From a bacterium (GTDB lineage Bacteria; Sysuimicrobiota; Sysuimicrobiia; Sysuimicrobiales; Segetimicrobiaceae), in NCBI GenBank assembly GCA_035307765.1, contig DATGHU010000016.1:1-64000 (forward strand): a DNA stretch of 64,000 nucleotides, read 5' to 3'. A program made the position numbers and the translations under genes. The notes under the pieces are model-generated. The model made no database searches. It saw only the letters and a program-made list of their open reading frames with translations, and was not told the DNA's origin. This document shows positions 1 to 64,000 of this stretch, piece by piece. Numbering within the stretch: position 1 is the first letter of the stretch; each line of letters opens with the position of its first letter.

Positions 1-313
1 TGCGTCGGACAGGTGTGACTTGGCGGTTGCATCAGTTCGATTCGCCGTCTGGGGTGGGAATCCCTAGCATTTCGCACGTATCTCACCCAAGAAATCCTTA
101 TTTTACTTGGGTTTGCAGCAACGTATTTCATGGCGAACTAACTAACCTCTCGCGCCGGTAGGTCGGAGCGGCGGGCGTCCCGAGAGAAGGGTGTCCCGCC
201 GCTCTGATTTCTTCGATTCGAACATGGAACAGGGAACGTAGAGACCGAGAGGGCAACTCGGCTCCGCGGCCGACCGAATGGGACGCCGGCCGGGCCGATC
301 CCGACCCCCTCGC
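1..313. other. Gene-free left edge
   Basis: I see no credible coding frame here. The stretch around 55-150 is clearly more AT-rich than the rest of the window. It holds two inverted repeats: ACCCAAG/CTTGGGT at 85-91 and 106-112, and a longer GC-rich one at 166-204 listed separately. It lies downstream of the minus-strand gene that ends at 314. Whatever lies left of the window is unknown, so this could be a promoter or terminator zone between operons. Confidence 0.4.
166..204. other. 10-bp perfect inverted repeat, possible bidirectional terminator
   Basis: GAGCGGCGGG at 166-175 pairs perfectly with CCCGCCGCTC at 195-204, and an inner CCC (179-181) pairs with GGG (189-191). There is no clear T-run on either side; a weak TGATTTCTT follows on the plus strand. 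It lies about 110 bases past the stop of the minus-strand gene at 314, so it may terminate that transcript or one entering from the left. Intrinsic termination is unproven. Confidence 0.3.
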
Positions 314-1441
314 CTACTGCACTTTCGCGCGGGCCGCCACCGACCAGGTCTCTACGACCCGACCCTGCCTCGTGCAGACGAGACGCTCGGCCAGATTGAC
401 GGTGGGGCAGACGTGGGCCGGGATGACGTGGACGAGGTCCCCGACGCGAAGCCGGCGGGCTTCTTCGGTGAGTTGGACTCGGCCGTGTTCCTCCCACAGC
501 CGGTCGATCTGGCAATCCGGGTAGTCGCGGAGGGCCCCGTAGCTGTCGCCGCGGCTGCTGAAGGGTCCCCGTTCCGCCGTGAGGGCCTTGCTCCCCGCAT
601 CCAGCACGGCGACCCCGATCGACGGACGGCTGATCACCCGGGTCAACACGGTGAGGGCGCAGTCCTCGGGCGCGGCGGATCCCCAGCGGATCTGGGTCGC
701 ATCGTTGAAGACGTAGGTCCCCGGCCGGATCTCGGTGACCCCCTTCACCCGTCCGGCGCTTCTTCCGGTGGGGGTTGAGCCGACGCTGATCTCCTCGATC
801 TCCACCCCCGCCTGCCGGAGGTGGTCCGCTTCCCTCACCATGATCTCGCCCTCCTCACGACCGGCCGCCTCGAGATCGGGCCGGTACCCGCGATAGGTGA
901 AGATCCCGGCGATGCGGAGCCCGCGCATGCGGGACACCCGGCCGGCCAGCGTCCGCAGGTCGTCCCCCGGCAGGACACCGCACCTTTCCAGCCCGGTGTT
1001 CACCTCGAGGAGGACGTCCAGCGTCGTCCCGGCCTCGGCCGCCGCCCGCGCCAGCGGTTCGGCCCCTTCGACCGAGTCCACCCCGATCCGCACCCGGATC
1101 TCGCGGGCTAAATTGATGAGGCGAGGGAGTTTGGCGGCCCCGACCACCTCGTAGGCGAGGAAGATGTCGTGAACGCCCGCACGTGCCATGATCTCCGCCT
1201 CGCCGATCTTGGCGAGGGTCAGGCCAACCGCGCCCGCCGCGATCTGCCGCTTGGCGATCTCCACGCACTTGTGGGTCTTCCCGTGGGGACGGAGCTTGAC
1301 CCCAGCCTCCCGTGCAAATGCCGCCCAGCGGGAAATGTTCCGTTCCAAGCGGTCGAGGTCCACGATCAGTGCCGGGGTGTCCAAGGCGTCCAGCGCCTCG
1401 GCCCTCTGCAGCGCCTGTTCCGGTTCGAGTTTCCGCGCCAT
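314..1441 (-). CDS. DSD1/D-threonine aldolase-family PLP enzyme
   Basis: A fold-type III PLP enzyme of the alanine racemase N-terminal / D-serine dehydratase-like C-terminal family. Such enzymes act on D-threonine, D-serine or other 3-hydroxy-D-amino acids. The N-terminal RPHGKTHK carries the Schiff-base lysine (about residue 55). Near the C-terminus HVC (about residues 343-345) matches the His/Cys metal site of DSD1-type enzymes. About 375 residues, full length for the family. The ATG at 1441 is preferred over 1447 because GGGGAGG abuts the first ATG but lies six bases from the second. The gene diverges from the SDR at 1676. The exact substrate cannot be told from sequence. Confidence 0.88.
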   Translation of the reverse strand: MARKLEPEQALQRAEALDALDTPALIVDLDRLERNISRWAAFAREAGVKLRPHGKTHKCVEIAKRQIAAGAVGLTLAKIGEAEIMARAGVHDIFLAYEVVGAAKLPRLINLAREIRVRIGVDSVEGAEPLARAAAEAGTTLDVLLEVNTGLERCGVLPGDDLRTLAGRVSRMRGLRIAGIFTYRGYRPDLEAAGREEGEIMVREADHLRQAGVEIEEISVGSTPTGRSAGRVKGVTEIRPGTYVFNDATQIRWGSAAPEDCALTVLTRVISRPSIGVAVLDAGSKALTAERGPFSSRGDSYGALRDYPDCQIDRLWEEHGRVQLTEEARRLRVGDLVHVIPAHVCPTVNLAERLVCTRQGRVVETWSVAARAKVQ

Positions 1442-1675
1442 CTGCATCCTCCCCGCTGTGCGGCGGCCTTCTTGACGCGCCCCCGTCCAAGGAAAGATTC
1501 TGTCGGGGGCGGGTCAATCCCTACGATCTGGGAAGTGATGGACGGTCCGGGACGCTCCGCCGCCCCACCCCCTGGGCCCCGCGCCGTCGAGAGGTCTCCA
1601 CCGCACCGCAGCGTACTAGGTGGTTGGATGCAGAGTGGGTCCTGCGCTAATGAGGGTCGGGCGGGAGGGATGGAG

Positions 1676-2377
1676 ATGGCAACGCACAAGGTGGCGGTGA
1701 TCACCGGTGCCGGCCGGGGGATGGGGGCCGCCGCCGCCGCCGAACTCGCCGGGCGCGGGTATCGGCTGGCCGTCATGTCCCCTTCCGGCGCCCCGGAGGT
1801 GGCGAAAGCGCATCAGGCCTTGGGTGTGGCGGGTTCGGTGTCGATCCCCGCGGACCTGGACCGGCTGGTCGACGCCACCTTGGTGCGCTACGGTCGAATC
1901 GACGCGGTCGTCAACTCCACCGGCCATCCGCCCCGCGGCAAGCTGCTGGAGCTCTCCGATGCCGATTGGCTCGCCGGGGTGGACCTGCTGCTGCTGAACG
2001 TCGTGCGGATGGCGCGCCTCGTCACCCCGGTATTCCTGCGCCAGGGGAGCGGGAGCATCGTCAACGTGTCAACGTTTTCGGCGTTTGAGCCGAGCCTCGC
2101 ATTTCCGGTGTCCTCCGCGCTGCGGGCCGCGCTGGCCGGATTCACCAAGCTGTACGCGGACGAATACGCGTCCCGCAACATCCGGATGAACAACATCCTG
2201 CCGGGGTTCGTCGAAAGCTATCCTGTGGATGCCGACACCGTGCGGCAGATCCCGATGGGCCGCGCCGGGAAGCTGGGGGAAATCGCCACCACCATCGCCT
2301 TCTTGTTGTCGGACGAAGCCGGCTACATCACCGGCCAGAACCTCCGGGTCGATGGGGGCCTCACCAGATCGGTGTAA
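1676..2377 (+). CDS. SDR-family protein with non-canonical active site
   Basis: A Rossmann-fold short-chain dehydrogenase/reductase of 233 residues. TGAGRGMG near the N-terminus is the nucleotide-binding glycine motif. NSTG stands where NNAG is usual, and the family C-terminus (YITGQNLRVDGG) is intact. The catalytic Tyr-x3-Lys is missing: in the aligned stretch VSSALRAAL the tyrosine position is serine and the lysine is arginine. The start is the second ATG because GGGAGGG lies six bases upstream; the longer upstream frame is non-coding. It stands alone between a divergent DSD1-type gene and a convergent CaiB operon. It may be a reductase with altered chemistry or a non-catalytic binding protein. 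Confidence 0.85.
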   Translation: MATHKVAVITGAGRGMGAAAAAELAGRGYRLAVMSPSGAPEVAKAHQALGVAGSVSIPADLDRLVDATLVRYGRIDAVVNSTGHPPRGKLLELSDADWLAGVDLLLLNVVRMARLVTPVFLRQGSGSIVNVSTFSAFEPSLAFPVSSALRAALAGFTKLYADEYASRNIRMNNILPGFVESYPVDADTVRQIPMGRAGKLGEIATTIAFLLSDEAGYITGQNLRVDGGLTRSV

Positions 2378-2430
2378 GCCGAGGACGGCCGCCGGCACGC
2401 GGTGGGGAGCGTGGGCGACGATGGCGGGGC

Positions 2431-3621
2431 TCACCCGATCACGCCTCTGCGCCGCAGATCGTCGATTCGACCTTCATCGTAACCCAGGCCGGTGAGGACC
2501 TCACGAGAGTGCTGTCCCAGATCGGGCGGGGCGCCGCAATTGGCCGCCCGTTCCCCGTCAATCGCGACCGGGAGATCGATGAGCTTCAGGCCGTCGATGT
2601 CGGGATGCACCACCGGCATCAGCAGCCGCAGCGCCTCGATCTGTGGATCGACGGCGACGTCATCCAACGTCCTGATCCGGCTGCACGGGATCCGCTGCGC
2701 CAGCAGGATTTCCTCCCACCGCGCGGCCGTGTTCGTGTGCAGGCGGGCTTCCAGAGCCTCGTGCAGCACCTCGCGGTTGGCGATGCGCGCCGCGTTGGTG
2801 CGAAACCGTTGATCGTCCTCGAGGCCCGTCAGCTCGAGTGCGCGGCACAGCCGAGCAAAGATCTGGTCGTTGGGGGCCGCCAGCTGCAGAAAGCCGTCCT
2901 GTGTGGCGAAGGCCTCGTACGGGGCGATCATCGGCGATCGGGAACCCATCCGGCGGGGGATCTTGCCCGTGGCCAGGTACCCCGGCAGATGATATCCGAT
3001 CCAGGCCACCCCGACTTCGAGCAGGCTCGTGTCCACCCGGCTTCCGCGCCCGGTGCGCTGCCGCTGATAGAGGGCGCCGAGGATCCCGAGCGCCCCCCAT
3101 ATGCCTGCCCCCATGTCGACGACGGAGGGGCCGACGCGGACCGGGGGACCGGTGGCTTCCCCGGTCATGCTCATGATGCCGGAGTACGCTTGGATGATGG
3201 GGTCGTAGGCGGGTCGGTCTCGGTGCGGCCCCCGGGTGCCGAAACCGGTAATCGAACAGTAGATCACGCGGGGGTTGTCGGCCGAGACCTGCTCGTACCC
3301 CAACCCCCGTTTCGAGAGGCTCCCAACCCTGAAGCTCTCGACGAGCACGTCGGCCCGCGCGGCCAGGCGGCGGACGATGGCCGTGCCGTCCGCATCATCC
3401 AGGTTCACGGCGACGCTCTTTTTGTTCCGGTTGAGGCCGAGATAGGTGGTGCTGTGTCCGTTCCACGCCGGCGGCCGCCACTCCCGGGTATCGTCCCCAC
3501 CCCCCGGGCGTTCGATCTTGATCACCTCGGCTCCGAGATCGCCGAGGATCATCGTGCAGTACGGTCCGGCGACGTTCCTGGTCAGGTCGAGGATGCTGAG
3601 CCCGTCGAGGATGCCGGCCAC
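2431..3621 (-). CDS. CaiB/BaiF family III CoA-transferase
   Basis: A class III CoA-transferase of 396 residues that moves CoA between carboxylic acids through an aspartyl-CoA intermediate. The N-terminal GLSILDLTRNVAGPYC, the EVIKIERPGGGDD segment and the aspartate in SVVDMGAG are family features. It is the last gene of a minus-strand run, four bases after the MaoC hydratase and behind an acyl-CoA dehydrogenase. The set looks like activation, dehydrogenation and hydration of an organic acid as its CoA ester. The specific acid is not evident; carnitine, mesaconate, oxalate and bile-acid enzymes all belong to this family. Confidence 0.92.
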   Translation of the reverse strand: MAGILDGLSILDLTRNVAGPYCTMILGDLGAEVIKIERPGGGDDTREWRPPAWNGHSTTYLGLNRNKKSVAVNLDDADGTAIVRRLAARADVLVESFRVGSLSKRGLGYEQVSADNPRVIYCSITGFGTRGPHRDRPAYDPIIQAYSGIMSMTGEATGPPVRVGPSVVDMGAGIWGALGILGALYQRQRTGRGSRVDTSLLEVGVAWIGYHLPGYLATGKIPRRMGSRSPMIAPYEAFATQDGFLQLAAPNDQIFARLCRALELTGLEDDQRFRTNAARIANREVLHEALEARLHTNTAARWEEILLAQRIPCSRIRTLDDVAVDPQIEALRLLMPVVHPDIDGLKLIDLPVAIDGERAANCGAPPDLGQHSREVLTGLGYDEGRIDDLRRRGVIG

Positions 3622-3625
3622 GAGC

Positions 3626-4132
3626 CTACCCCGCGGCGTTGGGGTGCGGCCGGCTGCGGAGGGGAGAGGTGCCGCGCTTGTATGCCATCACCGTCCGCTC
3701 GTATTCGATCACCACCGTCCCATCCTGTGTGTACCCGCGTGTCCGAAACCGGACGATCCCCACGTTGGGGCGGGACTGGGATTCGCGCTTCTCTAAGACT
3801 TCGCTCTCCGCGTAGAGCGTGTCCCCCACGAAGACCGGGTGGGGGAGCCGAACGCGATCCCAACCCAAATTGGCGAAGGCGTTCTCGCTGATGTCGATGA
3901 CCGACATGCCGGTCACCAACGCCAGGGTGAACGTGCTGTTCACCAGGGGTTTGCCGAACTCGGTCTGCGCGGCGTAGGCGTAGTCGAAATGCACGCGGTT
4001 GGTGTTGAGCGTGAGGTGGGTGAACCAGATGTTGTCGGCGTCGGTGATCGTCCGTCCGTAGGGGTGCTCGTAGACGTCGCCGACGTGGAAGTCCTCGTAG
4101 TACCGCCCCTCGCGCATCGACCGATCGGGCAT
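3626..4132 (-). CDS. MaoC-family enoyl-CoA hydratase
   Basis: A single hot-dog-fold MaoC-like protein of 168 residues, expected to add or remove water at an enoyl-CoA double bond. The stretch DADNIWFTHLTLNTNRVHFD contains the conserved D-x4-F-x5-NxxxxHxD hydratase pattern. GDTLYAESEV and the late VMAYKRG are typical of the family. GGGAGGGG precedes the ATG. It sits 21 bases after the acyl-CoA dehydrogenase and four before the CoA-transferase, so the three are probably co-transcribed. The carbon skeleton handled is unknown. Confidence 0.88.
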   Translation of the reverse strand: MPDRSMREGRYYEDFHVGDVYEHPYGRTITDADNIWFTHLTLNTNRVHFDYAYAAQTEFGKPLVNSTFTLALVTGMSVIDISENAFANLGWDRVRLPHPVFVGDTLYAESEVLEKRESQSRPNVGIVRFRTRGYTQDGTVVIEYERTVMAYKRGTSPLRSRPHPNAAG

Positions 4133-4153
4133 CGCCCCTCCCCCTGGGCCTCC

Positions 4154-5320
4154 TCAGTAGGAACGCGGCAGGCCCAGCACGTGCTGCGCCAGATAGGCGA
4201 GCACCAAATTGTTGCTCACCGGCGCGATCGTGTACAGCCTGGTTTCCCGGAACTTCCGCTCCACGTCGTAGTCGGCGGCAAAGCCGTACCCGCCGTGGGC
4301 ATCCAGGCAGGCGTTGGCCGCCTCCCAAGCGGCGTCCGCGGCGAGCAGCTTGGCCATGTTGGCCTGCGGGCCGCACGGCGCGCCGCGTTCGAACAGCCAC
4401 GCCGCCTGGAACCGTACCAGGTTAGCGGCCTCCAGGTGCGCGTGGGCCAGGGCCAGAGGGAACTGGACGCCCTGGTTGGCGCCGATCGGCCGTCCGAAGA
4501 CGACTCGCTCGCGCGCGTACTTGCTCGCCCGCTCGATAAACCACCGCCCGTCGCCGATGGATTCTGCGGCGATCAGGATGCGTTCCGCGTTCCACCCGTC
4601 GATGATGTAGCGAAATCCCATCCCCTCCTCGCCGATCAGGTTGGCAGCGGGGACCTCTAGGTCGCTGATGAACAGCTCGGTGGAGTGATGGTTCATCATC
4701 GTCCGGATTGGTTTGATCTGGATCGTCCCCCTTCCCACCGCCTCGCGGAGGTCCACCAGAAAGACGGACAATCCCCTGGTTTTGTCCTTGAGCTCGTCGT
4801 ACGGGGTCGTGCGGGCCAGCAACAGCATAAGATCCGACTGCTGTGCCCGCGAGATGAAGACCTTCTGCCCGTTCACCACGTACCGGTCGCCCCGCCGTAC
4901 GGCGGTGGTTTGGGTCCGCGTGGTCTCGGAGCCGGCCCCCGGCTCGGTCACGCCGAACGCCTGGAGCCGGAGCTCCCCGGAGGCGATCTTGGGCAGCCAG
5001 CGGCGTTTCTGTTCGCCGTCCCCGTGCCGGAGCAGCGTCCCCATGATGTACATCTGTGCATGGCACGCCGCGGCGTTGCCGCCGGAGTGGTTGATCTCCT
5101 CGAGGATCAGCGAAGCTTCCAGCATCCCCAGGCCGGTTCCGCCATACTCCTCGGGGATGAGCGCTGCCAACCAGCCTCCCTGCACCAGCGCCTGCACAAA
5201 CGCGTCCGGATACCCCGCCGTGCGGTCCAGCTCGCGCCAGTAGCCGTCGGGGAACCGCTGGCAGAGATCGCCGATCGCCTGACGGATCAACTTCTGTTCT
5301 TCGGTCAGGTCGAAATCCAT
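4154..5320 (-). CDS. Acyl-CoA dehydrogenase family protein
   Basis: An FAD-dependent acyl-CoA dehydrogenase homologue of 388 residues with all three domains. GVTEPGAGSETTRT is the FAD/substrate loop and GGYGFAADYDVERKFRETR the C-terminal signature. In most relatives the catalytic base lies in YEGTSEIQ; here that stretch reads TIAPVSNNL with no glutamate. A glutamate in NAERI could serve instead, as in the isovaleryl-CoA dehydrogenase type, or the oxidation chemistry may differ. GGAGGGG lies upstream of the ATG. It is the first gene of the MaoC/CaiB run and would pass electrons to ETF, which is not encoded here. Confidence 0.9.
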   Translation of the reverse strand: MDFDLTEEQKLIRQAIGDLCQRFPDGYWRELDRTAGYPDAFVQALVQGGWLAALIPEEYGGTGLGMLEASLILEEINHSGGNAAACHAQMYIMGTLLRHGDGEQKRRWLPKIASGELRLQAFGVTEPGAGSETTRTQTTAVRRGDRYVVNGQKVFISRAQQSDLMLLLARTTPYDELKDKTRGLSVFLVDLREAVGRGTIQIKPIRTMMNHHSTELFISDLEVPAANLIGEEGMGFRYIIDGWNAERILIAAESIGDGRWFIERASKYARERVVFGRPIGANQGVQFPLALAHAHLEAANLVRFQAAWLFERGAPCGPQANMAKLLAADAAWEAANACLDAHGGYGFAADYDVERKFRETRLYTIAPVSNNLVLAYLAQHVLGLPRSY

Positions 5321-5556
5321 CCCGCCGTCATCCCCCTCCTTGGTCAGCGCGGTTAACGGTGGATCGGCGACCCGCCCCGCCGCGCCGCAGGGTCCTCCCC
5401 CATGCGGTCGCGGCCGGACGGACCGCGGTCGCCCACGTCCGGTCGGTCCCGGTGGTGGGGTCCGGGTCGGCTGGGGAACGACGTATGCGCTCGATCGATG
5501 TCGCTGGTTCGGCCAGATCCGGGTGTGTTTCTCGATCGACCCGCCCGCCGCCTCCG

Positions 5557-7857
5557 CTAGCGCGGTCCTCGAAGTGCGGCGGCGATCCGTTCGGGAGTGA
5601 GCGGCATGTCGAGGTGGCGGACCCCGAGATGGCTGAGCGCGTCCACGACCGCGTTCACCACCGCGGGGGTGGAGCCGATCGTGGCGGCTTCGCCGATGCC
5701 CTTCGCCCCCAGCGGGTTCCTCGGCGTGGGGGTCACCGACACCCCCCGTTCCATCCGCGGAACCAGATGGGCCTGCGGGATTCCGTACTCCGAGAGCGTT
5801 CGGGTGAGCAGGGTTCCGTGTTCGTCGTAGCTCACCGCCTCCAGCAACGCCTGGCTGGCCCCCTGGACGATCCCGCCGTGGACCTGACCGTCCACGAGGA
5901 GCGGGTTGATCACCCGGCCGCAGTCGTCAACCGCCACGTACCGGACGATCCGGACCTGCCCGGTCTCGCGGTCGATCTCGACGACGCAGAGGTGGCTGCC
6001 GAACGGGAACGTCGTGCCCTGGGATTTGAACCGGCTCGTCGCCTCAAGCCCCGGTGCCTGCCCCTCCGGGAGATGACTGGCGTCGTAGGCAGCCACCGCC
6101 ACCTCCGCGATCGAGATCGCGCGCCCCGGCGTTCCGCGCACCGTGACCCGAGCGTCGGCCAGGGACAGGTCCGCAGGCGAGGCCTCGAGGAGGTTCGCGG
6201 CGACCCCCAGGATCTGGGTGCGGACGTCCTGTGCCGCCAGGTAGACGGCGGATCCCCCCAGCGACATGCTGCGGCTCCCGCTCGTCCCGCCCCCGTACTG
6301 GACCAGGAGTGTGTCCCCGAACACGACGGAGATGTCCTCGATGGGGATCGTCAGGGTGTCGGCGACGATCTGCGCGAACCCGGTGGCGTCTCCCTGCCCG
6401 TGCGGGGACGTTCCGGTGACCACCGTCGCGGTGGCATCCTTGTTGACCCGCACCGTGCCGAGCTCCCACGGACCGAAGCCGCAGATCTCCACGTAGCTGG
6501 AGAGGCCGATGCCGACGATCTTTCCGCCGCGTCGTGCGGTTTCTTGGTGGGCGCGCAGCGCGGGGTAGTCCGCCAGCCGCACGACCTCATCGAGGGGCTT
6601 CGCATAGTCGCCCGAGTCGTACTCCGCCCCGCTGGCCGCTTTGAATGGGAACCGGGACGGCCGGATGAAATTCCGCCGGCGCACCTCCACCGGGTCGACG
6701 CCCGCTTCGTCGGCCACCAGGTCCATCACCCGCTCCAGATAGTAGGTGGCCTCCGGCCGGCCGGCGCCCCGGTAGGCGCCGGTGGGGCAGGTGTTGGTGT
6801 AGAGGGCGATGAGTTCACAGCGCAGCGCCGGGATGTCGTACGGACCCTGGATCATCAGAGGGGTGAGGGTCGGGACGATCGCCGTCGTGTAAACCAAATA
6901 GGCGCCGAGATCGGCGATGACGCGCGACCGCATCCCGCGGATGCGTCCGTCCTTTTCCGCGGCCACCTCGACCTCGATGACCTGGCCGCGGCCGTGGGTG
7001 GTGGTCAGGAGGTTTTCCTGGCGGGTCTCCACCCATTTCACCGGGCGGTGCAGCCGCTGAGCGAGGTGCGAGACCACGACGTCTTCCGGATAGGTATTGA
7101 GCTTGGCGCCGAAGCCGCCCCCAACGTCCGGGGTGATCACCCGGATCCGCCGGGCCTCCAGACCGAGGACCTGGCTCAGCCCATCGCGGATCGAGTGCGC
7201 TTCCTGCGTCGAGGTCCAGACCGTGAGGAGGCCCTGCCCTTGGCTGCCGTCGTACATCGCCAGGGTGCCTCGGGGCTCCAGCGACACGGGAGCCACCCGC
7301 TGGTTGACCATGCGCTGGCGCACGGTCACGGGCGCGTTACGGAACGCGGCGTCGAGGTCGCCCTGCTCGACCGTGTTCGTGTAGGCGACGTTGGTGTCCC
7401 ACCCGGCGTGGGCAAACGGTCCCCCGGCGGCCGCCCGTTCAAGATCCACGGCGGCGGGAAGGGGATCGTAGTCGATCTTCACCAGGTCCGCGGCGTCCCG
7501 TGCGATGTCGGCGGCCTCGGCGACGATCACGGCCACCGGCTCGCCGGCGTACCGGACTTCACCGACGGCGAGCGGGAGGTGATCGGCGCTGCGCATTCCT
7601 CGGACCGGGATCACCGGGAGCGGTTTCTGGATCTCCGGGACGTCCGCAGCGGCGAGCGCGGCGACCACCCCGGGGTACGCCCGGGCCGCGTGGAGATCGA
7701 GCGCGCGAATCCGGGCATGCCCGTAAGGGCTCCGCACGAAGACGGCGTGCAGCAGGCCGGCGATCTGGAGATCGTCGAGGAAGGCGCCCTCACCGCGGAT
7801 GAGCTTGGGGTCCTCGATGCGCTTCACCCGGGCGCCGACGTAGCGGGATACGGCCAT
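5557..7857 (-). CDS. CoxL/XdhA-like molybdopterin-binding large subunit
   Basis: The molybdenum-cofactor subunit of a xanthine oxidase-type hydroxylase, 766 residues and full length. VGARVKRIEDPKLIRGEGAF is the typical N-terminus. TGAYRGAGRPEA is the active-site loop in the form II (non-AYxCSFR) version, so CO oxidation is not implied. KGIGEA near residue 735 holds the catalytic glutamate. Partners with 2Fe-2S and FAD domains (CoxS, CoxM) normally lie beside this gene, but none is present within several kilobases. They may be elsewhere. The acyl-CoA genes follow after a 236-base gap, so a shared aromatic or N-heterocycle pathway is possible. Confidence 0.92.
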   Translation of the reverse strand: MAVSRYVGARVKRIEDPKLIRGEGAFLDDLQIAGLLHAVFVRSPYGHARIRALDLHAARAYPGVVAALAAADVPEIQKPLPVIPVRGMRSADHLPLAVGEVRYAGEPVAVIVAEAADIARDAADLVKIDYDPLPAAVDLERAAAGGPFAHAGWDTNVAYTNTVEQGDLDAAFRNAPVTVRQRMVNQRVAPVSLEPRGTLAMYDGSQGQGLLTVWTSTQEAHSIRDGLSQVLGLEARRIRVITPDVGGGFGAKLNTYPEDVVVSHLAQRLHRPVKWVETRQENLLTTTHGRGQVIEVEVAAEKDGRIRGMRSRVIADLGAYLVYTTAIVPTLTPLMIQGPYDIPALRCELIALYTNTCPTGAYRGAGRPEATYYLERVMDLVADEAGVDPVEVRRRNFIRPSRFPFKAASGAEYDSGDYAKPLDEVVRLADYPALRAHQETARRGGKIVGIGLSSYVEICGFGPWELGTVRVNKDATATVVTGTSPHGQGDATGFAQIVADTLTIPIEDISVVFGDTLLVQYGGGTSGSRSMSLGGSAVYLAAQDVRTQILGVAANLLEASPADLSLADARVTVRGTPGRAISIAEVAVAAYDASHLPEGQAPGLEATSRFKSQGTTFPFGSHLCVVEIDRETGQVRIVRYVAVDDCGRVINPLLVDGQVHGGIVQGASQALLEAVSYDEHGTLLTRTLSEYGIPQAHLVPRMERGVSVTPTPRNPLGAKGIGEAATIGSTPAVVNAVVDALSHLGVRHLDMPLTPERIAAALRGPR

Positions 7858-7993
7858 AGGTTACACCGTCCTGGCGATGATGTGGTGGGACGGACAGGTC
7901 TTCGACCGGCTTGGAGGCCGCCCCTGCCGTGGAGCGGCGCAAAGGCTCACCGCGAACGCGGGGAGCGCGGCGGGACGGGGACGACCCGGTCGG

Positions 7994-9190
7994 TTACTGG
8001 GGGGTGCCGGAGGGCTCTAGGCTGAGCGGAAGCCAGGCCTCGACGATCGTGCCGCCCTCTTGTCCAGGGCGCGCATCGAAGCGGCCGCCGAGTTCACGGA
8101 TGCGGGCGCGGAGAAGGCGCAGGCCCATCCGCGTCCCATTTGGATCGGGGTCGGGGGCCGAGGGAGGCCGGTGCCCCCCGTCGTCGCTGAGGGTCAGCAG
8201 CATGCCGCCATCGTGCGGGTGGCAGCTGATGGAGACCTGGGTCGCGTCCCCGTGCTTCCAAGCGTTGACGATCCCCTCGCCGACGACATGCGCCGCGGCA
8301 TCAAGTGCCTCCTCAGAAAACTGCGCCGGATCCTCCGCCTCGTCCGACAGCGCAATGTGAACACGCACCCCCGTCATCTTGCTCCAGCGTTCCCCCGCTT
8401 GGCGCATCCGGCTGCCCAGCGAATCGGGTCCCGGCCGCACCCGGTCCGCCAGCACCTCGCGCATCGCCCGGATCACCTGGCCGGTGAGGGCGATCGCTTC
8501 GTCGAGTGCTTCCGCCGCGCGGGGATCGCCGACGAACTGCCGGCTCGCCCGGAGTCGGATCTTGGCGGCCGTGGCCGCCTGCAGGGGTCCGTCGTGGAGG
8601 ATCTCGATGAGACGGCGCCGCTCGACGGCGTGAGCTTCGTCGCGCAACCAGCGGAAACACAGTCGAGCGGCGACCCGCGGCATGAGTGCGGTGAGGCCGG
8701 GGATGACCCGGTCCATGACCCGACGATCGTTCGTCGTCACGATAATCTGCGCGGCGGACATCTTTCCCAGACGAAGGTTGCCCCGGGCCTCGCCCTTCGT
8801 CCCGTCGCGCCCGGCGGAAACCGCAGCGGCCGTCGAGGGATCCGCTTTGAAAAACTCATCCCGCTCGCCGGCCGGGAGGTTGAGCCAGTGGCCGACGACC
8901 CGCCGCCAGTTCGGCGCCAATTTGATCACGCAGCGATCGGCCCCGGTTGCGTGAAGGAACGCGGTCCGCAGATCGTGCAGATCATCGTCCGGGCCGGCGG
9001 CGGCATCCACCTGCACGGGCGCGGCCGGCCGCGGCTGCTCCCGGAGGCCGGCGATCCCCATCCCGGCGTCCCACGGCTCGCTCGGACGCACCGCTTCTCC
9101 GCTCGACGGGGTCATCCGTCGGCGCTTGGGGGTCCGCCCCACGCGACCCCGCGGCACCCCGCCCGCACCGCTACTTTCCGCGAGTCCCAT
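7994..9190 (-). CDS. HisKA_3-type sensor histidine kinase
   Basis: A cytoplasmic histidine kinase of the NarX/LiaS group. The dimerization helix carries EILHDGPLQAA, the HDxxQ phospho-acceptor motif. The HATPase domain follows with GEGIVNAWKHGDAT (N-box) and LSDDGG. No membrane helix is visible. The N-terminal 190 residues include a GAF-like region (FLHATGADRCVIK) preceded by a proline/arginine-rich low-complexity stretch, so the true start may be an inner methionine near 9115 or 9061. No response regulator is adjacent. The gene diverges from a GGDEF protein across 400 bases, which hints at related signalling but does not prove it. Confidence 0.85.
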   Translation of the reverse strand: MGLAESSGAGGVPRGRVGRTPKRRRMTPSSGEAVRPSEPWDAGMGIAGLREQPRPAAPVQVDAAAGPDDDLHDLRTAFLHATGADRCVIKLAPNWRRVVGHWLNLPAGERDEFFKADPSTAAAVSAGRDGTKGEARGNLRLGKMSAAQIIVTTNDRRVMDRVIPGLTALMPRVAARLCFRWLRDEAHAVERRRLIEILHDGPLQAATAAKIRLRASRQFVGDPRAAEALDEAIALTGQVIRAMREVLADRVRPGPDSLGSRMRQAGERWSKMTGVRVHIALSDEAEDPAQFSEEALDAAAHVVGEGIVNAWKHGDATQVSISCHPHDGGMLLTLSDDGGHRPPSAPDPDPNGTRMGLRLLRARIRELGGRFDARPGQEGGTIVEAWLPLSLEPSGTPQ

Positions 9191-9592
9191 CGGCCGTCGG
9201 GAGAGGTATGTCGTTTAGGGTCATCCGAACCGGGATGTCATATCGGGTGCGGGTGTGGAGGCTCAAATGCGTCTGGGTGATCCGTCGTTCTGTCAAGGCG
9301 CTTCTTCCCTCGAATGCTGCGGCTCGACCCGCCGCCGACCGGACGCGATGGCTCATCAGGGACCCCGGAAGCTTCCCCGTTCTCCTTTAAATGGTGCCCC
9401 GAATCGACCGGCCGCAGACCGGGGGACCGAGCCGCCCGGCGGCCGGTCATGTGTTCGACACGGAGAATCCATCCGTTCGGGGGGTGGCAAGGGATCGGCC
9501 AAAACCGGATGATATCCTTGGCGTATGGTACGTGTGCAGCTCCAAGGAATTCCGGCTCCACGACCCCGGACACGCGGCGGGAGCGGACCGGC
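9191..9592. other. 402-base divergent intergenic region
   Basis: This lies between the histidine kinase and the GGDEF gene. Short open frames run through it, but their arginine-rich translations resemble nothing and they lack ribosome-binding sites. A perfect TTGACA lies on the minus strand (9296 to 9291), with no convincing -10 at the right spacing. Promoters for both flanking genes must lie here, but I cannot place them. Confidence 0.4.
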
Positions 9593-10972
9593 ATGAGCGA
9601 TACGCCGACGACCGTTCGGGACCTCATGGCGCCGGCGCCCGATCCGATCCGCGTTTCGACGACGGTGGGAGCGGCGATCGACCTGATCCGAGCGGGCAGC
9701 CTGGCCGGCCTCCCGGTGGTGGAAGGCGATCGCGTCGTTGGGTTTGTTACCCCTGTCCAGTTGCTCCGCCAGCCGCTCTACCGGATGGTGGCGGAGATCA
9801 TGATCACCGACCTGACGCCCGCCACCCCAGAACTGCCCCTGTCGTACGCGTACAACCTGCTCACCCGCCAGCAGGTAGAGGTCCTCCCCGTGGTCGAGGA
9901 GGGGCGGCTGGTCGGGCTGCTCTCGCTGATGGCCATTCTCGAGGCCAGAAACCAGGAGCGGGATCCGCTCACCGGCCTGCCTTGGGCCGCTGGGCTGCGG
10001 AGTTGGACCATGGCCGCGCTCGGCCGCGGCGAAGAGGTGGTGATCCTGTTCGTCGATATGGACAACTTCCGGATCGTCAACAAGGCCCTCGGGCACGTCG
10101 TCGGAGACGACATCGTCCGATCGGTGGCCTACCTGCTCGGCACCTGCGTGGACCGATCAACCGACTTTCTGTGTCGGTACGCCGGCGACGAATTCGCCAT
10201 CGCCACGATCCGGAGGAGCGAGGACGCGCGGGCCCTGGCGCAGCGGCTGCGGGAGACCATCAGCCTCCCGGTGGAGATCGAGGGACGTGAGGAGCGGGTC
10301 ACCGCGAGCGTGGGGCTGGCGGGGGGTCGCCGTGTAGAGCCGCGGACCGCCGCACACATCGCCTCGACGGTGGAGGACCTAATCACGCTGGCCAGCCGGG
10401 GATCCACGCTGGCGAAGGAATCCGGCAAGGGCATCATCCACCACAGTCGAAGCGGGGAGGAACGCGCCCTGCGCGCGGCCGGCCGGCGGGCCCCCGTCGT
10501 CGACGCGCGGTTTCGGATGGAGACCGCGGCCGTCACCACGGAGGCGCACCAGAGCACCGCTGTGGTGGGGCTAGGTCTGGGGAGCCGCACGGTCCGCGGA
10601 ACGGCATCGGCTCGAGTTGTCGGACGCGGAGTGCCCTTTCTCGTGGCGGAGGCCACGCTGGGGGGGGTCGCGCAGGTGATCGGGGCCGAGTTCGGATTTC
10701 TGCTGGAGGATCTCTCCCTGTTGCCGTCCGAGGGCGAGACGGTCGCCGTGGCGATCCTGGCCGCGGGCGCCGCCTCGGCGGAGCGGTTGGTGGGGAGCGC
10801 CCGGGCCGCCGATCCGCATGTAGCCGTGGCGCGGGCGGTGCTGAACGCGCTCAACCGCCGCATCGGCCGCATGCTGGCCGACGCGCTCCGCGCCGGGCCG
10901 CCGCCCGACGGCAGCGTCCCCCAAGCGGTGGACCCCGCGGTCTTGTCAGGCGAGCGCGTTCCCCAGTCCTAA
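9593..10972 (+). CDS. CBS-pair GGDEF protein with an unassigned C-terminal domain
   Basis: A predicted cytoplasmic diguanylate cyclase of 459 residues. Two CBS motifs (about residues 8-120) would sense a nucleotide. The GGDEF domain (about 125-290) begins DPLTGLP and has its signature as YAGDEF, a permitted variant. RSTD sits five residues before the signature, the correct place for the RxxD product-inhibition site, so c-di-GMP feedback is likely. The last 150 residues form a separate domain (VRGTASARVV, VAEATLGGV, ARAVLNALNRRIG) that I cannot assign. GGGAG nine bases before the ATG fixes the start; the longer upstream frame is non-coding. Confidence 0.88.
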   Translation: MSDTPTTVRDLMAPAPDPIRVSTTVGAAIDLIRAGSLAGLPVVEGDRVVGFVTPVQLLRQPLYRMVAEIMITDLTPATPELPLSYAYNLLTRQQVEVLPVVEEGRLVGLLSLMAILEARNQERDPLTGLPWAAGLRSWTMAALGRGEEVVILFVDMDNFRIVNKALGHVVGDDIVRSVAYLLGTCVDRSTDFLCRYAGDEFAIATIRRSEDARALAQRLRETISLPVEIEGREERVTASVGLAGGRRVEPRTAAHIASTVEDLITLASRGSTLAKESGKGIIHHSRSGEERALRAAGRRAPVVDARFRMETAAVTTEAHQSTAVVGLGLGSRTVRGTASARVVGRGVPFLVAEATLGGVAQVIGAEFGFLLEDLSLLPSEGETVAVAILAAGAASAERLVGSARAADPHVAVARAVLNALNRRIGRMLADALRAGPPPDGSVPQAVDPAVLSGERVPQS

Positions 10973-11031
10973 CGCCGTCCGCCCGCGCCGGGAACCTCCC
11001 AGCGGCCCCGCGGGGACGGAGGCGAGGCCCG

Positions 11032-11934
11032 CTAGACCGTGCGGATCCGCGGGTCGAGAAGATCGCGCAGGCCGTCCCCCAGGAGGTTGAATCCGAGAAC
11101 GGTCAGGGCGATCGCCACTCCAGGAAAGATCGCGATCCAAGGGTCGATCAACATGTACTGCCGCGCCGCGCTCAGCATCAGCCCCCACGACGCCGTGGGG
11201 GGTTGGGTGCCCAGGCCGAGGAAGCTCAGCGCCGCCTCCGTGAGGATCGCGGTCGACAGCGAGACCGTGGTTTGGACGATCAAGGGAGCGGAGATGTTCG
11301 GCAGAACGTGCCGGAGCATGATCTTCCAGTTGGGGACCCCCACCGCGCGCGCGGCCTCGATGTACGCGAGGTTCACCACGGCCAGGGTCGGCCCCCGCGC
11401 GATCCGGGCAAAGGTCGGCGCATAGACGATGCCGATCGCGATCATGGCGTTCGTGAGGCTGGGCCGGAGGATGCTCGTGATGGCGATCGCCAGGACGATC
11501 GCCGGGAGCGAGAACAGGACGTCCATCACCCGCATCAGGGCGTTGTCGACCCACCCCCCGTAGAACCCCGCCAGGATCCCCGAGGTCGCTCCGCCGGCGA
11601 GGGCAATGGACACGGCCAGGATCCCGACGTACAGCGACACCTGCGCTCCGAAGATCAGCCGGCTCAGTTCGTCCCGTCCCAGTTCATCCGTGCCGGCGAG
11701 AAACCCGGGCCCCGGCCGCAGCAGCGGTTGGGCGATCTGGGCGACCGGACTGTACGGCGCAATGAATTGCGCGGCGAGCGCCAAGAGGACGACCACGACG
11801 ATGAGGACGGCGCCGATCGCCACGACGGGGCTGCGCCGCACCAGACGCCCCACTCCTCCCGACCGCGCCCGCATCGTGGGGGGCAGCGCGGGCGGCCGCA
11901 ACGACTCCCCGAGTCCCAGCTCCGCCCTATCCAT
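11032..11934 (-). CDS. Peptide/nickel-type ABC importer permease, DppC-like
   Basis: The second inner-membrane permease of an oligopeptide/nickel-type ABC importer, 300 residues. After an N-terminal cytoplasmic extension come the OppC_N-type helix (VVAIGAVLIVVVVLLALAAQF) and the binding-protein-dependent transport domain. EAARAVGVPNWKIMLRHVLPNI is the EAA loop that contacts the ATPase. It follows the DppB-like gene by 41 bases and closes the operon. No ATPase genes of the DppD/DppF type are in this window, so the importer must use a subunit encoded elsewhere. Confidence 0.93.
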   Translation of the reverse strand: MDRAELGLGESLRPPALPPTMRARSGGVGRLVRRSPVVAIGAVLIVVVVLLALAAQFIAPYSPVAQIAQPLLRPGPGFLAGTDELGRDELSRLIFGAQVSLYVGILAVSIALAGGATSGILAGFYGGWVDNALMRVMDVLFSLPAIVLAIAITSILRPSLTNAMIAIGIVYAPTFARIARGPTLAVVNLAYIEAARAVGVPNWKIMLRHVLPNISAPLIVQTTVSLSTAILTEAALSFLGLGTQPPTASWGLMLSAARQYMLIDPWIAIFPGVAIALTVLGFNLLGDGLRDLLDPRIRTV

Positions 11935-11975
11935 GTGCGGACCAGTCTCGTCGGCGCGCGGTCACGCCCCGCCGA

Positions 11976-12923
11976 TCACTCATAGCGAATCCGCGGGTCG
12001 AGGTACAAGTAAGTGAGATCGACCAAAAGATTGGTGATGACGAAGGTGGCGGCGAACAGCATCACCGCCCCCTGTACCACGGGGTAGTCGCGCTGGTACA
12101 CGCCGTTGAGGAGCGTCCACCCCAACCCCGGGAGCCCGAAGATCTGTTCGGTGATCACCGTTCCCCCGAGCAAGAACCCCATCTGCAGCCCGAGGACGGT
12201 GATGATGGGGATGAGCGCGTTGCGGAGCGCGTGCCGCAGGAGGACGACGCTGCCGGCCAGTCCCTTCGCCCGCGCCACCTTGACGTATTCCTGGCCGAGG
12301 ACCTCGAGCATCGACGATCGGGTCATCCGGACGACGACCGCGGCGAGCCCGAGCGCCAGCGAGAGGACCGGCAGAAACATCTGCTGCAGGTTGACCCCAA
12401 GGTCTTGCCAGGGCGGGACAAAGATCAGAGCCGGCAGCCAGTGAAAGGCAAACGACGCGACGATGATCAGGACGACGGCGATCCAGAAATTTGGGATCGA
12501 CAGCCCGAGCAGCCCAACGATCTGGAACAACATCTTCAGCCGCGCGCTGCGGGTGATGCTGGCGACGATTCCGAGCGGGAGGCCGAAGACGGTGACGCAG
12601 ACCACCGTGAGCGTCGCGAGTTCGATCGTAATCGGCAGCCGGGAAATCAGGAGGCCGGCGACGGGCTGGCTGGTGCGGAACGACCATCCGAGGTTTCCGT
12701 GGAGCATGCTCCAGACCCACAGCGCGTACTGGATCGGGAGCGGCTTGTCCAGGCCGAAGGTGTGCAGCATGGCCCGCTGCTGCTCCGCGCTGAGCTGTCC
12801 TTCGGTTCCGGCCATGATCTCGACGATCGTGCCCGGGAGCAGCCGGATCAGGATGAAGATGAGCAGCGAGACTCCCAGCAGCGCCGCGGTCGTCCACAGC
12901 AGGCGTCGGAGGAGATACCGCAT
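11976..12923 (-). CDS. Peptide/nickel-type ABC importer permease, DppB-like
   Basis: The first membrane permease of the importer, 315 residues. RRLLWTTAALLGVSLLIFILIRLLPG is the characteristic N-terminal DppB helix, and a periplasmic loop follows (LSAEQQRAMLHTFGLDKPLP). The EAA loop is QEYVKVARAKGLAGSVVLLRHALRN. The C-terminus ends with the usual YLYLDPRIRYE. It lies 148 bases after the substrate-binding gene and before the DppC-like gene, in the standard order for this family. Confidence 0.94.
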   Translation of the reverse strand: MRYLLRRLLWTTAALLGVSLLIFILIRLLPGTIVEIMAGTEGQLSAEQQRAMLHTFGLDKPLPIQYALWVWSMLHGNLGWSFRTSQPVAGLLISRLPITIELATLTVVCVTVFGLPLGIVASITRSARLKMLFQIVGLLGLSIPNFWIAVVLIIVASFAFHWLPALIFVPPWQDLGVNLQQMFLPVLSLALGLAAVVVRMTRSSMLEVLGQEYVKVARAKGLAGSVVLLRHALRNALIPIITVLGLQMGFLLGGTVITEQIFGLPGLGWTLLNGVYQRDYPVVQGAVMLFAATFVITNLLVDLTYLYLDPRIRYE

Positions 12924-13071
12924 CGCCGCTCCGGCGGGCTACACGGTGCGGCGAACGCGCCACACCGTCTCCGGCCGCGCCCGGCACCGCGCGCTCAGCC
13001 GACCGCCCGAACCTGCCGGAGAAGGCGGTGGCGCCCCGCGATCGGTGAGGGCCTCCGGCGCGGCCGGCCCT

Positions 13072-14694
13072 CTAGCCGAGCCACGCCTTCTTCAGGAAGA
13101 TGCGCCGCCCGGTGAACGATTGGGCGTACCCCTGCAGCTTGGTGGACAGCGCTTCAATGTTGAACTTCGCGTACCACCACCAGTTGGGCGACTCGTCGAG
13201 CAGGGTGCGCTGAATCTCGACGTAGAGGCTCCGGCGCTGATCGTGATTGAAGATCGACCGGGCCTGCTGCATCAGGGGATCCAGCTTCGCGTTCCGGTAC
13301 CCCCCATCGTTGATCGTCCCCGCCGAATCGAAGTACGGGTAGATGTACCCGTCCGGATCGGGGCGGAAGGTGTTGGCCGAGGCGAAGAGCTCTCCGCCCT
13401 CCTTCCCGCCGGTCTTGAGCTCGGTGTTGTGGTCGCTGACGAACGTCCCCCATTCTTGCTGCACCACCTGCACGTCGATCCCCAGCTTCTTGAGGGAGTT
13501 CTGCACGACCAGCGTGGTGGCGACAAACTCGGGGTACTGGGGGGAGCATTTGATCTCGATTTTGAACCCACCGTTGGGGTACCCGGCCTCGGCCAGGAGT
13601 TTCTTGGCGCCCTCGACATCCGGTTTGTTAAAGGGCAAGAGCTTCGGGTCGAGGTACCAGTCCCCGTACCCGGTGGGCACCGGGCCCGAGGGCACCCCCG
13701 CGCCGTAGACGGCCTTTTGGATCACCTCGCTCGTGTCCACCGCCATCCGCATCGCCCGACGGACGCGGGCATCGTTGAGGGGTTTCTGCGACACGTTGAT
13801 GTAGTGGAGCGACACCCAGGCGTTGGGGCTCTTGAGGACCGTGATCCCCGGGGCGCCTTTGAGCTGCGCTTCCCCCTGCGCGGTGACCGCCGCGTACTGC
13901 ACCTGGCCGGCGCGCAGCGCCGCAAGGCGCGCGTTCTCCTCGGTCAGAATCTTGAACGTCATGCCGTCGAGGTACGGCAGCGGCTTGTCCCAGTAATCCG
14001 TGTGGCGCGCGTACGTGATGTGGTCCTGCGGGACGAACTCGACCAGCTTGAACGGCCCCGTGCCGATCGCCTTGATCTTGAGGTTCTCCCGTTCGGCGAG
14101 GCCCTTGGGCATGATCCCCGATGCGCGCATCCCGGCAAACGACCCCAGCAGGCCGGGATAGGGGTCCTTCATCGCGATCTGGATGGTGAGGGGGTCGACG
14201 ATTTTCACCTCTTGGACCGAATCGAACCAGCTCTTCCACGGGGAGGCGGTCTTTGGATCCAGTACGCGATCGATGCTGTATTTTACGTCCTCCGAGGTCA
14301 TCGTTTGGCCGTTGTGAAACTTCACGTTGGGGCGGAGGTGGAAGACATAGGTCTTCCCGCCGTTTTGGACCTCCCACTTCTGGGCCAGCGCGGGGATGAT
14401 CGTGGTCTTCTCGTCGTACCCGGTGAGGCTCTCGTAGATGTGCTCGTAGCCCTGCACCGCCGAGAAGTTGGAGTTGGTGTGCGGATCCAAGCTCACCGGG
14501 TCGACCTCTTGGGCGGCGACGAGCATCCCCCCCTGCTTCGGCTGCGCGGCCGCACGCGCGGTGGGGAGCGCCAGGCGGCCGGCCCCCAGGGCGTTCAACC
14601 CGGCCAGCCCCCCGCCCAACGCCAGGCTGGTCCCCAGAAGCTGACGGCGGCTCCACTCGCCCCGATGCCCGCTCCGACCCTCTGTGTCGTCCAT
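13072..14694 (-). CDS. SBP_bac_5 extracellular solute-binding protein
   Basis: A family 5 solute-binding protein of 540 residues for the DppBC-type importer. The N-terminus has a twin-arginine motif (SRRQLLG) followed by a hydrophobic stretch and AARAAA, so folded export by Tat is likely. EVDPVSLDPHTNSNFS and the hydrophobic LRPNVKFHNG segment are typical of the family. GGAGGA lies about eleven bases upstream of the ATG at 14694, and the extra upstream frame looks non-coding. The ligand may be a peptide, a sugar oligomer or another compound; sequence does not say. The gene is divergent from the BMP-type importer. Confidence 0.93.
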   Translation of the reverse strand: MDDTEGRSGHRGEWSRRQLLGTSLALGGGLAGLNALGAGRLALPTARAAAQPKQGGMLVAAQEVDPVSLDPHTNSNFSAVQGYEHIYESLTGYDEKTTIIPALAQKWEVQNGGKTYVFHLRPNVKFHNGQTMTSEDVKYSIDRVLDPKTASPWKSWFDSVQEVKIVDPLTIQIAMKDPYPGLLGSFAGMRASGIMPKGLAERENLKIKAIGTGPFKLVEFVPQDHITYARHTDYWDKPLPYLDGMTFKILTEENARLAALRAGQVQYAAVTAQGEAQLKGAPGITVLKSPNAWVSLHYINVSQKPLNDARVRRAMRMAVDTSEVIQKAVYGAGVPSGPVPTGYGDWYLDPKLLPFNKPDVEGAKKLLAEAGYPNGGFKIEIKCSPQYPEFVATTLVVQNSLKKLGIDVQVVQQEWGTFVSDHNTELKTGGKEGGELFASANTFRPDPDGYIYPYFDSAGTINDGGYRNAKLDPLMQQARSIFNHDQRRSLYVEIQRTLLDESPNWWWYAKFNIEALSTKLQGYAQSFTGRRIFLKKAWLG

Positions 14695-14861
14695 GGTTGA
14701 CGCCTCCTCCGGGGGGCCCCTGGGTTGCCCGGTGCACGCCCGGTGTGATGCGGTGTAGGGTTCCATGGGCCGGGAAGGCGTTCCTCCCCGTTTCGCCCCT
14801 GGGGGGTCCCGACCCGCGGACGAGGAGAAGGAAACCGCGCCACAGAAGACCGGACCCCCAT

Positions 14862-16403
14862 ATGACCCCACCCCCCTCGGCCGTGGAGATGCGGGGGATC
14901 ACGAAGCGGTTCCCCGGGTTGATCGCCAACGACGGCGTGAACTTTGAGCTCGCCCGCGGGGAGATTCACGCCCTGCTCGGCGAGAACGGGGCGGGCAAGT
15001 CCACCTTGATGAAGATCCTCTACGGGTTTTACCAACCGGACGAGGGGGAGGTGCGCATCCGGGGGATGCCGGTGCGGTTTCGATCCCCGCGCGACGCCCT
15101 GGCGAGCGGGCTCGGGATGGTCTTCCAGCAGTTCATGCTCGTTCCGTCCCTTTCGGTGACGGAAAACGTTCTGCTCAGCCTCCCCCGATCGGGGGTCCGC
15201 CTCGACCGGGGGGAGGCCTCCTCTCGGATCAGGGCCCTCGCCGTCCGATATGGGATGGCGGTCGAGCCGGCCGCGCGCGTCTGGCAGCTGAGCGTGGGGG
15301 AGCAGCAACGCGTCGAGATCCTCAAACTGCTGGCGCGCGGGGCCGAGATCTTGATTCTCGACGAGCCCACCGCGGTGCTCACCCCTCAGGTGGCGCGCGA
15401 TCTCTTCTCGACGCTGCGCCGCTTGGCCGCCGAGGGCCGGGCGGTCGTCATCATCACCCACAAGCTCTCGGAGGTGATGGCGGTGGCCGATCGGGTCACG
15501 GTGCTGCGGGGCGGACGGCACGTCGCCACGGTGGAAACCGCCCGGACCACCCCCCGGGCGCTGGCGCGGATGATGGTCGGGCGTGAGTCGTTCGATCAGC
15601 TGACGCGCGATGCCGTCCCGGTCGGTCCAGAAGTGCTGGCGGTCGAAGACCTCCGGGGGCTGAACGACCGCGCGCTCCCTGCCCTCCGCGGGATCTCCCT
15701 CGCGGTGCACGCCGGCGAGGTGGTGGGCGTCGCCGGGGTCGCGGGGAACGGGCAGCGCGAACTCGGGGAGATCGTCGCGGGGCTGCGCCGCCCGACCGGA
15801 GGGCGGGTCCGCATCGATGGGCGGGATCGAACGCACACCACCGTCCTTGAGGTGCTTCGGAGCGGCGTGGGGCACATCCCCGAGGACCGGCTGGCGATGG
15901 GCGTGGCGCCGAACCTGAGCATCGAGGACAACCTGCTGCTCAAGGACTACCGGGCCCCGGAGTTTGGCCGAGGGCCGTTTCTCGACCGGCGCGCGGTCCG
16001 ACGACACGCCAGCCGGCTGATCGCGGAGTTCGGCATCCGCACCCCGGACCCGCGGAACCCCGCCCGGACGCTGTCGGGCGGGAACCTCCAGCGCCTGATC
16101 CTGGCGCGTGAGATCGCGAATCGGCCCCGGCTGATTTTGGCGTTTCACCCGACGCGCGGGTTGGACGTGGGGGCGACGGAGACCGTGCACCAGATGATCT
16201 TGTCCCAGCGCCGCGCGGGAGCGGCGGTGCTGCTGATCTCCGAGGATCTCGACGAGATCCTGCTGCTGAGCGACCGCATCGCGGTGATCTACGCCGGGGC
16301 GCTCGTCGATACCGTTCGCGCCGGCGACGTGACCGTCGAGGAGTTGGGCCTGATGATGGCGGGGGTGCGGGGCCCCGCTGTGGAGGGGGAGGGTCCATCG
16401 TGA
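14862..16403 (+). CDS. Double-domain ABC ATPase of a BMP/nucleoside-type importer
   Basis: An ABC ATPase of 513 residues with two nucleotide-binding domains, as in sugar and nucleoside importers that use BPD_transp_2 permeases. Domain one has Walker A GENGAGKST, signature LSVGEQQR and Walker B ILILDEPTAVL. Domain two has a degenerate Walker A (GVAGNGQRE) and signature LSGGNLQR, the usual asymmetry of this group. Two permeases and a BMP-type binding protein follow immediately. The start at 14862 has a weak ribosome-binding site; an ATG at 14889 is the alternative. The stop overlaps the next start as GTGA. Confidence 0.94.
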   Translation: MTPPPSAVEMRGITKRFPGLIANDGVNFELARGEIHALLGENGAGKSTLMKILYGFYQPDEGEVRIRGMPVRFRSPRDALASGLGMVFQQFMLVPSLSVTENVLLSLPRSGVRLDRGEASSRIRALAVRYGMAVEPAARVWQLSVGEQQRVEILKLLARGAEILILDEPTAVLTPQVARDLFSTLRRLAAEGRAVVIITHKLSEVMAVADRVTVLRGGRHVATVETARTTPRALARMMVGRESFDQLTRDAVPVGPEVLAVEDLRGLNDRALPALRGISLAVHAGEVVGVAGVAGNGQRELGEIVAGLRRPTGGRVRIDGRDRTHTTVLEVLRSGVGHIPEDRLAMGVAPNLSIEDNLLLKDYRAPEFGRGPFLDRRAVRRHASRLIAEFGIRTPDPRNPARTLSGGNLQRLILAREIANRPRLILAFHPTRGLDVGATETVHQMILSQRRAGAAVLLISEDLDEILLLSDRIAVIYAGALVDTVRAGDVTVEELGLMMAGVRGPAVEGEGPS

Positions 16404-17488
16404 TCTCGTTGATCCCCCGCGAACGCCAGGTCGGGTGGGCGGTCTGGGCGGTGCCCGCGCTCTCGATCCTGGCGGCGTTCATCGCCGGGGGGGTCGTCCT
16501 CGGTCTGGCGGGGGTCAGCCCCCTCGTTGCGTACGGGGAGCTGCTGAGCGATCCGTTTGGCAGTGGGTTCGGCCTGACCGAAACGCTGGTGAAGGCTACC
16601 CCGCTCATCCTGGCGGGGCTGGCGGTCCTCCTCCCCGCACGGATGAAGCTGTGGAACATCGGGGCCGAAGGCCAGCTTCAACTCGGGGCGATCGGCGCGA
16701 GCTACGTGGCGCTGTTCACGCCCCTGGGGCATTCCCCGGTGGCCGTTCCCGCTGTGATCCTGGCGGGGATGGCCGCGGGGGCGGCGTGGTGCCTGGTGCC
16801 CGCCGCCCTGCGCGCGTGGCTCAACGTGAACGAGACCATCACGACCCTGCTGCTCAACTACGTCGCGCTGCTGTGGGTCGACTACCTGATCTACGGGCCG
16901 TGGAGGGATCCCGCCAACCGTGGGTTTCCGCTGTCCGCGACCTTCCCTCCCGCGGCGAGGCTCCCGGTGCTGATTCCCGGCACTCGAGTCCATCTCGGCC
17001 TGCTGCTCGCCCTGGTGGCCGCAGGGGCGGTTTGGCTGGTGCTCACCCGGACCCGCTGGGGTCTGGAGATCCGCGTGATCGGCGACAACCCGGAGGCCGC
17101 GCGGTACGCCGGGATCAGTTTGGTCCGCAACACGCTGCTGGTCATGGGCGCCGCGGGGGCGCTCGCCGGACTCGCGGGCGTGGGGGAGGCGTCGGCGATC
17201 GCCGGGCGGCTGCAGCAGGGTCTCTCTCCCGGATACGGGTACACCGCGATCATCGTGGCCTGGCTGGCGAGGCTGAACCCGGTCGCGGTGCTCCTCGTGT
17301 CGGTCCTGCTCGGGGGTCTCTTCCTCGGCGGGGACGCGCTGCAGATCTCGCTCGGGCTGCCGATCGCGATGGTCAACATGCTGCAGGGATTGATCTTCTT
17401 TTTCGTGCTGGGAGGCGACGTGCTCGTCGGCTCTCGCGTCGCCATCGGACGGCGCGGGGCGGGACGCCCCCGGCCCGGGGGATCGTGA
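16400..17488 (+). CDS. BMP/nucleoside-type ABC importer permease 1
   Basis: A BPD_transp_2 family permease of 362 residues with about ten hydrophobic segments, equivalent to YufP/NupP. The cytoplasmic domain signature appears as TRTRWGLEIRVIGDNPEAARYAGISL. Translation starts at a GTG that overlaps the ATPase stop by four bases, and the stop overlaps the next ATG by one base. The subunits are therefore probably made by coupled translation. The partner permease and the binding protein argue for nucleoside or purine-like substrates, but this is inference from the family. Confidence 0.93.
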   Translation: MISLIPRERQVGWAVWAVPALSILAAFIAGGVVLGLAGVSPLVAYGELLSDPFGSGFGLTETLVKATPLILAGLAVLLPARMKLWNIGAEGQLQLGAIGASYVALFTPLGHSPVAVPAVILAGMAAGAAWCLVPAALRAWLNVNETITTLLLNYVALLWVDYLIYGPWRDPANRGFPLSATFPPAARLPVLIPGTRVHLGLLLALVAAGAVWLVLTRTRWGLEIRVIGDNPEAARYAGISLVRNTLLVMGAAGALAGLAGVGEASAIAGRLQQGLSPGYGYTAIIVAWLARLNPVAVLLVSVLLGGLFLGGDALQISLGLPIAMVNMLQGLIFFFVLGGDVLVGSRVAIGRRGAGRPRPGGS

Positions 17489-18411
17489 TGGGCTTGGTGA
17501 CCGTGGCCGTCCTCGCCGCGGCGGTGCGGGCGGGTACGCCCGTGCTGTTCGCGACGCTGGGCGAGATCATCGCGGAGCGGGCCGGGATCCTCAACCTCGG
17601 GGTCGAGGGCATGATGCTCGTGGGGGCGCTCGCGGGGTTCATCGTCACGTCCCGCACGGGAAACCCCTGGGCCGGGGCCGCCGCCGCCGGGGCGGTCGGA
17701 GGGGGCCTCAGCCTGATTCACGCATTTCTCAGCATCACCCTCCGCGCCAATCAGGTGGCGAGCGGGTTGGCCCTCACGATCTTCGGGACCGGGCTCTCCG
17801 CGTTCTTGGGCAAGGGGTACGTCGGCGTGCCGGCCGCCGGGTTCCAGCCCGCGTCGCTTCCGCTCCTCGACCGGATCCCCGTCCTCGGCCCGGCGCTCTT
17901 TCAGCAGGACGCGCTCGTCTACCTCAGCTACGTCGTCGTCCCCGCCGCATGGTACATCCTGTACCGCACCCGGTGGGGGCTCGAGATCCGGGCGGTCGGC
18001 GAGCGCCCAGAGGCCGCCGACGCGATGGGCATCGACGTGGCCCGCACGCGGTACGCTTGTGTCGCCGTCGGGGGGATCCTGGCCGGCCTCGGCGGCACGT
18101 TTCTGTCCACCGCCTACACCAGCATGTGGATCGAGAACATGACGGCCGGGCGGGGGTGGATCGCGGTGGCGCTCGTGATCTTCGCGACCTGGGACCCTCT
18201 GCGCGCGGTCGCGGGGGCCTATCTCTTTGGGGGGGTGAACGCCCTCCAACTGCACATCCAGGCCACCGGGACCACCCTGCCCACCTACCTCCTGCTCATG
18301 ACGCCGTACGTGTTCACGATCGTGGTCCTGGTCGTCGCCACCCAAGAAACGGCGCGCAAGCGCCTCGGCGCCCCCGCGGCGTTGAGTGTGCCCTACAGCC
18401 GGTCGGGGTGA
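17488..18411 (+). CDS. BMP/nucleoside-type ABC importer permease 2
   Basis: The second BPD_transp_2 permease, 307 residues, YufQ/NupQ-like. LGEIIAERAGILNLGVEGMM is the highly conserved N-terminal motif of this subunit, and RTRWGLEIRAVGERPEAADAMG the cytoplasmic loop. The ATG at 17488 shares its A with the preceding TGA; the longer frame running from 16435 is only a shadow of permease 1. A 109-base gap separates it from the binding-protein gene. Confidence 0.93.
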   Translation: MGLVTVAVLAAAVRAGTPVLFATLGEIIAERAGILNLGVEGMMLVGALAGFIVTSRTGNPWAGAAAAGAVGGGLSLIHAFLSITLRANQVASGLALTIFGTGLSAFLGKGYVGVPAAGFQPASLPLLDRIPVLGPALFQQDALVYLSYVVVPAAWYILYRTRWGLEIRAVGERPEAADAMGIDVARTRYACVAVGGILAGLGGTFLSTAYTSMWIENMTAGRGWIAVALVIFATWDPLRAVAGAYLFGGVNALQLHIQATGTTLPTYLLLMTPYVFTIVVLVVATQETARKRLGAPAALSVPYSRSG

Positions 18412-18520
18412 GATGCGATCCCGGAGGGGCTCGGCCATCCAAACGCGAACTTCGTAGGCGTGCGGTGCCGGAGGTGCGGCATCGGGGCACGGAGTGATCT
18501 CGCTCGGAGGAGGGAGAGGG

Positions 18521-19606
18521 ATGAGCAGGTGGGGGCGGCTGATCGGGATGCTGCTTGTCGGACTGCTTGGGGTGACGGTGTCGACCGGGCCGGCGCCCGG
18601 CGCCGAGAAGCTGAAGGTCGCCTTCGTCTACGTGGGCCCCGTGGGCGACGCGGGATGGACCTACGAACACGATCAGGGGCGGCTGTACTTGGAGCGCCAC
18701 GACCCCAACGTCACGACGACCAAGGTGGAGAGCGTCCCGGAGGGGGCGGATTCGGAGCGGGTGTTCACCGACCTCGCGCGCAAGGGATACAAACTGATCA
18801 TCGGCACGTCGTTCGGCTACATGGATCCGCTGCTCAAGGTCGCCTCTGAGTTCCCCCACGTGGATTTCGTCCACATCTCCGGGTTCAAGCGCGCGAACAA
18901 CTTGATGACCGCGTTTGGGCGGATCGAGCAGCCGCGCTACCTGACCGGGCTCGTGGCGGGGTCGATGACCAAGTCGAACATCATCGGCTACGTCGCGGCG
19001 CACCCCATCCCCGAGGTCGTGCGGGGCATCGATGCGTTCACCCTCGGCGTGCGGGCCGCGAACCCCAAGGCGACGGTGCACGTCGTCTGGTCGAACACGT
19101 GGTACGACCCCGCCCAGGAGAAGGAGGCCGCGGACAGCCTCCTCAGCGTCGGCGCGGACGTCCTCACCCAACACCAGGACTCGGCCGCGACGGTGCAGGC
19201 GGCGGCCGCCGCGGGCAAGTACGCGGTGGGCTATAACTCCGATATGAGCAAGTTCGGGCCCAAGGCCTTCCTCACCGGCCCCGTCTGGGACTGGGGTCCC
19301 ATGTACATGTATATCGCCAAGCAGGTCGAGGCGGGCACCTTCAAGGGTGGCGACCTCTGGTGGGGAATGGACAAAGGCGTGGTCGACATCGCGCCGCTCG
19401 GCCCGATGGTTCCGGCGTCGGTGAAGGCGATGGTGATGGCAAAACGTCGAGCGATCATCGCCGGGAAGTTCAACGAGTTCGCCGGGCCGATCAAGGATCA
19501 AGGCGGGACCGTGCGCGTCCCCGCGGGCGGCGCGCTCGGCGACAGCGCCCAGCTCTCCCTGAACTGGTTCGTGCAGGGCGTGGTCGGAACGATCCCGGCC
19601 AAGTAA
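18521..19606 (+). CDS. BMP-family substrate-binding protein
   Basis: A periplasmic or lipid-anchored binding protein of the Bmp/PnrA family (361 residues), which in known cases binds nucleosides or related ligands. A signal peptide (RLIGMLLVGLLGVTVST) precedes EKLKVAFVYVGPVGDAGWTYEHDQGR, the family N-terminus. No lipobox cysteine is visible. GGAGGAGGGAG just upstream fixes the ATG at 18521. It completes the importer encoded by the three preceding genes. The amidohydrolase that follows suggests the imported compound is deaminated. Confidence 0.92.
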   Translation: MSRWGRLIGMLLVGLLGVTVSTGPAPGAEKLKVAFVYVGPVGDAGWTYEHDQGRLYLERHDPNVTTTKVESVPEGADSERVFTDLARKGYKLIIGTSFGYMDPLLKVASEFPHVDFVHISGFKRANNLMTAFGRIEQPRYLTGLVAGSMTKSNIIGYVAAHPIPEVVRGIDAFTLGVRAANPKATVHVVWSNTWYDPAQEKEAADSLLSVGADVLTQHQDSAATVQAAAAAGKYAVGYNSDMSKFGPKAFLTGPVWDWGPMYMYIAKQVEAGTFKGGDLWWGMDKGVVDIAPLGPMVPASVKAMVMAKRRAIIAGKFNEFAGPIKDQGGTVRVPAGGALGDSAQLSLNWFVQGVVGTIPAK

Positions 19607-19689
19607 CCAGGGTCCGGAAGGCGGTTTCCTCTGCCCTCCCCCGCTCCACCGGGGCCCGGCGGCGGCCGAGCTTCACTGGGGGCGCCTGA

Positions 19690-21072
19690 GTGATCGTTGC
19701 CGGTACGGTGGTGATCACGATGGACCCAGGCCGGCGGATCATCACCGACGGCGCGGTGCTGATCCGAGGCGACCGTATCGTTGAGGTCGGCAAGGCCGCG
19801 GATCTCCAGGCGCGGCACCCGACCGAGCCCCTGCACCGGTTTGCCGATCACCTGATCACCCCCGGGCTCGTCGACACGCACGTCCATCTGGCGCAGGCCC
19901 TCATCCGCGGATGCGCGGACGACCGGGCGCTGATCGAGTGGCTCTGCGACCGCGTCTGGGTGCTGCAGGGGCATTTCACGGAGGACGACGGACGGGTCAG
20001 CGCGCGGCTCTGTATCGCGGAGATGCTGAAGTCGGGGACGACGACGTTTCTCGAATCGATGCTGGCGCACCGATATGGGTTCGACGGCATCGCCGAGGCG
20101 GTGCGCGACAGCGGCATCCGAGCGATCCTGGCAAAGATCGTCATGGACACCCCCCGCTACGCGAACGCCGCGTTCCCGATGCACCCGGGGATGATCGAGG
20201 ATCGAGAGACGGGGCTGGAAGGGACCCTGCAGATGCACGCCCGGTGGCACGGCGCGGCGGACGGCCGGATCCGCGTCTGGTTCGGCCCCCGCACCCCCGG
20301 CGCCGTGACCCCTGAGCTGTATGGGGAAATCGCCCGCCTGGCGCGGGCACACGGGCTTGGCATCACCATGCACCTCGCCGAGGTCCGTCAGGACCGCGAA
20401 TTTCTCCAGAGCGCCTACGGGCGTCTTCCCGTCGAGTTCGCGGAGGACGTGGGGCTGGTGGGCCCGCACGTGGTTCTCGTCCACATGATCTGGATCAGCG
20501 AGGGGGAGATTCAGACGCTGGCCCGGACCGGGACCCACGTATCGCACAACCCCCACTCCAACACCAAACTGGGGTCCGGGGTCTGTCCGGTTCCGGCGCT
20601 GCTGCGCGCGGGGGTCAATGTCGCCCTAGGGTGCGACGGAGGTCCGAGCAACAACACCTACGACCTCGTCCGCGAGATGAAGATGGCCGCCTGCCTGCAC
20701 AAGGGTGTGCGGGAGGATCCCCTGGCCGTTCCCGCCGAGCAGGTCCTGGAGATGGCCACCCTGGGCGGCGCCCGGGCGCTGGGGCTCGAGCGGGACATCG
20801 GCTCGCTCGAGCCCGGCAAGAAAGCCGACCTCGCGATCTTTGCTCTGCATCGGCTTCACCTCACCCCCAATCCCAACCCCGTCAGCACGCTCGTCTACGC
20901 CGCCGGAGGCGGGGACGTCTCCGACGTGATGGTGGACGGACGGTGGGTGGTGGCGGGGGCGCGGCTCCTCACCATGGACGAATCGGAGATCATCCGGGAC
21001 GCCCGCACCCACGCCGCGTCCCTCCTGCGGCGCGCGGGAGTCGGGGCGGCCCCGCGCTGGCCGATCTCGTAA
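19690..21072 (+). CDS. Amidohydrolase, ATZ/TRZ and guanine-deaminase-like group
   Basis: A metal-dependent amidohydrolase of the cytosine/guanine deaminase superfamily, 460 residues. Visible motifs are DTHVHLAQA (HxH metal ligands), the HLAEVRQD histidine, SHNPHSNTKLGSG and the CDGGPSNN aspartate, in the right order. It starts with a GTG 83 bases after the BMP-type binding protein and most likely belongs to that operon. A role in deaminating an imported purine, pterin or S-adenosylhomocysteine-like molecule is plausible. Triazine or other hydrolase activity cannot be excluded. Confidence 0.9.
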   Translation: MIVAGTVVITMDPGRRIITDGAVLIRGDRIVEVGKAADLQARHPTEPLHRFADHLITPGLVDTHVHLAQALIRGCADDRALIEWLCDRVWVLQGHFTEDDGRVSARLCIAEMLKSGTTTFLESMLAHRYGFDGIAEAVRDSGIRAILAKIVMDTPRYANAAFPMHPGMIEDRETGLEGTLQMHARWHGAADGRIRVWFGPRTPGAVTPELYGEIARLARAHGLGITMHLAEVRQDREFLQSAYGRLPVEFAEDVGLVGPHVVLVHMIWISEGEIQTLARTGTHVSHNPHSNTKLGSGVCPVPALLRAGVNVALGCDGGPSNNTYDLVREMKMAACLHKGVREDPLAVPAEQVLEMATLGGARALGLERDIGSLEPGKKADLAIFALHRLHLTPNPNPVSTLVYAAGGGDVSDVMVDGRWVVAGARLLTMDESEIIRDARTHAASLLRRAGVGAAPRWPIS

Positions 21073-21105
21073 GCGGATCCTCCCGGCGTCCAACGTGCGG
21101 TATGG

Positions 21106-21111
21106 TAAGAT
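21106..21111 (+). promoter_or_regulatory. Extended -10 element upstream of the DUF3105 gene
   Basis: TAAGAT preceded by TGG makes an extended -10. There is no good -35. Five bases after it begins a nine-codon frame (ATG at 21116) whose TGA at 21143-21145 overlaps the ATG of the DUF3105 gene, so a short coupled leader peptide is possible. Confidence 0.35.
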
Positions 21112-21144
21112 GGCGATGGTAAAACTCCCAGGTGGTGGTCGGTG

Positions 21145-21807
21145 ATGCAGCCTTCGCGGGCGGAGCGACGACGTCTGGCTCGAAAGGGCGGAGGTGCCCC
21201 CCCGGGGGCCGCGCCGGCGGTCCTCCAGAACCCCAAGCCCGCGTCGTCCCACCCCGCGCGCGCCCGGCGGCGGGGCGTCGGGCGAACCGGAGTCTGGTGG
21301 CTCGTCGGTGCGGTGGCCCTCATCGTGATCATCGCCGCGGTGTGGTGGGGGCGATCGTCCCGATCGGCGGCCCAACCCGGCTCGAACACCGGGGACCGCG
21401 TGGCCTATGAAGGCAACACCCACGTGCCGATCGGATCACCGATCCAATACCAGGCGCACCCTCCGGCATCGGGGAACCACTATCCGAACCCGGCGCCCCC
21501 CGGGGTCTATCCGGCCGGCATCCTGCCCGGGTTCTGGGTCCACAGCCTCGAGCACGGGTACGTCGTGCTCGCCTACAAGCCCCCCGCCACCCCGCAGCTG
21601 CTCGGGGAGTTCGATGCCATGGTGAAGGATTTTCCGAAGAGCAAGTACGGGTACGCGAAACTCGTCATCGTGCCCTATACGGAGATGGACCATCCGTTTG
21701 CGGTCTTGGCCTGGACCTGGAGGCTGTGGCTCGACACGTTCGATCGGCAACGGGTGCTGGACTTCTACCGCGCACACGTCGACCGGGGGCCCGAGGACGT
21801 TCCCTGA
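21145..21807 (+). CDS. DUF3105 membrane-anchored protein
   Basis: A 220-residue protein with an arginine-rich cytoplasmic start, one membrane helix (about residues 50-68, WWLVGAVALIVIIAAVWW) and an outside DUF3105 domain. The domain shows the conserved PPASGNHYP and VHSLEHGYV motifs, whose histidines suggest metal binding. No biochemical function is established for the family. The ATG at 21145 follows an in-frame GTG at 21142; no strong ribosome-binding site is seen. It is convergent with the SDR on the other strand. Confidence 0.88.
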   Translation: MQPSRAERRRLARKGGGAPPGAAPAVLQNPKPASSHPARARRRGVGRTGVWWLVGAVALIVIIAAVWWGRSSRSAAQPGSNTGDRVAYEGNTHVPIGSPIQYQAHPPASGNHYPNPAPPGVYPAGILPGFWVHSLEHGYVVLAYKPPATPQLLGEFDAMVKDFPKSKYGYAKLVIVPYTEMDHPFAVLAWTWRLWLDTFDRQRVLDFYRAHVDRGPEDVP

Positions 21808-21846
21808 CCGCGCCGCCCGCGCCGCGGTGGTCCCGCACCTCGGCGG

Positions 21847-22638
21847 CTACTGCATCGCCCGCGTCGCGCCGCCGTCGATGGTGATGGTCGTGCCGGTGAT
21901 GTAGCTGGCTTGATCGGAAGCGAGGAAGACCGCGAGGTTCGCGAACTCGCGCGGATCACCGTAGCGACCCGCCGGGATCGTTGCGGAAACCTGACGCTCG
22001 ACCTCCTCGATCGATCGGCTGCTGGCCCGCGCGGCTGCCTCGTCGATCTCTCGCGTCCGACCCGTCCGGATCCGCCCGGGGGCCAGGTTGTTGACGAGGA
22101 TCTTGTGCGGCGCCAGCTCAAACGAGAGTGTCTTGGTGAGGGCGACCACCCCCGAACGGAATACGTTGCTCAAGACCAGATTCTGCAGCGGGACTTTGAC
22201 GCCGGACGTGATCACGGTGATGATCCGTCCCCCGTCCTGCGCCTTCATCGACGGCACCACCCCGCGGATCATCCAGACGGCGCTCATCAAATTCTGTCGG
22301 AAGGCCTGGTCCCACTGAGCGTCGGTGAGCGCGAGTGCCGATCCCGGGGGGGGGCCCCCGGCGTTGGCCACGAGGATGTTGATCTTCCCGAAATGCGTCA
22401 TCGCCGCGCTGAGGATCGCATCGACTCCCTCGGGGCGCGAGACGTCGGCGGGGACGCCCATGACGTGCCGCCCCGTGCTCCCCGCGATCTCGTTCGCCGT
22501 GCGCCGGATGGCGTCTGAGGTGCGGCTCCCGATCACGACGTCGGCCCCCGCCTCCGCGAGGCCCTGAGCGATCGCGCGCCCCAGGCCGGCGCTGGCCCCG
22601 GACACGACCGCCACCCGACCCGACAGATCCACCTTCAT
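21847..22638 (-). CDS. SDR-family protein lacking Tyr-x3-Lys
   Basis: A 263-residue short-chain dehydrogenase/reductase homologue. SGASAGLG is the cofactor motif, NAGGPPPG follows beta-4, and SYITGTTITIDGGATRAMQ is a standard C-terminus. In the active-site helix the sequence is NLVLSNVFRSGVV, so both catalytic Tyr and Lys are replaced (S and R near the expected places). This is the second SDR in the window with such a change. GGAGGAAGG lies upstream of the ATG at 22638; the longer upstream frame is non-coding. Its product may still bind NAD(P) but the usual proton relay is absent. Confidence 0.88.
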   Translation of the reverse strand: MKVDLSGRVAVVSGASAGLGRAIAQGLAEAGADVVIGSRTSDAIRRTANEIAGSTGRHVMGVPADVSRPEGVDAILSAAMTHFGKINILVANAGGPPPGSALALTDAQWDQAFRQNLMSAVWMIRGVVPSMKAQDGGRIITVITSGVKVPLQNLVLSNVFRSGVVALTKTLSFELAPHKILVNNLAPGRIRTGRTREIDEAAARASSRSIEEVERQVSATIPAGRYGDPREFANLAVFLASDQASYITGTTITIDGGATRAMQ

Positions 22639-22894
22639 CGGGTCCCCCCCTTCCTCCGTGGTCGGCTGACGATGGTGCGCCCCGGCCCGTGCCGGACGAG
22701 CGTGCCGGATGTCGGAATGGGCTGTCCGGGGACGGGCGCGACTTGGGTAATAAGATCCATGGGGCCCTGGATTCGACCCCGGTCCGCCCCGCCTCCTCTT
22801 CGCCGGCCGCTTTGCCGCGGGTTGCGGTGCGGGCAATGGCCGCCGCGGGGCACCGGTCGATCTACCCGCAGAACGTCAGGAGGAACATACCTGT
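22639..22894. other. Divergent intergenic region between SDR and secreted-protein genes
   Basis: No recognisable gene. A 41-codon minus-strand frame starting near 22760 and running into the SDR start has no ribosome-binding site or similarity I recognise. TAATAAGAT at 22748-22756 could act as a -10 toward the secreted-protein gene, but no matching -35 is visible. Confidence 0.35.
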
Positions 22895-24205
22895 GTGCAG
22901 TCGCCGGATCACGTCACATCTCTCGTCGCAGCAATTCTCGAGCCACCGATGCGGAAGCGACTCCTAACCTTCACGCTGGCCGCGGCGATCGCCGTTGGAA
23001 TGACCCCCCCCCGGCTCGGCGTCGCTCAACTCCTGCCCGCCACGTTCCCATCGATTCACGTCGAAGTGACCGGCGACCCCACACCGGTCGAGACGCTCCG
23101 CCTGGCGATTCTGACCGCGGCTCGGGCAGAGGTGCCCGAGGTCAGGGGTGGCCGGGTTGCGCTCCAGGAAACGGCCCCGCCGCTGCAGCCCCTTCCCTTG
23201 GCCGCGGAAATGGCCCTGCGGGCGGTCGTGCAGGTGTCGTCGTCCGGGCTGAGGTCCCTCACCGCCACGGTGCCCGTGGAGATCACCAACGCCAGCTTTC
23301 CGTGGGCGGATGCCGGGGAGCTCTTGGTCAGCAACAGCCCCGAGACGCTGTCATTCGGCAAGGTCCTGCTCGATGGAGCCCTGTCGACCGGGCAGACCGT
23401 GCGGCTGCTCTACCATCACCAGAACGGATCGGCTGCGCAGCACATGACGATCGCGGTCAACCTGAGCAACCCCGCGCGGACCCCGATCGAGCTGTGGCTC
23501 ATGGGCTCGGCGGGCAATGCCGGTGGCGACGAACTCGTCATCGGCCACGCCGCGGCTCACGCCTTCCTGGACCAGTACTGGCACCATGCGGGGTTCATCC
23601 TCCGGATCCCGCCGAACACGACGGTGCCGTTGTTCCTGCACGACCTCGCTCCCGGGGCGGTCGCCAGCGGGCTCGTCCAACTGGGATTGATCGACGGCGA
23701 CCGGTTGAACCTGCAGGTGTTCGCCCGGCTGGACGGCGAGACGGATCCGCCGACCGCGAGCTACGCCCCCAATGTCGACAAGATCCACCGGCGCGGGGTG
23801 TTCGAGCACCCCTACTTGGTGCGCCCGCTGTCCTTCACCGTTGGCGATCCGCTCCTGTCAATGATGGTCGGCGACGACCTCGACGCGCTGCACGAGAGCC
23901 AGACCGGGGCCGCGCTCAACGGGAACTACGGGGTCGTCTACACCTTCCCCGTCGAGCTCGACAACCCCCGGCCGCTCCCGGCGCTGCTGGGGCTCGTTAT
24001 GCACGCCGATGGGGGACAGGCCGGAGCGACGATCCTGGCGGATGACCGCGTTTTCGACATCCCGCAGGTTCGGTCCGGCGACCGCCGCCTGGTGATGACC
24101 ATCCATCTGGCACCCGGCGAGCACCGCCGGCTCGTGATCTCGACGATGCCCGAGAGCGGCGCGAATTACCCGATCCGCCTGACCCTCGGGTCGCAGTACC
24201 AGTAA
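22895..24205 (+). CDS. Secreted protein of unknown function
   Basis: I do not recognise this protein of about 436 residues. The N-terminus contains a signal peptide (RKRLLTFTLAAAIAVGM with a probable cleavage near GVAQ), and the rest lacks membrane helices. The body is rich in beta-forming stretches with an RLLYHHQNGSA segment and a C-terminal domain ending RLTLGSQYQ. The GTG at 22895 has AGGAGGA ten bases upstream; an ATG at 22949, directly before the signal peptide, is the alternative. The gene lies alone ahead of proB. A role in the cell envelope is likely from the signal peptide alone. Confidence 0.75.
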   Translation: MQSPDHVTSLVAAILEPPMRKRLLTFTLAAAIAVGMTPPRLGVAQLLPATFPSIHVEVTGDPTPVETLRLAILTAARAEVPEVRGGRVALQETAPPLQPLPLAAEMALRAVVQVSSSGLRSLTATVPVEITNASFPWADAGELLVSNSPETLSFGKVLLDGALSTGQTVRLLYHHQNGSAAQHMTIAVNLSNPARTPIELWLMGSAGNAGGDELVIGHAAAHAFLDQYWHHAGFILRIPPNTTVPLFLHDLAPGAVASGLVQLGLIDGDRLNLQVFARLDGETDPPTASYAPNVDKIHRRGVFEHPYLVRPLSFTVGDPLLSMMVGDDLDALHESQTGAALNGNYGVVYTFPVELDNPRPLPALLGLVMHADGGQAGATILADDRVFDIPQVRSGDRRLVMTIHLAPGEHRRLVISTMPESGANYPIRLTLGSQYQ

Positions 24206-24328
24206 CGGTCCCCGGAGCGGACCTCCTTCCCGCTCCACGCCAGGTGTGCCGGGGCACCGTCCGGCGTCGGGTCCCCCCGAGGCGGCAGAAGGAAGCCCCG
24301 CGCGCGAACCAGAACTCGGGATCTCCTG

Positions 24329-25486
24329 ATGCATGCCGGACCGCACCCGCCGCCGCCCGACGGGCCGATCAACCTCCGGACGGCTCGCCGAATCGTCCTC
24401 AAGGTGGGGACGACCAGCCTCACCGGCGGAAAAGCCATGGTGGAGCCGCGCCGGATCACCGCGCTGGCCGAGGACGTCGCCGCCGCGGTCCGTCGGGGGC
24501 GCCGCGTCATCGTTGTGTCGTCCGGCGCGATCGTCACGGGGGCGGGACTGCTCGGCCGGCGGCGTCCCGTGCAAACCCTGTCCCACAAGCAGGCGCTCGC
24601 GGCCATCGGGCAACCCGTGCTGATGCAGCGCTACGCCACGGCGTTCGAAGGGTTGGGGCTGCGGGTGGGCCAGGTGCTGCTCACCCAGCGCGATTTCGAG
24701 AACCGCCGGCAGTACGTCAACGCGCGGCGCACCTTTGAGGCCCTGCTCGATCTGGGGATCGTCCCGATCGTCAACGAGAACGACACGGTCTCCACCGAGG
24801 AGATCCAGATCGGGGACAACGACACCCTCTCCGCCCTGGTGGCCAGCCTGGTGGGGGCCGATCTGTTGGTGATGCTCTCGGATGTGGAAGGCCTGATGAC
24901 CGCCGACCCGCGACGGAGCCGGGATGCGCACCTGATCCCGTACGTGGCGCACATCGATGAGCACGTCCTGCGCGCGGCGCGGCGCAGCCCGACCGCCCAA
25001 GGGGTGGGCGGGATGGCCACCAAGATCAGCGCGGCGCGGATCGCCACCGCGTCGGGGGTGACGACCGTGATCACGAACGGCGACCGGCCCCGGCCGCTGG
25101 GTCGCCTACTGGAGGGAGAGCCGTGCGGGACGATGTTCCTGGCGGAGCGCCGCCCTCCCACCAGCCGCCGACGGTGGCTCGCGCTCGGGTTCCCGTCGAG
25201 GGGGGCGCTCGTGATCGACGACGGGGCCCGCGACGCGCTGCGGCGGGGGAGCAGCCTGCTGGCCGCCGGCATCACCGATGTCCAGGGAACGTTTGACCCC
25301 GGGGAGGCGATCGCGATCCGCGACGCCCGGGGCGAGGAGATCGCCCGGGGCACCTCCACCTACTCGAGCGCGCAGGTTGTTCGCATCATGGGCATCCGTT
25401 CGGCGGAGATCGGCCGCATCTTAGGGGTGAAGGCGCCGCGAGAGATTGTGCACCGGGACAACCTGATGCTCACCGAGGCGCGGTAG
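24329..25486 (+). CDS. proB: Glutamate 5-kinase with PUA domain
   Basis: Catalyses ATP-dependent phosphorylation of L-glutamate, the first step of proline synthesis. The amino-acid-kinase domain (about residues 18-260) shows VLKVGTTSLT, VVSSGAIVTG, NENDTVSTEEIQIGDNDTLSA and GVGGMATKISAA. The C-terminal 90 residues form a PUA domain (GALVIDDGARDAL). The 385-residue length fits the ProB-PUA form. The first 16 residues are proline-rich, so the start may be slightly inside. proA follows at once, so the two enzymes are co-expressed. Confidence 0.96.
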   Translation: MHAGPHPPPPDGPINLRTARRIVLKVGTTSLTGGKAMVEPRRITALAEDVAAAVRRGRRVIVVSSGAIVTGAGLLGRRRPVQTLSHKQALAAIGQPVLMQRYATAFEGLGLRVGQVLLTQRDFENRRQYVNARRTFEALLDLGIVPIVNENDTVSTEEIQIGDNDTLSALVASLVGADLLVMLSDVEGLMTADPRRSRDAHLIPYVAHIDEHVLRAARRSPTAQGVGGMATKISAARIATASGVTTVITNGDRPRPLGRLLEGEPCGTMFLAERRPPTSRRRWLALGFPSRGALVIDDGARDALRRGSSLLAAGITDVQGTFDPGEAIAIRDARGEEIARGTSTYSSAQVVRIMGIRSAEIGRILGVKAPREIVHRDNLMLTEAR

Positions 25487-25487
25487 G

Positions 25488-26750
25488 GTGCGGCGGATGA
25501 GCACGACACCGACCGACGTGGCGGTCCAGGCCCGTGAAGCGCGGGGGGCCGCCGCGCAGCTGCACGCCGCGTCCGACGCCGCGCGGCGAGGGGCGGTTCT
25601 GGCAATGGCGGAGTCGATCCGGACCGACCGCGCGGGAATCCTGGCCGCCAACGCGCGCGACCTGGGCAGCCTGGGGAACCGGCCGGGCGCGTTCCGAGAT
25701 CGGCTGACGCTGACCGAGGCGCGGATCGGTGGCCTCGCCCATGCGCTGGAGACGATCGCCGACCTGCCCGACCCGGTGGGCCAGGTGGTCGAATCCCGCA
25801 CCCGGCCCAACGGGATGCAGATCGCGAAGGTGCGGGTGCCGCTGGGGGTCATCGCGCTGATCTACGAGTCGCGGCCCAATGTGACGGTCGACGCCGCGGG
25901 GCTCTGCCTGCGCGCCGGGAATGCGGTGATCCTCCGCGGCGGCGCGGAGTCGGTGCACTCCGACCGAGCCCTGGTCGGGGCCATTCACCGGGGGCTGGGC
26001 GCCGTCGGGATTCCGCTGGGCGCCGTCTCGCTGCTGGAGCGCCGGGACTACGGGGCGATCCAGGATCTCATCGAGCAGCGGGGGATCGTCGACCTGGTCA
26101 TCCCGCGCGGCGGAGAGGCGTTGATCGCGTTCGTGACCGAGCACGCGCGGGTCCCGGTGCTCAAGCACGAGAAGGGCGTGACCCACATCTTCGTCGACCG
26201 GGCGGCGGACGTCGAGATGGCCGTGCGCGTCATCGTCAACGCGAAGACGAACCGGCCCAGCACCTGCAACGCGCTGGAGAAGGTGCTGGTGGACGACGGC
26301 ATCGCGGCGCGGCTGCTCCCTTCTCTGGTCCACGGCCTGCGGGCGGCGGGGGTAGAAGTCCGCGGCTGCCCGCAGACGCGCCGCATCGCGCCGGAGGTCA
26401 TCCCGGCGACCGACGCCGACTGGAGCGCCGAATACCTGGACCTGATCCTGGCGGTGCGGGTGGTGCCGGGGATCGAGGCGGCGCTGGAGCACATCCGTGC
26501 CCACAGCACGGGGCTGACCGACGGGATCGTGACCGAGGACGCACAGGCGGCCGATCGGTTCGTCCGTGAAGTCGACAGCGCGGCGGTCCTGGTCAATGCC
26601 TCGACCCGGCTGGTAGATGGAGGCGAGTTCGGCCGGGGGGCGGAGATCGGCATCAGCACCAGCCGGCTGCACGCCCGCGGCCCCATGGGCCTCGAAGATC
26701 TGACCACCACAAAGTGGATCGTGCGGGGGACCGGGCAGATCCGGGCATGA
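25488..26750 (+). CDS. proA: Gamma-glutamyl phosphate reductase
   Basis: The NADPH-dependent reductase that converts glutamyl 5-phosphate to glutamate semialdehyde, the second step of proline synthesis. An aldehyde-dehydrogenase fold of 420 residues: VPLGVIALIYESRPNVT, KHEKGVTHIFVD and the active-site cysteine in NRPSTCNALEKVLV. HSTGLTDGIVTED and the late MGLEDLTTTKW are also family marks. The start is either GTG at 25488 or ATG at 25497; neither has a strong ribosome-binding site. It is one base past the proB stop. Confidence 0.97.
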   Translation: MRRMSTTPTDVAVQAREARGAAAQLHAASDAARRGAVLAMAESIRTDRAGILAANARDLGSLGNRPGAFRDRLTLTEARIGGLAHALETIADLPDPVGQVVESRTRPNGMQIAKVRVPLGVIALIYESRPNVTVDAAGLCLRAGNAVILRGGAESVHSDRALVGAIHRGLGAVGIPLGAVSLLERRDYGAIQDLIEQRGIVDLVIPRGGEALIAFVTEHARVPVLKHEKGVTHIFVDRAADVEMAVRVIVNAKTNRPSTCNALEKVLVDDGIAARLLPSLVHGLRAAGVEVRGCPQTRRIAPEVIPATDADWSAEYLDLILAVRVVPGIEAALEHIRAHSTGLTDGIVTEDAQAADRFVREVDSAAVLVNASTRLVDGGEFGRGAEIGISTSRLHARGPMGLEDLTTTKWIVRGTGQIRA

Positions 26751-26867
26751 CCGCAGCGGCGGTCCCGAGCGGGTCGCTCCTGCCTCGGATGAGCCCGGCG
26801 CGTCTTCATCGGGGGACTGGCCCCCGGTCGTTCGAGATCCTTCGCCGCTCGGCCCGCCCTGCCCCAG

Positions 26868-28382
26868 CTATGGCCGCTCGACCGTACCTCGCGCCTCTGC
26901 AGTCGGCAGCGCCACGAACGTCTCCGCCGCCGCCTCCGCGGTGAACCCAACTGATCGGCCGTCGATCGTCCCCAGGATCGTCCCGAACCCGCGGAGCTGC
27001 AGGAACGCCGCCGTCGGCGCGGGGCGCGCCGCGGCGCTCGCGGAAGGGCCGGTGCGGGGCAAAAGCGAGGCGAGCGCGTCCCGGACGCGAACGCGGACGG
27101 TGACCTCATCGGTCCCCTCGGACGCCTCGAGGGTCACCTCCGCGGGGACCGACACCTGCCGGCCGTCGAGCCGGGGGCCGGCGTGCCATCCCGAGTAGCG
27201 GATCCTGCGCACGGGGAACGCGGCGAGGAATCCCCCGGCGCCCCCGGCGCGCGCCGGCCCCCAGACAAACAACACGGCGGGGCGCTCCGCCGCTCCGCGT
27301 GCGGCGTGGGCGACATGCAGGGCCCCATAGAGGATCGCGCCCGCAGGTCCGCCGGCCTCTCCCCACTCCCAGGTCACCCCCCGCCAGGTTCCCCAGTTGT
27401 GGTCGTGATAGGCCGGCACGTGCGCGAGACGCAGCCGACCCCCGGCCGTCCGCACCTCCCCGTTCGCCCACCCCCGGACCGCCGGCACGACGTATCCGGA
27501 GATCACCGTATCGCCGGCACTCTCTTCCGGGGGAAGGTAGGAGCCGGGGGTGGGGGCGAGCCAGAGATCGATGTGAGCGCGCGGATCGTCAACCGTGACG
27601 TGGTACCGGCCGCCGACGTTCTCCACCCGCGCCGGGCCGACCCGTTGGTTGGCCGAGATCTCGCTGAGGTCGCCGGGGTGTATCACGGCGGGGAGCGTGA
27701 GGTCCTCGACGGGACGCCCGGGTCTCTTAATACGGATGAGCACTCCGCCCCGCCCCTCGCCCCCGACCAGGATGGTGAGGTACCCATAGACCCCGGTTGC
27801 CGGATCGACGAAGTTGAAGTAATCCCACTCCGCCCAGGTTGCCCCCGCCTCGCGGGGCGGTGCGTGGAACCGGTCGAGGCGGTCGACGAGCGCGCCCGGC
27901 CCGGGGGCGACCCACTCGCGATCCCTGGCGGAGTCGCGCGCACCCGGCACCGCGCCGGCGGCGGCCGCGGCGGCGTCCAGCGAGGGGATCCCCGCCGAGG
28001 CGATGGCCGGGACCACCCGGCCGCGGACCCTGACGTAGAGCTGTCGGGCGTCGATCTGCGGGGCGGCGGCAGCGATCACGCGATCAAATCGAGGCCCGCG
28101 GAGGATCTCGCGCACGACAAACCCGGCTTGCTGGATGGTGAAGTAGAGATCGGTCACCCCGTTAACCTTGAGGACGGCCGGATCCACGCCCTCCGGCAAC
28201 AGGACGAGATCTCCCCCGGCGACGAGGTCCCGGTCGCGGGCCTGGGACAGCAGCGCGTCGCCGACGGACAGCAGCGCGATCATCACGGCCACCCCGATGC
28301 CGTATCCCACCAACAGCAGCAGGGTGCGCCGCGGCCGGTCGACGAGGCTGCGCCACGCCAGCAGCCAGATCGGCCCGGTCAC
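26868..28382 (-). CDS. Permease-like N-terminus fused to AttH/CrtC-type lipocalin domain
   Basis: A 504-residue protein with two parts. The N-terminus (about 1-110) resembles an FtsX/MacB permease start: WRSLVDRPRRTLLLLVGYGIG, one membrane helix, then an extracytoplasmic segment. From about residue 185 onward it resembles the AttH/CrtC (hydroxyneurosporene-hydratase-like) family, with a YFNFVDP segment and the signature AYHDHNWGTWRGVTWEWGEA. AttH proteins accompany AttEFG exporters, and the three genes before this one encode just such parts, overlapping as ATGA. Fusion of the lipocalin domain to a permease-like anchor is unusual. The substrate is probably hydrophobic, by family analogy only. 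Confidence 0.75.
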   Translation of the reverse strand: MTGPIWLLAWRSLVDRPRRTLLLLVGYGIGVAVMIALLSVGDALLSQARDRDLVAGGDLVLLPEGVDPAVLKVNGVTDLYFTIQQAGFVVREILRGPRFDRVIAAAAPQIDARQLYVRVRGRVVPAIASAGIPSLDAAAAAAGAVPGARDSARDREWVAPGPGALVDRLDRFHAPPREAGATWAEWDYFNFVDPATGVYGYLTILVGGEGRGGVLIRIKRPGRPVEDLTLPAVIHPGDLSEISANQRVGPARVENVGGRYHVTVDDPRAHIDLWLAPTPGSYLPPEESAGDTVISGYVVPAVRGWANGEVRTAGGRLRLAHVPAYHDHNWGTWRGVTWEWGEAGGPAGAILYGALHVAHAARGAAERPAVLFVWGPARAGGAGGFLAAFPVRRIRYSGWHAGPRLDGRQVSVPAEVTLEASEGTDEVTVRVRVRDALASLLPRTGPSASAAARPAPTAAFLQLRGFGTILGTIDGRSVGFTAEAAAETFVALPTAEARGTVERP

Positions 28383-29062
28383 GTCAGGCTCCCGTCCCGC
28401 ATCCGCAGCTGGCGGTCCGCGAGCGACGCCAGCTCCACGTTGTGGGTGACCAGGACCACGGCGAGGCCCTCCCGGCTGAGCTGGTAGAGCAAGGCGCCGA
28501 TCTCACGGCCCGTGGCCTCATCGAGTTCTCCCGTCGGCTCATCCGCCAGGAGGAGGTCGGGGCGGTTTGCCAGCGCGCGGGCGACGGCGATTCGCTGCAT
28601 CTCCCCCCCGCTCAGTTGTCCCGGGCGGTGTCGCATCCGGTGGCCGAGCCCGACGCGTTCCAGCAGGCCGCGAGTGTGGCGGCGGCGCTCCTCCGCCGGC
28701 ATCCCGGCCTCCATCATCGGCAGCCCGACGTTTTCTTCCGCGGTGAGCATGGGCAAGAGGAAGAATCGCTGGAAGATGAACCCGACGTGCCGGAGGCGGA
28801 TCCGGGCGAGGGCCGCGTCGCTGAGTCCGCCCGTGTCCCGGCCGAGCAGGGTGACCATCCCGCTGGACGGTCGGTCCACGCCGCCGAGGAGGTGGAGCAG
28901 CGTGGACTTGCCGCAGCCGGAGGGCCCGGCGATGGACACGAACGTCCCCCGCGGGACCGCGAGCGTGATCCCGCGCAGAGCCTGGATCGGTTTTCCCGGC
29001 ATGGGGTACACCCGGGTGACCGCGGCCGCGGCCACGACGGCGGGCACGGTGCCTTCCGTCAC
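28379..29062 (-). CDS. LolD/MacB-type ABC exporter ATPase
   Basis: An ABC ATPase of 227 residues of the LolD/MacB group that powers FtsX-like permeases. Walker A is GPSGCGKST, the Q-loop GFIFQRFFLLP, the signature LSGGEMQR and Walker B LLLADEPTGELD, followed by THNVELASLADR. Translation begins at a GTG that overlaps the preceding permease stop (GTGA); a far longer open frame upstream in this register is only a shadow. The stop overlaps the start of the AttH-like gene. It is probably the AttE-like subunit of the exporter. Confidence 0.94.
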   Translation of the reverse strand: MTEGTVPAVVAAAAVTRVYPMPGKPIQALRGITLAVPRGTFVSIAGPSGCGKSTLLHLLGGVDRPSSGMVTLLGRDTGGLSDAALARIRLRHVGFIFQRFFLLPMLTAEENVGLPMMEAGMPAEERRRHTRGLLERVGLGHRMRHRPGQLSGGEMQRIAVARALANRPDLLLADEPTGELDEATGREIGALLYQLSREGLAVVLVTHNVELASLADRQLRMRDGSLT

Positions 29063-30288
29063 GACACGATCTCCCGGTGTAGGGTGCTGGCGATTTCCAA
29101 ACGGGCGACGATCGCGGCCGGGTACACCCCGCCGAGCGCACCGGTCGCCAGCAGCACCCCGACCGTCCGCACCACCGCGGCCGTCGTAAGCGTGAAGAAG
29201 TGGAGACCCTCCGGAACGCCGGGGGCCGACAGGAGGATGCGGTCCAGATTTCCAGCGATCAGGATCCCGAGCCCGAACGCTCCCGGAAGGGCCGCGAAGG
29301 CGATCGTCACCCCTTCGGCGAGCACCAAGACGGCGACGCGCGCTCGCGTGAACCCGAGCGCCCGCAGCATTGCGAACTCGCCGAGCCGTTCGCCAACGGA
29401 GAGGGTGACGATCGCGGCGATCAGGAGAAACGCCACCGACGCGCTGACCGTCCCCAGGATGAGCGAGAACTGGTTGAAATACGTCAACCGCGCGCCGGTG
29501 CGCTCTAGGAACTCTTGAATGCTGAAGGCCGTAACCTGTGGGTCGTGGCCGGCGATCCACCGCGCCAGCGCATCGGCGCCCGTCGGATCGGTCATCCGCA
29601 CGAGGATCAGGGAATCGCCGCCCCCGGGCCGACCGAGCAGGCGGCGGAGCACCGGCGCGGCGACGGCGAGCGATCGCTGCGTCGGCAGATCGAAGTAGAA
29701 GTCGGCGATCCCGACGACCCGCCCCGCCTGGACGCTCGCGAACTGCTGGAGAATCGTCCCCGGCGCCCCCGAGAGCACCACGCGGGTTCCAACCCGCACG
29801 CCATCCAGCCGGGCCATGTTCTGGTTGATCACGATGGGGACGACGCCGTCGCCGCCGTCCGGGAGCGTCGTGCGCCCGGCGGTTCGGGTGAGGTCGGCGC
29901 CCCGGAGGACCGTGTACACCCCCCGCGCGCCGATCGGAACCCCCAGGGCGAAGGAAGGAAACTGCCTGCCTTCGCCCCGCACGTACAGGTTGGCGCCCAG
30001 GACCGCGACGGCCGCGGCAACCCCGGGGCGTGCGGCGATCTCCGCGGCCAAGCGGTCGCCGTCGGCAATCTCCGCGTCGCTGGAAAACGGCATCGTGCCG
30101 CGGGGGACGACGCGGACGGCGAACCCGAGGCGGTTCATCACCGCGCCCAAGCTGGCCTGGAGCCCGCCCGCGAGCATCGTCATGTCCAGGAGCAGGGCGC
30201 CCGTTACGCTCAACCCGAGGACGACCAGCAGGGTCCGCCCGGGAACGCGGGTGAGGGTGCGCAGCGCCAGGAACACGAGGGGCCGCAT
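29059..30288 (-). CDS. FtsX-family ABC exporter permease
   Basis: A permease of 409 residues with one N-terminal helix (GRTLLVVLGLSVTGALLLDMTMLAGG), a large extracytoplasmic MacB-like domain and three C-terminal helices typical of FtsX domains (GERLGEFAMLRALGFTRARV loop). It is encoded between a second FtsX-like gene and the ATPase and would be the AttF- or AttG-like channel subunit. The usual job of such systems is moving lipids or lipoproteins out of the inner membrane; the substrate here is unknown. Confidence 0.9.
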   Translation of the reverse strand: MRPLVFLALRTLTRVPGRTLLVVLGLSVTGALLLDMTMLAGGLQASLGAVMNRLGFAVRVVPRGTMPFSSDAEIADGDRLAAEIAARPGVAAAVAVLGANLYVRGEGRQFPSFALGVPIGARGVYTVLRGADLTRTAGRTTLPDGGDGVVPIVINQNMARLDGVRVGTRVVLSGAPGTILQQFASVQAGRVVGIADFYFDLPTQRSLAVAAPVLRRLLGRPGGGDSLILVRMTDPTGADALARWIAGHDPQVTAFSIQEFLERTGARLTYFNQFSLILGTVSASVAFLLIAAIVTLSVGERLGEFAMLRALGFTRARVAVLVLAEGVTIAFAALPGAFGLGILIAGNLDRILLSAPGVPEGLHFFTLTTAAVVRTVGVLLATGALGGVYPAAIVARLEIASTLHREIVS

Positions 30289-30297
30289 GGGGAGGGG

Positions 30298-31164
30298 CTA
30301 CCGTCCGAGTTGCTCCAGCGGATGGCGCGCCAGCAGCCGCCAGGCGATGAACGCGCCCGCCGCGATCCCCAGACACCCGGACAGGATCGCCGCCGTCACC
30401 AGCAGGTGCGGCGTGATCCGCGAGAACACCAGGTCGGTGTCGAAAAGCGCCCGGTAGTAGCCGTTGATGGCCCACGAGAGGACGTAGCCGATCCCAATCC
30501 CGATCGCGCTCCCGACCAGGGCGACGCCGGCGGCGATCGCCACGATCGTTCCTGCGACGGTGCGGGGCGAGATGCCGATGAGCCGCATCGCGCCGACCTG
30601 TCGCCGCATCTCTTCACCCTTCAGGGCCATGATGGCGATGAGAAATACGCTGCTGGCGAGCACCGTCACGAACCCGATCGCGCGGTGGAACCGCGTGATG
30701 ACCTCGAAGGTGCTCGAACTCCGAGCGGCGAGATCGGCGGAGGTGTAGGCCCGGAACCCGAGCGCCGCGGCGTTCAGTCGAGCAACCACCGCGGGAGCGG
30801 CGGCGGGGGGCCGTAGCCGTACGACGATGCTGTCGACCGCATCCCCGCGGCCGGTCAGCGTCTGCAGATCGGGGAGATGGAGGCGAAGGTCGATCGACCC
30901 CCGGCCGACGTCGGTCGGATACCGGACCGGCCGGTAGATCCGCGCGACCCGCGCGGACTGCCAGGGCCCGGTTGGGAGCACGGCGATCTCCAGACGGTCC
31001 CCCAGGCCGACCCCCAATCGATGGGCGGCGCGGTCGCTGAGCGAGACCGGCCATGCATTGGAGATGTCGAGGGGCACCGGCTGCGAACGGACGGGGGGAA
31101 TCCCTCCCCCGAGTCCCAGCAGGATAATGACCGCCAGCAGCGCCAGATACCCGGTGCGTCGCAT
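30298..31164 (-). CDS. FtsX-family permease, first gene of exporter operon
   Basis: A 288-residue FtsX-like permease: one N-terminal helix or signal anchor (YLALLAVIILLGLGGGI), an extracytoplasmic domain and three C-terminal helices with the loop EEMRRQVGAMRLIGISPRT. It is shorter than its neighbour at 29059 because the outer domain is reduced. The start is set at 31164 rather than 31176 because the 31176 ATG lies inside the probable -10 box TATGAT. From the -10 the transcript should begin at or next to the 31164 ATG, so translation may be leaderless. It opens the four-gene AttEFGH-like operon. Confidence 0.85.
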   Translation of the reverse strand: MRRTGYLALLAVIILLGLGGGIPPVRSQPVPLDISNAWPVSLSDRAAHRLGVGLGDRLEIAVLPTGPWQSARVARIYRPVRYPTDVGRGSIDLRLHLPDLQTLTGRGDAVDSIVVRLRPPAAAPAVVARLNAAALGFRAYTSADLAARSSSTFEVITRFHRAIGFVTVLASSVFLIAIMALKGEEMRRQVGAMRLIGISPRTVAGTIVAIAAGVALVGSAIGIGIGYVLSWAINGYYRALFDTDLVFSRITPHLLVTAAILSGCLGIAAGAFIAWRLLARHPLEQLGR

Positions 31165-31171
31165 GGGTTTC

Positions 31172-31201
31172 ATCATAGCAATCGCTCGGCGGGGGCTTCA
31201 A
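31172..31201 (-). promoter_or_regulatory. Promoter of the AttEFGH-like operon, probably leaderless
   Basis: TTGAAG (31201-31196) and TATGAT (31177-31172) are separated by 18 bases on the minus strand. The -10 is followed after seven bases by the ATG at 31164, the classic spacing for a leaderless message. No Shine-Dalgarno sequence precedes that ATG. Confidence 0.55.
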
Positions 31202-31286
31202 ATTCCGCAGGGGACGAATCCGCCGTCGTCCAAGCACTTCCATCGCGCACGAGGCTTCGGGAAGCGCTCCGGCTGGAGGGTGGCCG

Positions 31287-32045
31287 ATGGACGTGCTGGT
31301 TCAAGCGTGCCTGAACGGATCGAGGACGCGCGCCGACCACCCCGGCGTCCCCCTCAGCGCTGACGATCTTGCCGCGGAGTCGCACCGAGCCGTGGCCGTC
31401 GGGGCGCGGGCGCTTCACGTCCATCCTCGACGCGGCGACGGGGCAGAATCGTTGGACCCGATGGCCTGCGGGCTGGCGGTGCAAGAGATCCGCACCCGCT
31501 GCCCGGGTGTGCCCGTCGGTCTCTCCACCGGAGGCTGGATCGAGCCCGACCCGGCCCGGCGGCTCGAGCAGGTCTCAGGGTGGACCGAGCTGCCGGATTA
31601 TGTGTCGGTCAATTTCTCAGAGCCGGGCGCAGCCGAACTCTGCCGACTGCTGGCCGACCGCCGGATTCGCGTGGAGGCCGGGCTGGCGTCGAGTGCCGAC
31701 GCCGAGCGATTCGTCCGCAGCGAGGTCAGCCGGCGATGCCTGCGGATCCTGCTTGAACCCGGACCTCAGGAGGCCAGGGACGCCCTCGCCCTCGCCTCCG
31801 AGATCGAGGCGATCCTCGACCGACAGCGCAATACCTCCCCACGGTTGCTCCACGGCGAAGGTCGAGCGGCATGGCCGGTGCTCGAGGCCGCCCTCCGCCG
31901 TGGATATGACGTCAGGATCGGCTTTGAAGACACCCTGCTCCTTCCCGATGGCCGCGCGGCTCAAAGCAACGCGGACCTGGTCGAGGCCGCCGTCGCCCTC
32001 GTACGGCACGGCGGGTCTGCGGCGGTGCGGCCGGCCCATCCCTGA
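31287..32045 (+). CDS. BKACE-family beta-keto acid cleavage enzyme (DUF849)
   Basis: A TIM-barrel enzyme of the 3-keto-5-aminohexanoate cleavage (Kce/BKACE) family, 252 residues. These condense a beta-keto acid with acetyl-CoA to give acetoacetate and a new CoA ester. LVQACLNGSRTRADHPGVPLS is the conserved N-terminus, ALHVHPR supplies the zinc-binding HxH, and RIGFEDTLLLPDG is the C-terminal motif. It is somewhat shorter than many members (about 270-310 residues). Substrate specificity varies widely and is not evident. It diverges from the exporter operon and converges with an MFS gene. Confidence 0.87.
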   Translation: MDVLVQACLNGSRTRADHPGVPLSADDLAAESHRAVAVGARALHVHPRRGDGAESLDPMACGLAVQEIRTRCPGVPVGLSTGGWIEPDPARRLEQVSGWTELPDYVSVNFSEPGAAELCRLLADRRIRVEAGLASSADAERFVRSEVSRRCLRILLEPGPQEARDALALASEIEAILDRQRNTSPRLLHGEGRAAWPVLEAALRRGYDVRIGFEDTLLLPDGRAAQSNADLVEAAVALVRHGGSAAVRPAHP

Positions 32046-32074
32046 GCGGTCGAAGACGGGCTCGAGCCGACCGT

Positions 32075-33271
32075 TCAGCCGCCCGGCATGAACCTGCGGG
32101 CGGGGAGTGTGGCCGCCGCGCCCAGGATCGTCAGCGCGCCCGCGGCGATCGGCAGGAACGAGACCGCGGGCACGGCGGTGAGATCCCACATCGCCCCTCC
32201 GATCAGCGGGGCCACAAACGAGTACGCATAGGCGATCGCATACATCCCGGCCGAGAGGCGGTGCACCTCCCCGCGGTCCGCGAGGATCGGAGGGAGCGCG
32301 AGGCACAGCGCGAGCGCCATCGCGAAGAAGAAACCAAGCATTCCGGCGCCGATCACGGCCCCGCGGGCCTGGGGGAGGAAGAAGACCCCCTGGCTGACCA
32401 GCATCCCGACGCCGATGATCAGAAACGGTTCCCGCCGCCCCACCGCCCGCGAGGCGATGAGCGCGGCGACGAGCGAGGCGGGAAGCTGACTGACGTTCAG
32501 GGCCGTCAGACACTCGCCGACGAGAGCGGGCCGACCGATCGCCCGCAAGAATTCGGGGATGAAGGCGTTCGCCGCGAAGTAGGAGGAGGAAGCTCCCCCC
32601 ATCAGCAATCCCAGCTGCCAGGTCTTGGCCGTTTTCCATTGCGGCCACCACGGATCGCGCGGGCCCCCCGCGGCGTCCGGCAGGAGGGAGCTCAACCCCG
32701 CCATCGGGACGACGGTCAGCAGCACCAGCGCCCCCCAGAGGACAAAGCTCAATTCCCAGCTGTGATGCATCAGGGGGAGCGCCACGGGCAGCGTCAAGGA
32801 GGCGCTCAACGTTTCCCCCACCAGGATTCCGTTGACGAAGACCGCGGTGGCGAGACCCACCCGGGTCGGAAACCATCGATCGACCAGTGACGGGACCGCC
32901 GGCTGGGTGACCGCGATCCCGGCGCCCATGATGAAGGTCATGACAAACAGCATCGCAATCGAAGGGCCGACCCCGCGCAATCCGGAGGCGAGCGCGGCGC
33001 AGAGGGTCCCCGCGATCAGCGTGCGGCGCGCTCCCCATCGAGCGATGCAGAGCGCGCCGAGGACGGCCGCAACGGCGAACAAAACGACCGGGAGCCCGGT
33101 CAGCGCCGCCACTCCCGTTTCCGTGAGTCCGAGGTCGCGGTGGATGAGCGGGAGCACGGGCGGCACGGCCAGGATGGTCACCCGCAGGTCGATCCCGGCC
33201 AGCCAGAGGAGGACAAACCCTACCCATCGCGGCGCCGCTTCCGAGGGGTGCCTTGCCCTCGCGGACGTCAC
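32075..33271 (-). CDS. MFS transporter, CynX/NimT-like
   Basis: A major facilitator superfamily carrier of 398 residues with twelve predicted helices. LAGIDLRVTILAVPPVLPLIHRDLG and the first-loop motif ARWGARRTLIAG fit the cyanate/nitroimidazole (CynX/NimT) group, which exports or imports small organic solutes. A central cytoplasmic loop (DPWWPQWKTAKTW) separates the two halves. It is convergent with the BKACE gene, 29 bases away, so they are separate transcripts. The solute is unknown. Confidence 0.88.
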   Translation of the reverse strand: MTSARARHPSEAAPRWVGFVLLWLAGIDLRVTILAVPPVLPLIHRDLGLTETGVAALTGLPVVLFAVAAVLGALCIARWGARRTLIAGTLCAALASGLRGVGPSIAMLFVMTFIMGAGIAVTQPAVPSLVDRWFPTRVGLATAVFVNGILVGETLSASLTLPVALPLMHHSWELSFVLWGALVLLTVVPMAGLSSLLPDAAGGPRDPWWPQWKTAKTWQLGLLMGGASSSYFAANAFIPEFLRAIGRPALVGECLTALNVSQLPASLVAALIASRAVGRREPFLIIGVGMLVSQGVFFLPQARGAVIGAGMLGFFFAMALALCLALPPILADRGEVHRLSAGMYAIAYAYSFVAPLIGGAMWDLTAVPAVSFLPIAAGALTILGAAATLPARRFMPGG

Positions 33272-33480
33272 AGCAAGAGGGGTGTCGACGCGCGACGAGT
33301 CGGCATGCGGCGGCGGACCTCGCGCGCGGCCGAGGTGCCGCGCCCGCTGCGCTCATCCCCGGGGCCCGCCCGCTGCGGCCGACCGGGCTGTTCCCCTCGA
33401 TGCTGAATCACCGCTCGGGGTCGCGCCCGCGTCGGAGCGGCGCCGGCGGGCGACGATGATCCCTCGGGTCACCCCGCCGC

Positions 33481-33987
33481 CTAAGCGCGCTGTGCCCCAC
33501 GGGCCCGCACCGCCTCGAGGGCTGCGGCCAGGCGGTCACGCGTCACCGCGAGATCCTCCGGAAGGACCTTCACTTCTCCCAGCACCGGCATGAAATTGGT
33601 GTCGCCGGTCCAGCGGGGCACCACGTGCACATGCAGATGGCCGACGATCCCGGCGCCGGCGGCCCGCCCCACGTTCATGCCGACATTGAATCCCTCGGAC
33701 CCGTACGTCTCGCGGATGGCCTGCATCGACGCGGTGGTGAGGTGGATCAACTCCAGCGTCTCCGCATCGTCCAGATCGGCGAGGTCGGCAACGTGGCGGT
33801 TCGGCACCACCATCAGATGCCCGGCGTTGTACGGGAACGTGTTGAGGATCACAAACACCCGCTCCGCCCGCCCGACGATGCGGTGGTCGCGATCCCGCCC
33901 CTCTCGGGGAAGGGTGCAGAACACGCAGTCCTTCTTGGGGGTCTCTTTGATGTACTGAATCCTCCACGGCGCCCAGAGATACTTCAT
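33481..33987 (-). CDS. HIT-family Ap4A-phosphorylase-like protein
   Basis: A histidine-triad protein of 168 residues acting on nucleotide phosphoesters such as Ap4A. MKYLWAPWRIQYI and CVFCTL mark the long bacterial HIT group, and GHLHVHVVPRW is the HxHxHxx triad. It starts with an ATG overlapping the rnc stop (ATGA), so it is the last gene of the fatty-acid operon read from the promoter near 41.0 kb. The true substrate in vivo is not known for most of these proteins. Confidence 0.92.
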   Translation of the reverse strand: MKYLWAPWRIQYIKETPKKDCVFCTLPREGRDRDHRIVGRAERVFVILNTFPYNAGHLMVVPNRHVADLADLDDAETLELIHLTTASMQAIRETYGSEGFNVGMNVGRAAGAGIVGHLHVHVVPRWTGDTNFMPVLGEVKVLPEDLAVTRDRLAAALEAVRARGAQRA

Positions 33988-34778
33988 CCCGCCCGGCCCC
34001 GCTTGATCAACTCCACCGCCTGCTGCGCCGCCGCCTGCTCCGCTTCCTTCTTGCTGCGGCCCCGGCCCTCCCCGAGGACCCGGCCGTTGACCTCGACGAC
34101 CACAACGAAGGCCCGATCGTGTTCCGGGCCGCGCTGCCCCGTGATGCGGTAGCGCGGCAGCCGCCGCTCCTGCTGCTGGATGAGTTCCTGCAACTGGCTC
34201 TTGTAGTCTCCCTCACCCGGTTCCTCGAGGCGGCTCAGTTCCTCCGCAAACAGCCGTGACACGCAGTAGTGGGCCACGCCGTACCCCGAATCGATGTACA
34301 CCGCGCCCAACACAGCCTCCAGCGCGTCCGCCAGGAGGGCCGGCCGTGCCCGCCCCCCGCCCTTCTCCTCCCCGCGCCCAAGCAGGACATAACGACCGAG
34401 GTCGATCTCGCGGGCCACGCGGGCGAGGGCTCCCTCGCTGACGATGCTGGCCCGAAGTCGCGCCAGATCGCCTTCGAGTCGGCCGGGGTAGCGCCGGTAC
34501 AGGTAGTCGCTGATGGCGAGGTTCAGAACCGAATCGCCGAGGAATTCCAGCCGTTCGTAGTTCTCCCCGTGGCGGGTCCGGCCTTCGGCGGCCGCCGAGC
34601 CATGGACCAGCGCCAAGTGCAGCAGGGATCGGTCGCGGAACCGGATGCCCAGTTTGGTTTCGAGGTCGGTTAGGACCGCTTCGCGCTCCGCCGAGGGCGT
34701 CGCGTCTTCGTTCTCCGCCGGGCGGCCCGCCCTCGGGGACGGCGAGCCCGGGGCGGGGGGAGGCTTGGGGATATCCAC
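33984..34778 (-). CDS. rnc: Ribonuclease III
   Basis: Endonuclease for double-stranded RNA, needed for rRNA and mRNA processing. The catalytic domain has the signature ERLEFLGDSVLNL and the DALEAVLGAVYIDSG motif with its metal-binding glutamate. The double-stranded RNA-binding domain (DYKSQLQELIQQ, GRSKKEAEQAAAQQAVE) follows. The chosen GTG at 34778 is three bases after the fabF stop and gives 264 residues, with about 35 extra residues of proline-rich N-terminus. The longer frame begins inside fabF and is unlikely. fabF-rnc adjacency is common in Gram-positive bacteria. Confidence 0.95.
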   Translation of the reverse strand: MDIPKPPPAPGSPSPRAGRPAENEDATPSAEREAVLTDLETKLGIRFRDRSLLHLALVHGSAAAEGRTRHGENYERLEFLGDSVLNLAISDYLYRRYPGRLEGDLARLRASIVSEGALARVAREIDLGRYVLLGRGEEKGGGRARPALLADALEAVLGAVYIDSGYGVAHYCVSRLFAEELSRLEEPGEGDYKSQLQELIQQQERRLPRYRITGQRGPEHDRAFVVVVEVNGRVLGEGRGRSKKEAEQAAAQQAVELIKRGRAG

Positions 34779-34780
34779 CG

Positions 34781-36019
34781 TTAGGCCGGCCTCCGCAGCA
34801 CCAGGATCGCGTTGTGCCCGCCGAATCCGAACGCGTTGGACATGGCGACGTCGACCCGCGCCGCCCGCGGCGTGTTCGGGATGTAGTCGAGGTCGCACTG
34901 GGGGTCCGGGACCTCGTAGTTAATGGTGGGGGGGAGCATCTCACGCTCGATGGCGAGGGCGCAGGTGATCGCCTCCACGCCGCCCGCGGCGCCGAGCAGG
35001 TGTGAGGTCATCGATTTGGTCGAGCTGATCGGAACGCGGTGGGCGTCTTTGCCGAACACCCGCTTGATCGCCACCGTCTCAAACCGATCGTTGTAGATGG
35101 TGCTCGTGCCGTGGGCGTTGATGTAGCCGATCTGTGTCGGGTCCAGTTTCGCGTCCTTGAGGGCGAGCTGCATCGCCCGTGCCGCCCCGTCGCCCTCCGG
35201 GTCCGGTTGGGTGATGTGGAAGGCGTCGGCGCTGGCGCCGTATCCGACCACCTCGGCATAGATGTGCGCGCCGCGGCGCTCGGCCTGGTCCCACTCTTCC
35301 AGGAGCACGATCCCGGCTCCCTCCCCCATCACGAACCCGTCTCGTTCGGCGTCGAACGGCCGCACGGCCCGCTCCGGCTCGTCGTTGCGCGTGCTCATCG
35401 CCTTCATCGTGCAGAACCCGGCCAGGCTCAGCGGGGTCAGCGCTGCCTCACTGCCGCCGCAGATCATCGCCGCGGCGTCATCCCGCTGGATCGTTCGGAA
35501 GGCGTCGCCGATCGCATGGCCGCTGGTGGCACAGGCCGAAACGACGGAGACGTTGGGACCCTTCGCGCCGGTCGCAATGCTGACGATGCCGGACGCCATG
35601 TTGATGATGATCATCGGGACGAAGAACGCGCTGACCCGGCCGGGGCCGCGCTCCAGCAACACCTGGTGCTGCTCCTCCCAGGTTTTGGCCCCGCCGATCC
35701 CTGAACCGATGATCACCCCGACCCGCTCGGCATTCTGCGGGGTGATCGCAAAGCCGGCGTCATCCAACGCGAGCCGGGTCGCCGCCATCGCAAACTGGAC
35801 GAACCGATCGTTGCGACGGACCTCTTTGCGTTCCATGTACTGCGCGGGATCGAATTCTCTGATCTCGCCGGCGATCTGGGTCTCGTACGGAGATGGATCG
35901 AACGCCGTGAGTCGACGGACCCCCGAGCGGCCCTCCATCAACCCGGTCCAGAAGGCGTCCTTGCCGATGCCGATCGGGGTGATGACGCCGATCCCCGTCA
36001 GCGCCACTCGCTTGGTCAT
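34781..36019 (-). CDS. fabF: Beta-ketoacyl-ACP synthase II
   Basis: Condenses malonyl-ACP with growing acyl-ACP in fatty-acid elongation. The thiolase-fold enzyme of 412 residues has the active cysteine in SACATSGHA and the two histidines in [11 protein letters not shown] and [11 protein letters not shown], the complete Cys-His-His triad. [13 protein letters not shown] is the usual start. The ATG at 36019 is preferred over an upstream frame that has no support. It lies 34 bases past acpP and is followed by rnc. Confidence 0.96.
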
Positions 36020-36053
36020 CGTGGTCCCCAGATGTCCGCCGCCCGTGCGGGAG

Positions 36054-36302
36054 CTATTCCGTCGGCGCTTCGACGTGGCTCTCGATATACTTTGCTGCCT
36101 CACCGACGGTCAAGATCTTCTCCGCCTCTTCGTCGGGGATCTCCAAATCAAACTCGTCCTCCAGCGCCATGACCAGCTCCACCACGTCGAGCGAGTCGGC
36201 TCCGAGATCCTCGACGAACTTCGACTGCGGCGTGACCTCATTCGCCTCCACGCCGAGCTGTTCTACCACTTTTGCCTTCACGCGATCGAATACCGGTGCC
36301 AT
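36054..36302 (-). CDS. acpP: Acyl carrier protein
   Basis: Carries growing acyl chains on a phosphopantetheine arm. The 82-residue acidic helical protein has the modification serine in [18 protein letters not shown], the invariant signature. It lies between fabG and fabF, as in most bacteria, and would be among the most highly expressed genes of the operon. CACCGGTAT-type sequence precedes the ATG and no strong Shine-Dalgarno is seen. Confidence 0.97.
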
Positions 36303-36326
36303 GCCACGATCACCCCCTGGATCGTC

Positions 36327-37073
36327 CTACCGCATCACCAGCCCGCCGTCGACATTCAGGACCTGCCCCGTGATATAGCTGGCTTCCTCCGAGACGAAGA
36401 ACGCCACCGCCGCGGCCACTTCTTCCGGTCGCCCGGTGCGGCCCATCGGAATATGATCGACGAACCGGGAACGCTGGTCCTCCCGGAGCGTCGCCGTCAA
36501 CCCGGCCTCAATGTACCCCGGGGAGACGACATTGGCCGTGATCCCGCGACCGGCCACCTCCTTGGCCACGGCCTTGGTAAACCCGATCACCGCGGCCTTG
36601 GCCGCGATGTAGTTCGCCTGCCCCGGGTTTCCGACCTCTGCCACGATCGAGCTGATATTGACGATCCGCCCGCGGCGCTGGCGCAGCATATCGCGCAGCG
36701 CCGCGCGTGTGCAGTAGAACGTCGAGTGCAGGTTGACCGCCAGGATCTCGTGCCAGTCCTCGTCCCGCATGCGCACGAGGAGCCCGTCGCGCGTCAGGCC
36801 GGCGTTGTTGACAAGGACATCCAACCGTCCCCGCCATTCCCCCGCCCCTTCGACCAGCCGCCGGCAGGCCTCCGCCGAGGTGATCTCCGCCTGAAGGATC
36901 GTAGCACTGCTTCCCGCCTCCTCGACCAGGCGGCGGGTACGCTCGGCGCCCTCACTGTTGTGGCCGTAGTGCACCACGATCCCCGCCCCTTCCCGGGCGA
37001 GCCGAACGGCCACCGCCGATCCGATCCCGCCGGACGCTCCGGTGACGAGCGCAACGTATTCCGGCAGGCTCAT
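36327..37073 (-). CDS. fabG: 3-oxoacyl-ACP reductase
   Basis: NADPH-dependent reduction of 3-oxoacyl-ACP in fatty-acid synthesis. The 248-residue SDR has VTGASGGIGSA, NNAG, the catalytic serine in NISSIVAE, and an intact YIAAK (Tyr-x3-Lys), unlike the two other SDRs in this window. YITGQVLNVDGGLV is the family end. Its ATG overlaps the fabD stop as ATGA, and acpP follows after 24 bases. Confidence 0.97.
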   Translation of the reverse strand: MSLPEYVALVTGASGGIGSAVAVRLAREGAGIVVHYGHNSEGAERTRRLVEEAGSSATILQAEITSAEACRRLVEGAGEWRGRLDVLVNNAGLTRDGLLVRMRDEDWHEILAVNLHSTFYCTRAALRDMLRQRRGRIVNISSIVAEVGNPGQANYIAAKAAVIGFTKAVAKEVAGRGITANVVSPGYIEAGLTATLREDQRSRFVDHIPMGRTGRPEEVAAAVAFFVSEEASYITGQVLNVDGGLVMR

Positions 37074-38047
37074 CGGACCTGGAGCCCGGCAAGGGCGACC
37101 GTCGCGTCATTGCGGGAGGCGGGGTCCTCGATGTGATAGGGAGCCGCCGCCACCGTCTTGCGGATCATGCCGCAGAGCGTCGTACCTGGGCCGATCTCCA
37201 CAAACTGCCGCACCCCCGTCTCCCAAATCGACCGGACCGACTGTTCCCAGAGCACGGGAGACGTCACCTGCGCGAGCAGCGCCCGACGAATGTCGTCGAC
37301 TTCCCGGATCGGGGTCGCCGACACGTTCGCCACCACGGGGATATTCGCGGCGCGGAAGGGCGTCCGCTCGAGGTCGGCGGCGAGCCGCTCGGCGGCCGGC
37401 CGCATCAGGCTCGTGTGAAACGGCGCGCTGACTGCGAGCTGGATGGTGCGCCGGGCCCCGCTGGCCTTGGCCGCGGCCGCGGCCTCCCTGACGGCACGGG
37501 CCTCTCCGCCGATGACGATCTGGCCGGGGCTGTTGAAGTTGGCCACCTCCACCACCCCGAGGTGGGCGTGCGCCGCGCACAGGGCCCGCGCCTGGTCCGC
37601 GGTAAGACCCATCACCGCGACCATCATCGTGTCCTGCCCGCCGGTCGCCTCCTCCATGTAGATGCCCCTGAGTCGGACCAACCTGACCGCGTCCTCGAGC
37701 CGAAGCGCGCCGGCACACACCAGCGCCGTGTACTCACCCAGGCTCAATCCGGCGGCGATCTCCGGGGCGGCGGGAAACGTGGCCAGGCAGGCGAGGCTCG
37801 TGACCAGAATCGCGGGCTGCGTATTCGCGGTGGCGCGGAGCGCCTCCTCCGGGCCTTCGGTGCAGAGGCGCAGAACGTCGAAGCCGATCGCCGCGCTCGC
37901 CCGCTCGTACACCGCGCGGGCCTGGGGAAATTGCTCGGCGAGATCTCGCCCCATGCCCACGTACTGTGCTCCCTGCCCCGGGAACACCGCGGCGAACCCG
38001 GCCGGCGCCGTCGGGCTCAGCGGGCGCCCCCCCAGCGGATCGTGCAC
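37070..38047 (-). CDS. fabD: Malonyl-CoA:ACP transacylase
   Basis: Transfers malonyl from CoA to ACP. The 325-residue alpha/beta hydrolase-like enzyme has the oxyanion motif FPGQGAQYVGMG, the nucleophile in GLSLGEYTALV, and the acid/base histidine in SAPFHTSLM. GPGTTLCGMIRKT ends the core. The called start overlaps the 3' end of fabH by 31 bases, and no better start is obvious. It stands between fabH and fabG, the conserved order. Confidence 0.95.
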   Translation of the reverse strand: MHDPLGGRPLSPTAPAGFAAVFPGQGAQYVGMGRDLAEQFPQARAVYERASAAIGFDVLRLCTEGPEEALRATANTQPAILVTSLACLATFPAAPEIAAGLSLGEYTALVCAGALRLEDAVRLVRLRGIYMEEATGGQDTMMVAVMGLTADQARALCAAHAHLGVVEVANFNSPGQIVIGGEARAVREAAAAAKASGARRTIQLAVSAPFHTSLMRPAAERLAADLERTPFRAANIPVVANVSATPIREVDDIRRALLAQVTSPVLWEQSVRSIWETGVRQFVEIGPGTTLCGMIRKTVAAAPYHIEDPASRNDATVALAGLQVR

Positions 38048-39012
38048 GCGCCCCAGGTGAATCCACCACCGAACGTGACGAGGACCCCGAGCCGCCCCTC
38101 TTGGACCTGTCCGGCTTGGACCGCTTCGTAGAGCGCAACCGGCACGGACGCGGCCGAGGTATTCCCATACCGCTGAACGTTGACGAAAAACTTCTCGAGC
38201 GGCACGCGGAGGCGGCGGGCCGCGGATTCAATGATCCGGATGTTGGCTTGATGCGGGATCACGAAATCGACATCGGTCGGTTCGAGTTCGGCCCGCCGTA
38301 GGGCCTCCGCCGCCGCCTGCGGCAGCGCCCGCACCGCGAACTGGTACACCTCGGGGCCATTCATGGCGATGAAGTGCTCCCCCCGCTCGACCGTGTCGAA
38401 CGACGCCGGTCGACGGCTGCCGCCGGCCGACAGGTAGAGCGCTCCCCCGCCGGACCCGTCCCCTCCCAAGCAGAAGGAGAGGAATCCCTGTCCCGGCCGG
38501 GCCGGGCGCAACACCGCCGCGCCGGCGCAGTCGCCGAAGAGCACGCACGTGGCGCGGTCCCGCCAGTTGGTGATCCGGGAGAGGGTCTCTGCGCCCACGA
38601 CCAGGACGGTCTCCGCCTGGCCCGAGGCGATGGCGCCGTGCCCGACGCTCAGTCCGTAGACAAAGCTCGAGCAGGCCGCCGACACATCGAGACACCCAAC
38701 GGTACGGGCTCCCAGTCGTTTCTGCAGCAGACAGGCGACGCTGGGGAACATCGTGTCGGGGGTCGTGGTCCCCACGACGATGTAGTCGACGTCCGTCGCT
38801 TTCAGGCCGGCCTGGTCGAGCGCCTCGCGCGCCGCGCCGTAGGCGAGATCGGAGGTGGCCTCCGTCTCCGCGGCGATCCTGCGCTCGGACACGCCGGTGC
38901 GCGACCGGATCCACTCGTCGGTGGTCTCGACCGTTTTCGCCAGCTCGTCGTTGGTCAAGATCCGTTCGGGAAGGTAGCGACCCAGTCCGACGATCGTGGA
39001 TCCCGTGTACAC
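38017..39012 (-). CDS. fabH: Beta-ketoacyl-ACP synthase III
   Basis: Starts fatty-acid chains by condensing acetyl-CoA with malonyl-ACP. VGLGRYLPERILTNDEL is the typical N-terminus. The catalytic cysteine is in DVSAACSSF, the histidine in PHQANIRI, and the asparagine in GNTSAASVP. GTG at 39012 is the chosen start, with GGGAG six bases upstream; it gives 331 residues, the usual size, whereas the longer frame would overlap plsX. It lies between plsX and fabD. Confidence 0.95.
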   Translation of the reverse strand: MYTGSTIVGLGRYLPERILTNDELAKTVETTDEWIRSRTGVSERRIAAETEATSDLAYGAAREALDQAGLKATDVDYIVVGTTTPDTMFPSVACLLQKRLGARTVGCLDVSAACSSFVYGLSVGHGAIASGQAETVLVVGAETLSRITNWRDRATCVLFGDCAGAAVLRPARPGQGFLSFCLGGDGSGGGALYLSAGGSRRPASFDTVERGEHFIAMNGPEVYQFAVRALPQAAAEALRRAELEPTDVDFVIPHQANIRIIESAARRLRVPLEKFFVNVQRYGNTSAASVPVALYEAVQAGQVQEGRLGVLVTFGGGFTWGACTIRWGGAR

Positions 39013-39071
39013 GGCGCGCTCCCTTGATCGGTCGTGTGCGCGATCCTCAGCGATGATTGCGCGGCGTGTTG

Positions 39072-40172
39072 TCACGCGTCGGCACGCGACCGCTGGGGGA
39101 GCGGAAGCTGTCCTTCCGGTTCTCTATCCCTCGGGGTGGTGGGGGCGGGTCCGGGCGACAGGTGCGAGAGCCGAGCGATGTCGGCGCGGATGGCTTCCAC
39201 CATGCGGGAGTGGACGGAGTCCGCGGCGAGCGCGATCGAATTTCGAATCGCCTTGGCCTTGGAGCTGCCGTGGGTGATGATGCAGATCCCGTTCACCCCA
39301 AGCAGCGGCGCGCCTCCGTATTCCGTGTAATCCATCCGCCGGGCCAGGGCCCGCAGGCGCGGGGTCGCCAGGAGCACGCCCAGCCGGACGAGGATCCCCC
39401 GGCTCAGCTCCTCGCGGAGGAGCGTGAAGATCCCCACCGCCAGGCCTTCGCCGAACTTCAAGAGGAGGTTGCCGACGAAACCGTCGCAGACAGCCACATC
39501 GGCCGCTCCGCTGAAGAAGTCCCGGCCTTCAACGTTGCCGATGAAGTTGACGCCGGAGTGGCGCAGCAGATCCGCCGCCTGGATCACCGCCTCGTTCCCT
39601 TTGGTGTCCTCGGCGCCGTTGCTCATGAGCGCCAGGCGCGGCTCTGCGATTCCGAGCACCCGGTTCGCATAGACGCTGCCCATGATCGCAAATTGGAGGA
39701 GGTGCTTGGGGCGGCAGTCTACATTCGCCCCAACATCGACCATGATGGCGCGGCCCCGTAAGGTGGGCAACACCGCGGCGATCGCCGGGCGGTCGATCCC
39801 CTCAATGCGGCCGAGGGTGAGGAGCGCCGCGGCCATCGCCGCGCCGGTGTTCCCGGCGCTGACCACCGCATCGGCCTCGCCACGCCGGAGTGCCTCCGCC
39901 GCGACGAGGATCGACGCCTGGCGCTTCCGCCGGAGCGCCATCGCCGGCGCCTCCGCCATGCCAATGACCTCGGGGGCGTCCAGCACCCGAATCGGCAGCC
40001 CCGATTCCGGGTTGACCGATGCGAGCTCCTCGCTGACCCGGCTTGTCGGGCCCACCAGGATGACCTCGACGCCCAACTCCCGGGCGGCGAGGACCGCCCC
40101 CCCGACGACCTCCCGAGGGGCGTAGTCGCCGCCCATCGCGTCGATCGCGACTCGCAGCCTCGCTCCCTCCAT
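39072..40172 (-). CDS. plsX: Phosphate acyltransferase PlsX
   Basis: Converts acyl-ACP to acyl-phosphate for phospholipid synthesis, acting on the inner membrane surface. The 366-residue protein begins RVAIDAMGGDYAP, the conserved PlsX start, and has SAGNTGA, AVCDGFVGN and GVNGICIITHGSS motifs. The start at 40172 leaves 19 bases after rpmF; a longer frame overlaps rpmF and is not favoured. The C-terminal 30 residues are an unusual proline-rich tail. Confidence 0.95.
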   Translation of the reverse strand: MEGARLRVAIDAMGGDYAPREVVGGAVLAARELGVEVILVGPTSRVSEELASVNPESGLPIRVLDAPEVIGMAEAPAMALRRKRQASILVAAEALRRGEADAVVSAGNTGAAMAAALLTLGRIEGIDRPAIAAVLPTLRGRAIMVDVGANVDCRPKHLLQFAIMGSVYANRVLGIAEPRLALMSNGAEDTKGNEAVIQAADLLRHSGVNFIGNVEGRDFFSGAADVAVCDGFVGNLLLKFGEGLAVGIFTLLREELSRGILVRLGVLLATPRLRALARRMDYTEYGGAPLLGVNGICIITHGSSKAKAIRNSIALAADSVHSRMVEAIRADIARLSHLSPGPAPTTPRDREPEGQLPLPQRSRADA

Positions 40173-40191
40173 CGGCGTCTCGGTCCGCTCC

Positions 40192-40392
40192 CTACCCGCC
40201 GGTTTTCTCCTCGGCGGGCTTGACCTCAATCACTTGCTTTCCCGCGTAATATCCGCACGCTGGACAGACCCGGTGGGGCGCCATCCGGGCATGGCACTGA
40301 GGACACTCCACCAGCGTCACCGGCTGTACCTTAAAGTGCGCGCGCCGGCTCGCCGTGCGCGCCTTGCTGAATCGCCGTTTTGTCAGTCCCAT
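40192..40392 (-). CDS. rpmF: 50S ribosomal protein L32
   Basis: A 66-residue basic ribosomal protein. The N-terminus is MGLTKRRFSKART, somewhat different from the common MAVPKR start. CPQC and CPAC form a complete zinc ribbon, so this is the zinc-binding form. Between yceD and plsX it occupies its standard position; production of the ribosomal and lipid genes is coupled by co-transcription. Confidence 0.96.
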   Translation of the reverse strand: MGLTKRRFSKARTASRRAHFKVQPVTLVECPQCHARMAPHRVCPACGYYAGKQVIEVKPAEEKTGG

Positions 40393-40395
40393 CCG

Positions 40396-40944
40396 TCACT
40401 CCTTCTCCGTCGTCGCCCCGCCCTTATGCACGGTCGCCCACTGCCGCAACACCTGAAGTCGCGGATCAACGGGATCCTCCGCACAGCCGCACGCGCCGGC
40501 GTTCAAGTCCGCGCCGCAGGTCGGACACAATCCCCGGCACCCCTCCCGGCACCTCGGCGCGAGGGGGAGGGCCAGAATGAGGTGCTGCCGGACGACCTCG
40601 GTCACGTCAATCGTATCATCGGGTCCGACCGGAGTCACAAAGTCGTCCGGACCCAACTCCGCCTCCACCGCTGCGGTGGCGGTCGCCGGACGGCCGAACT
40701 CTTCGGCGATGGAGAACTCGAGCGGCTGCTCGAATCGGACCAGGCACGCTCCGCACACGAGACTCAGTGCCGTTCGCACCCTTCCCGAGAGGCACACCGT
40801 CCGCCCGGTGCTGGCGACCGTGAGCGCCCCTTCGACGGGCCGCAGGAGCACCGCGTCCTCGGCAGGCGGCTCGCACGGCTCGGAGTACGCCAACGTCCGA
40901 ACGGCGCCCCGATCAGCCAGCAGTTCGCCGATGTTAACCCGCAC
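40396..40944 (-). CDS. yceD: DUF177/YceD-family protein
   Basis: A 182-residue protein of the DUF177/YceD family, which is linked to 23S rRNA metabolism in plants and some bacteria and is almost always encoded just before rpmF. LSGRVRTALSLVCGACLVRFEQPLE contains the conserved CxxCLxxF motif. The C-terminal LPLAPRCREGCRGLCPTCG supplies further cysteines typical of the family. GAGGTG precedes the ATG. It is the first gene of the fatty-acid operon. Confidence 0.92.
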   Translation of the reverse strand: MRVNIGELLADRGAVRTLAYSEPCEPPAEDAVLLRPVEGALTVASTGRTVCLSGRVRTALSLVCGACLVRFEQPLEFSIAEEFGRPATATAAVEAELGPDDFVTPVGPDDTIDVTEVVRQHLILALPLAPRCREGCRGLCPTCGADLNAGACGCAEDPVDPRLQVLRQWATVHKGGATTEKE

Positions 40945-40960
40945 ATCGCCACCTCACGAC

Positions 40961-41009
40961 GTGTGCCCGGACGGCCTATCCCGCGAGGGGGGGTAACCGC
41001 CGGGCACAC
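40961..41009 (-). promoter_or_regulatory. 5' leader hairpin of the fatty-acid operon mRNA
   Basis: CCGGGCACAC at 41000-41009 and GTGTGCCCGG at 40961-40970 are perfect complements with a 29-base loop. Placed by the promoter, transcription should start at or next to 41009, so the mRNA would begin with this hairpin. It ends 16 bases before the yceD start codon. It could stabilise the 5' end or control translation of yceD. Confidence 0.5.
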
Positions 41010-41015
41010 CGTCTG

Positions 41016-41045
41016 ATTATACGGACGCCGGTTCGGCGTTGTCAA
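41016..41045 (-). promoter_or_regulatory. Consensus sigma70 promoter of the yceD-rpmF-fab operon
   Basis: On the minus strand a perfect TTGACA (41045-41040) is followed after 18 bases by a perfect TATAAT (41021-41016). The spacer contains the inverted repeat ACGCCG-AAC-CGGCGT, a candidate operator between the two boxes. The -35 overlaps the stop codon of the upstream coiled-coil gene. The promoter would drive yceD, rpmF, plsX, fabH, fabD, fabG, acpP, fabF, rnc and the HIT gene. Confidence 0.85.
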
Positions 41046-41584
41046 GAGACGGTAACTTTGCCGTTGTCGACCCGCGACGAGGTCTGCGCTTGCCCCCCGC
41101 TCCTAGCCCCGGTCCGCTCCGCGAGGACCGCCTTGCCGCGCTGCACCGTCGCGAGGATCCGTGCCACCTCGCGCTCCAGGCGCTCCAGGACGGTCAGCGC
41201 ATAGAGGTCGGCGCCGCGTCGGGTCTCCTCCGCGTCTCGCACCGCCTGTTCCCGAATTTGCTGGAGTTGTTGCTCGGCGGCCCGGGCAAGCGTCCCGTCC
41301 TCGATCGCCCGGCGCGCGTGATCCTCGGCTTCGAGGACGATGCGCCGTGCTTCGTCCTGCGCGCGCCGCAGCACCGTCTCCGCTTCTGCCCCCACCGCCG
41401 CCGCTCGCTTGGCATCGGTGGACAGCGCCTCACGGAGGCGTTGCATCAACTGCTGAACTTCTTCGTCCCATGCGGCGCGGCGGCCCGGGGAAAACCGCGG
41501 CGGTCCCGCGGCCAGGAGCGCATCGAGGCGCTCCAGGCAATCTGGGATGGATGCGGGGATCGAGGATCGACCTGCCGTTGCCAT
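41042..41584 (-). CDS. Coiled-coil protein, ATP-synthase-subunit-b-like
   Basis: A 180-residue soluble protein of unknown function. Residues 45-165 are a long charged helix (AETVLRRAQDEARRIVLEAEDHARRAIEDG) of the type seen in ATP synthase b/E subunits and DivIVA-related proteins; such matches mostly reflect coiled-coil character. It lies five bases after coaD and ends inside the fatty-acid operon promoter. Small coiled-coil genes occur at this location in several Gram-positive relatives. A scaffold role in division or envelope organisation is only a guess. Confidence 0.7.
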   Translation of the reverse strand: MATAGRSSIPASIPDCLERLDALLAAGPPRFSPGRRAAWDEEVQQLMQRLREALSTDAKRAAAVGAEAETVLRRAQDEARRIVLEAEDHARRAIEDGTLARAAEQQLQQIREQAVRDAEETRRGADLYALTVLERLEREVARILATVQRGKAVLAERTGARSGGQAQTSSRVDNGKVTVS

Positions 41585-41588
41585 CTCG

Positions 41589-42092
41589 TCACCTCTTGCG
41601 TTGTGACCTCAACTTCTGACCGAGCCGTTTCTCCACATTCTGGGGAATGAGACCGGAGACCGATCCGCCGAACCGCGCCACCTCCCGGATCAGCGTCGAA
41701 CTCAGGTATGCGAATTCCGGAGCGGTCATCATAAAGACGGTTTCGATTTCGGGTCTCAGTCGTTTGTTCATCGCCGCCATCTTCAGTTCGTACTCGAAGT
41801 CCATCATTGCCCGCAGTCCCTTGACGATCACCGTCGCTCCCAGCCGCTCCGCGAACTCGACGGTCAGCCCTTGGAACTGCATGACCTCGACGTCGGTCTG
41901 CTCCGCCGCGGCGCGGAGCATCGCCACGCGGTCGGCGACGCTAAACATCGGGTCTTTCTCTATGTTGGTCGCGACGCCCACGACCACGCGGCGAAACATT
42001 CTGCGGGCCCGCTCGATGATGTCCAGGTGCCCGTTGTGCACCGGGTCGAAGCTGCCGGGATACAAGGCAATGGCGAGCCTGTTCTCCCTCAA
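41589..42092 (-). CDS. coaD: Phosphopantetheine adenylyltransferase
   Basis: Transfers AMP from ATP to 4'-phosphopantetheine, the penultimate step of coenzyme A synthesis. The 167-residue protein has ALYPGSFDPVHNGHLDIIERA with the T/HxGH nucleotidyltransferase motif, and YLSSTLIREVARFG near the end (the ISSTxxR-type motif). The start is taken as TTG at 42092, which overlaps the rsmD stop (TTGA) and gives normal length; a longer frame would extend into rsmD. rsmD-coaD pairing is conserved. Confidence 0.94.
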   Translation of the reverse strand: MRENRLAIALYPGSFDPVHNGHLDIIERARRMFRRVVVGVATNIEKDPMFSVADRVAMLRAAAEQTDVEVMQFQGLTVEFAERLGATVIVKGLRAMMDFEYELKMAAMNKRLRPEIETVFMMTAPEFAYLSSTLIREVARFGGSVSGLIPQNVEKRLGQKLRSQRKR

Positions 42093-42649
42093 GGCCCTTC
42101 CTCCCTCTTCCCACCCCGCGCGTACGTCCAAAGCGCGGTTTCTCCGTACCGGACCGCCCGGAGGCGGGTGAGCCCCGCGATCTCGCCCGGATCATCCCGC
42201 CAGTGGCCTTCGGCGATTGCCAGGCCGTCATCCGCCAGCACCGCCCCGGCGGCGATGCGTCTCAACGTCTTCGCCTGCAGCCCGAGCCCATACGGCGGGT
42301 CCAGGAAGATCAGGTCGAACTGCCGCTCCTGCGTGTCGAGCGCCTGCACCTCGGTCAGCACGTTGGCCCTGCGAACTTCGGCGTGGGGGACCGCCGCCAG
42401 GGACTCCCGGATCAAGGCGGCGTTGCGCGGATCGCGTTCGACGAAAACGACCAGGCTCGCCCCCCGTCTCAGCGCTTCAATCCCAACCCGTCCGGTCCCT
42501 GCGAAGAGATCGAGCACGCGGGCGCCGGCGAGGCGCGGGGCGAGCGAATTGAAGAGCGCGCCCGTGACCTTGCTGGATGTCGGGCGGACGCCGTGCCCGC
42601 TCTTGACGTGCGCCCGGGTGCCGCGGGCCCTGCCGCCGCCGCTGCGCAC
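42089..42649 (-). CDS. rsmD: 16S rRNA (guanine966-N2)-methyltransferase
   Basis: Methylates G966 of 16S rRNA. The 186-residue Rossmann methyltransferase has VRPTSSKVTGALFNSL, LDLFAGTGRVGIEALRRGA as the SAM-binding motif I, and the catalytic DLIFLDPPYGLG (DPPY). It begins with a GTG three bases after the recG stop and overlaps coaD at its end. The order recG-rsmD-coaD is frequent in Gram-positive bacteria. Confidence 0.94.
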   Translation of the reverse strand: MRSGGGRARGTRAHVKSGHGVRPTSSKVTGALFNSLAPRLAGARVLDLFAGTGRVGIEALRRGASLVVFVERDPRNAALIRESLAAVPHAEVRRANVLTEVQALDTQERQFDLIFLDPPYGLGLQAKTLRRIAAGAVLADDGLAIAEGHWRDDPGEIAGLTRLRAVRYGETALWTYARGGKREEGP

Positions 42650-42652
42650 CCG

Positions 42653-44836
42653 TCAGCCGACCCGCACGTTCTCGACGCGGGCGCCGCCGAACCGTTGCTG
42701 GAGTGCTTCCGCCAGGGGGCGGTGCGCCGGTTCCCCGAGCGCGGGGTCGCTCCGGAGCAAGATCTCCGCATCTCGGCGGGCGCGCTCGAGCCAATCGTGG
42801 TCCCGAACGAGATCGGCGACCCGGAGCTCGGTGACGCCGTGTTGTCGGAGCATGGTCTGCCGGCGGTCGCCGAGGAGTTCGCCGGCCCCTCTGAGCTCAA
42901 GGTCCCGCTGGGCGATGCGGAACCCATCCCCCGTCTCCACCATCGCGGCGAGACGCGACGCGGCGATCGCGTCGTCGGCGGCGACATCGGCGACGAGGAC
43001 GCAGACCGATTCGTGGGTTCCCCGTCCGACGCGCCCGCGGAGCTGGTGAAGTTGGGAAAGCCCGAAGCGGTCGGCGTCCTCGATCACCATCACCGTGGCG
43101 TTCGGGATGTCGATCCCAACCTCGATCACGGTGGTGGCGACGAGGACGGCGATCTCGCCATCCCGCATCGCGCGCATGGTCGCATCGCGCACTTCAATCT
43201 TCATCCGCCCGTGCAGCACGCCAACTCGAAGGCCGCGGAACACCTCCTGTTGCAGGCGGGATGCGAGCGCCGTGGCGGCCTCGGCCTGCAGCTTGTCGGA
43301 TTCTTCGATCAACGGGCAAACGATGTAAGCTTGCCGCCCCGCCTCGACCTGCGAGCGGACGAACTCGTACACCCGCGGCCGACTCGAGGTGGGGCGGGTG
43401 TAGGTCTTGATCGGCGACCGCCCCGGCGGGAGCTCATCGAGCGTCGAGACGTCCAGGTCGCCGTAGAGGGTGAGGGCGAGGGTGCGCGGGATCGGCGTCG
43501 CCGTCATCACGAGCACGTCCGGATGGTCGCCTTTCTTGCTCAGCGCCGCCCGCTGGGTGACCCCGAACCGATGCTGCTCGTCGACGACGACCAACCCCAA
43601 CCGATGAAATTCCACTTCCTCCTCGATCAGGGCGTGGGTGCCGATGATGATGTCGGCACGTCCCTCCCGCGTCGCCTGGAACGCCTCCAGGCGGGCCGCG
43701 CGCCCCAGGCCGCCCACCAGCAGGACGGTTGTGATCCCGAGGGGCTCAAGTAGGGTGTGGAGGGTCAGGTAGTGCTGCCCGGCCAAGATCTCCGTTGGAG
43801 CCATCAACGCCCCCTGCGCCCCCCCTCCCACACAGCGCAGCAGCGCGGTCGCGGCGATCAGGGTCTTCCCCGAGCCGACATCGCCTTGGAGCAGCCGGTT
43901 CATCGGGTGGGACCGGTGGAGGTCTGCGCTGATCTCGTCGATCACCTGGCGCTGGGCCCGGGTGAGCGAGAACGGCAAGCCGGCGTGGAACCGGGTGATG
44001 AGCTCGGAGGCGTCCCCGTACTCGACGCTCCGCCGCTCGGCCGCCGCGGCGGCCTTCTGGCGGAGCAGCAGTAGTTCGAGGAGCAGCAGTTCCTCGTACA
44101 CCAGCCGCCGGTGCGCCGCGGCCTGCGTGTCCTGGGTGTCCGGAAAGTGCGCCTGCCGCAGCGCGTCGGCGAGCGCGGGAAGGCGGTGGCGACGCCGAAG
44201 ATCGTCCGGCAGCCATTCCGTGATCCGCGGGGCGGTGTCCTCGATCGCGTGGAGCACGATCGTCCGCAGGATCCGCTGGCTCAACCCCTCGGTGCCGCGA
44301 TAGACGGGGACGATCCGCCCCACGTGCAGCGTCTCCTCACCATCCTCCAGGAGCTCGAACTCCGGGGCCGCCATCTGCACCTCCCCGCCCTGCCGCTGTA
44401 CCCGTCCGTGCAGGACGATCCTGCGCCCCCGCAGCAGCTGGCGCGCGAGGTACGGCTGGTTGTACCAAACGGCATGGAGGACGCCGGAGGTATCGACGAT
44501 CGCGGCTTTGGTGATCGTGAGGCGCCGTCGCCGCGGCCGGAACTGGCGGATTTGGCCGATCGTGCCTTGAACGGTTTCCACGGCGCCGTGCCGGAGGTCG
44601 TAGATGGCGCGGAGGTGACTGCGATCCTCGAGCCGCCGCGGGAGCGTGTAGAGCAGATCCCCCGCGGTGGCGATCCCTAACCGCGCGAGCATTTGAGCGC
44701 GGCCCGGCCCCACGCCCCGCAGGTAGCGCACCGGGGTTCCCAGGTCGACGGCGGTGGGGGGGAAAGGGCTCGCCGTCATCTCCTGCGGGGAGCACACGGG
44801 AGGGGGCGCCGGCCGTGCTCTGCGCGAACTCACCAT
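42653..44836 (-). CDS. recG: ATP-dependent DNA helicase RecG
   Basis: A superfamily 2 helicase that remodels stalled replication forks and Holliday junctions. The protein has the wedge/OB domain at the N-terminus ([14 protein letters not shown]), Walker A GDVGSGKT, the DEQHRFG box (motif II), the [14 protein letters not shown] motif III, and [12 protein letters not shown] motif VI. GGAGG lies about nine bases upstream of the ATG at 44836, which favours this start (727 residues) over the ATG at 44779. It is the first gene of the recG-rsmD-coaD run, divergent from rpmB. Confidence 0.96.
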
Positions 44837-44925
44837 GCCGCCCGCCTCCTCTGTCGCGCTGTCCGTTGCCCGGAGCGGGCCAGGCGGCGATCGCCTGCCA
44901 CGCGGGCAATTCTACGCCCCGGGCG

Positions 44926-44954
44926 TTGTCCCTCCCCAAGGCGTGTGGTAGACT
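44926..44954 (+). promoter_or_regulatory. Promoter of rpmB
   Basis: TTGTCC (44926-44931) is 17 bases upstream of TAGACT (44949-44954), and TGG just before the -10 makes an extended -10. The start of rpmB is 35 bases farther on, with GGGAG in the leader. Confidence 0.6.
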
Positions 44955-44988
44955 GCGGAGAGAGTTCGACCGGCGAAGGGAGACCGCG

Positions 44989-45180
44989 ATGGCACGGCGA
45001 TGCGCGGTGTGCGGGAAGGAGCCGCGCACCGGCTACAGGGTGAGTCACTCGCACCACAAGACGAAGCGGAGGTTTGCCCCCAACCTGCAGAGCGTGCGCG
45101 CCGTGATCGACGGCGTGCGACGACGGGCCATGGTCTGCACCGCGTGTCTCAAGGGGAAGAAAGTGGTCCGGGTGGCCTGA
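44989..45180 (+). CDS. rpmB: 50S ribosomal protein L28
   Basis: A 63-residue basic ribosomal protein: [16 protein letters not shown] with a Cxx[19 protein letters not shown], and a second CxxC in [11 protein letters not shown]. All four zinc cysteines are present, so it is the zinc form. It stands alone on the plus strand with its own promoter and converges with hslO, only four bases away. An AAGGGAGA site precedes the ATG. Confidence 0.97.
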
Positions 45181-45184
45181 TCGC

Positions 45185-46108
45185 TCACATCACGGGCGGC
45201 CCTTCTCCCCGCAGTCTGGCAATCAGGCCCCGGAGCTCGGGTTCCTCCAGAACGTAGCGGTCACCGCAGAATCGACAGGTCACCTCGGCGCGTCCCTCCT
45301 GCATGAGGATGGTTTCCAGTTCGTCGACCCCCAGCAGGCGGAGCATGCCCTCCACGCGCTCGCGGCTGCACTGGCACTGGAACGCCAGCGGGGTGGCCGC
45401 TCCGATGTGCGGGTGCAGATCGCCGAGCGAAGTGGACAGGATCTGCTCAGGCGTGTGCCCGGCTCGCATCATCTGCGTGATCGGCGGAAGCTGTCGCGAG
45501 CGGGTTTCCAGGTCCTCCACCACCCCGGGGGGCGCCCCCGGCAGGATCTGCACACACAACCCCCCCGAGGCCAGCACCCGGAGACCTGGACCCACCAGTA
45601 CCCCGAGCGAGACCATCGACGGGATCTGCTCGGAAACGACAAAGTACGAGGCGAGATCCTCCGCAATTTCCCCGGACACCAGCGGTGCAGACCCGTGGTA
45701 CGAGACCCGAAGCCCGAGATCCCGCGTGACGTGGAGCAGCCCTTGCCGGCCGACGAGCCCGCCGACGTCGAGCTTGCGGGCGTTTGTCTCCGGCAGATCG
45801 GCCAGGGGGTGGACGGCGTAGCCGCGAACGTGGCCTTCCGCGTCGGCTTGGGCGATGACGCCGCCAATCGGTCCGTCTCCCAGCACCCGCAGGAGGACCG
45901 ATTGCCCGGCCTTGAGCCCGGCCCCCAACAGTGCCGCCGCCGTCAGGCTCCGCCCCAGGGCCGCGGTCGCGGTGGCCGATGTGGCGTGGCGGATGCGCGC
46001 ATCTTCAACGGTCTGTGTAGAGACCACGGCGATGGCCCGAATCGTCCCGTCCGCGGCAGTGGCCCTGAGGACGGCGTCCCGTATCTGCACGCCTCTCCCC
46101 TCCGTCAT
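45185..46108 (-). CDS. hslO: Redox-regulated chaperone Hsp33
   Basis: A holdase chaperone activated by oxidation of a zinc site. The 307-residue protein has the N-terminal domain (VSTQTVEDARIRHATSAT, LGRSLTAAALLGAGLK) and a C-terminal redox switch with CQC and CRFC, the four cysteines that bind zinc when reduced. It lies between thiD and the convergent rpmB. The thiD stop is 126 bases upstream, so hslO may have its own promoter or share readthrough from the thiamin operon. Confidence 0.95.
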   Translation of the reverse strand: MTEGRGVQIRDAVLRATAADGTIRAIAVVSTQTVEDARIRHATSATATAALGRSLTAAALLGAGLKAGQSVLLRVLGDGPIGGVIAQADAEGHVRGYAVHPLADLPETNARKLDVGGLVGRQGLLHVTRDLGLRVSYHGSAPLVSGEIAEDLASYFVVSEQIPSMVSLGVLVGPGLRVLASGGLCVQILPGAPPGVVEDLETRSRQLPPITQMMRAGHTPEQILSTSLGDLHPHIGAATPLAFQCQCSRERVEGMLRLLGVDELETILMQEGRAEVTCRFCGDRYVLEEPELRGLIARLRGEGPPVM

Positions 46109-46233
46109 CGCGCCGGAACGCTTCCCCGGCGATCACGTGAGTAAACGTTGGGCGGAGCGCCGGGCATTCCCCCGCGCACCCGCGGGCGGGCGCGACGCCT
46201 CGGCCCGTCCGTCGTGTCGAATCGGGGGCGGAC

Positions 46234-47046
46234 CTAGCCCTCCCGGTCGACGTCGATCTCCGGTGTCACAGCGTGCATCGGGTTGGCGGGGCCGTGTCCT
46301 GCCCCGATCGGCAGCGCCGCTTCGATGGCCCGGGTGATGAAGCGCTTGGCATTTCGGATCGCCGCGGCGGCCGGCAGGCCGCGCGCCAATCCGGCCGTGA
46401 TCGCCGCGGAGAACACGCACCCGGTGCCGTGGGTGTGCGTGGTGGCGATCCGAGGCGTGGCCAGGCGCTCGCTGCGCCGGCCGTCGAAGACCACGTCGAC
46501 GGCGGCGCCCTCGAGGTGGCCCCCTTTGACGACGACGAAGCGCGGGCCGAGGGCGTGCAGCTCCCGCGCCGCCGCCTCCATCTCCTCGAGGGTCCGCACC
46601 GATCGGTTGAGCAGCGCACCCGCCTCGTGCAGATTTGGGGTGACGACCAGGGCGATCGGCAGCAGGACCCGGCGGAGGGCGTCGCACGCCTCCGGCCGCA
46701 GCAGCGGCGCCCCACTCTTCGAGATCATGACGGGGTCGACCACCAGCGCGGCGATCCGGCGACTGCGGAGCTCGTCGGCGACCGCCTCGATGATCGGCGT
46801 ATTCGACAACATCCCGGTCTTTGCCGCATCGACCCCGATATCCCCGATGACGGCATCGATCTGCTGGCGAACAAACTCCGGCGTCATCTCGACGATCGCC
46901 CGGACGCCGGTGGTATTTTGTGCGGTCAGTGCCGTGATGGCCGTCATGCCGAAGACGCCGAGCGCGGAGAACGTCTTAAGGTCGGCCTGGATCCCCGCGC
47001 CGCCGCCGGAGTCAGACCCCGCAATGGACAGCGCTCTCGGGATCAT
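46234..47046 (-). CDS. thiD: Hydroxymethylpyrimidine (phosphate) kinase
   Basis: Phosphorylates HMP and HMP-P to HMP-PP for thiamin synthesis. The ribokinase-fold enzyme of 270 residues has SIAGSDSGGGAGIQADLKTF, DPVMISKSGAPLL and the anion-hole motif THGTGCVFSAAITAGLA. The ATG at 47046 overlaps the thiL stop (ATGA); an earlier upstream start is less likely. It is the last gene of the riboswitch-controlled operon. Confidence 0.96.
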   Translation of the reverse strand: MIPRALSIAGSDSGGGAGIQADLKTFSALGVFGMTAITALTAQNTTGVRAIVEMTPEFVRQQIDAVIGDIGVDAAKTGMLSNTPIIEAVADELRSRRIAALVVDPVMISKSGAPLLRPEACDALRRVLLPIALVVTPNLHEAGALLNRSVRTLEEMEAAARELHALGPRFVVVKGGHLEGAAVDVVFDGRRSERLATPRIATTHTHGTGCVFSAAITAGLARGLPAAAAIRNAKRFITRAIEAALPIGAGHGPANPMHAVTPEIDVDREG

Positions 47047-48062
47047 CGCCGTCCCCCCCCTGCCGGAAAATGATCCCACCCCTCCGCGGTCAAGGGACGC
47101 GGGACCCCGGATCCGTGAATCCACCGCCCGGCGGATGCCGGAAGGATCTCCGCGATGCGGGTGAGGTTTACGCCGATGCGCCGGGCGACCCCGGGGGCCT
47201 CGGCGTCGAACCCCGGCTCCGCGGCAAACAGGAGCTCATAGTCCTCGCCCCCCCGCAGCGCCCACGCGCGCGGGTCGATCCCCGCCGCGTGCGCGACCGG
47301 CCCGAGTCCGTCAGGAACCGGCAGCCGGTCCTCATCGAGGCGCACGCCGACTCCGGAGGCATCGACGAGGTGCAACAGGTCGCTGGCCGTTCCATCACTC
47401 GTGTCGATCATCGCCCTCGGCCCGAGCGCGCTCAAGACCCTGCCGGCGTCCACCCGCGGACTCGGCCGGCGGTATGCCTGTTCCAGCACCGCCCTCCCGG
47501 GAGCCTGGATCTCGGGATGCTCGAGGAGGAATCGGCCGGCCGCCGCTTTCCCGAGAGACCCGGTCACCCACACTCCGTCCCCCGGTCTCGCGCCCGAGCG
47601 GGTGACGGGCCGGGGTGTCTCGCCGAGCAGCGTGATGTCGACCACGAGCGGGCCATCGGCGCCGGACACATTTCCGCCGACGATGGAGACGGCGTGCGCC
47701 AGGGCGGCGGCGGCGATCCCCCGGTACAGCTCCTCCACCATGTCGAGGAGGGTATCCCGCGGCAGCACCAGCGAGATGAGCGCGTGGCGCGGGGTCCCCC
47801 CCATCGCCGCCACATCGCTCAGGTTCACGGCCAGCGCGCGCCAGCCGACGTCCCCGGGCCGGCACAGTGCCCAGGTGAAATGGACCCCCTCAACCTGACT
47901 GTCGCATGTTGCCACGACGGGATGCGAGAACTGCAGGACTGCGGCGTCGTCGCCGATCCCGATGGTCACCCCGGGCCCGGCGGTGGGGACGAGCTGCCGC
48001 AGCCGGTCGATCAGGGCGAACTCCCCCACCGACGCGATGGTGTTATCCGGTGAGTGCGGCAT
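47043..48062 (-). CDS. thiL: Thiamine-monophosphate kinase
   Basis: Converts thiamin phosphate to the coenzyme TPP. The 339-residue protein has GEFALIDRLRQLV, the ATP/Mg motif IGIGDDAAVLQF, NLSDVAAMGGTP and GGEDYELLFA, all characteristic. The start overlaps thiE by about 20 bases. It catalyses the final step of the pathway assembled by this operon. Confidence 0.95.
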   Translation of the reverse strand: MPHSPDNTIASVGEFALIDRLRQLVPTAGPGVTIGIGDDAAVLQFSHPVVATCDSQVEGVHFTWALCRPGDVGWRALAVNLSDVAAMGGTPRHALISLVLPRDTLLDMVEELYRGIAAAALAHAVSIVGGNVSGADGPLVVDITLLGETPRPVTRSGARPGDGVWVTGSLGKAAAGRFLLEHPEIQAPGRAVLEQAYRRPSPRVDAGRVLSALGPRAMIDTSDGTASDLLHLVDASGVGVRLDEDRLPVPDGLGPVAHAAGIDPRAWALRGGEDYELLFAAEPGFDAEAPGVARRIGVNLTRIAEILPASAGRWIHGSGVPRPLTAEGWDHFPAGGGRR

Positions 48063-48678
48063 CGACCTCCCTCCGAATCCGGCGCACCGCGGCCGCGACG
48101 TCCTCCGCCATGGTCACCGCGGTGATGACCGCCACTCCCCGCGCCCCGGCGCGGATCACCGCCGCCGCGTTATCCGCCGTGATTCCCCCGATGCCGATCA
48201 GCGGCAGCCGAACCACCCCGCGGAGTTCGCGCAGGCGGTCGAGGCCGATCGGCTCGCCGGCGTCCGCCTTGGTGGCCGTGGCGTAGATCGCCCCGACCCC
48301 AAGGTAATCCGCTCCCGCCCGTTCGGCCGCCACGGCCTCCTCCGCCGTGGCGGCCGAGACCCCGATCACCGCCTCGGGTCCCAGCATTGCCCGCACCTCC
48401 CGGGTCGGCAGGTCGTCCTGGCCGACGTGGACCCCGTCAGCCCCGACGATCATCGCGACGTCGGCCCGATCGTTGACGACGAACGCGACCCCGGCCGCGC
48501 GGCACAGGGGGAGGATTTCCCGGCCCGCTTCCACGATTTGGCGGGCCGGGGCGTCCTTCATTCGCAGCTGCACGGTAGTCGCCCCACCACGGATCGCCGC
48601 CTCGGCGATCTCTCGGGGCGATCGTCCCCGGCTCCTGAGCGCATCGGCGATCACGTACACCCGCCAGTCCCGCATCAT
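48043..48678 (-). CDS. thiE: Thiamine-phosphate synthase
   Basis: Joins HMP-PP to thiazole phosphate to form thiamin phosphate. A TIM-barrel of 211 residues with VYVIADAL, TTVQLRMKDAPARQ, VNDRADVAMIVGADGVHVGQDDLP and IGIGGITADNAAAVI. The start ATGATG at 48678 overlaps the thiM stop as ATGA; a long in-frame extension upstream is a shadow of thiM. Its two substrates would come from thiD and thiM, encoded on either side. Confidence 0.95.
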   Translation of the reverse strand: MMRDWRVYVIADALRSRGRSPREIAEAAIRGGATTVQLRMKDAPARQIVEAGREILPLCRAAGVAFVVNDRADVAMIVGADGVHVGQDDLPTREVRAMLGPEAVIGVSAATAEEAVAAERAGADYLGVGAIYATATKADAGEPIGLDRLRELRGVVRLPLIGIGGITADNAAAVIRAGARGVAVITAVTMAEDVAAAVRRIRREVDAALTG

Positions 48679-49481
48679 CCGAGCCGGGTCCGGGCGCGCC
48701 GCACGGCCGTGGCCCCGTCCAGGTCGTTCAGGGCATCCAGAAGCGCCGCGCGAAACGTGCCAGGCCCGCCGCTCCGCCCCGCCGCGCACTCGGCGGCGAC
48801 CTCGAACCAGACCAGCCCGGCGGTCGCCGCCGCGAGAGGGTCGGGTTCGATGGCGGCGACCGCGCCGATGCAGGCCGTCGCCATGCAACCGCTCCCCGAG
48901 ATTCGCGCCAGCCAGGGATGTCCGTTGGCGATGCGGACGGTCCTGGTGCCGTTGGTCAGCAGATCCTCGACCCCGGTGGCCGCGACCGTGGCTCCGGTCG
49001 ATGCGGCCAGCCGCCGGCTCAACGCGTCGATGTCCTCGATCGTCCCCGCGGCATCCACCCCTCGCACGTGTCCGGCCAGTCCCGCAAGCGCGGCGATTTC
49101 TCCGGCGTTGCCCCGGATGCACGCACACCGGATCTCGGCCAGCAGGCGCCGGATCTCCGCCGACCGGAACGCCGTCCCACCCGCCCCCACCGGGTCCAGG
49201 ATGACCGGCACGCCGCGGTGATTGGCCCGCCGGCCCGCTCGCACCATCAGGTCGGTGATGTCGCGGGTCAGGGTCCCGGTGTTGAGGACGAGGGCGCTCG
49301 CCTGGCCGGCGATCTCCTCCACTTCTTCCGGCGCCCGCGCCATCACCGGGGCGGCGCCGATGGCCGCGGTGACGTTCGCCACGTCGTTGATCGTGACGAT
49401 GTTGGTGATGTGGTGCACGAGGGGCCGAGTGCTGCGGACACGGGTCATCAGTCCGGCGATGTCGCCGACGGAGCGGGTCAC
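48675..49481 (-). CDS. thiM: Hydroxyethylthiazole kinase
   Basis: Phosphorylates salvaged hydroxyethylthiazole. The 268-residue ribokinase-like protein has HHITNIVTINDVANVTAAIGAAPVMA, DPVGAGGTAFR and the late GSGCMATACIGA with its conserved cysteine. GTG at 49481 overlaps the stop of the small HMA gene (GTGA). With thiW it forms a thiazole uptake and activation pair. Confidence 0.95.
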   Translation of the reverse strand: MTRSVGDIAGLMTRVRSTRPLVHHITNIVTINDVANVTAAIGAAPVMARAPEEVEEIAGQASALVLNTGTLTRDITDLMVRAGRRANHRGVPVILDPVGAGGTAFRSAEIRRLLAEIRCACIRGNAGEIAALAGLAGHVRGVDAAGTIEDIDALSRRLAASTGATVAATGVEDLLTNGTRTVRIANGHPWLARISGSGCMATACIGAVAAIEPDPLAAATAGLVWFEVAAECAAGRSGGPGTFRAALLDALNDLDGATAVRRARTRLG

Positions 49482-49750
49482 CGCGGGCCGCCTCCGGCCA
49501 CCCAGCGGTGGAGCCAGTGGCGGAAGCGGAGGCGAAGATCCACCCGCTCCACGGCCCGCTGCATCGCCTCGACGGTCACGGTCCCCCGCCGGTAGGTGAT
49601 CTGCACGTTCTTGGTCGCCAGGTTCACGTCCGCGCCGACCACTCCGGGGAGCTCCTCCAGAGCCCCCACCACGCGCCGTGCTCAGAGGCGGCAGAGGATG
49701 CGGTCCGCGCGGATCACGGTCGCCTCGACGCCGCCGCCTGCCCCGGTCAC
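49478..49750 (-). CDS. HMA-domain protein with in-frame TGA: candidate selenoprotein
   Basis: A small metal-binding HMA protein whose open frame is interrupted by one TGA at 49684-49682. Before it the frame reads EATVIRADRILCRL, after it ARRVVGALEELPGVVGADV, together a complete HMA fold of 90 residues. The TGA lies exactly at the second cysteine of the CxxC metal site, giving C-R-L-U if decoded as selenocysteine. A hairpin (49667-49646, GGGG-GCUC arms, five-base loop UGGAG) begins 14 bases after the TGA, with its loop 22 bases away, where bacterial SECIS elements lie. The start would be GTG at 49750, overlapping the thiW stop as GTGA, and the stop overlaps thiM. A nonsense mutation with restart at the GTG at 49672 is the alternative. 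The window encodes no Sec machinery. Confidence 0.6.
49646..49667 (-). promoter_or_regulatory. Putative bacterial SECIS hairpin
   Basis: Downstream of the TGA in the HMA gene, GGGG (49667-49664) pairs with CCCC (49649-49646) and GCUC (49663-49660) with GAGC (49654-49651). U at 49650 is bulged and UGGAG forms the loop. A G occupies the second loop position, as in bacterial SECIS models. The bulge is on the 3' side, unlike that of E. coli fdhF, so the fit is partial. Confidence 0.45.
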
Positions 49751-50271
49751 GACTGGACGGCCCATCCGTTGACGGCCGGGACGCGGCGAAGCGCCCGGAT
49801 GAGCACAAAGCCGAGGATCGCGCCCGGGATGCTGCTGGAGAGAAACGCGATCTGAAACCACCAGAGGGTGTGGTGGGATCCGACCAACGGCTGGAAGAAC
49901 CACGCCGCCAGGGTCGCGCCGATGGGCCCCGTCCCGATCGGCTCGCAGAGGGCGGCGGCGTCCGAACGCATCAGGCGGTACGCGTACCCGACGACCAGGG
50001 CGCCGAAGGGGCTGCCGGGGAACGCGAAGAGCGATCCCCACCCCAGGCTGTGGCGGAGGAAGGCCGTGACCAGCGCCGCGGCCGCCGCGTACCACGGGCC
50101 GACGAGGATCCCGGCGATGGCGTTGATGGTGTGCTGGAACGGCGCCACCCGCGTGGGGCCCACCGGGATGCTGAGCGACCCGAGAAGCGTCGCCAGTCCG
50201 GCGAACATCGCGGCAAGGACGAGCCGCCTCAAGTGCTGATCACGGTCCCGATCCCGAACTCCTCCCATCAT
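49747..50271 (-). CDS. thiW: ThiW, thiazole-specific membrane transport component
   Basis: Substrate-binding membrane component (S component type) predicted to bring hydroxyethylthiazole into the cell. The 174-residue protein has five or six helices and the family marks PVGPTRVAPFQHTINAIAGI and FAFPGSPFGALVVGY. The ATG at 50271 gives a precise ATGA overlap with the tenA stop. thiW next to thiM is the usual arrangement. The energising ECF ATPases are not encoded here. Confidence 0.9.
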   Translation of the reverse strand: MMGGVRDRDRDQHLRRLVLAAMFAGLATLLGSLSIPVGPTRVAPFQHTINAIAGILVGPWYAAAAALVTAFLRHSLGWGSLFAFPGSPFGALVVGYAYRLMRSDAAALCEPIGTGPIGATLAAWFFQPLVGSHHTLWWFQIAFLSSSIPGAILGFVLIRALRRVPAVNGWAVQS

Positions 50272-50936
50272 ATCGGCCATCCCTCCATCCGATCCGACAT
50301 CTCCCAGAACAGATACTCATATCGCTGGCTCTGAAGATATATCTCCCGCAGCGCCGCCACCCGGTCGGCCGGTGGATCCGGTGCCATCCGGTCCAGGAGT
50401 TCCGCGGCCCACGCGGCGAATGCCCCGTACTCCTCCGTGGTATAGAGGCGGATCCAGTCGGCGTAGAGGGGGTGGCGGTCCCAGCCGTCGCGCGCTCGCA
50501 GGGCGGTCGCGATCTCCCAGTAGCCGTGCGCGCACGGGAGGATCGCCGCCAAGATCGCCGCCAGATCTCCGGTCTCGGCCGCCACCCGTAGATGGTTGGT
50601 GTAGGCGACGGTGGTCGGAGCGGGTTCGGTGTCGTCCAGCGCCTCGGGGGCGATTCCGGCCTTCCAGGCACACTGGCGGTGCAGGTCCATCTCCGTATTC
50701 AGGGTCTGCACGAGCAGGTCGGCGAGCCGTGCGGCCACGCCGAGATCCGGCGCCCGGGCCGCGGCCAGGGCCAGCACGCGGCAGTAGTGGATCAGAAACA
50801 CGTAATCCTGCCGCAGGTAGAACTGAAACCGGTCCTCCGGCAGGGTGCCGTCGCTCAGCCCCCGGACGAACGGGTGTGAGAGGACGCGCGCGCGCAGCGG
50901 CGCCGCGGCGTCCTGCAGCTGCGCGAAGAGGCTCAT
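50268..50936 (-). CDS. tenA: Aminopyrimidine aminohydrolase TenA
   Basis: Hydrolyses aminomethyl-HMP, a breakdown product of thiamin, to HMP. The 222-residue all-helical protein has the catalytic cysteine in LPCAHGYWEIA and the glutamate in YLFWEMSDRM, as in TenA_C enzymes; HPFVRGLSDGTLP and YLRQDYVFL are conserved. It sits between the pyrimidine importer genes and thiW, so imported pyrimidine would pass straight to it and then to ThiD. Confidence 0.94.
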   Translation of the reverse strand: MSLFAQLQDAAAPLRARVLSHPFVRGLSDGTLPEDRFQFYLRQDYVFLIHYCRVLALAAARAPDLGVAARLADLLVQTLNTEMDLHRQCAWKAGIAPEALDDTEPAPTTVAYTNHLRVAAETGDLAAILAAILPCAHGYWEIATALRARDGWDRHPLYADWIRLYTTEEYGAFAAWAAELLDRMAPDPPADRVAALREIYLQSQRYEYLFWEMSDRMEGWPI

Positions 50937-50967
50937 CCGGCCGCCGCCGGATCCCGCGCCCCGATCG

Positions 50968-51948
50968 TCATCGGGCCAGGTTGGTGTAGAGCTGGTCGAC
51001 GGGCACGGCTGACGAGATGACCTTGTGTGCCGCCAGCCACCGGTCGAAGTCGTCCCACCGGGCGCCCGCCTGAACCTGGGACCGCGCGTAGTACGGCAGC
51101 GTCGCGCGAAACGATCGGCGATTGAACTCGTCGTTGATCTTGGGGTTCCCGCGGATGTTGGCGTGGACGTAGTCCGCGAACGCCGCGTCGGGGGATGCCA
51201 GCGTGAACGCGATTCCTCGAGATACCGCGCGAACGAACTGCTCCAGCGCCGGCCGGCGCTGGGCCAGTCGCTGGTCGCTCGTGATCAGCACCAACTCGTA
51301 GAAGCTGGGGACGCCGTACTTCTCCAGTTCAAACATTCCCACCGCCTGACCCTGGAGCTCGATCTGCACACGCTCGACGTTGCGGTACGCTCCCACCACC
51401 GCGTCGACCTTGTGGGTGAGGAGCGCGGGAACGAGATCGAACGAAACGTTGACCATCTTGACATTGGATTCCGCCGCCCCATCGCTGTGCATGATCTGGT
51501 CGATGAACGCGTCTTCCAGACCGGTGACCGAAAAGCCGACGCGTTTGCCCACCAGGTCCTTTGGCGAGCGTATGCCCGTCCGCTTGAGGAACATGACGGT
51601 GTTCAGCGGGTGACCGATCAGGAGCCCGATGCTCCGGATGGGGAGCGTTTGGGCGCGGGCCAGGATCAGATTGGGCTCGTAGTTGACCGCCACATCGACG
51701 CGGCCGGCGGCGGTCAACTTCAGCGGGTCGTCCGGGTTGGCGGGGACCTGCATCGCTACCCGCAGGCCCTCCTGCGCGAAATACCCTTCCGCTTGCGCCG
51801 CGTACAGCGGCACATGGTCGGGGTTCGGAAACCAGTCCAGCATAAACGTGATCGGGGTCGGCGCTGGCATCCCCCCTGCGGCGGCCGCGGTCCCGACGAC
51901 CATCGCCAGCGTGATGAACGCCGCTCCCCACCCTTTCCTTGGCATCAT
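50968..51948 (-). CDS. ThiY-like pyrimidine-binding protein (NMT1/THI5 fold)
   Basis: Periplasmic or anchored binding protein of an importer for HMP-type pyrimidines. The 326-residue protein begins with a signal peptide (WGAAFITLAMVVGTAAAAGG) and FMLDWFPNPDHVPLYAAQAEGYF, the NMT1/THI5 signature. GAGGAGGGG directly precedes the ATGATG start, so the second ATG at 51945 may be used. With its permease and ATPase it forms a ThiXYZ set. The ligand is probably formylamino-pyrimidine or HMP, by context. Confidence 0.88.
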   Translation of the reverse strand: MMPRKGWGAAFITLAMVVGTAAAAGGMPAPTPITFMLDWFPNPDHVPLYAAQAEGYFAQEGLRVAMQVPANPDDPLKLTAAGRVDVAVNYEPNLILARAQTLPIRSIGLLIGHPLNTVMFLKRTGIRSPKDLVGKRVGFSVTGLEDAFIDQIMHSDGAAESNVKMVNVSFDLVPALLTHKVDAVVGAYRNVERVQIELQGQAVGMFELEKYGVPSFYELVLITSDQRLAQRRPALEQFVRAVSRGIAFTLASPDAAFADYVHANIRGNPKINDEFNRRSFRATLPYYARSQVQAGARWDDFDRWLAAHKVISSAVPVDQLYTNLAR

Positions 51949-51955
51949 CCCCTCC

Positions 51956-52807
51956 TCAGGTGCGCTCCGGGTCTTCCACCCGGCGCCATGGAAGCACGAG
52001 CCGTTCGACGCCCGAGACGGCCAGGAACAGCCCGATGGCCATCACGCTCAGATACACGATGGCCGCGAACACCAAATCGATTTGGAGTTGGGCGTTTGCG
52101 TGGATCATGAGGAATCCCAACCCCTGCGTCGCGCCGACCCATTCCCCGATCACGGCGCCGATCACGCTCGTCGCGACCGCGATTCGAATCCCCGAGAAGA
52201 CGAATGGGAGGGCGGCCGGGGCGCGGATCTTAAACAGCACCTGCGCGGGGGTGGCGCCGAGGATGCGGAGGAGGTTGACGGCGTCGGGATCGGCCGCGCG
52301 CAGGCCGTCGACCGTGTTCACCACAATCGGGAAGAAGACGATCAAGGCCGTCATCGCGACTTTGGAGAGCATCCCGTATCCCAGCCACACGATGAGCAGG
52401 GGGGCGATCGCGAACACCGGGATCGTCTGGCTGGCGATGATGAGCGGGTAGACCCCGCGTTCGACCAAGCGGGAGGAAAAGATCAGGAGCGCCAGGGCGG
52501 TTCCCACGACCGCGGCGATCGCAAAGCCGAGGAGAATCTCCTCCAGGGTCACCGCGGCCTCTCCGAGCAGCAGTCCACCGTCCGCAACGAGCAGACGGGC
52601 GATCCGCGACGGCGCGGGCAGGATGTAGAACGGAACCCCGAACGTCCGGACGCCCCACTCCCAGGCGGCGACGAAGGTCATGAGCAACACGGTGGGGGGT
52701 CCAGCGCGGTCGATGGCCCGCCTGACCGACGCCCATCCCATGCCGCCCCCCGCGGTACGATCTTCCCGGACCTCGATCGACCCCTCGGAGAGCGGAGTGG
52801 TCCTCAT
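51956..52807 (-). CDS. ThiX-like ABC permease
   Basis: Membrane permease of the pyrimidine importer, 283 residues with about six helices. LLRILGATPAQVLFKIRAPAALPFVFSG is the EAA loop of the taurine/nitrate/ThiX-type family. The N-terminal 40 residues are cytoplasmic and charged. It overlaps the ATPase stop as ATGA and is followed by the binding protein after seven bases. Under control of the upstream TPP riboswitch. Confidence 0.9.
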   Translation of the reverse strand: MRTTPLSEGSIEVREDRTAGGGMGWASVRRAIDRAGPPTVLLMTFVAAWEWGVRTFGVPFYILPAPSRIARLLVADGGLLLGEAAVTLEEILLGFAIAAVVGTALALLIFSSRLVERGVYPLIIASQTIPVFAIAPLLIVWLGYGMLSKVAMTALIVFFPIVVNTVDGLRAADPDAVNLLRILGATPAQVLFKIRAPAALPFVFSGIRIAVATSVIGAVIGEWVGATQGLGFLMIHANAQLQIDLVFAAIVYLSVMAIGLFLAVSGVERLVLPWRRVEDPERT

Positions 52808-53589
52808 CGTACCACCTCCGGCAGGTCCTCTTCGAGGAGCGCCAGCAGGCCCGCTTTCTCCCTCACCACCTGATCGTCGGTGGCACGCCGCGGCCTGGGC
52901 AGGCGGATCCCCACCTCCCCGCGCACCCGCCCCGGCCGTGCGCTGAGGACGTAGATGCGATCGGCGAGGAGAACCGCTTCTTCAACGTCGTGGGTGATGA
53001 ATAAGATGGTCCGGCCGAATTCCTCGACCAGCCGCCGCAGATGCCCGTGCATCGCCGATCGGGTCATGGCGTCCAGCGCGCCGAGGGGTTCGTCCAGCAC
53101 CAGCAGGTCCTTTCGGCAGAGCAGGGTGCGGACGAGCGCAACCCGCTGGCGCATCCCCCCCGAGAGGAGGCTGGGATAGGCGTGCTCAAACCGCTCCAAG
53201 CCAAAGCGGCGGAGCAGATCGCGGGCGTCGTCCCGTGCGGCCGCCCGCGGGGTCCCCTGGACCTCCAAGCCGAGAACGGCGTTGTCGATCACCCGGCGCC
53301 AGGGGAGCAGGAGGTCCTTTTGCTGCATGTAGGCGACACGACCCCGGTCGCCGGCGAGCGGGCGGCCGTCGAGGCGGACCTCCCCGCTGTCCGGAGGGAT
53401 AAGCCCCGCCACGATGTTGCAGAGGGTGCTCTTCCCACATCCGCTGGGGCCGAGCAAGGCGGTGAACTCTCGGGACCCGACGTAGAGCGTGATATTGCTC
53501 AGGACGTCGAGCCATCCGCCGGAGCCGCGTCCCGCCCCGGTCAGGGGAAACCGTTTGGAGAGGTTTCGGATCTCGAGTTTCGGCGTCAT
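52804..53589 (-). CDS. ThiZ-like ABC ATPase
   Basis: ATPase of the thiamin-pyrimidine importer, 261 residues. Walker A GPSGCGKST, Q-loop YMQQKDLLLPW, signature LLSGGMRQR and Walker B LLVLDEPLGALD with THDVEEAVLLADR make a complete NBD of the nitrate/taurine-type branch. It is the first gene after the TPP riboswitch. The start at 53589 is chosen; an ATG at 53613 would lie at the terminator hairpin and is unlikely. Confidence 0.92.
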   Translation of the reverse strand: MTPKLEIRNLSKRFPLTGAGRGSGGWLDVLSNITLYVGSREFTALLGPSGCGKSTLCNIVAGLIPPDSGEVRLDGRPLAGDRGRVAYMQQKDLLLPWRRVIDNAVLGLEVQGTPRAAARDDARDLLRRFGLERFEHAYPSLLSGGMRQRVALVRTLLCRKDLLVLDEPLGALDAMTRSAMHGHLRRLVEEFGRTILFITHDVEEAVLLADRIYVLSARPGRVRGEVGIRLPRPRRATDDQVVREKAGLLALLEEDLPEVVR

Positions 53590-53610
53590 CCCGCGCACCG
53601 CCCCTCCAAG

Positions 53611-53640
53611 CAAAACGCGCCACCCCGGAACCGGGGCGGC
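53611..53640 (-). terminator. Riboswitch terminator ahead of the thiamin operon
   Basis: GCCGCCCCGG and CCGGGGTGGC form a strong stem (53640-53619) with a short loop, then GCGTTTTGC. It lies directly between the TPP aptamer and the first start codon, where a transcription-attenuation terminator is expected. The T-run is short (four). Confidence 0.6.
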
Positions 53641-53644
53641 GCAT

Positions 53645-53738
53645 CGAGTCTCCCTCCGCTGGCATTACCCAGATCAGGTTCCGGGGTCGACGGCAGGGTA
53701 GCCGTCCTCTCAGCCTGGTCCCCCAAGCTCCCCCATGA
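53645..53738 (-). promoter_or_regulatory. TPP riboswitch (THI box)
   Basis: The minus strand carries CTGAGAGG (53713-53706), ACCCTGCC, and the invariant ACCTGATCTGGGTAATGCC (53679-53661) followed by AGCGGAGGGA, the two sides of the TPP aptamer. It lies just ahead of the thiZ-like gene and is followed by a terminator hairpin. High TPP would therefore shut off transcription of importer, tenA, thiW, HMA gene, thiM, thiE, thiL and thiD. Confidence 0.93.
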
Positions 53739-53757
53739 CTATGGGTGATCTAGACCT

Positions 53758-53763
53758 AGTATA
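53758..53763 (-). promoter_or_regulatory. Extended -10 promoter of the thiamin operon
   Basis: TATACT preceded by TGT on the minus strand makes an extended -10 about 20 bases ahead of the TPP aptamer. No good -35 is seen 17 bases upstream (TGGCCC), which is common for extended -10 promoters. The transcript would begin near 53751. Confidence 0.5.
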
Positions 53764-53792
53764 ACACATGGCGGTCGATCGGGCCACGGCGT

Positions 53793-54821
53793 TCACGACC
53801 CGGACGACCCGGGTGACGAGGCGTCCCCGGCGTCGGCACGCAACACCCGCCACAGTTCGTCCCCCGCAGGAGGCTCGAGGGCCAGGTCGACGTCCCGGCG
53901 CCGCACCACCCGATCGCGGGGCAGGAACCGGCCGATCTCGACGGCCCTGACCCCGGCGTCCGAGATCGCCATCACGGTGCGCGCCGGATCCGGGGTGGCG
54001 ACGAGGAGCCCCCCGCTCCCCACCAATCGGAGCGGGTCCGCGCCCAACTGCGCGCAGATGGCTGCGGTTTCGGGGAGCACCGGAACGCGGGCGGCGTCGA
54101 TGTGGACGCCGATCCCCCCGGCCTCGGCCATTTCGTAGGCCGCGCCGAGGACGCCGCCTTCGGTGACGTCGTGCATGGCATGGGCTCCCCCCCGCGCCGC
54201 CGCCCGCGCCTCCGGGAGGACGCTGATCCGTCCCCGGAAGGCTTTCGCCCGCTCCACCAGCGCGATCCCGAGCGGGGGAACCAGGCGATGTTCCAGTATC
54301 CCGGCGAGAATCGCGGTTCCCTCGATTCCCGCCCCTTTCGTGAGGAGTAGCGCGTCCCCCGGTATGCCTCCGCCGCTTCTGAGGACCTGATCCTTCCGCG
54401 CCCGTCCCACGGCGGTGACCACCACGATCGTCCGCTCGATCCCCGGGGTCACCTCGCTGTGGCCGCCTGCGATTTCCACCCCCAACTGGCGGGCGGCGGC
54501 CGATGCGTCTTGCATCACCCGGGCGAGGTCGGAGGCGGCATCACCGGGAGCGAGGAGGAGCGTGAGCAACAGGGCCACCGGCTCCGCCCCCGTTGCCGCG
54601 AGGTCGTTCGTCGCGATGAAGGCCGCGTACCACCCCAGATCGGGCCCGGCCCCGGTGATGGGATCGGTGGTTAGGACGGCGACCTCGTCACCGAAGTCGA
54701 TCACCGTGCAATCTTCGCCCATCTGGGAATGGACGAGCACATCGGCACGTCGCGTCCCGAGGTGTTGGTAGACGATCGAAGCGAGGAGGTTGGGGGCCAC
54801 CTTCCCGATCGGAAGACCCAC
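53793..54821 (-). CDS. AIR-synthase-related, HypE-like protein
   Basis: A 342-residue member of the PurM/HypE/SelD/ThiL ATP-binding superfamily. The N-terminal AIRS domain has VLTTDPITGAGPDLGWYAA and NDLAATGAEPVALLLTL; the C-terminal domain has LLLTKGAGIEGTAIL, HDVTEGGVLGAAYEM and LRLVGSGGLLVATP. It resembles the archaeal-type HypE-like group. It lacks the Cys/Sec and GCGCK loop of SelD, so selenophosphate synthesis is not indicated. No hydrogenase genes are nearby; function unclear. It starts with GTG and lies upstream of the thiamin operon. Confidence 0.82.
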   Translation of the reverse strand: MGLPIGKVAPNLLASIVYQHLGTRRADVLVHSQMGEDCTVIDFGDEVAVLTTDPITGAGPDLGWYAAFIATNDLAATGAEPVALLLTLLLAPGDAASDLARVMQDASAAARQLGVEIAGGHSEVTPGIERTIVVVTAVGRARKDQVLRSGGGIPGDALLLTKGAGIEGTAILAGILEHRLVPPLGIALVERAKAFRGRISVLPEARAAARGGAHAMHDVTEGGVLGAAYEMAEAGGIGVHIDAARVPVLPETAAICAQLGADPLRLVGSGGLLVATPDPARTVMAISDAGVRAVEIGRFLPRDRVVRRRDVDLALEPPAGDELWRVLRADAGDASSPGSSGS

Positions 54822-54870
54822 CGTCGCTGCCCTCTACGCCAGCGTGACTTCCGCCGGAGCCCCGACGCGA

Positions 54871-55800
54871 CTAGACGGCCACCCGAGACGAGATCACGGT
54901 CATCTTCTTCAAGATCGTTTGGGCGACTTCCAATGCCCGGACCCCGTCCTCCCCGGGCACGAGGGGGGTCGTCTCGCCGCGAACGCAGCTGACGAAGTGC
55001 GTCAACTCCGCGCGCAACGGCTCCTCCCCCTTCACCACGGTCCGCCGTTGGGTCCCGTGTCGACGGACCGTGATCTGTTGTCGGAGGTAGTTGAGATGGA
55101 TCAGCCCGTCGGGGAGCGTGATCTCGAGTTCGGCAGCCTTCACCGGGGAGACCCGGCTGGCGACGAAGCTCGCCAGGCACCCGTTCTCCAGCGCCAGGTG
55201 GGCGACGGCCAGGTCCTCGTCCTCGCCGTGGATGGCCGCCCCGATCGCGCTCACGCGGGTGACGGGGGAGCGCATCAGGTTCAGGATGATGTCCAGGTCG
55301 TGGATCATCAAATCCAGCACGACGCCCACGTCCATGATCCTGGAGGGGTCCCAGGGGCGCACCCGCCGGACCTGCACGAACAGCGGCTCGCTGACCAGAT
55401 CTTTGAGGGCGTGGACGGCTGGCTTGAACCGTTCCACGTGCCCGACGAGCAGGGTCACCCCGGCTCGGTGCGACAGGTCGATCAGTTCGACCGCCTGCTC
55501 GACCGTGGTGGTGATGGGCTTTTCAACCAGGACGTGGACGCCGTGCCGGAGGAAGTCGCGCGCGATCTCGTAGTGGAAGGCGGTGGGAACGGCAAGGCTC
55601 ACCGCGTCGACCTTGCCGAACAGCATGCGATAATCTTGGTGGCCGGTCGTTTGGTACCGCTTCGCGAAGGCGGCAGCCTCCGCGGGGATGGTATCGACGA
55701 CTCCGGCGAGCGTGACATCGGGAAGATGGTGATAGACACGTACGTGGTGCTGGCCCCATTGCCCCAATCCGACAACGCCGACGCGGACCAGCCTAGTCAT
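54871..55800 (-). CDS. Gfo/Idh/MocA-family sugar(-nucleotide) dehydrogenase
   Basis: An NAD(P)-dependent oxidoreductase of 309 residues. VGVVGLGQWGQHHVRVY is the Rossmann glycine motif and LVEKPITTT the EKP motif of the catalytic fold. Together with the DegT aminotransferase just upstream it resembles the WlbA/WlbB pair that makes amino sugar-nucleotides for surface glycans. GGAG lies six bases before the ATG at 55800, which is preferred to 55806. Exact substrate unknown. Confidence 0.9.
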   Translation of the reverse strand: MTRLVRVGVVGLGQWGQHHVRVYHHLPDVTLAGVVDTIPAEAAAFAKRYQTTGHQDYRMLFGKVDAVSLAVPTAFHYEIARDFLRHGVHVLVEKPITTTVEQAVELIDLSHRAGVTLLVGHVERFKPAVHALKDLVSEPLFVQVRRVRPWDPSRIMDVGVVLDLMIHDLDIILNLMRSPVTRVSAIGAAIHGEDEDLAVAHLALENGCLASFVASRVSPVKAAELEITLPDGLIHLNYLRQQITVRRHGTQRRTVVKGEEPLRAELTHFVSCVRGETTPLVPGEDGVRALEVAQTILKKMTVISSRVAV

Positions 55801-55810
55801 GGACATCTCC

Positions 55811-56929
55811 TTAGTGCCGGGGATCGAAGCGGCGGATCGCCTGAACGATCCGGTGGAGCTCCTCCTCCCCGAGCGCGGGGTGCACCGGGATGCTGAGGAC
55901 CTCTCCGGCAGCCCGCTCGGCCTCCGGACAACGAGCGTCCCCGTAGCCTAACCGCTGGTAGAGCGGGCTCCGGTGGATGGGGGTCGGATAGTAGACCCGG
56001 GTGCTGATGCCGCACGCCGTGAGGTGCTGCGCCAACCGGTCTCGATGTCGCGGTGCCCGCAACGTGTATTGGTGGTACACGTGCGTGCTGCCTTCGGGCT
56101 CCACGGGGAGCCCCAGCCACTCGAGGTTCCGCAGCTCCGCGGTGAGGCGGGCCGCGTTGTGCCTGCGCCGGAGATTGCGTTCGTCGAGCGTGGCAAGCTG
56201 ACCGATCCCGATCGCCGCCGCCATCTCCGTCATGCGGGCGTTTGAGGCCACCATCTCGTAGACGTACTGCGCCGATTGCCCGACGTTGGTCAGCATGTGG
56301 GCACGCGCGGCTACCCCGGGGTCGCCGGTGACCACCATCCCGCCCTCGCCGGTCGTGAGGTTCTTTGACGGGTAGAAGCTGAACGTTCCCGCGTCCCCCA
56401 GCGTGCCGACCTTGCGGCCGCGGATCGTGGCGCCATGCGCCTGGGCGGCATCCTCGATCACGACGAGGTGGTGGCGACGGGCCAGTTCCAATAGCGCGTC
56501 CATCGGGCTCGGCAGTCCGTAGAGATGAACCGGGAGCAGCCCCCAGACATCCGGGGTCCGAGCGATGACATCGGCGACCGCGCCGGGGTTGAGGTTGTAG
56601 CTCTGGGGATCGATATCGGCGAACACCGGGATCGCGCCTCGCCGAAGAATCGCGTTGGTCGTGGCGACAAAGGAGAATGGCGTCGTGATCACCCGCGCCC
56701 CCGACGGAACCCCCGCGGCCTCGAGCGCCACCTCGAGGGCGGTGGATCCCGATGAGGTGGCGGCGCCGTGGGCGACTCCGAGGTATGCGGTGAACGCCAC
56801 TTCAAACTGGCGGACCCATCGACCTGCGACGAGCTGTCCCGACTGCAACACGTCCAGGACCCGGCGCTTGTCCTCGTCGGTGAGCATGGGAGCGGCGATT
56901 GGGATCGTCGGTTGCGACGTTATCTGCAC
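55811..56929 (-). CDS. DegT/DnrJ/EryC1/StrS aminotransferase
   Basis: A PLP-dependent sugar-nucleotide aminotransferase of 372 residues. GSTALEVALEAAGV, the PLP aspartate context VIEDAAQAHGA, and the lysine in FYPSKNLTTGEGG are the family signature. It lies ten bases upstream of the Gfo/Idh/MocA gene. The pair would oxidise and aminate a nucleotide sugar. A second DegT-family gene is at 60870. Confidence 0.94.
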   Translation of the reverse strand: MQITSQPTIPIAAPMLTDEDKRRVLDVLQSGQLVAGRWVRQFEVAFTAYLGVAHGAATSSGSTALEVALEAAGVPSGARVITTPFSFVATTNAILRRGAIPVFADIDPQSYNLNPGAVADVIARTPDVWGLLPVHLYGLPSPMDALLELARRHHLVVIEDAAQAHGATIRGRKVGTLGDAGTFSFYPSKNLTTGEGGMVVTGDPGVAARAHMLTNVGQSAQYVYEMVASNARMTEMAAAIGIGQLATLDERNLRRRHNAARLTAELRNLEWLGLPVEPEGSTHVYHQYTLRAPRHRDRLAQHLTACGISTRVYYPTPIHRSPLYQRLGYGDARCPEAERAAGEVLSIPVHPALGEEELHRIVQAIRRFDPRH

Positions 56930-57082
56930 GTCCGTGGCCCGGTTGATCTCTACCTCCCCGCTGCGCGATTCCTCCGAGATTTCTGCACCCCGGAGGGATT
57001 TCCTGCTCTGCTCGGTGGGGACACGGGTTGGCGTCGCGCGCGCCGTCGAGCGAATCGTGACGACGTCGCACCGAACGCGGGG

Positions 57083-57532
57083 TCACGGCGGCGATTCGAG
57101 TTGACGCCGCAGCGCGTCCAGCATCCGTTCGAGATTCTCCTTCATCTTGACCCGCAACAGCGTGCTGAGGAGTCCCCCGATCAACGGGATGTCGAACTCG
57201 AAATCCACCACGATCGTCGTGCGCGTTCCTTCGGGTTCCGGCGCGAACGTCCACGTCCCCTCGTAGCGGTCGAAGTCCCCTTCGCGTTGGCGGAACCGGC
57301 AGCGGTGCTCGGCGTTGTCCCACACGTCCTCCTCCACCCAGTGGACCCGGTGTCCCTCCACAACTCCTACCCACTCCGTCAGCGTGGGGACGCCGTCCCG
57401 CCGCTCCAACACCGTGATCCGCTCCAGATCGGGCATGAACTGCGGGAAATCCTCGACCCGCTTTGCCAGGTCGTACACGGCGTCGAGCGGCGCATGGATC
57501 AGCACCGCTCCCTCAACACGCGCCAAGCGCAT
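57083..57532 (-). CDS. SRPBCC (START-like) protein, possible CoQ-binding COQ10 type
   Basis: A 149-residue SRPBCC-fold protein resembling polyketide cyclase/dehydrase and ribosome-associated RatA/COQ10 families: VLIHAPLDAVYDLAKRVEDFPQFMPDLERITVLE at the start and a C-terminal amphipathic helix. Such proteins bind hydrophobic ligands in a central cavity. The ATG at 57532 has GAGGAGGGG directly upstream; a GTG at 57568 is the alternative. It lies between the TGS GTPase and the aminotransferase; no clear link. Confidence 0.82.
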   Translation of the reverse strand: MRLARVEGAVLIHAPLDAVYDLAKRVEDFPQFMPDLERITVLERRDGVPTLTEWVGVVEGHRVHWVEEDVWDNAEHRCRFRQREGDFDRYEGTWTFAPEPEGTRTTIVVDFEFDIPLIGGLLSTLLRVKMKENLERMLDALRRQLESPP

Positions 57533-57609
57533 CCCCTCCTCTTTTGATTTCGGGTGGGTTGCGTCCACGGCGACGGCGGTCTGCGCCGATACCCCGAGGA
57601 GCGGTCGGG

Positions 57610-58581
57610 TTACGCGTGCAATTCCAGCACGTCACCGTCTTCCAGGACGTGTTCCCGTTGCACCATCTGCCCGTCGAAGGTATGCGCGCCCCAGATGCGT
57701 GCGTATTTCATCCGATCGGCAAAGTCCTTATGCACGATCGCCGCGGCATCCTGCACGGTCGTGCCGCGCTTCATCACGAAGGGCGCGGAGCGGTCCGCGC
57801 GATACCCGGGAGCCTTGGTGTAGATGCGGATCACGTTGAGGAGGCCGAACATCGCGCCGCGCAACGTGTCCACGCCCGTTTCGGTTTCAGCGGAGACCAC
57901 CTGGATCGGCCACCGGCGGGGGTAGAGCTCGCGGAGGATCTCCAGCCGCTCGCTCGCCTCGGGTGCGTCTGACTTCGCGGCGATCAAGATCGTCGGCACG
58001 CCCCCGGAGGGATCCCCCCCCCGCCCGAGGCGGACGCCGGACCGATCGAGCAGCGCCAGCGTCGTCTCCATCGAGGACAGCAGATCATCGCTCGCTAGGT
58101 CCGCCACCAGCAGGGCCCCGTCCGCCTGCCGGATGAGCGCGAACAGCCACGGCTCCGCGGTTTCTTCGGCGATCGGGGGGAGGTCCACCAGCTGAATCTG
58201 GATGTTTTCAAATGCGACCATTCCGGGGAGGGGAATGCGGGTCGTAAACGGATAGGGGGCAACGGCCGGGGCGGCGTTGCTGAGCGCAGCGAGGAGGCGG
58301 GATTTTCCGACGTTGGGGGCGCCCACCAAGACGACCTGCCCGGCTCCCTCCCGGGGTACGTGCTGCCAGGTGGATCCCCGCCCCCCCGCCGGCTTGCGGG
58401 CCGCTTCGGTCCGCAGCTTGGCCATCCGGCGCCGGATGTCGGCCCGCATGTGCTCGGTCCCCTTGTGCTTGGGGATCGTGGCCATCATCTCGTTCAGCGC
58501 AACGAGCTGGTCCTCTGGAGTGGTCGCCTGGCGGAAGCGGCGTTCGGCCTCGAGGTACTGCGGGGTGAGGTTGGCGGGCAC
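57610..58581 (-). CDS. OBG/DRG-type GTPase with TGS domain
   Basis: A 323-residue GTPase of the ribosome-associated OBG/DRG family. The N-terminal helical region is followed by the P-loop GAPNVGKSRL, the switch segment PFTTRIPLPG, a G3-like DLPPI and a G4-like AAKSD. The G3 and G4 motifs depart from DxxG and NKxD. The C-terminal TGS domain (RGTTVQDAAAIVHKDF, HVLEDGDVLELHA) is complete. Domain layout suggests a translation-linked function. It lies 13 bases past greA. Confidence 0.9.
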   Translation of the reverse strand: MPANLTPQYLEAERRFRQATTPEDQLVALNEMMATIPKHKGTEHMRADIRRRMAKLRTEAARKPAGGRGSTWQHVPREGAGQVVLVGAPNVGKSRLLAALSNAAPAVAPYPFTTRIPLPGMVAFENIQIQLVDLPPIAEETAEPWLFALIRQADGALLVADLASDDLLSSMETTLALLDRSGVRLGRGGDPSGGVPTILIAAKSDAPEASERLEILRELYPRRWPIQVVSAETETGVDTLRGAMFGLLNVIRIYTKAPGYRADRSAPFVMKRGTTVQDAAAIVHKDFADRMKYARIWGAHTFDGQMVQREHVLEDGDVLELHA

Positions 58582-58594
58582 AGCGGACCCGGGA

Positions 58595-59170
58595 TTACTG
58601 GATGCGGGTCACCCGGAGCTTCAGCGTGCCGGCCGGGGCGACCACGCGCACCGTTTCGCCTACGGAGCGGCCGAGCAAGGCAGCACCGACAGGGGACAGA
58701 TGGCTGATCCGGCCCTGCGCCAGATCGACCTCCACCGGTCCGACGATGGTGTAGGCCACGTCCTCTCCCGTAGCCGTGTCGGTGACGTGAACGGTGCAGC
58801 CCATCGCCACTACGTCCGACTGCCCCTTCCCCGGTTCGTCGATCATCTGGACGTCACGGAGGAGCAGGTCGAGTTCCTGGATGCGGCCTTCGATGAAGGC
58901 CTGTTCGTTCTTCGCGTCTTCATATTCGGAGTTCTCGGAGCGATCGCCGAGCTCGGCCGCGCGCTTGATCCGCAGGGCCACCTCGCGCCGCCGTTCGCTG
59001 CGAAGATGCTTGAGCTCCCCTTCCAGCTGATCTCGGCCTTCCCGGGTGAGGAACGTGGGCTGATGCGATTGTCCGTCTCGTGTTGTGTCGGGCACGTCGT
59101 CTCCGTTGGCCTTCCCCATGGGCCGTACGGTCCCGGTCGGATCGCTGCGGCGTGGGCGGCGTGGGTTCAT
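58595..59170 (-). CDS. greA: Transcription elongation factor GreA
   Basis: Rescues backtracked RNA polymerase by stimulating transcript cleavage. The coiled-coil tip motif GDRSENSEYEDAKNEQ carries the acidic residues that act in the polymerase channel, and the C-terminal FKBP-like domain (GRISHLSPVGAALLG) is intact. The start at 59170 has GGAG eight bases upstream and gives 191 residues, with some 35 more than usual. The probable -10 lies so close that the ATG at 59119 (174 residues) is also credible. Confidence 0.94.
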   Translation of the reverse strand: MNPRRPRRSDPTGTVRPMGKANGDDVPDTTRDGQSHQPTFLTREGRDQLEGELKHLRSERRREVALRIKRAAELGDRSENSEYEDAKNEQAFIEGRIQELDLLLRDVQMIDEPGKGQSDVVAMGCTVHVTDTATGEDVAYTIVGPVEVDLAQGRISHLSPVGAALLGRSVGETVRVVAPAGTLKLRVTRIQ

Positions 59171-59187
59171 AGAGCGTCTCCGAGGGT

Positions 59188-59193
59188 ATTCTA
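59188..59193 (-). promoter_or_regulatory. Extended -10 promoter of greA
   Basis: TAGAAT preceded by TGG on the minus strand; TTCCCC lies 17 bases upstream as a weak -35. Transcription would begin near 59181, only about 11 bases before the 59170 ATG. Confidence 0.45.
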
Positions 59194-59326
59194 CCAGAGC
59201 CGGCGGGGTTGGGGAAGCGCTCGGCCCTAGGACGCCTGGTCCGCAGGTTCGTGCAGAGCGAACAGGAGGATCGCGGGGCGTGGCTTAACTATGGGGGGAA
59301 ATGCGTCCCGCCCGCGTGACTCGTTC

Positions 59327-60298
59327 ATGAAGATCCTCGTGACCGGCTGCGCCGGCTTCATCGGGTCGAAGGTCAGCGAGGTCTGCCTGCGGGAGGGCCA
59401 CGAGGTGATCGGGGTCGACAACCTCAACACCGCCTACGACGTTCGATTGAAAGAATGGCGCCTCTCCCGCCTCGTCGGAGGAGCCGGGTTCGCCTTCGTG
59501 CGGGCGGACGTGGTGGATCGGACGGCGGTCCAGGAGCTGTTCTCGCAGCACCCGTTCGATACGGTGATCAACCTGGCGGCTCGGGCCGGGGTGCGCCGGA
59601 GCCTCGTGGATCCCTGGGCGTACTTCGAGACCAACATCACCGGAACGCTGAACCTTCTTGAAGGATGCCGGGAGCACGGCGTGGTCAAGTTTGTCCTGGC
59701 GTCGACCTCCAGCCTATACGGTGATGGACAGCGGCCCTTTCGGGAAGACCAGCCCACGGACCGCCCCGTTTCGCCGTATGCCGCTTCCAAGAAATCAGCC
59801 GAGACCCTCTGCTATACCTACCACGCGCTGCACGGGCTCGACATCACCGTGCTCCGATACTTCACGGTGTACGGCCCGGCGGGGAGGCCGGACATGAGCC
59901 CGTTTCGCTTCATCCGCTGGATCGCCGAGGGTGATCCGATCACGCTGTACGGGGACGGCTCCCAGGAACGAGACTTCACCTACGTGGATGACATCGCCCA
60001 CGGGACCCTCCTCGCGCTCAAACCCCTCGGGTATGAGGTGATCAACCTGGGGAGCGACCGTCCGGTCACGATGGGTCAGTTCATCAGGATCCTGGAGCAG
60101 CGGCTGGGACGCACCGCCCGCATCGACCGCCGTCCCTCGCACCCCGCGGATGTGCGCGCCACCTGGGCCGATATCACCAAGGCCCGCCGCCTCCTGCAGT
60201 GGGCGCCGAAGACCTCGCTGGAAGACGGCGTGGGGGCCACCGCGGCCTGGTACGAAGAACACCGGTCGTGGGCGTCCACGATCGACCTCGGAGAGTAA
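59327..60298 (+). CDS. NAD-dependent nucleotide-sugar epimerase/dehydratase
   Basis: An extended SDR of 323 residues acting on a nucleotide sugar. VTGCAGFIGSKVSE is the glycine motif, SSLYGDG and SPYAASKKSAE give Ser and Tyr-x3-Lys, and RYFTVYGPAGRPDM is typical of UDP-glucuronate and UDP-glucose 4-epimerases. It is the only plus-strand gene in this part of the window. The start at 59327 is taken because the protein begins with the Rossmann strand; an upstream ATG at 59291 adds 12 residues. Confidence 0.92.
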   Translation: MKILVTGCAGFIGSKVSEVCLREGHEVIGVDNLNTAYDVRLKEWRLSRLVGGAGFAFVRADVVDRTAVQELFSQHPFDTVINLAARAGVRRSLVDPWAYFETNITGTLNLLEGCREHGVVKFVLASTSSLYGDGQRPFREDQPTDRPVSPYAASKKSAETLCYTYHALHGLDITVLRYFTVYGPAGRPDMSPFRFIRWIAEGDPITLYGDGSQERDFTYVDDIAHGTLLALKPLGYEVINLGSDRPVTMGQFIRILEQRLGRTARIDRRPSHPADVRATWADITKARRLLQWAPKTSLEDGVGATAAWYEEHRSWASTIDLGE

Positions 60299-60392
60299 GC
60301 GGCCCAAGGCGGCTGCGTCTGCACGCGGAGGGGCCAAAGCCCGATCCCTCCGGACCGCGGGGGCCGGCGGGGAGGTGCACTCCACCTCCACT

Positions 60393-60860
60393 TTATTCCG
60401 GGGTGCGGATCGTCTCGGTCGCCTGGAGGAGTTCCCCGGCCAGCGTGTCGTCCGGACAACCTCGGAGTTCGCGTTCCGTGTCTTCGATGCTCGAGATCTC
60501 CTGGTTGGTTTCGACGATCTGCGTGTAAATGGCGTCTCGGAGCCCCCGCTCCAATCGCAGCTTCGTGAAGAAACACTGTTCGAGCCTGGACTTGCGGTAG
60601 AGCCACAGGCAGCGGTCGCGGATCGCCTGGAGCCTGGAGGCGAGCTCAAAGCCCAGATCCCGGCGCTCCAGGCCTTCATGCAGCGGGACATACGCGCGGC
60701 GGATTTCCGGGACGACCCGGTCGAGCTCGCCGAGCACCCCGTCGGTGTCCGCGGTGCCCCGGGCGCCGCGTTGGATCGCGTCGAGGAGGCGGTGCTCCAA
60801 ATCGCGCAGGAGCGTCTCCACTCCCTGCGCGAGCGTGCCCAGGTGATCTCGGTCGGTCAT
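60393..60860 (-). CDS. Helical protein of unknown function
   Basis: I do not recognise this 155-residue protein. It is charged and almost entirely helical (TLAQGVETLLRDLEHRLLDAIQRG, RLEQCFFTKLRLERGLRDAI), with no membrane segment. It lies nine bases past the DegT-family gene at 60870 on the same strand and ends close to the convergent epimerase. The codon pattern supports coding. A structural or binding role is possible, but function cannot be stated. Confidence 0.6.
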   Translation of the reverse strand: MTDRDHLGTLAQGVETLLRDLEHRLLDAIQRGARGTADTDGVLGELDRVVPEIRRAYVPLHEGLERRDLGFELASRLQAIRDRCLWLYRKSRLEQCFFTKLRLERGLRDAIYTQIVETNQEISSIEDTERELRGCPDDTLAGELLQATETIRTPE

Positions 60861-60869
60861 GGTGGATGC

Positions 60870-61961
60870 CTAGACGCGCCGACCCAACGACGAGGCCTCC
60901 GCGGTTCGTGGAGCGGGCCACACACCTTGCCCGCCGGCGGCGCTTCGCGTCAGCGCACTGACCGCGCGGGCCTCGTCGTCGGTCAGACTGGGATAGATGG
61001 GCAAGGAAACGGCGCGGCGATGCACCGCGTCGGCGTTCGGGCACGGCCCTGCCGCCACGAGGTCATGGAGCGGGCGGTAGACCGGCCGTTTGCACTCAAC
61101 GCCCCGCTCGAGGGTATCCGCGATGAACCTCTCGGGATCCGGAACGCCGATCACGTAGCGGTAGAAGACATCGCCATCACGCGGCGGCGTGAAGGTGGGG
61201 ACGACGCCGTTGAGCTCGGCGTGGTAGAGGCGTGCAATCGTGCGCCGACGTTCGACAAAGCGGGAAAGCTTGCGCAGTTGGTTGCGCCCCAGCGCCGCCT
61301 GCAGATCGGTCATCTTGTAGTTGTAGCGCAGGCGATACCCGGCTCGGTTGTCGTAATCCCGCAGATCCCGGGCTTCCGCGAGCACGCTTGCCGATCGCGA
61401 TAGGAGCATGCCCCCTTCTCCCGTGGTGATCATCTTGGTCGCATAGAACGAGAGCACGGTGATGTCCCCGACGCTCCCCGCGGGGCGCCCCCCGCTCGAT
61501 CCTCCGAGGGCGTGCGCGCAGTTTTCGATGACGGGGATCCCCAGCGCCCGAAAGGCTTCCACCGGGGCGATCCGGCCGAACATGTGCGGCAGGATGACGG
61601 CCCGCGTGGCGGGCGAGATCAGGCGCCCGGCCGCGTTCATCCCCATGTTCACGTCGTGCGGCCCGCAGTCGACGATGCGGGGCGTTGCCCCGACAAGGTC
61701 GACGGCGTGGAGGAGCGCGACGCACGTGTACGACGGGATCAGCACCTCCGCCCCCGCGCCTACCCCCAGGGCGCGCAGCGCCAGGTGCAGCGCTGCCGTG
61801 CCGGAGCTGGTGGCCACGCCCCCCGGCAGGCCGAGGGCCCGGGCGGCCTCGTCCTCGAACTGCCGCACCTCGCCCCCCTGCGCCAGGTGGCGCGACAGCA
61901 GCACCCGATTGACGCCGGCGAGATCGTCCGGTTCGATGGTGGGCTGCGAGTGGGCGATCAT
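60870..61961 (-). CDS. DegT/DnrJ/EryC1/StrS aminotransferase (second copy of family)
   Basis: A PLP-dependent sugar aminotransferase of 363 residues. TSSGTAALHLALRALGV, VIENCAHALGG and the lysine in FYATKMITTGEGGML are diagnostic. The ATG at 61961 overlaps the PIG-L stop (ATGA); a long upstream extension in the same frame is a shadow. With the neighbouring PIG-L deacetylase and the epimerase this indicates synthesis of an amino-sugar component of a surface glycan or a secreted glycoside. Confidence 0.93.
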   Translation of the reverse strand: MIAHSQPTIEPDDLAGVNRVLLSRHLAQGGEVRQFEDEAARALGLPGGVATSSGTAALHLALRALGVGAGAEVLIPSYTCVALLHAVDLVGATPRIVDCGPHDVNMGMNAAGRLISPATRAVILPHMFGRIAPVEAFRALGIPVIENCAHALGGSSGGRPAGSVGDITVLSFYATKMITTGEGGMLLSRSASVLAEARDLRDYDNRAGYRLRYNYKMTDLQAALGRNQLRKLSRFVERRRTIARLYHAELNGVVPTFTPPRDGDVFYRYVIGVPDPERFIADTLERGVECKRPVYRPLHDLVAAGPCPNADAVHRRAVSLPIYPSLTDDEARAVSALTRSAAGGQGVWPAPRTAEASSLGRRV

Positions 61962-62821
61962 GCCACGAGCCGATGACATCGGTACGCTTCCGCCGCGTCG
62001 ACCGAAACCTCTGCCCCGCGCAGGCGCGCCAGGCGCTCCACGTTTTCGAGCGAGGCGTGGTGTGGGGCGGGCCGGAGTTGCGATCGGTGGCAGGCGTGCG
62101 CCCGGAGCTTGGTCTCGAGATGCGCGGTGATGTCGACGTACAGGTTCGGGTGGAAGGCGTGGAGATTCCAGCCGAGTTGGGGCGCATCGCATGAGAGGAC
62201 CATCTGGACAAAGGCTTTGCTGGTCGGAAGGTGGGGTCGGCAGGCCGTAAACCCCGCCTTGAACAGCGCCTCGTGGTCCTGGTTGTACGAGATCTCGGGC
62301 AGGATCACGATGGTGGGCGCGACCTTGTCGATCGCGTACCGGGCGTCCCGCTCGATACGGGCGATGAGGTCCCGTCGGGGGATCGCGTCGAGGCGGAGAT
62401 GGGTCTCCGGGTCCGTGAAGAGCACTTCGTAGCCGTCGACCCGCAGACACGCCATCGCGTCGGCGAGCTCACTCGCCCGCTCCGCCCCGGTGATGAGGGT
62501 GCGAAGACGCTTCCCGTTTGCCCGCTCCTCCCCCACGATCACGGCCCTGCCGCGTTCGCCATCAGTGCCGCCCGAGTGGACCGCGACGCCGGCGCGATGC
62601 GCCCGCCCTCCCCGTCCGATCGGCGCCTGCTCGCCGGGCCGACCTTCGCGCGGGACCCCGTAGTGTTGGAGATCACCCACCGAGGCGACAATCACATACA
62701 CTTCTCCCCCCTCGGCTTTGACCTTGGCCATGAGCCCCCCGCAGCCGAATGTTTCGTCGTCGGCGTGGGGGGCGAGGACGAGCAGACGCTGGCGTCCCCA
62801 GGCGATCGATTCCGTTCCCAC
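61958..62821 (-). CDS. PIG-L (LmbE-like) deacetylase
   Basis: A zinc-dependent deacetylase of 287 residues. LAPHADDETFGCGG is the PIG-L motif, and HAFHPNLYVDITAHLETKLRAHACHRSQ the late histidine motif. Relatives remove acetyl groups from GlcNAc-containing molecules such as GlcNAc-inositol, bacillithiol precursors or glycan intermediates. GTG at 62821 is chosen with GAGG upstream, three bases after the stop of the membrane protein gene. Confidence 0.9.
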   Translation of the reverse strand: MGTESIAWGRQRLLVLAPHADDETFGCGGLMAKVKAEGGEVYVIVASVGDLQHYGVPREGRPGEQAPIGRGGRAHRAGVAVHSGGTDGERGRAVIVGEERANGKRLRTLITGAERASELADAMACLRVDGYEVLFTDPETHLRLDAIPRRDLIARIERDARYAIDKVAPTIVILPEISYNQDHEALFKAGFTACRPHLPTSKAFVQMVLSCDAPQLGWNLHAFHPNLYVDITAHLETKLRAHACHRSQLRPAPHHASLENVERLARLRGAEVSVDAAEAYRCHRLVA

Positions 62822-62823
62822 GG

Positions 62824-63270
62824 TTACACCTCTTCTCGGGTCCGGCCGGGGGCCGGGACGCGGCGGAATCGGATGGCGATCCCCACCGCAAACAGAGTGG
62901 CGGCGGCCTGGGTGAGAAGTCCCCACGGAAGCCCGACCGTCGCGTGCGGGAAGTTGAAAGGCGGCGCCTCAAAGAAGTCGTACCGCCCCCCCGCGGTCAG
63001 TCGCTCAAGTTCCGGCGCGGCCCCACCCAAGGCGCCAACGATGCTCCCCCAAGGGGCGGGCGACATCGCCACCATCGCCAACGCCAGGCCGGTGCCGAGG
63101 AGGAGGTCCGCCAGCGACAGCCCGGTCGCTCCCGCGATCCATCCGACGTGGTAATGGGGGATGGCGTCCAAGACGACGTGGCTGCCCAGCCCGATCCCGA
63201 AGGCCGTGAACGGATTTCTCACCCGCATGGTGAGGGCCGCGGCCATGGCCAATTGTGGGGTGGCGTCCAT
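62824..63270 (-). CDS. YdjM-like integral membrane protein
   Basis: A 148-residue membrane protein with three or four helices and histidine-rich turns (GSHVVLDAIPHYHVGW), resembling the YdjM/DUF457 inner-membrane metal-dependent hydrolases. A long loop (RLTAGGRYDFFEAPPFNFPHATVGLPW) separates the helices. It is followed after three bases by the PIG-L gene and so is probably co-transcribed with the glycan genes. Confidence 0.78.
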   Translation of the reverse strand: MDATPQLAMAAALTMRVRNPFTAFGIGLGSHVVLDAIPHYHVGWIAGATGLSLADLLLGTGLALAMVAMSPAPWGSIVGALGGAAPELERLTAGGRYDFFEAPPFNFPHATVGLPWGLLTQAAATLFAVGIAIRFRRVPAPGRTREEV

Positions 63271-63282
63271 CGTTAGCGGTGT

Positions 63283-63507
63283 CCTATCTCCTCACGATGT
63301 CGGTGGGCGCCGGTTTGGCGTCCGCCGCGTTTGGCAAATTGGGCGCGGCCCGCAGGGCCTCCCGGGCTTCGCGCACGGTCGGCAGTCTCGCGCCGGCCTT
63401 GGTGTTCGCGGTGCCGGGACGATCGGTGAACTCACGGTCAATGCGGCCGCGGTCGCGACGCCGAGCACCGCAAGGGTGGCGATGGGGAGCCAGGTTTTTC
63501 GGGACAT
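63283..63507 (-). pseudogene. Small exported protein, apparently frameshifted
   Basis: AAGGAGC five bases before an ATG at 63507 starts a frame with an N-terminal signal or anchor (MSRKTWLPIATLAVLGVATAAA). That frame then turns into an arginine/proline/cysteine-rich tail of shadow type. In another register the DNA continues plausibly as REFTDRPGTANTKAGARLP, EAREALRAAPNLPNAADAK and ends at a stop at 63283. A single-base shift around 63441-63447 would join the parts into a short secreted protein. It may be a broken gene or a sequence error. Confidence 0.4.
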
Positions 63508-63673
63508 GCCGCTCCTTCTGCGCAGTGATCGCGCGCTCGCTGTCCGGCGGGCACGCTCCTCAGTTCCGCAATCCGGTAGGGCAGCCTTCGTTCTTTTGGA
63601 GGATTCGGGCCTATCGTCCGCACCCGGGATCCCGCGCCGAGCCTCCGACGCGCCCCCCGGGTGAATTCTTGGA

Positions 63674-64000
63674 TCAGTCCCCCTCCGAGGGCGCGGCCGC
63701 CGCGGCCCCGGATCGCGGTCGACGCACCACGGCGACCCACTCGCGTTCGAGGATCCCGATGGTGGCCGCGACGGCTGCGGCGATGGTCAGCGCCCCGACG
63801 GCGGAGTGGACAGTGACCAAAGTGATTCCAGCCACGCCGGTGGCGGCGGCGGCGAGCGTGATCGTCGCGGTCGCCGCAGGGTGCGAAAGCCCCCGGTCCA
63901 TCAGGCGGTGCGGAAGGTGGTCCTTGCCGGTAGAGGTGAGCAGTTCGCCGAGCCGGCGCTGGCCCCGACGATACCTCCTGATGTGGACGAAGAGGATGTC
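63674..64000 (-). CDS. WecA/MraY-type polyprenyl-phosphate sugar-1-P transferase, 3' part
   Basis: The C-terminal part of a glycosyltransferase family 4 enzyme; the 5' end lies beyond the right edge. DILFVHIRRYRRGQ and GKDHLPHRLMDRGLSHPA are the last cytoplasmic loop motifs (the HxxHxL region), followed by two helices and a short tail (about 108 residues visible). Such enzymes load the first sugar phosphate onto undecaprenyl phosphate, starting a surface polysaccharide or cell-wall glycan. The TGA at 63674-63676 ends the frame. Confidence 0.85.
   Translation of the reverse strand, partial: DILFVHIRRYRRGQRRLGELLTSTGKDHLPHRLMDRGLSHPAATATITLAAAATGVAGITLVTVHSAVGALTIAAAVAATIGILEREWVAVVRRPRSGAAAAAPSEGD

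Follow-up and report, generated by a model that had tools for sequence, protein, structure and literature searches.

The window analysed here, a stretch of 64,000 nucleotides from contig DATGHU010000016.1, carries on its minus strand eight genes in the order yceD-rpmF-plsX-fabH-fabD-fabG-acpP-fabF, which match the Pfam families YceD, L32, PlsX, FabH, FabD, FabG, ACP and FabF (Table 1). As the genes overlap or stand about 25 nt or less apart, a single promoter ahead of yceD should, judging from this layout, drive the whole eight-gene series. The yceD-rpmF-plsX-fab cluster is widely conserved and joins ribosome assembly to lipid synthesis; among the loci compared across the phylum, rpmF (encoding L32) directly follows yceD in 30 of 30 and a PlsX match is present in 27 of 30. 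The DUF177 protein is needed for normal accumulation of 23S rRNA, and in Escherichia coli a promoter of the yceD-rpmF operon lies ahead of yceD (PMC5049393). On the other side of the yceD promoter lies a gene for a cytidylyltransferase-family protein by Pfam, coaD by context, and between it and yceD there is a gene for a coiled-coil protein without a convincing Pfam match. Its C-terminal sequence has similar counterparts ahead of yceD in many relatives throughout the phylum.

Table 1. Features of the yceD operon, its promoter and its leader, with positions in the window
Feature	Position	Strand	Basis or remark
plsX, fabH, fabD, fabG, acpP, fabF	34781..40229	-	Pfam; start codons inside listed ORFs
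rpmF, ribosomal protein L32, CxxC zinc motif	40192..40392	-	Pfam PF01783
yceD (DUF177, large ribosomal RNA subunit accumulation protein), GTG start at 40944	40396..40944	-	Pfam PF02620, E = 2e-28
Shine-Dalgarno GAGGTGG, within conserved GNYGTGAGGTGG	40949..40955	-	5 nt past hairpin
Leader hairpin	40961..41009	-	Fold; pair counts; kept in 11/11 yceD-bearing family genomes
Hairpin 3' arm CCGGGCACAC	40970-40961	-	
Hairpin apical part, 29 nt	40999-40971	-	
Hairpin 5' arm GTGTGCCCGG	41009-41000	-	
-10 hexamer TATAAT	41016..41021	-	Promoter scan
Promoter spacer, 18 bp, ACGCCGAACCGGCGTCCG	41022..41039	-	Sequence
Dyad ACGCCG-AAC-CGGCGT, 15 bp, in promoter spacer	41025-41039	-	Sequence
-35 hexamer TTGACA	41040..41045	-	Promoter scan
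Coiled-coil protein gene	41042-41584	-	No convincing Pfam match

The promoter and the dyad in its spacer

A promoter scan places a sigma-70 promoter with a 12/12 match, TTGACA-18-TATAAT, on the minus strand ahead of yceD, where 0.1 promoter-like sites are expected in shuffles of the same region; the near-perfect fab-operon promoter named in a sequence-only reading of this DNA is thus confirmed. Its -35 hexamer overlaps the TGA stop codon of the coiled-coil gene. When 39 yceD loci of the phylum were examined, 18 had the perfect TTGACA-18-TATAAT and others had close variants (for instance, TTGAAA-18-TATACT), so that a near-perfect promoter is a conserved property of the yceD operon across the phylum. 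Within the family the -10 hexamer is TATAAT or TATGAT, and GGCGTCCG, which adjoins it, is common to most members. Over much of the phylum (L001-L030, L179-L189) the perfect TTGACA-18-TATAAT is retained, its spacer being 18 bp rather than 17 bp; several promoters of family f6 contain a CCAAAAACC tract in the spacer, and in f2 promoters CTAAGCC precedes TATACT.

The same reading had pointed to the inverted repeat ACGCCG-AAC-CGGCGT within the spacer, which is indeed there, and had proposed it as a repressor site. A perfect 6-3-6 dyad inside the spacer of a perfect promoter does invite the idea of a repressor or MerR-like operator for the fatty-acid genes, but we consider this very improbable. Perfect dyads of at least 6 bp arise in 0.8-1.2% of random 18-mers of the same GC content, and ACGCCGN3CGGCGT has four exact copies in the 3.8-Mb genome compared to one for the reversed control, so that the dyad taken alone is weak evidence. 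Further copies had been suggested as something to seek near lipid genes; the three that exist all lie inside long open frames. The dyad is confined to one genome, being absent from all the other 38 yceD promoters that we compared across the phylum, where 18-bp spacers go without it and the longest dyad arm is 4 bp. MerR promoters have spacers of 19-20 bp; the 18-bp spacer and the unconserved dyad both speak against a MerR-type operator. The spacer dyad is thus most likely a chance occurrence, as far as its distribution among genomes can tell. Of the two repeats singled out in the sequence-only reading, it is the second, the leader hairpin, that is kept in relatives.

A conserved hairpin in the yceD leader

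The predicted transcription start (41009), the seventh base after the -10 hexamer and hence the usual +1, is the first base of this hairpin, whose 10-bp stem (GTGTGCCCGG/CCGGGCACAC) continues in the predicted fold into an inner stem that has a bulge of 1 nt. As the sequence-only reading expected, the transcript should begin with this 10-bp hairpin ahead of yceD, and the hairpin itself is conserved. A hairpin as good or better appears in 1 of 200 dinucleotide shuffles, and the minimum free energy of the whole leader is mildly unusual (z = -1.6); the significance of the hairpin rests on conservation and not on energy. An intrinsic terminator was considered and rejected, as no terminator-like site was found and the hairpin is followed by GUCGUGAGGUGG and no U run. 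The leader has no match at the gathering threshold among the Rfam 15 families, and a known RNA family was likewise rejected, the sole Rfam match up to E = 5 being a chance match to an lncRNA.

The family that carries the hairpin consists of uncultured soil bacteria of Candidatus Sysuimicrobiota (CSP1-3/ANGP1), the phylum to which named relatives assign the genome. Of the 12 family genomes one, 68% complete, gave no yceD match; the hairpin is present in all the other 11, which have yceD, always between the -10 hexamer and the yceD Shine-Dalgarno sequence, and in most members it lies close to the latter at a fixed distance. A 7-bp core, UGCCCGG/CCGGGCA, is invariant across the 11 genomes. The two arms have mean pairwise identities of 96% and 86%, the promoter spacer, which lies a few bases before the hairpin, only 60%. 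From eight of these genomes we built a covariance model, which finds one strong match per family genome (1e-6 to 1e-11), always at the yceD leader, and also recovers the three genomes left out of model building. Of the weaker model matches and second pattern matches that we inspected, most are inside coding frames or seem to be due to chance, and none has the leader arrangement. With a single strong copy per genome, and the other inspected matches coding or unrelated, we rejected the possibility that the hairpin is a dispersed element or the member of a regulon. Applied to 80 named yceD loci, the model matches only the five from the hairpin family and none of the 75 from other groups.

Paired cells make up 96.2% in the family alignment compared to 30-45% when partners are slid by one to three columns, counts that lean towards structure since the alignment was fitted to the covariance model. 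The seven core pairs never vary, while a flanking pair, number 11, shows the compensatory changes C-G, G-C and A-U; the covariation score exceeds that of all 500 shuffles, with double changes in only 2 of the 12 pairs and seven pairs invariant. The arms are 9 bp apart in seven of the 11 genomes, 10 in one (L006) and 29 in three congeners, the present genome among them. The first base of the hairpin coincides with the predicted +1 in eight of the 11, and the remaining three, all of genus g3, have 6-9 extra nucleotides at the predicted 5' end.

Outside the family, a distant genus belonging to a second family (L022, L023 and L026) has a hairpin with arms GCGCGCCCGG/CCGGGCGCGC in the orthologous position, which the covariance model finds only weakly (E 0.05-0.24). 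It is similar to the family hairpin and may share descent with it. A member of f2 (L013) has a different GC-rich hairpin just ahead of the start codon. In most of the phylum's other families this operon is retained but its leader, short and often about 30 nt long, has no such hairpin, which indicates that the hairpin is not essential to the logic of the operon. Within the genome itself a comparable stem at +1 is found at only 3 of the 16 perfect promoters (those of yceD, another gene and a tRNA leader); as only two of the 15 others have one, we rejected the idea that strong promoters in general are followed by a hairpin at +1. Two loci of this genome, L049 and L052, pair perfect promoters with strong stems at +1, one of them being the tRNA leader.

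What the hairpin may do

A hairpin kept almost unchanged throughout the family is probably either a control switch or a protective cap. Our best explanation, held tentatively and at somewhat short of an even chance, is that the yceD-L32 operon has a leader RNA acting in cis and specific to the lineage, which probably serves autogenous translational control by L32 or YceD. The strong sigma-70 promoter would transcribe yceD-rpmF-plsX-fab into an mRNA that starts with the hairpin, which would act in cis. An operon product in excess over rRNA, most likely L32 or else YceD, would bind the paired core, and the bound hairpin would hinder the 30S subunit at the Shine-Dalgarno sequence next to it. Expression of yceD would then fall and, through the tight spacing of the genes, that of rpmF and the lipid genes too, so that membrane-lipid synthesis would be tied to ribosome output. 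Specific recognition by way of a dedicated cis element is favoured because the sequence of the helix is conserved beyond what structure demands, because there is one copy per genome and because the Shine-Dalgarno sequence is so close. Counting against it, what is conserved is a perfect helix in which no loop or bulge is kept, which is unusual for protein recognition of RNA; the absence of the hairpin from most other families of the phylum, and of a match to the core in the partial 23S rRNA available, also count against it.

The main rival is a 5'-terminal stabiliser of the ompA type, in which the hairpin would sequester the 5' triphosphate end, hinder RppH and the RNases that depend on the 5' end, and so prolong the life of the operon mRNA with no specific ligand. 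It would explain why the first base of the hairpin lies exactly at the predicted start in most members, and 5' hairpins are reported to hamper RppH in converting the 5' end and to be able to make bla mRNA more stable (review PMC3997798). What it does not explain are the invariant core and the g3 tails. A stabiliser needs structure only, and seven pairs without one compensatory swap are then unexpected; genus g3 retains the same core behind its longer 5' end, even though the pyrophosphohydrolase of Bacillus subtilis requires only 2-3 unpaired 5' nucleotides (PMC3997798); and only two of the genome's 15 other perfect promoters are followed by a stem of this kind. We regard a stabiliser as rather unlikely. 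In a further alternative the RNA hairpin would be incidental, and a dimeric transcription factor would bind the palindrome GTGTGCCCGG-N9-CCGGGCACAC downstream of the start as DNA and repress the operon. Arms that are invariant in sequence rather than covarying suit such an operator, and since the conserved part is a perfect helix, invariance of the core is just what it would predict; the 9-bp spacing in the majority of genomes is also in its favour. A dimer would normally not tolerate the spacings of 10 or 29 bp, though the latter adds 20 bp, or about two helical turns, and with seven members at 9 bp and three with 20 bp more, variation in loop length is not decisive against DNA binding. However, the inner pairs 11 and 12 mostly stay complementary through their changes, the site is single in the genome, no adjacent gene encodes a regulator and the assembly lacks FapR. 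A DNA operator is accordingly less likely than either a leader RNA or a 5'-end stabiliser, and we think it improbable.

The absence of FapR also bears on the earlier suggestion that fatty-acid control here may use a different regulator. A profile search (NF003359) found no match to a FapR gene in the G000 assembly, while the same model has matches in control genomes including B. subtilis, which supports the suggestion as far as FapR is concerned. Its emphasis on lipids is misplaced, as the first genes of the operon are yceD and rpmF and the conserved element looks like a leader RNA rather than a lipid-responsive DNA operator.

Comparison with known systems

Several known systems resemble the yceD leader in part. 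The closest are ribosomal-protein leaders such as those for L31, of which five published examples are single hairpins (PMC7247131); these are likewise short, lineage-restricted 5'-UTR hairpins of ribosomal-protein operons with a conserved structure. The yceD hairpin differs in that its conserved part is a perfect helix and not a loop or bulge, in that yceD is the first gene, and in being a candidate leader identified from sequence. The 5'-terminal stabilising stem-loops of the ompA and papA 5' UTRs share with most members a stem at the (here predicted) +1, whereas the yceD hairpin has a core conserved in sequence and, in one genus, a 5' tail of 6-9 nt. The FapR-controlled plsX/fab operons of the Firmicutes contain the same lipid genes; here no FapR gene was detected, the operon starts with yceD-rpmF, and the conserved element is a leader hairpin. 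Finally, the E. coli yceD-rpmF-plsX-fab cluster has the same gene order and a promoter upstream of yceD (PMC5049393), while the conserved hairpin is known so far only from 11 genomes of one Sysuimicrobiota family, a similar one being found in one genus of another.

We found no account of L32 or rpmF leaders or of their autoregulation in a full-text literature search whose library takes in few subscription journals. A survey of ribosomal-protein leaders lists no L32 ligand and has rpmF only as the gene downstream of the L31 leader of Corynebacteriaceae (PMC7247131), and a review (PMC10931766) does not mention L32. The hairpin is thus a candidate lineage-specific leader RNA of a ribosomal-protein operon, a lineage-restricted regulatory detail and not a new kind of system. 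That it would be the first leader RNA for a yceD-L32 operon, its short helix being recognised by L32 or by YceD itself, a DUF177 protein that is not known to have an RNA target, is a more doubtful proposition; if true, a single mRNA would link the assembly of ribosomes with the synthesis of membrane lipids. Co-control of yceD-rpmF-plsX-fab is little known outside model species, and the conserved hairpin offers a defined RNA on which feedback by L32 or YceD on the yceD operon can be tested.

Mimicry of an rRNA site is found in a quarter to half of ribosomal-protein leaders (PMC7247131). The hairpin core has no match in the partial, intron-interrupted 23S rRNA of two relatives, of which only 3' parts are available, the 5' half being missing. 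In these two family relatives (G005 and G011) the 5' half of the 23S rRNA was not found next to the interrupted parts, and the interruptions are group I introns (Rfam RF00028), two of them in G011. The introns and 23S segments lie at 1844-2100 in L149, 1941-2166 and 1656-1889 in L151, and 1291-1801 in L190 (minus strand).
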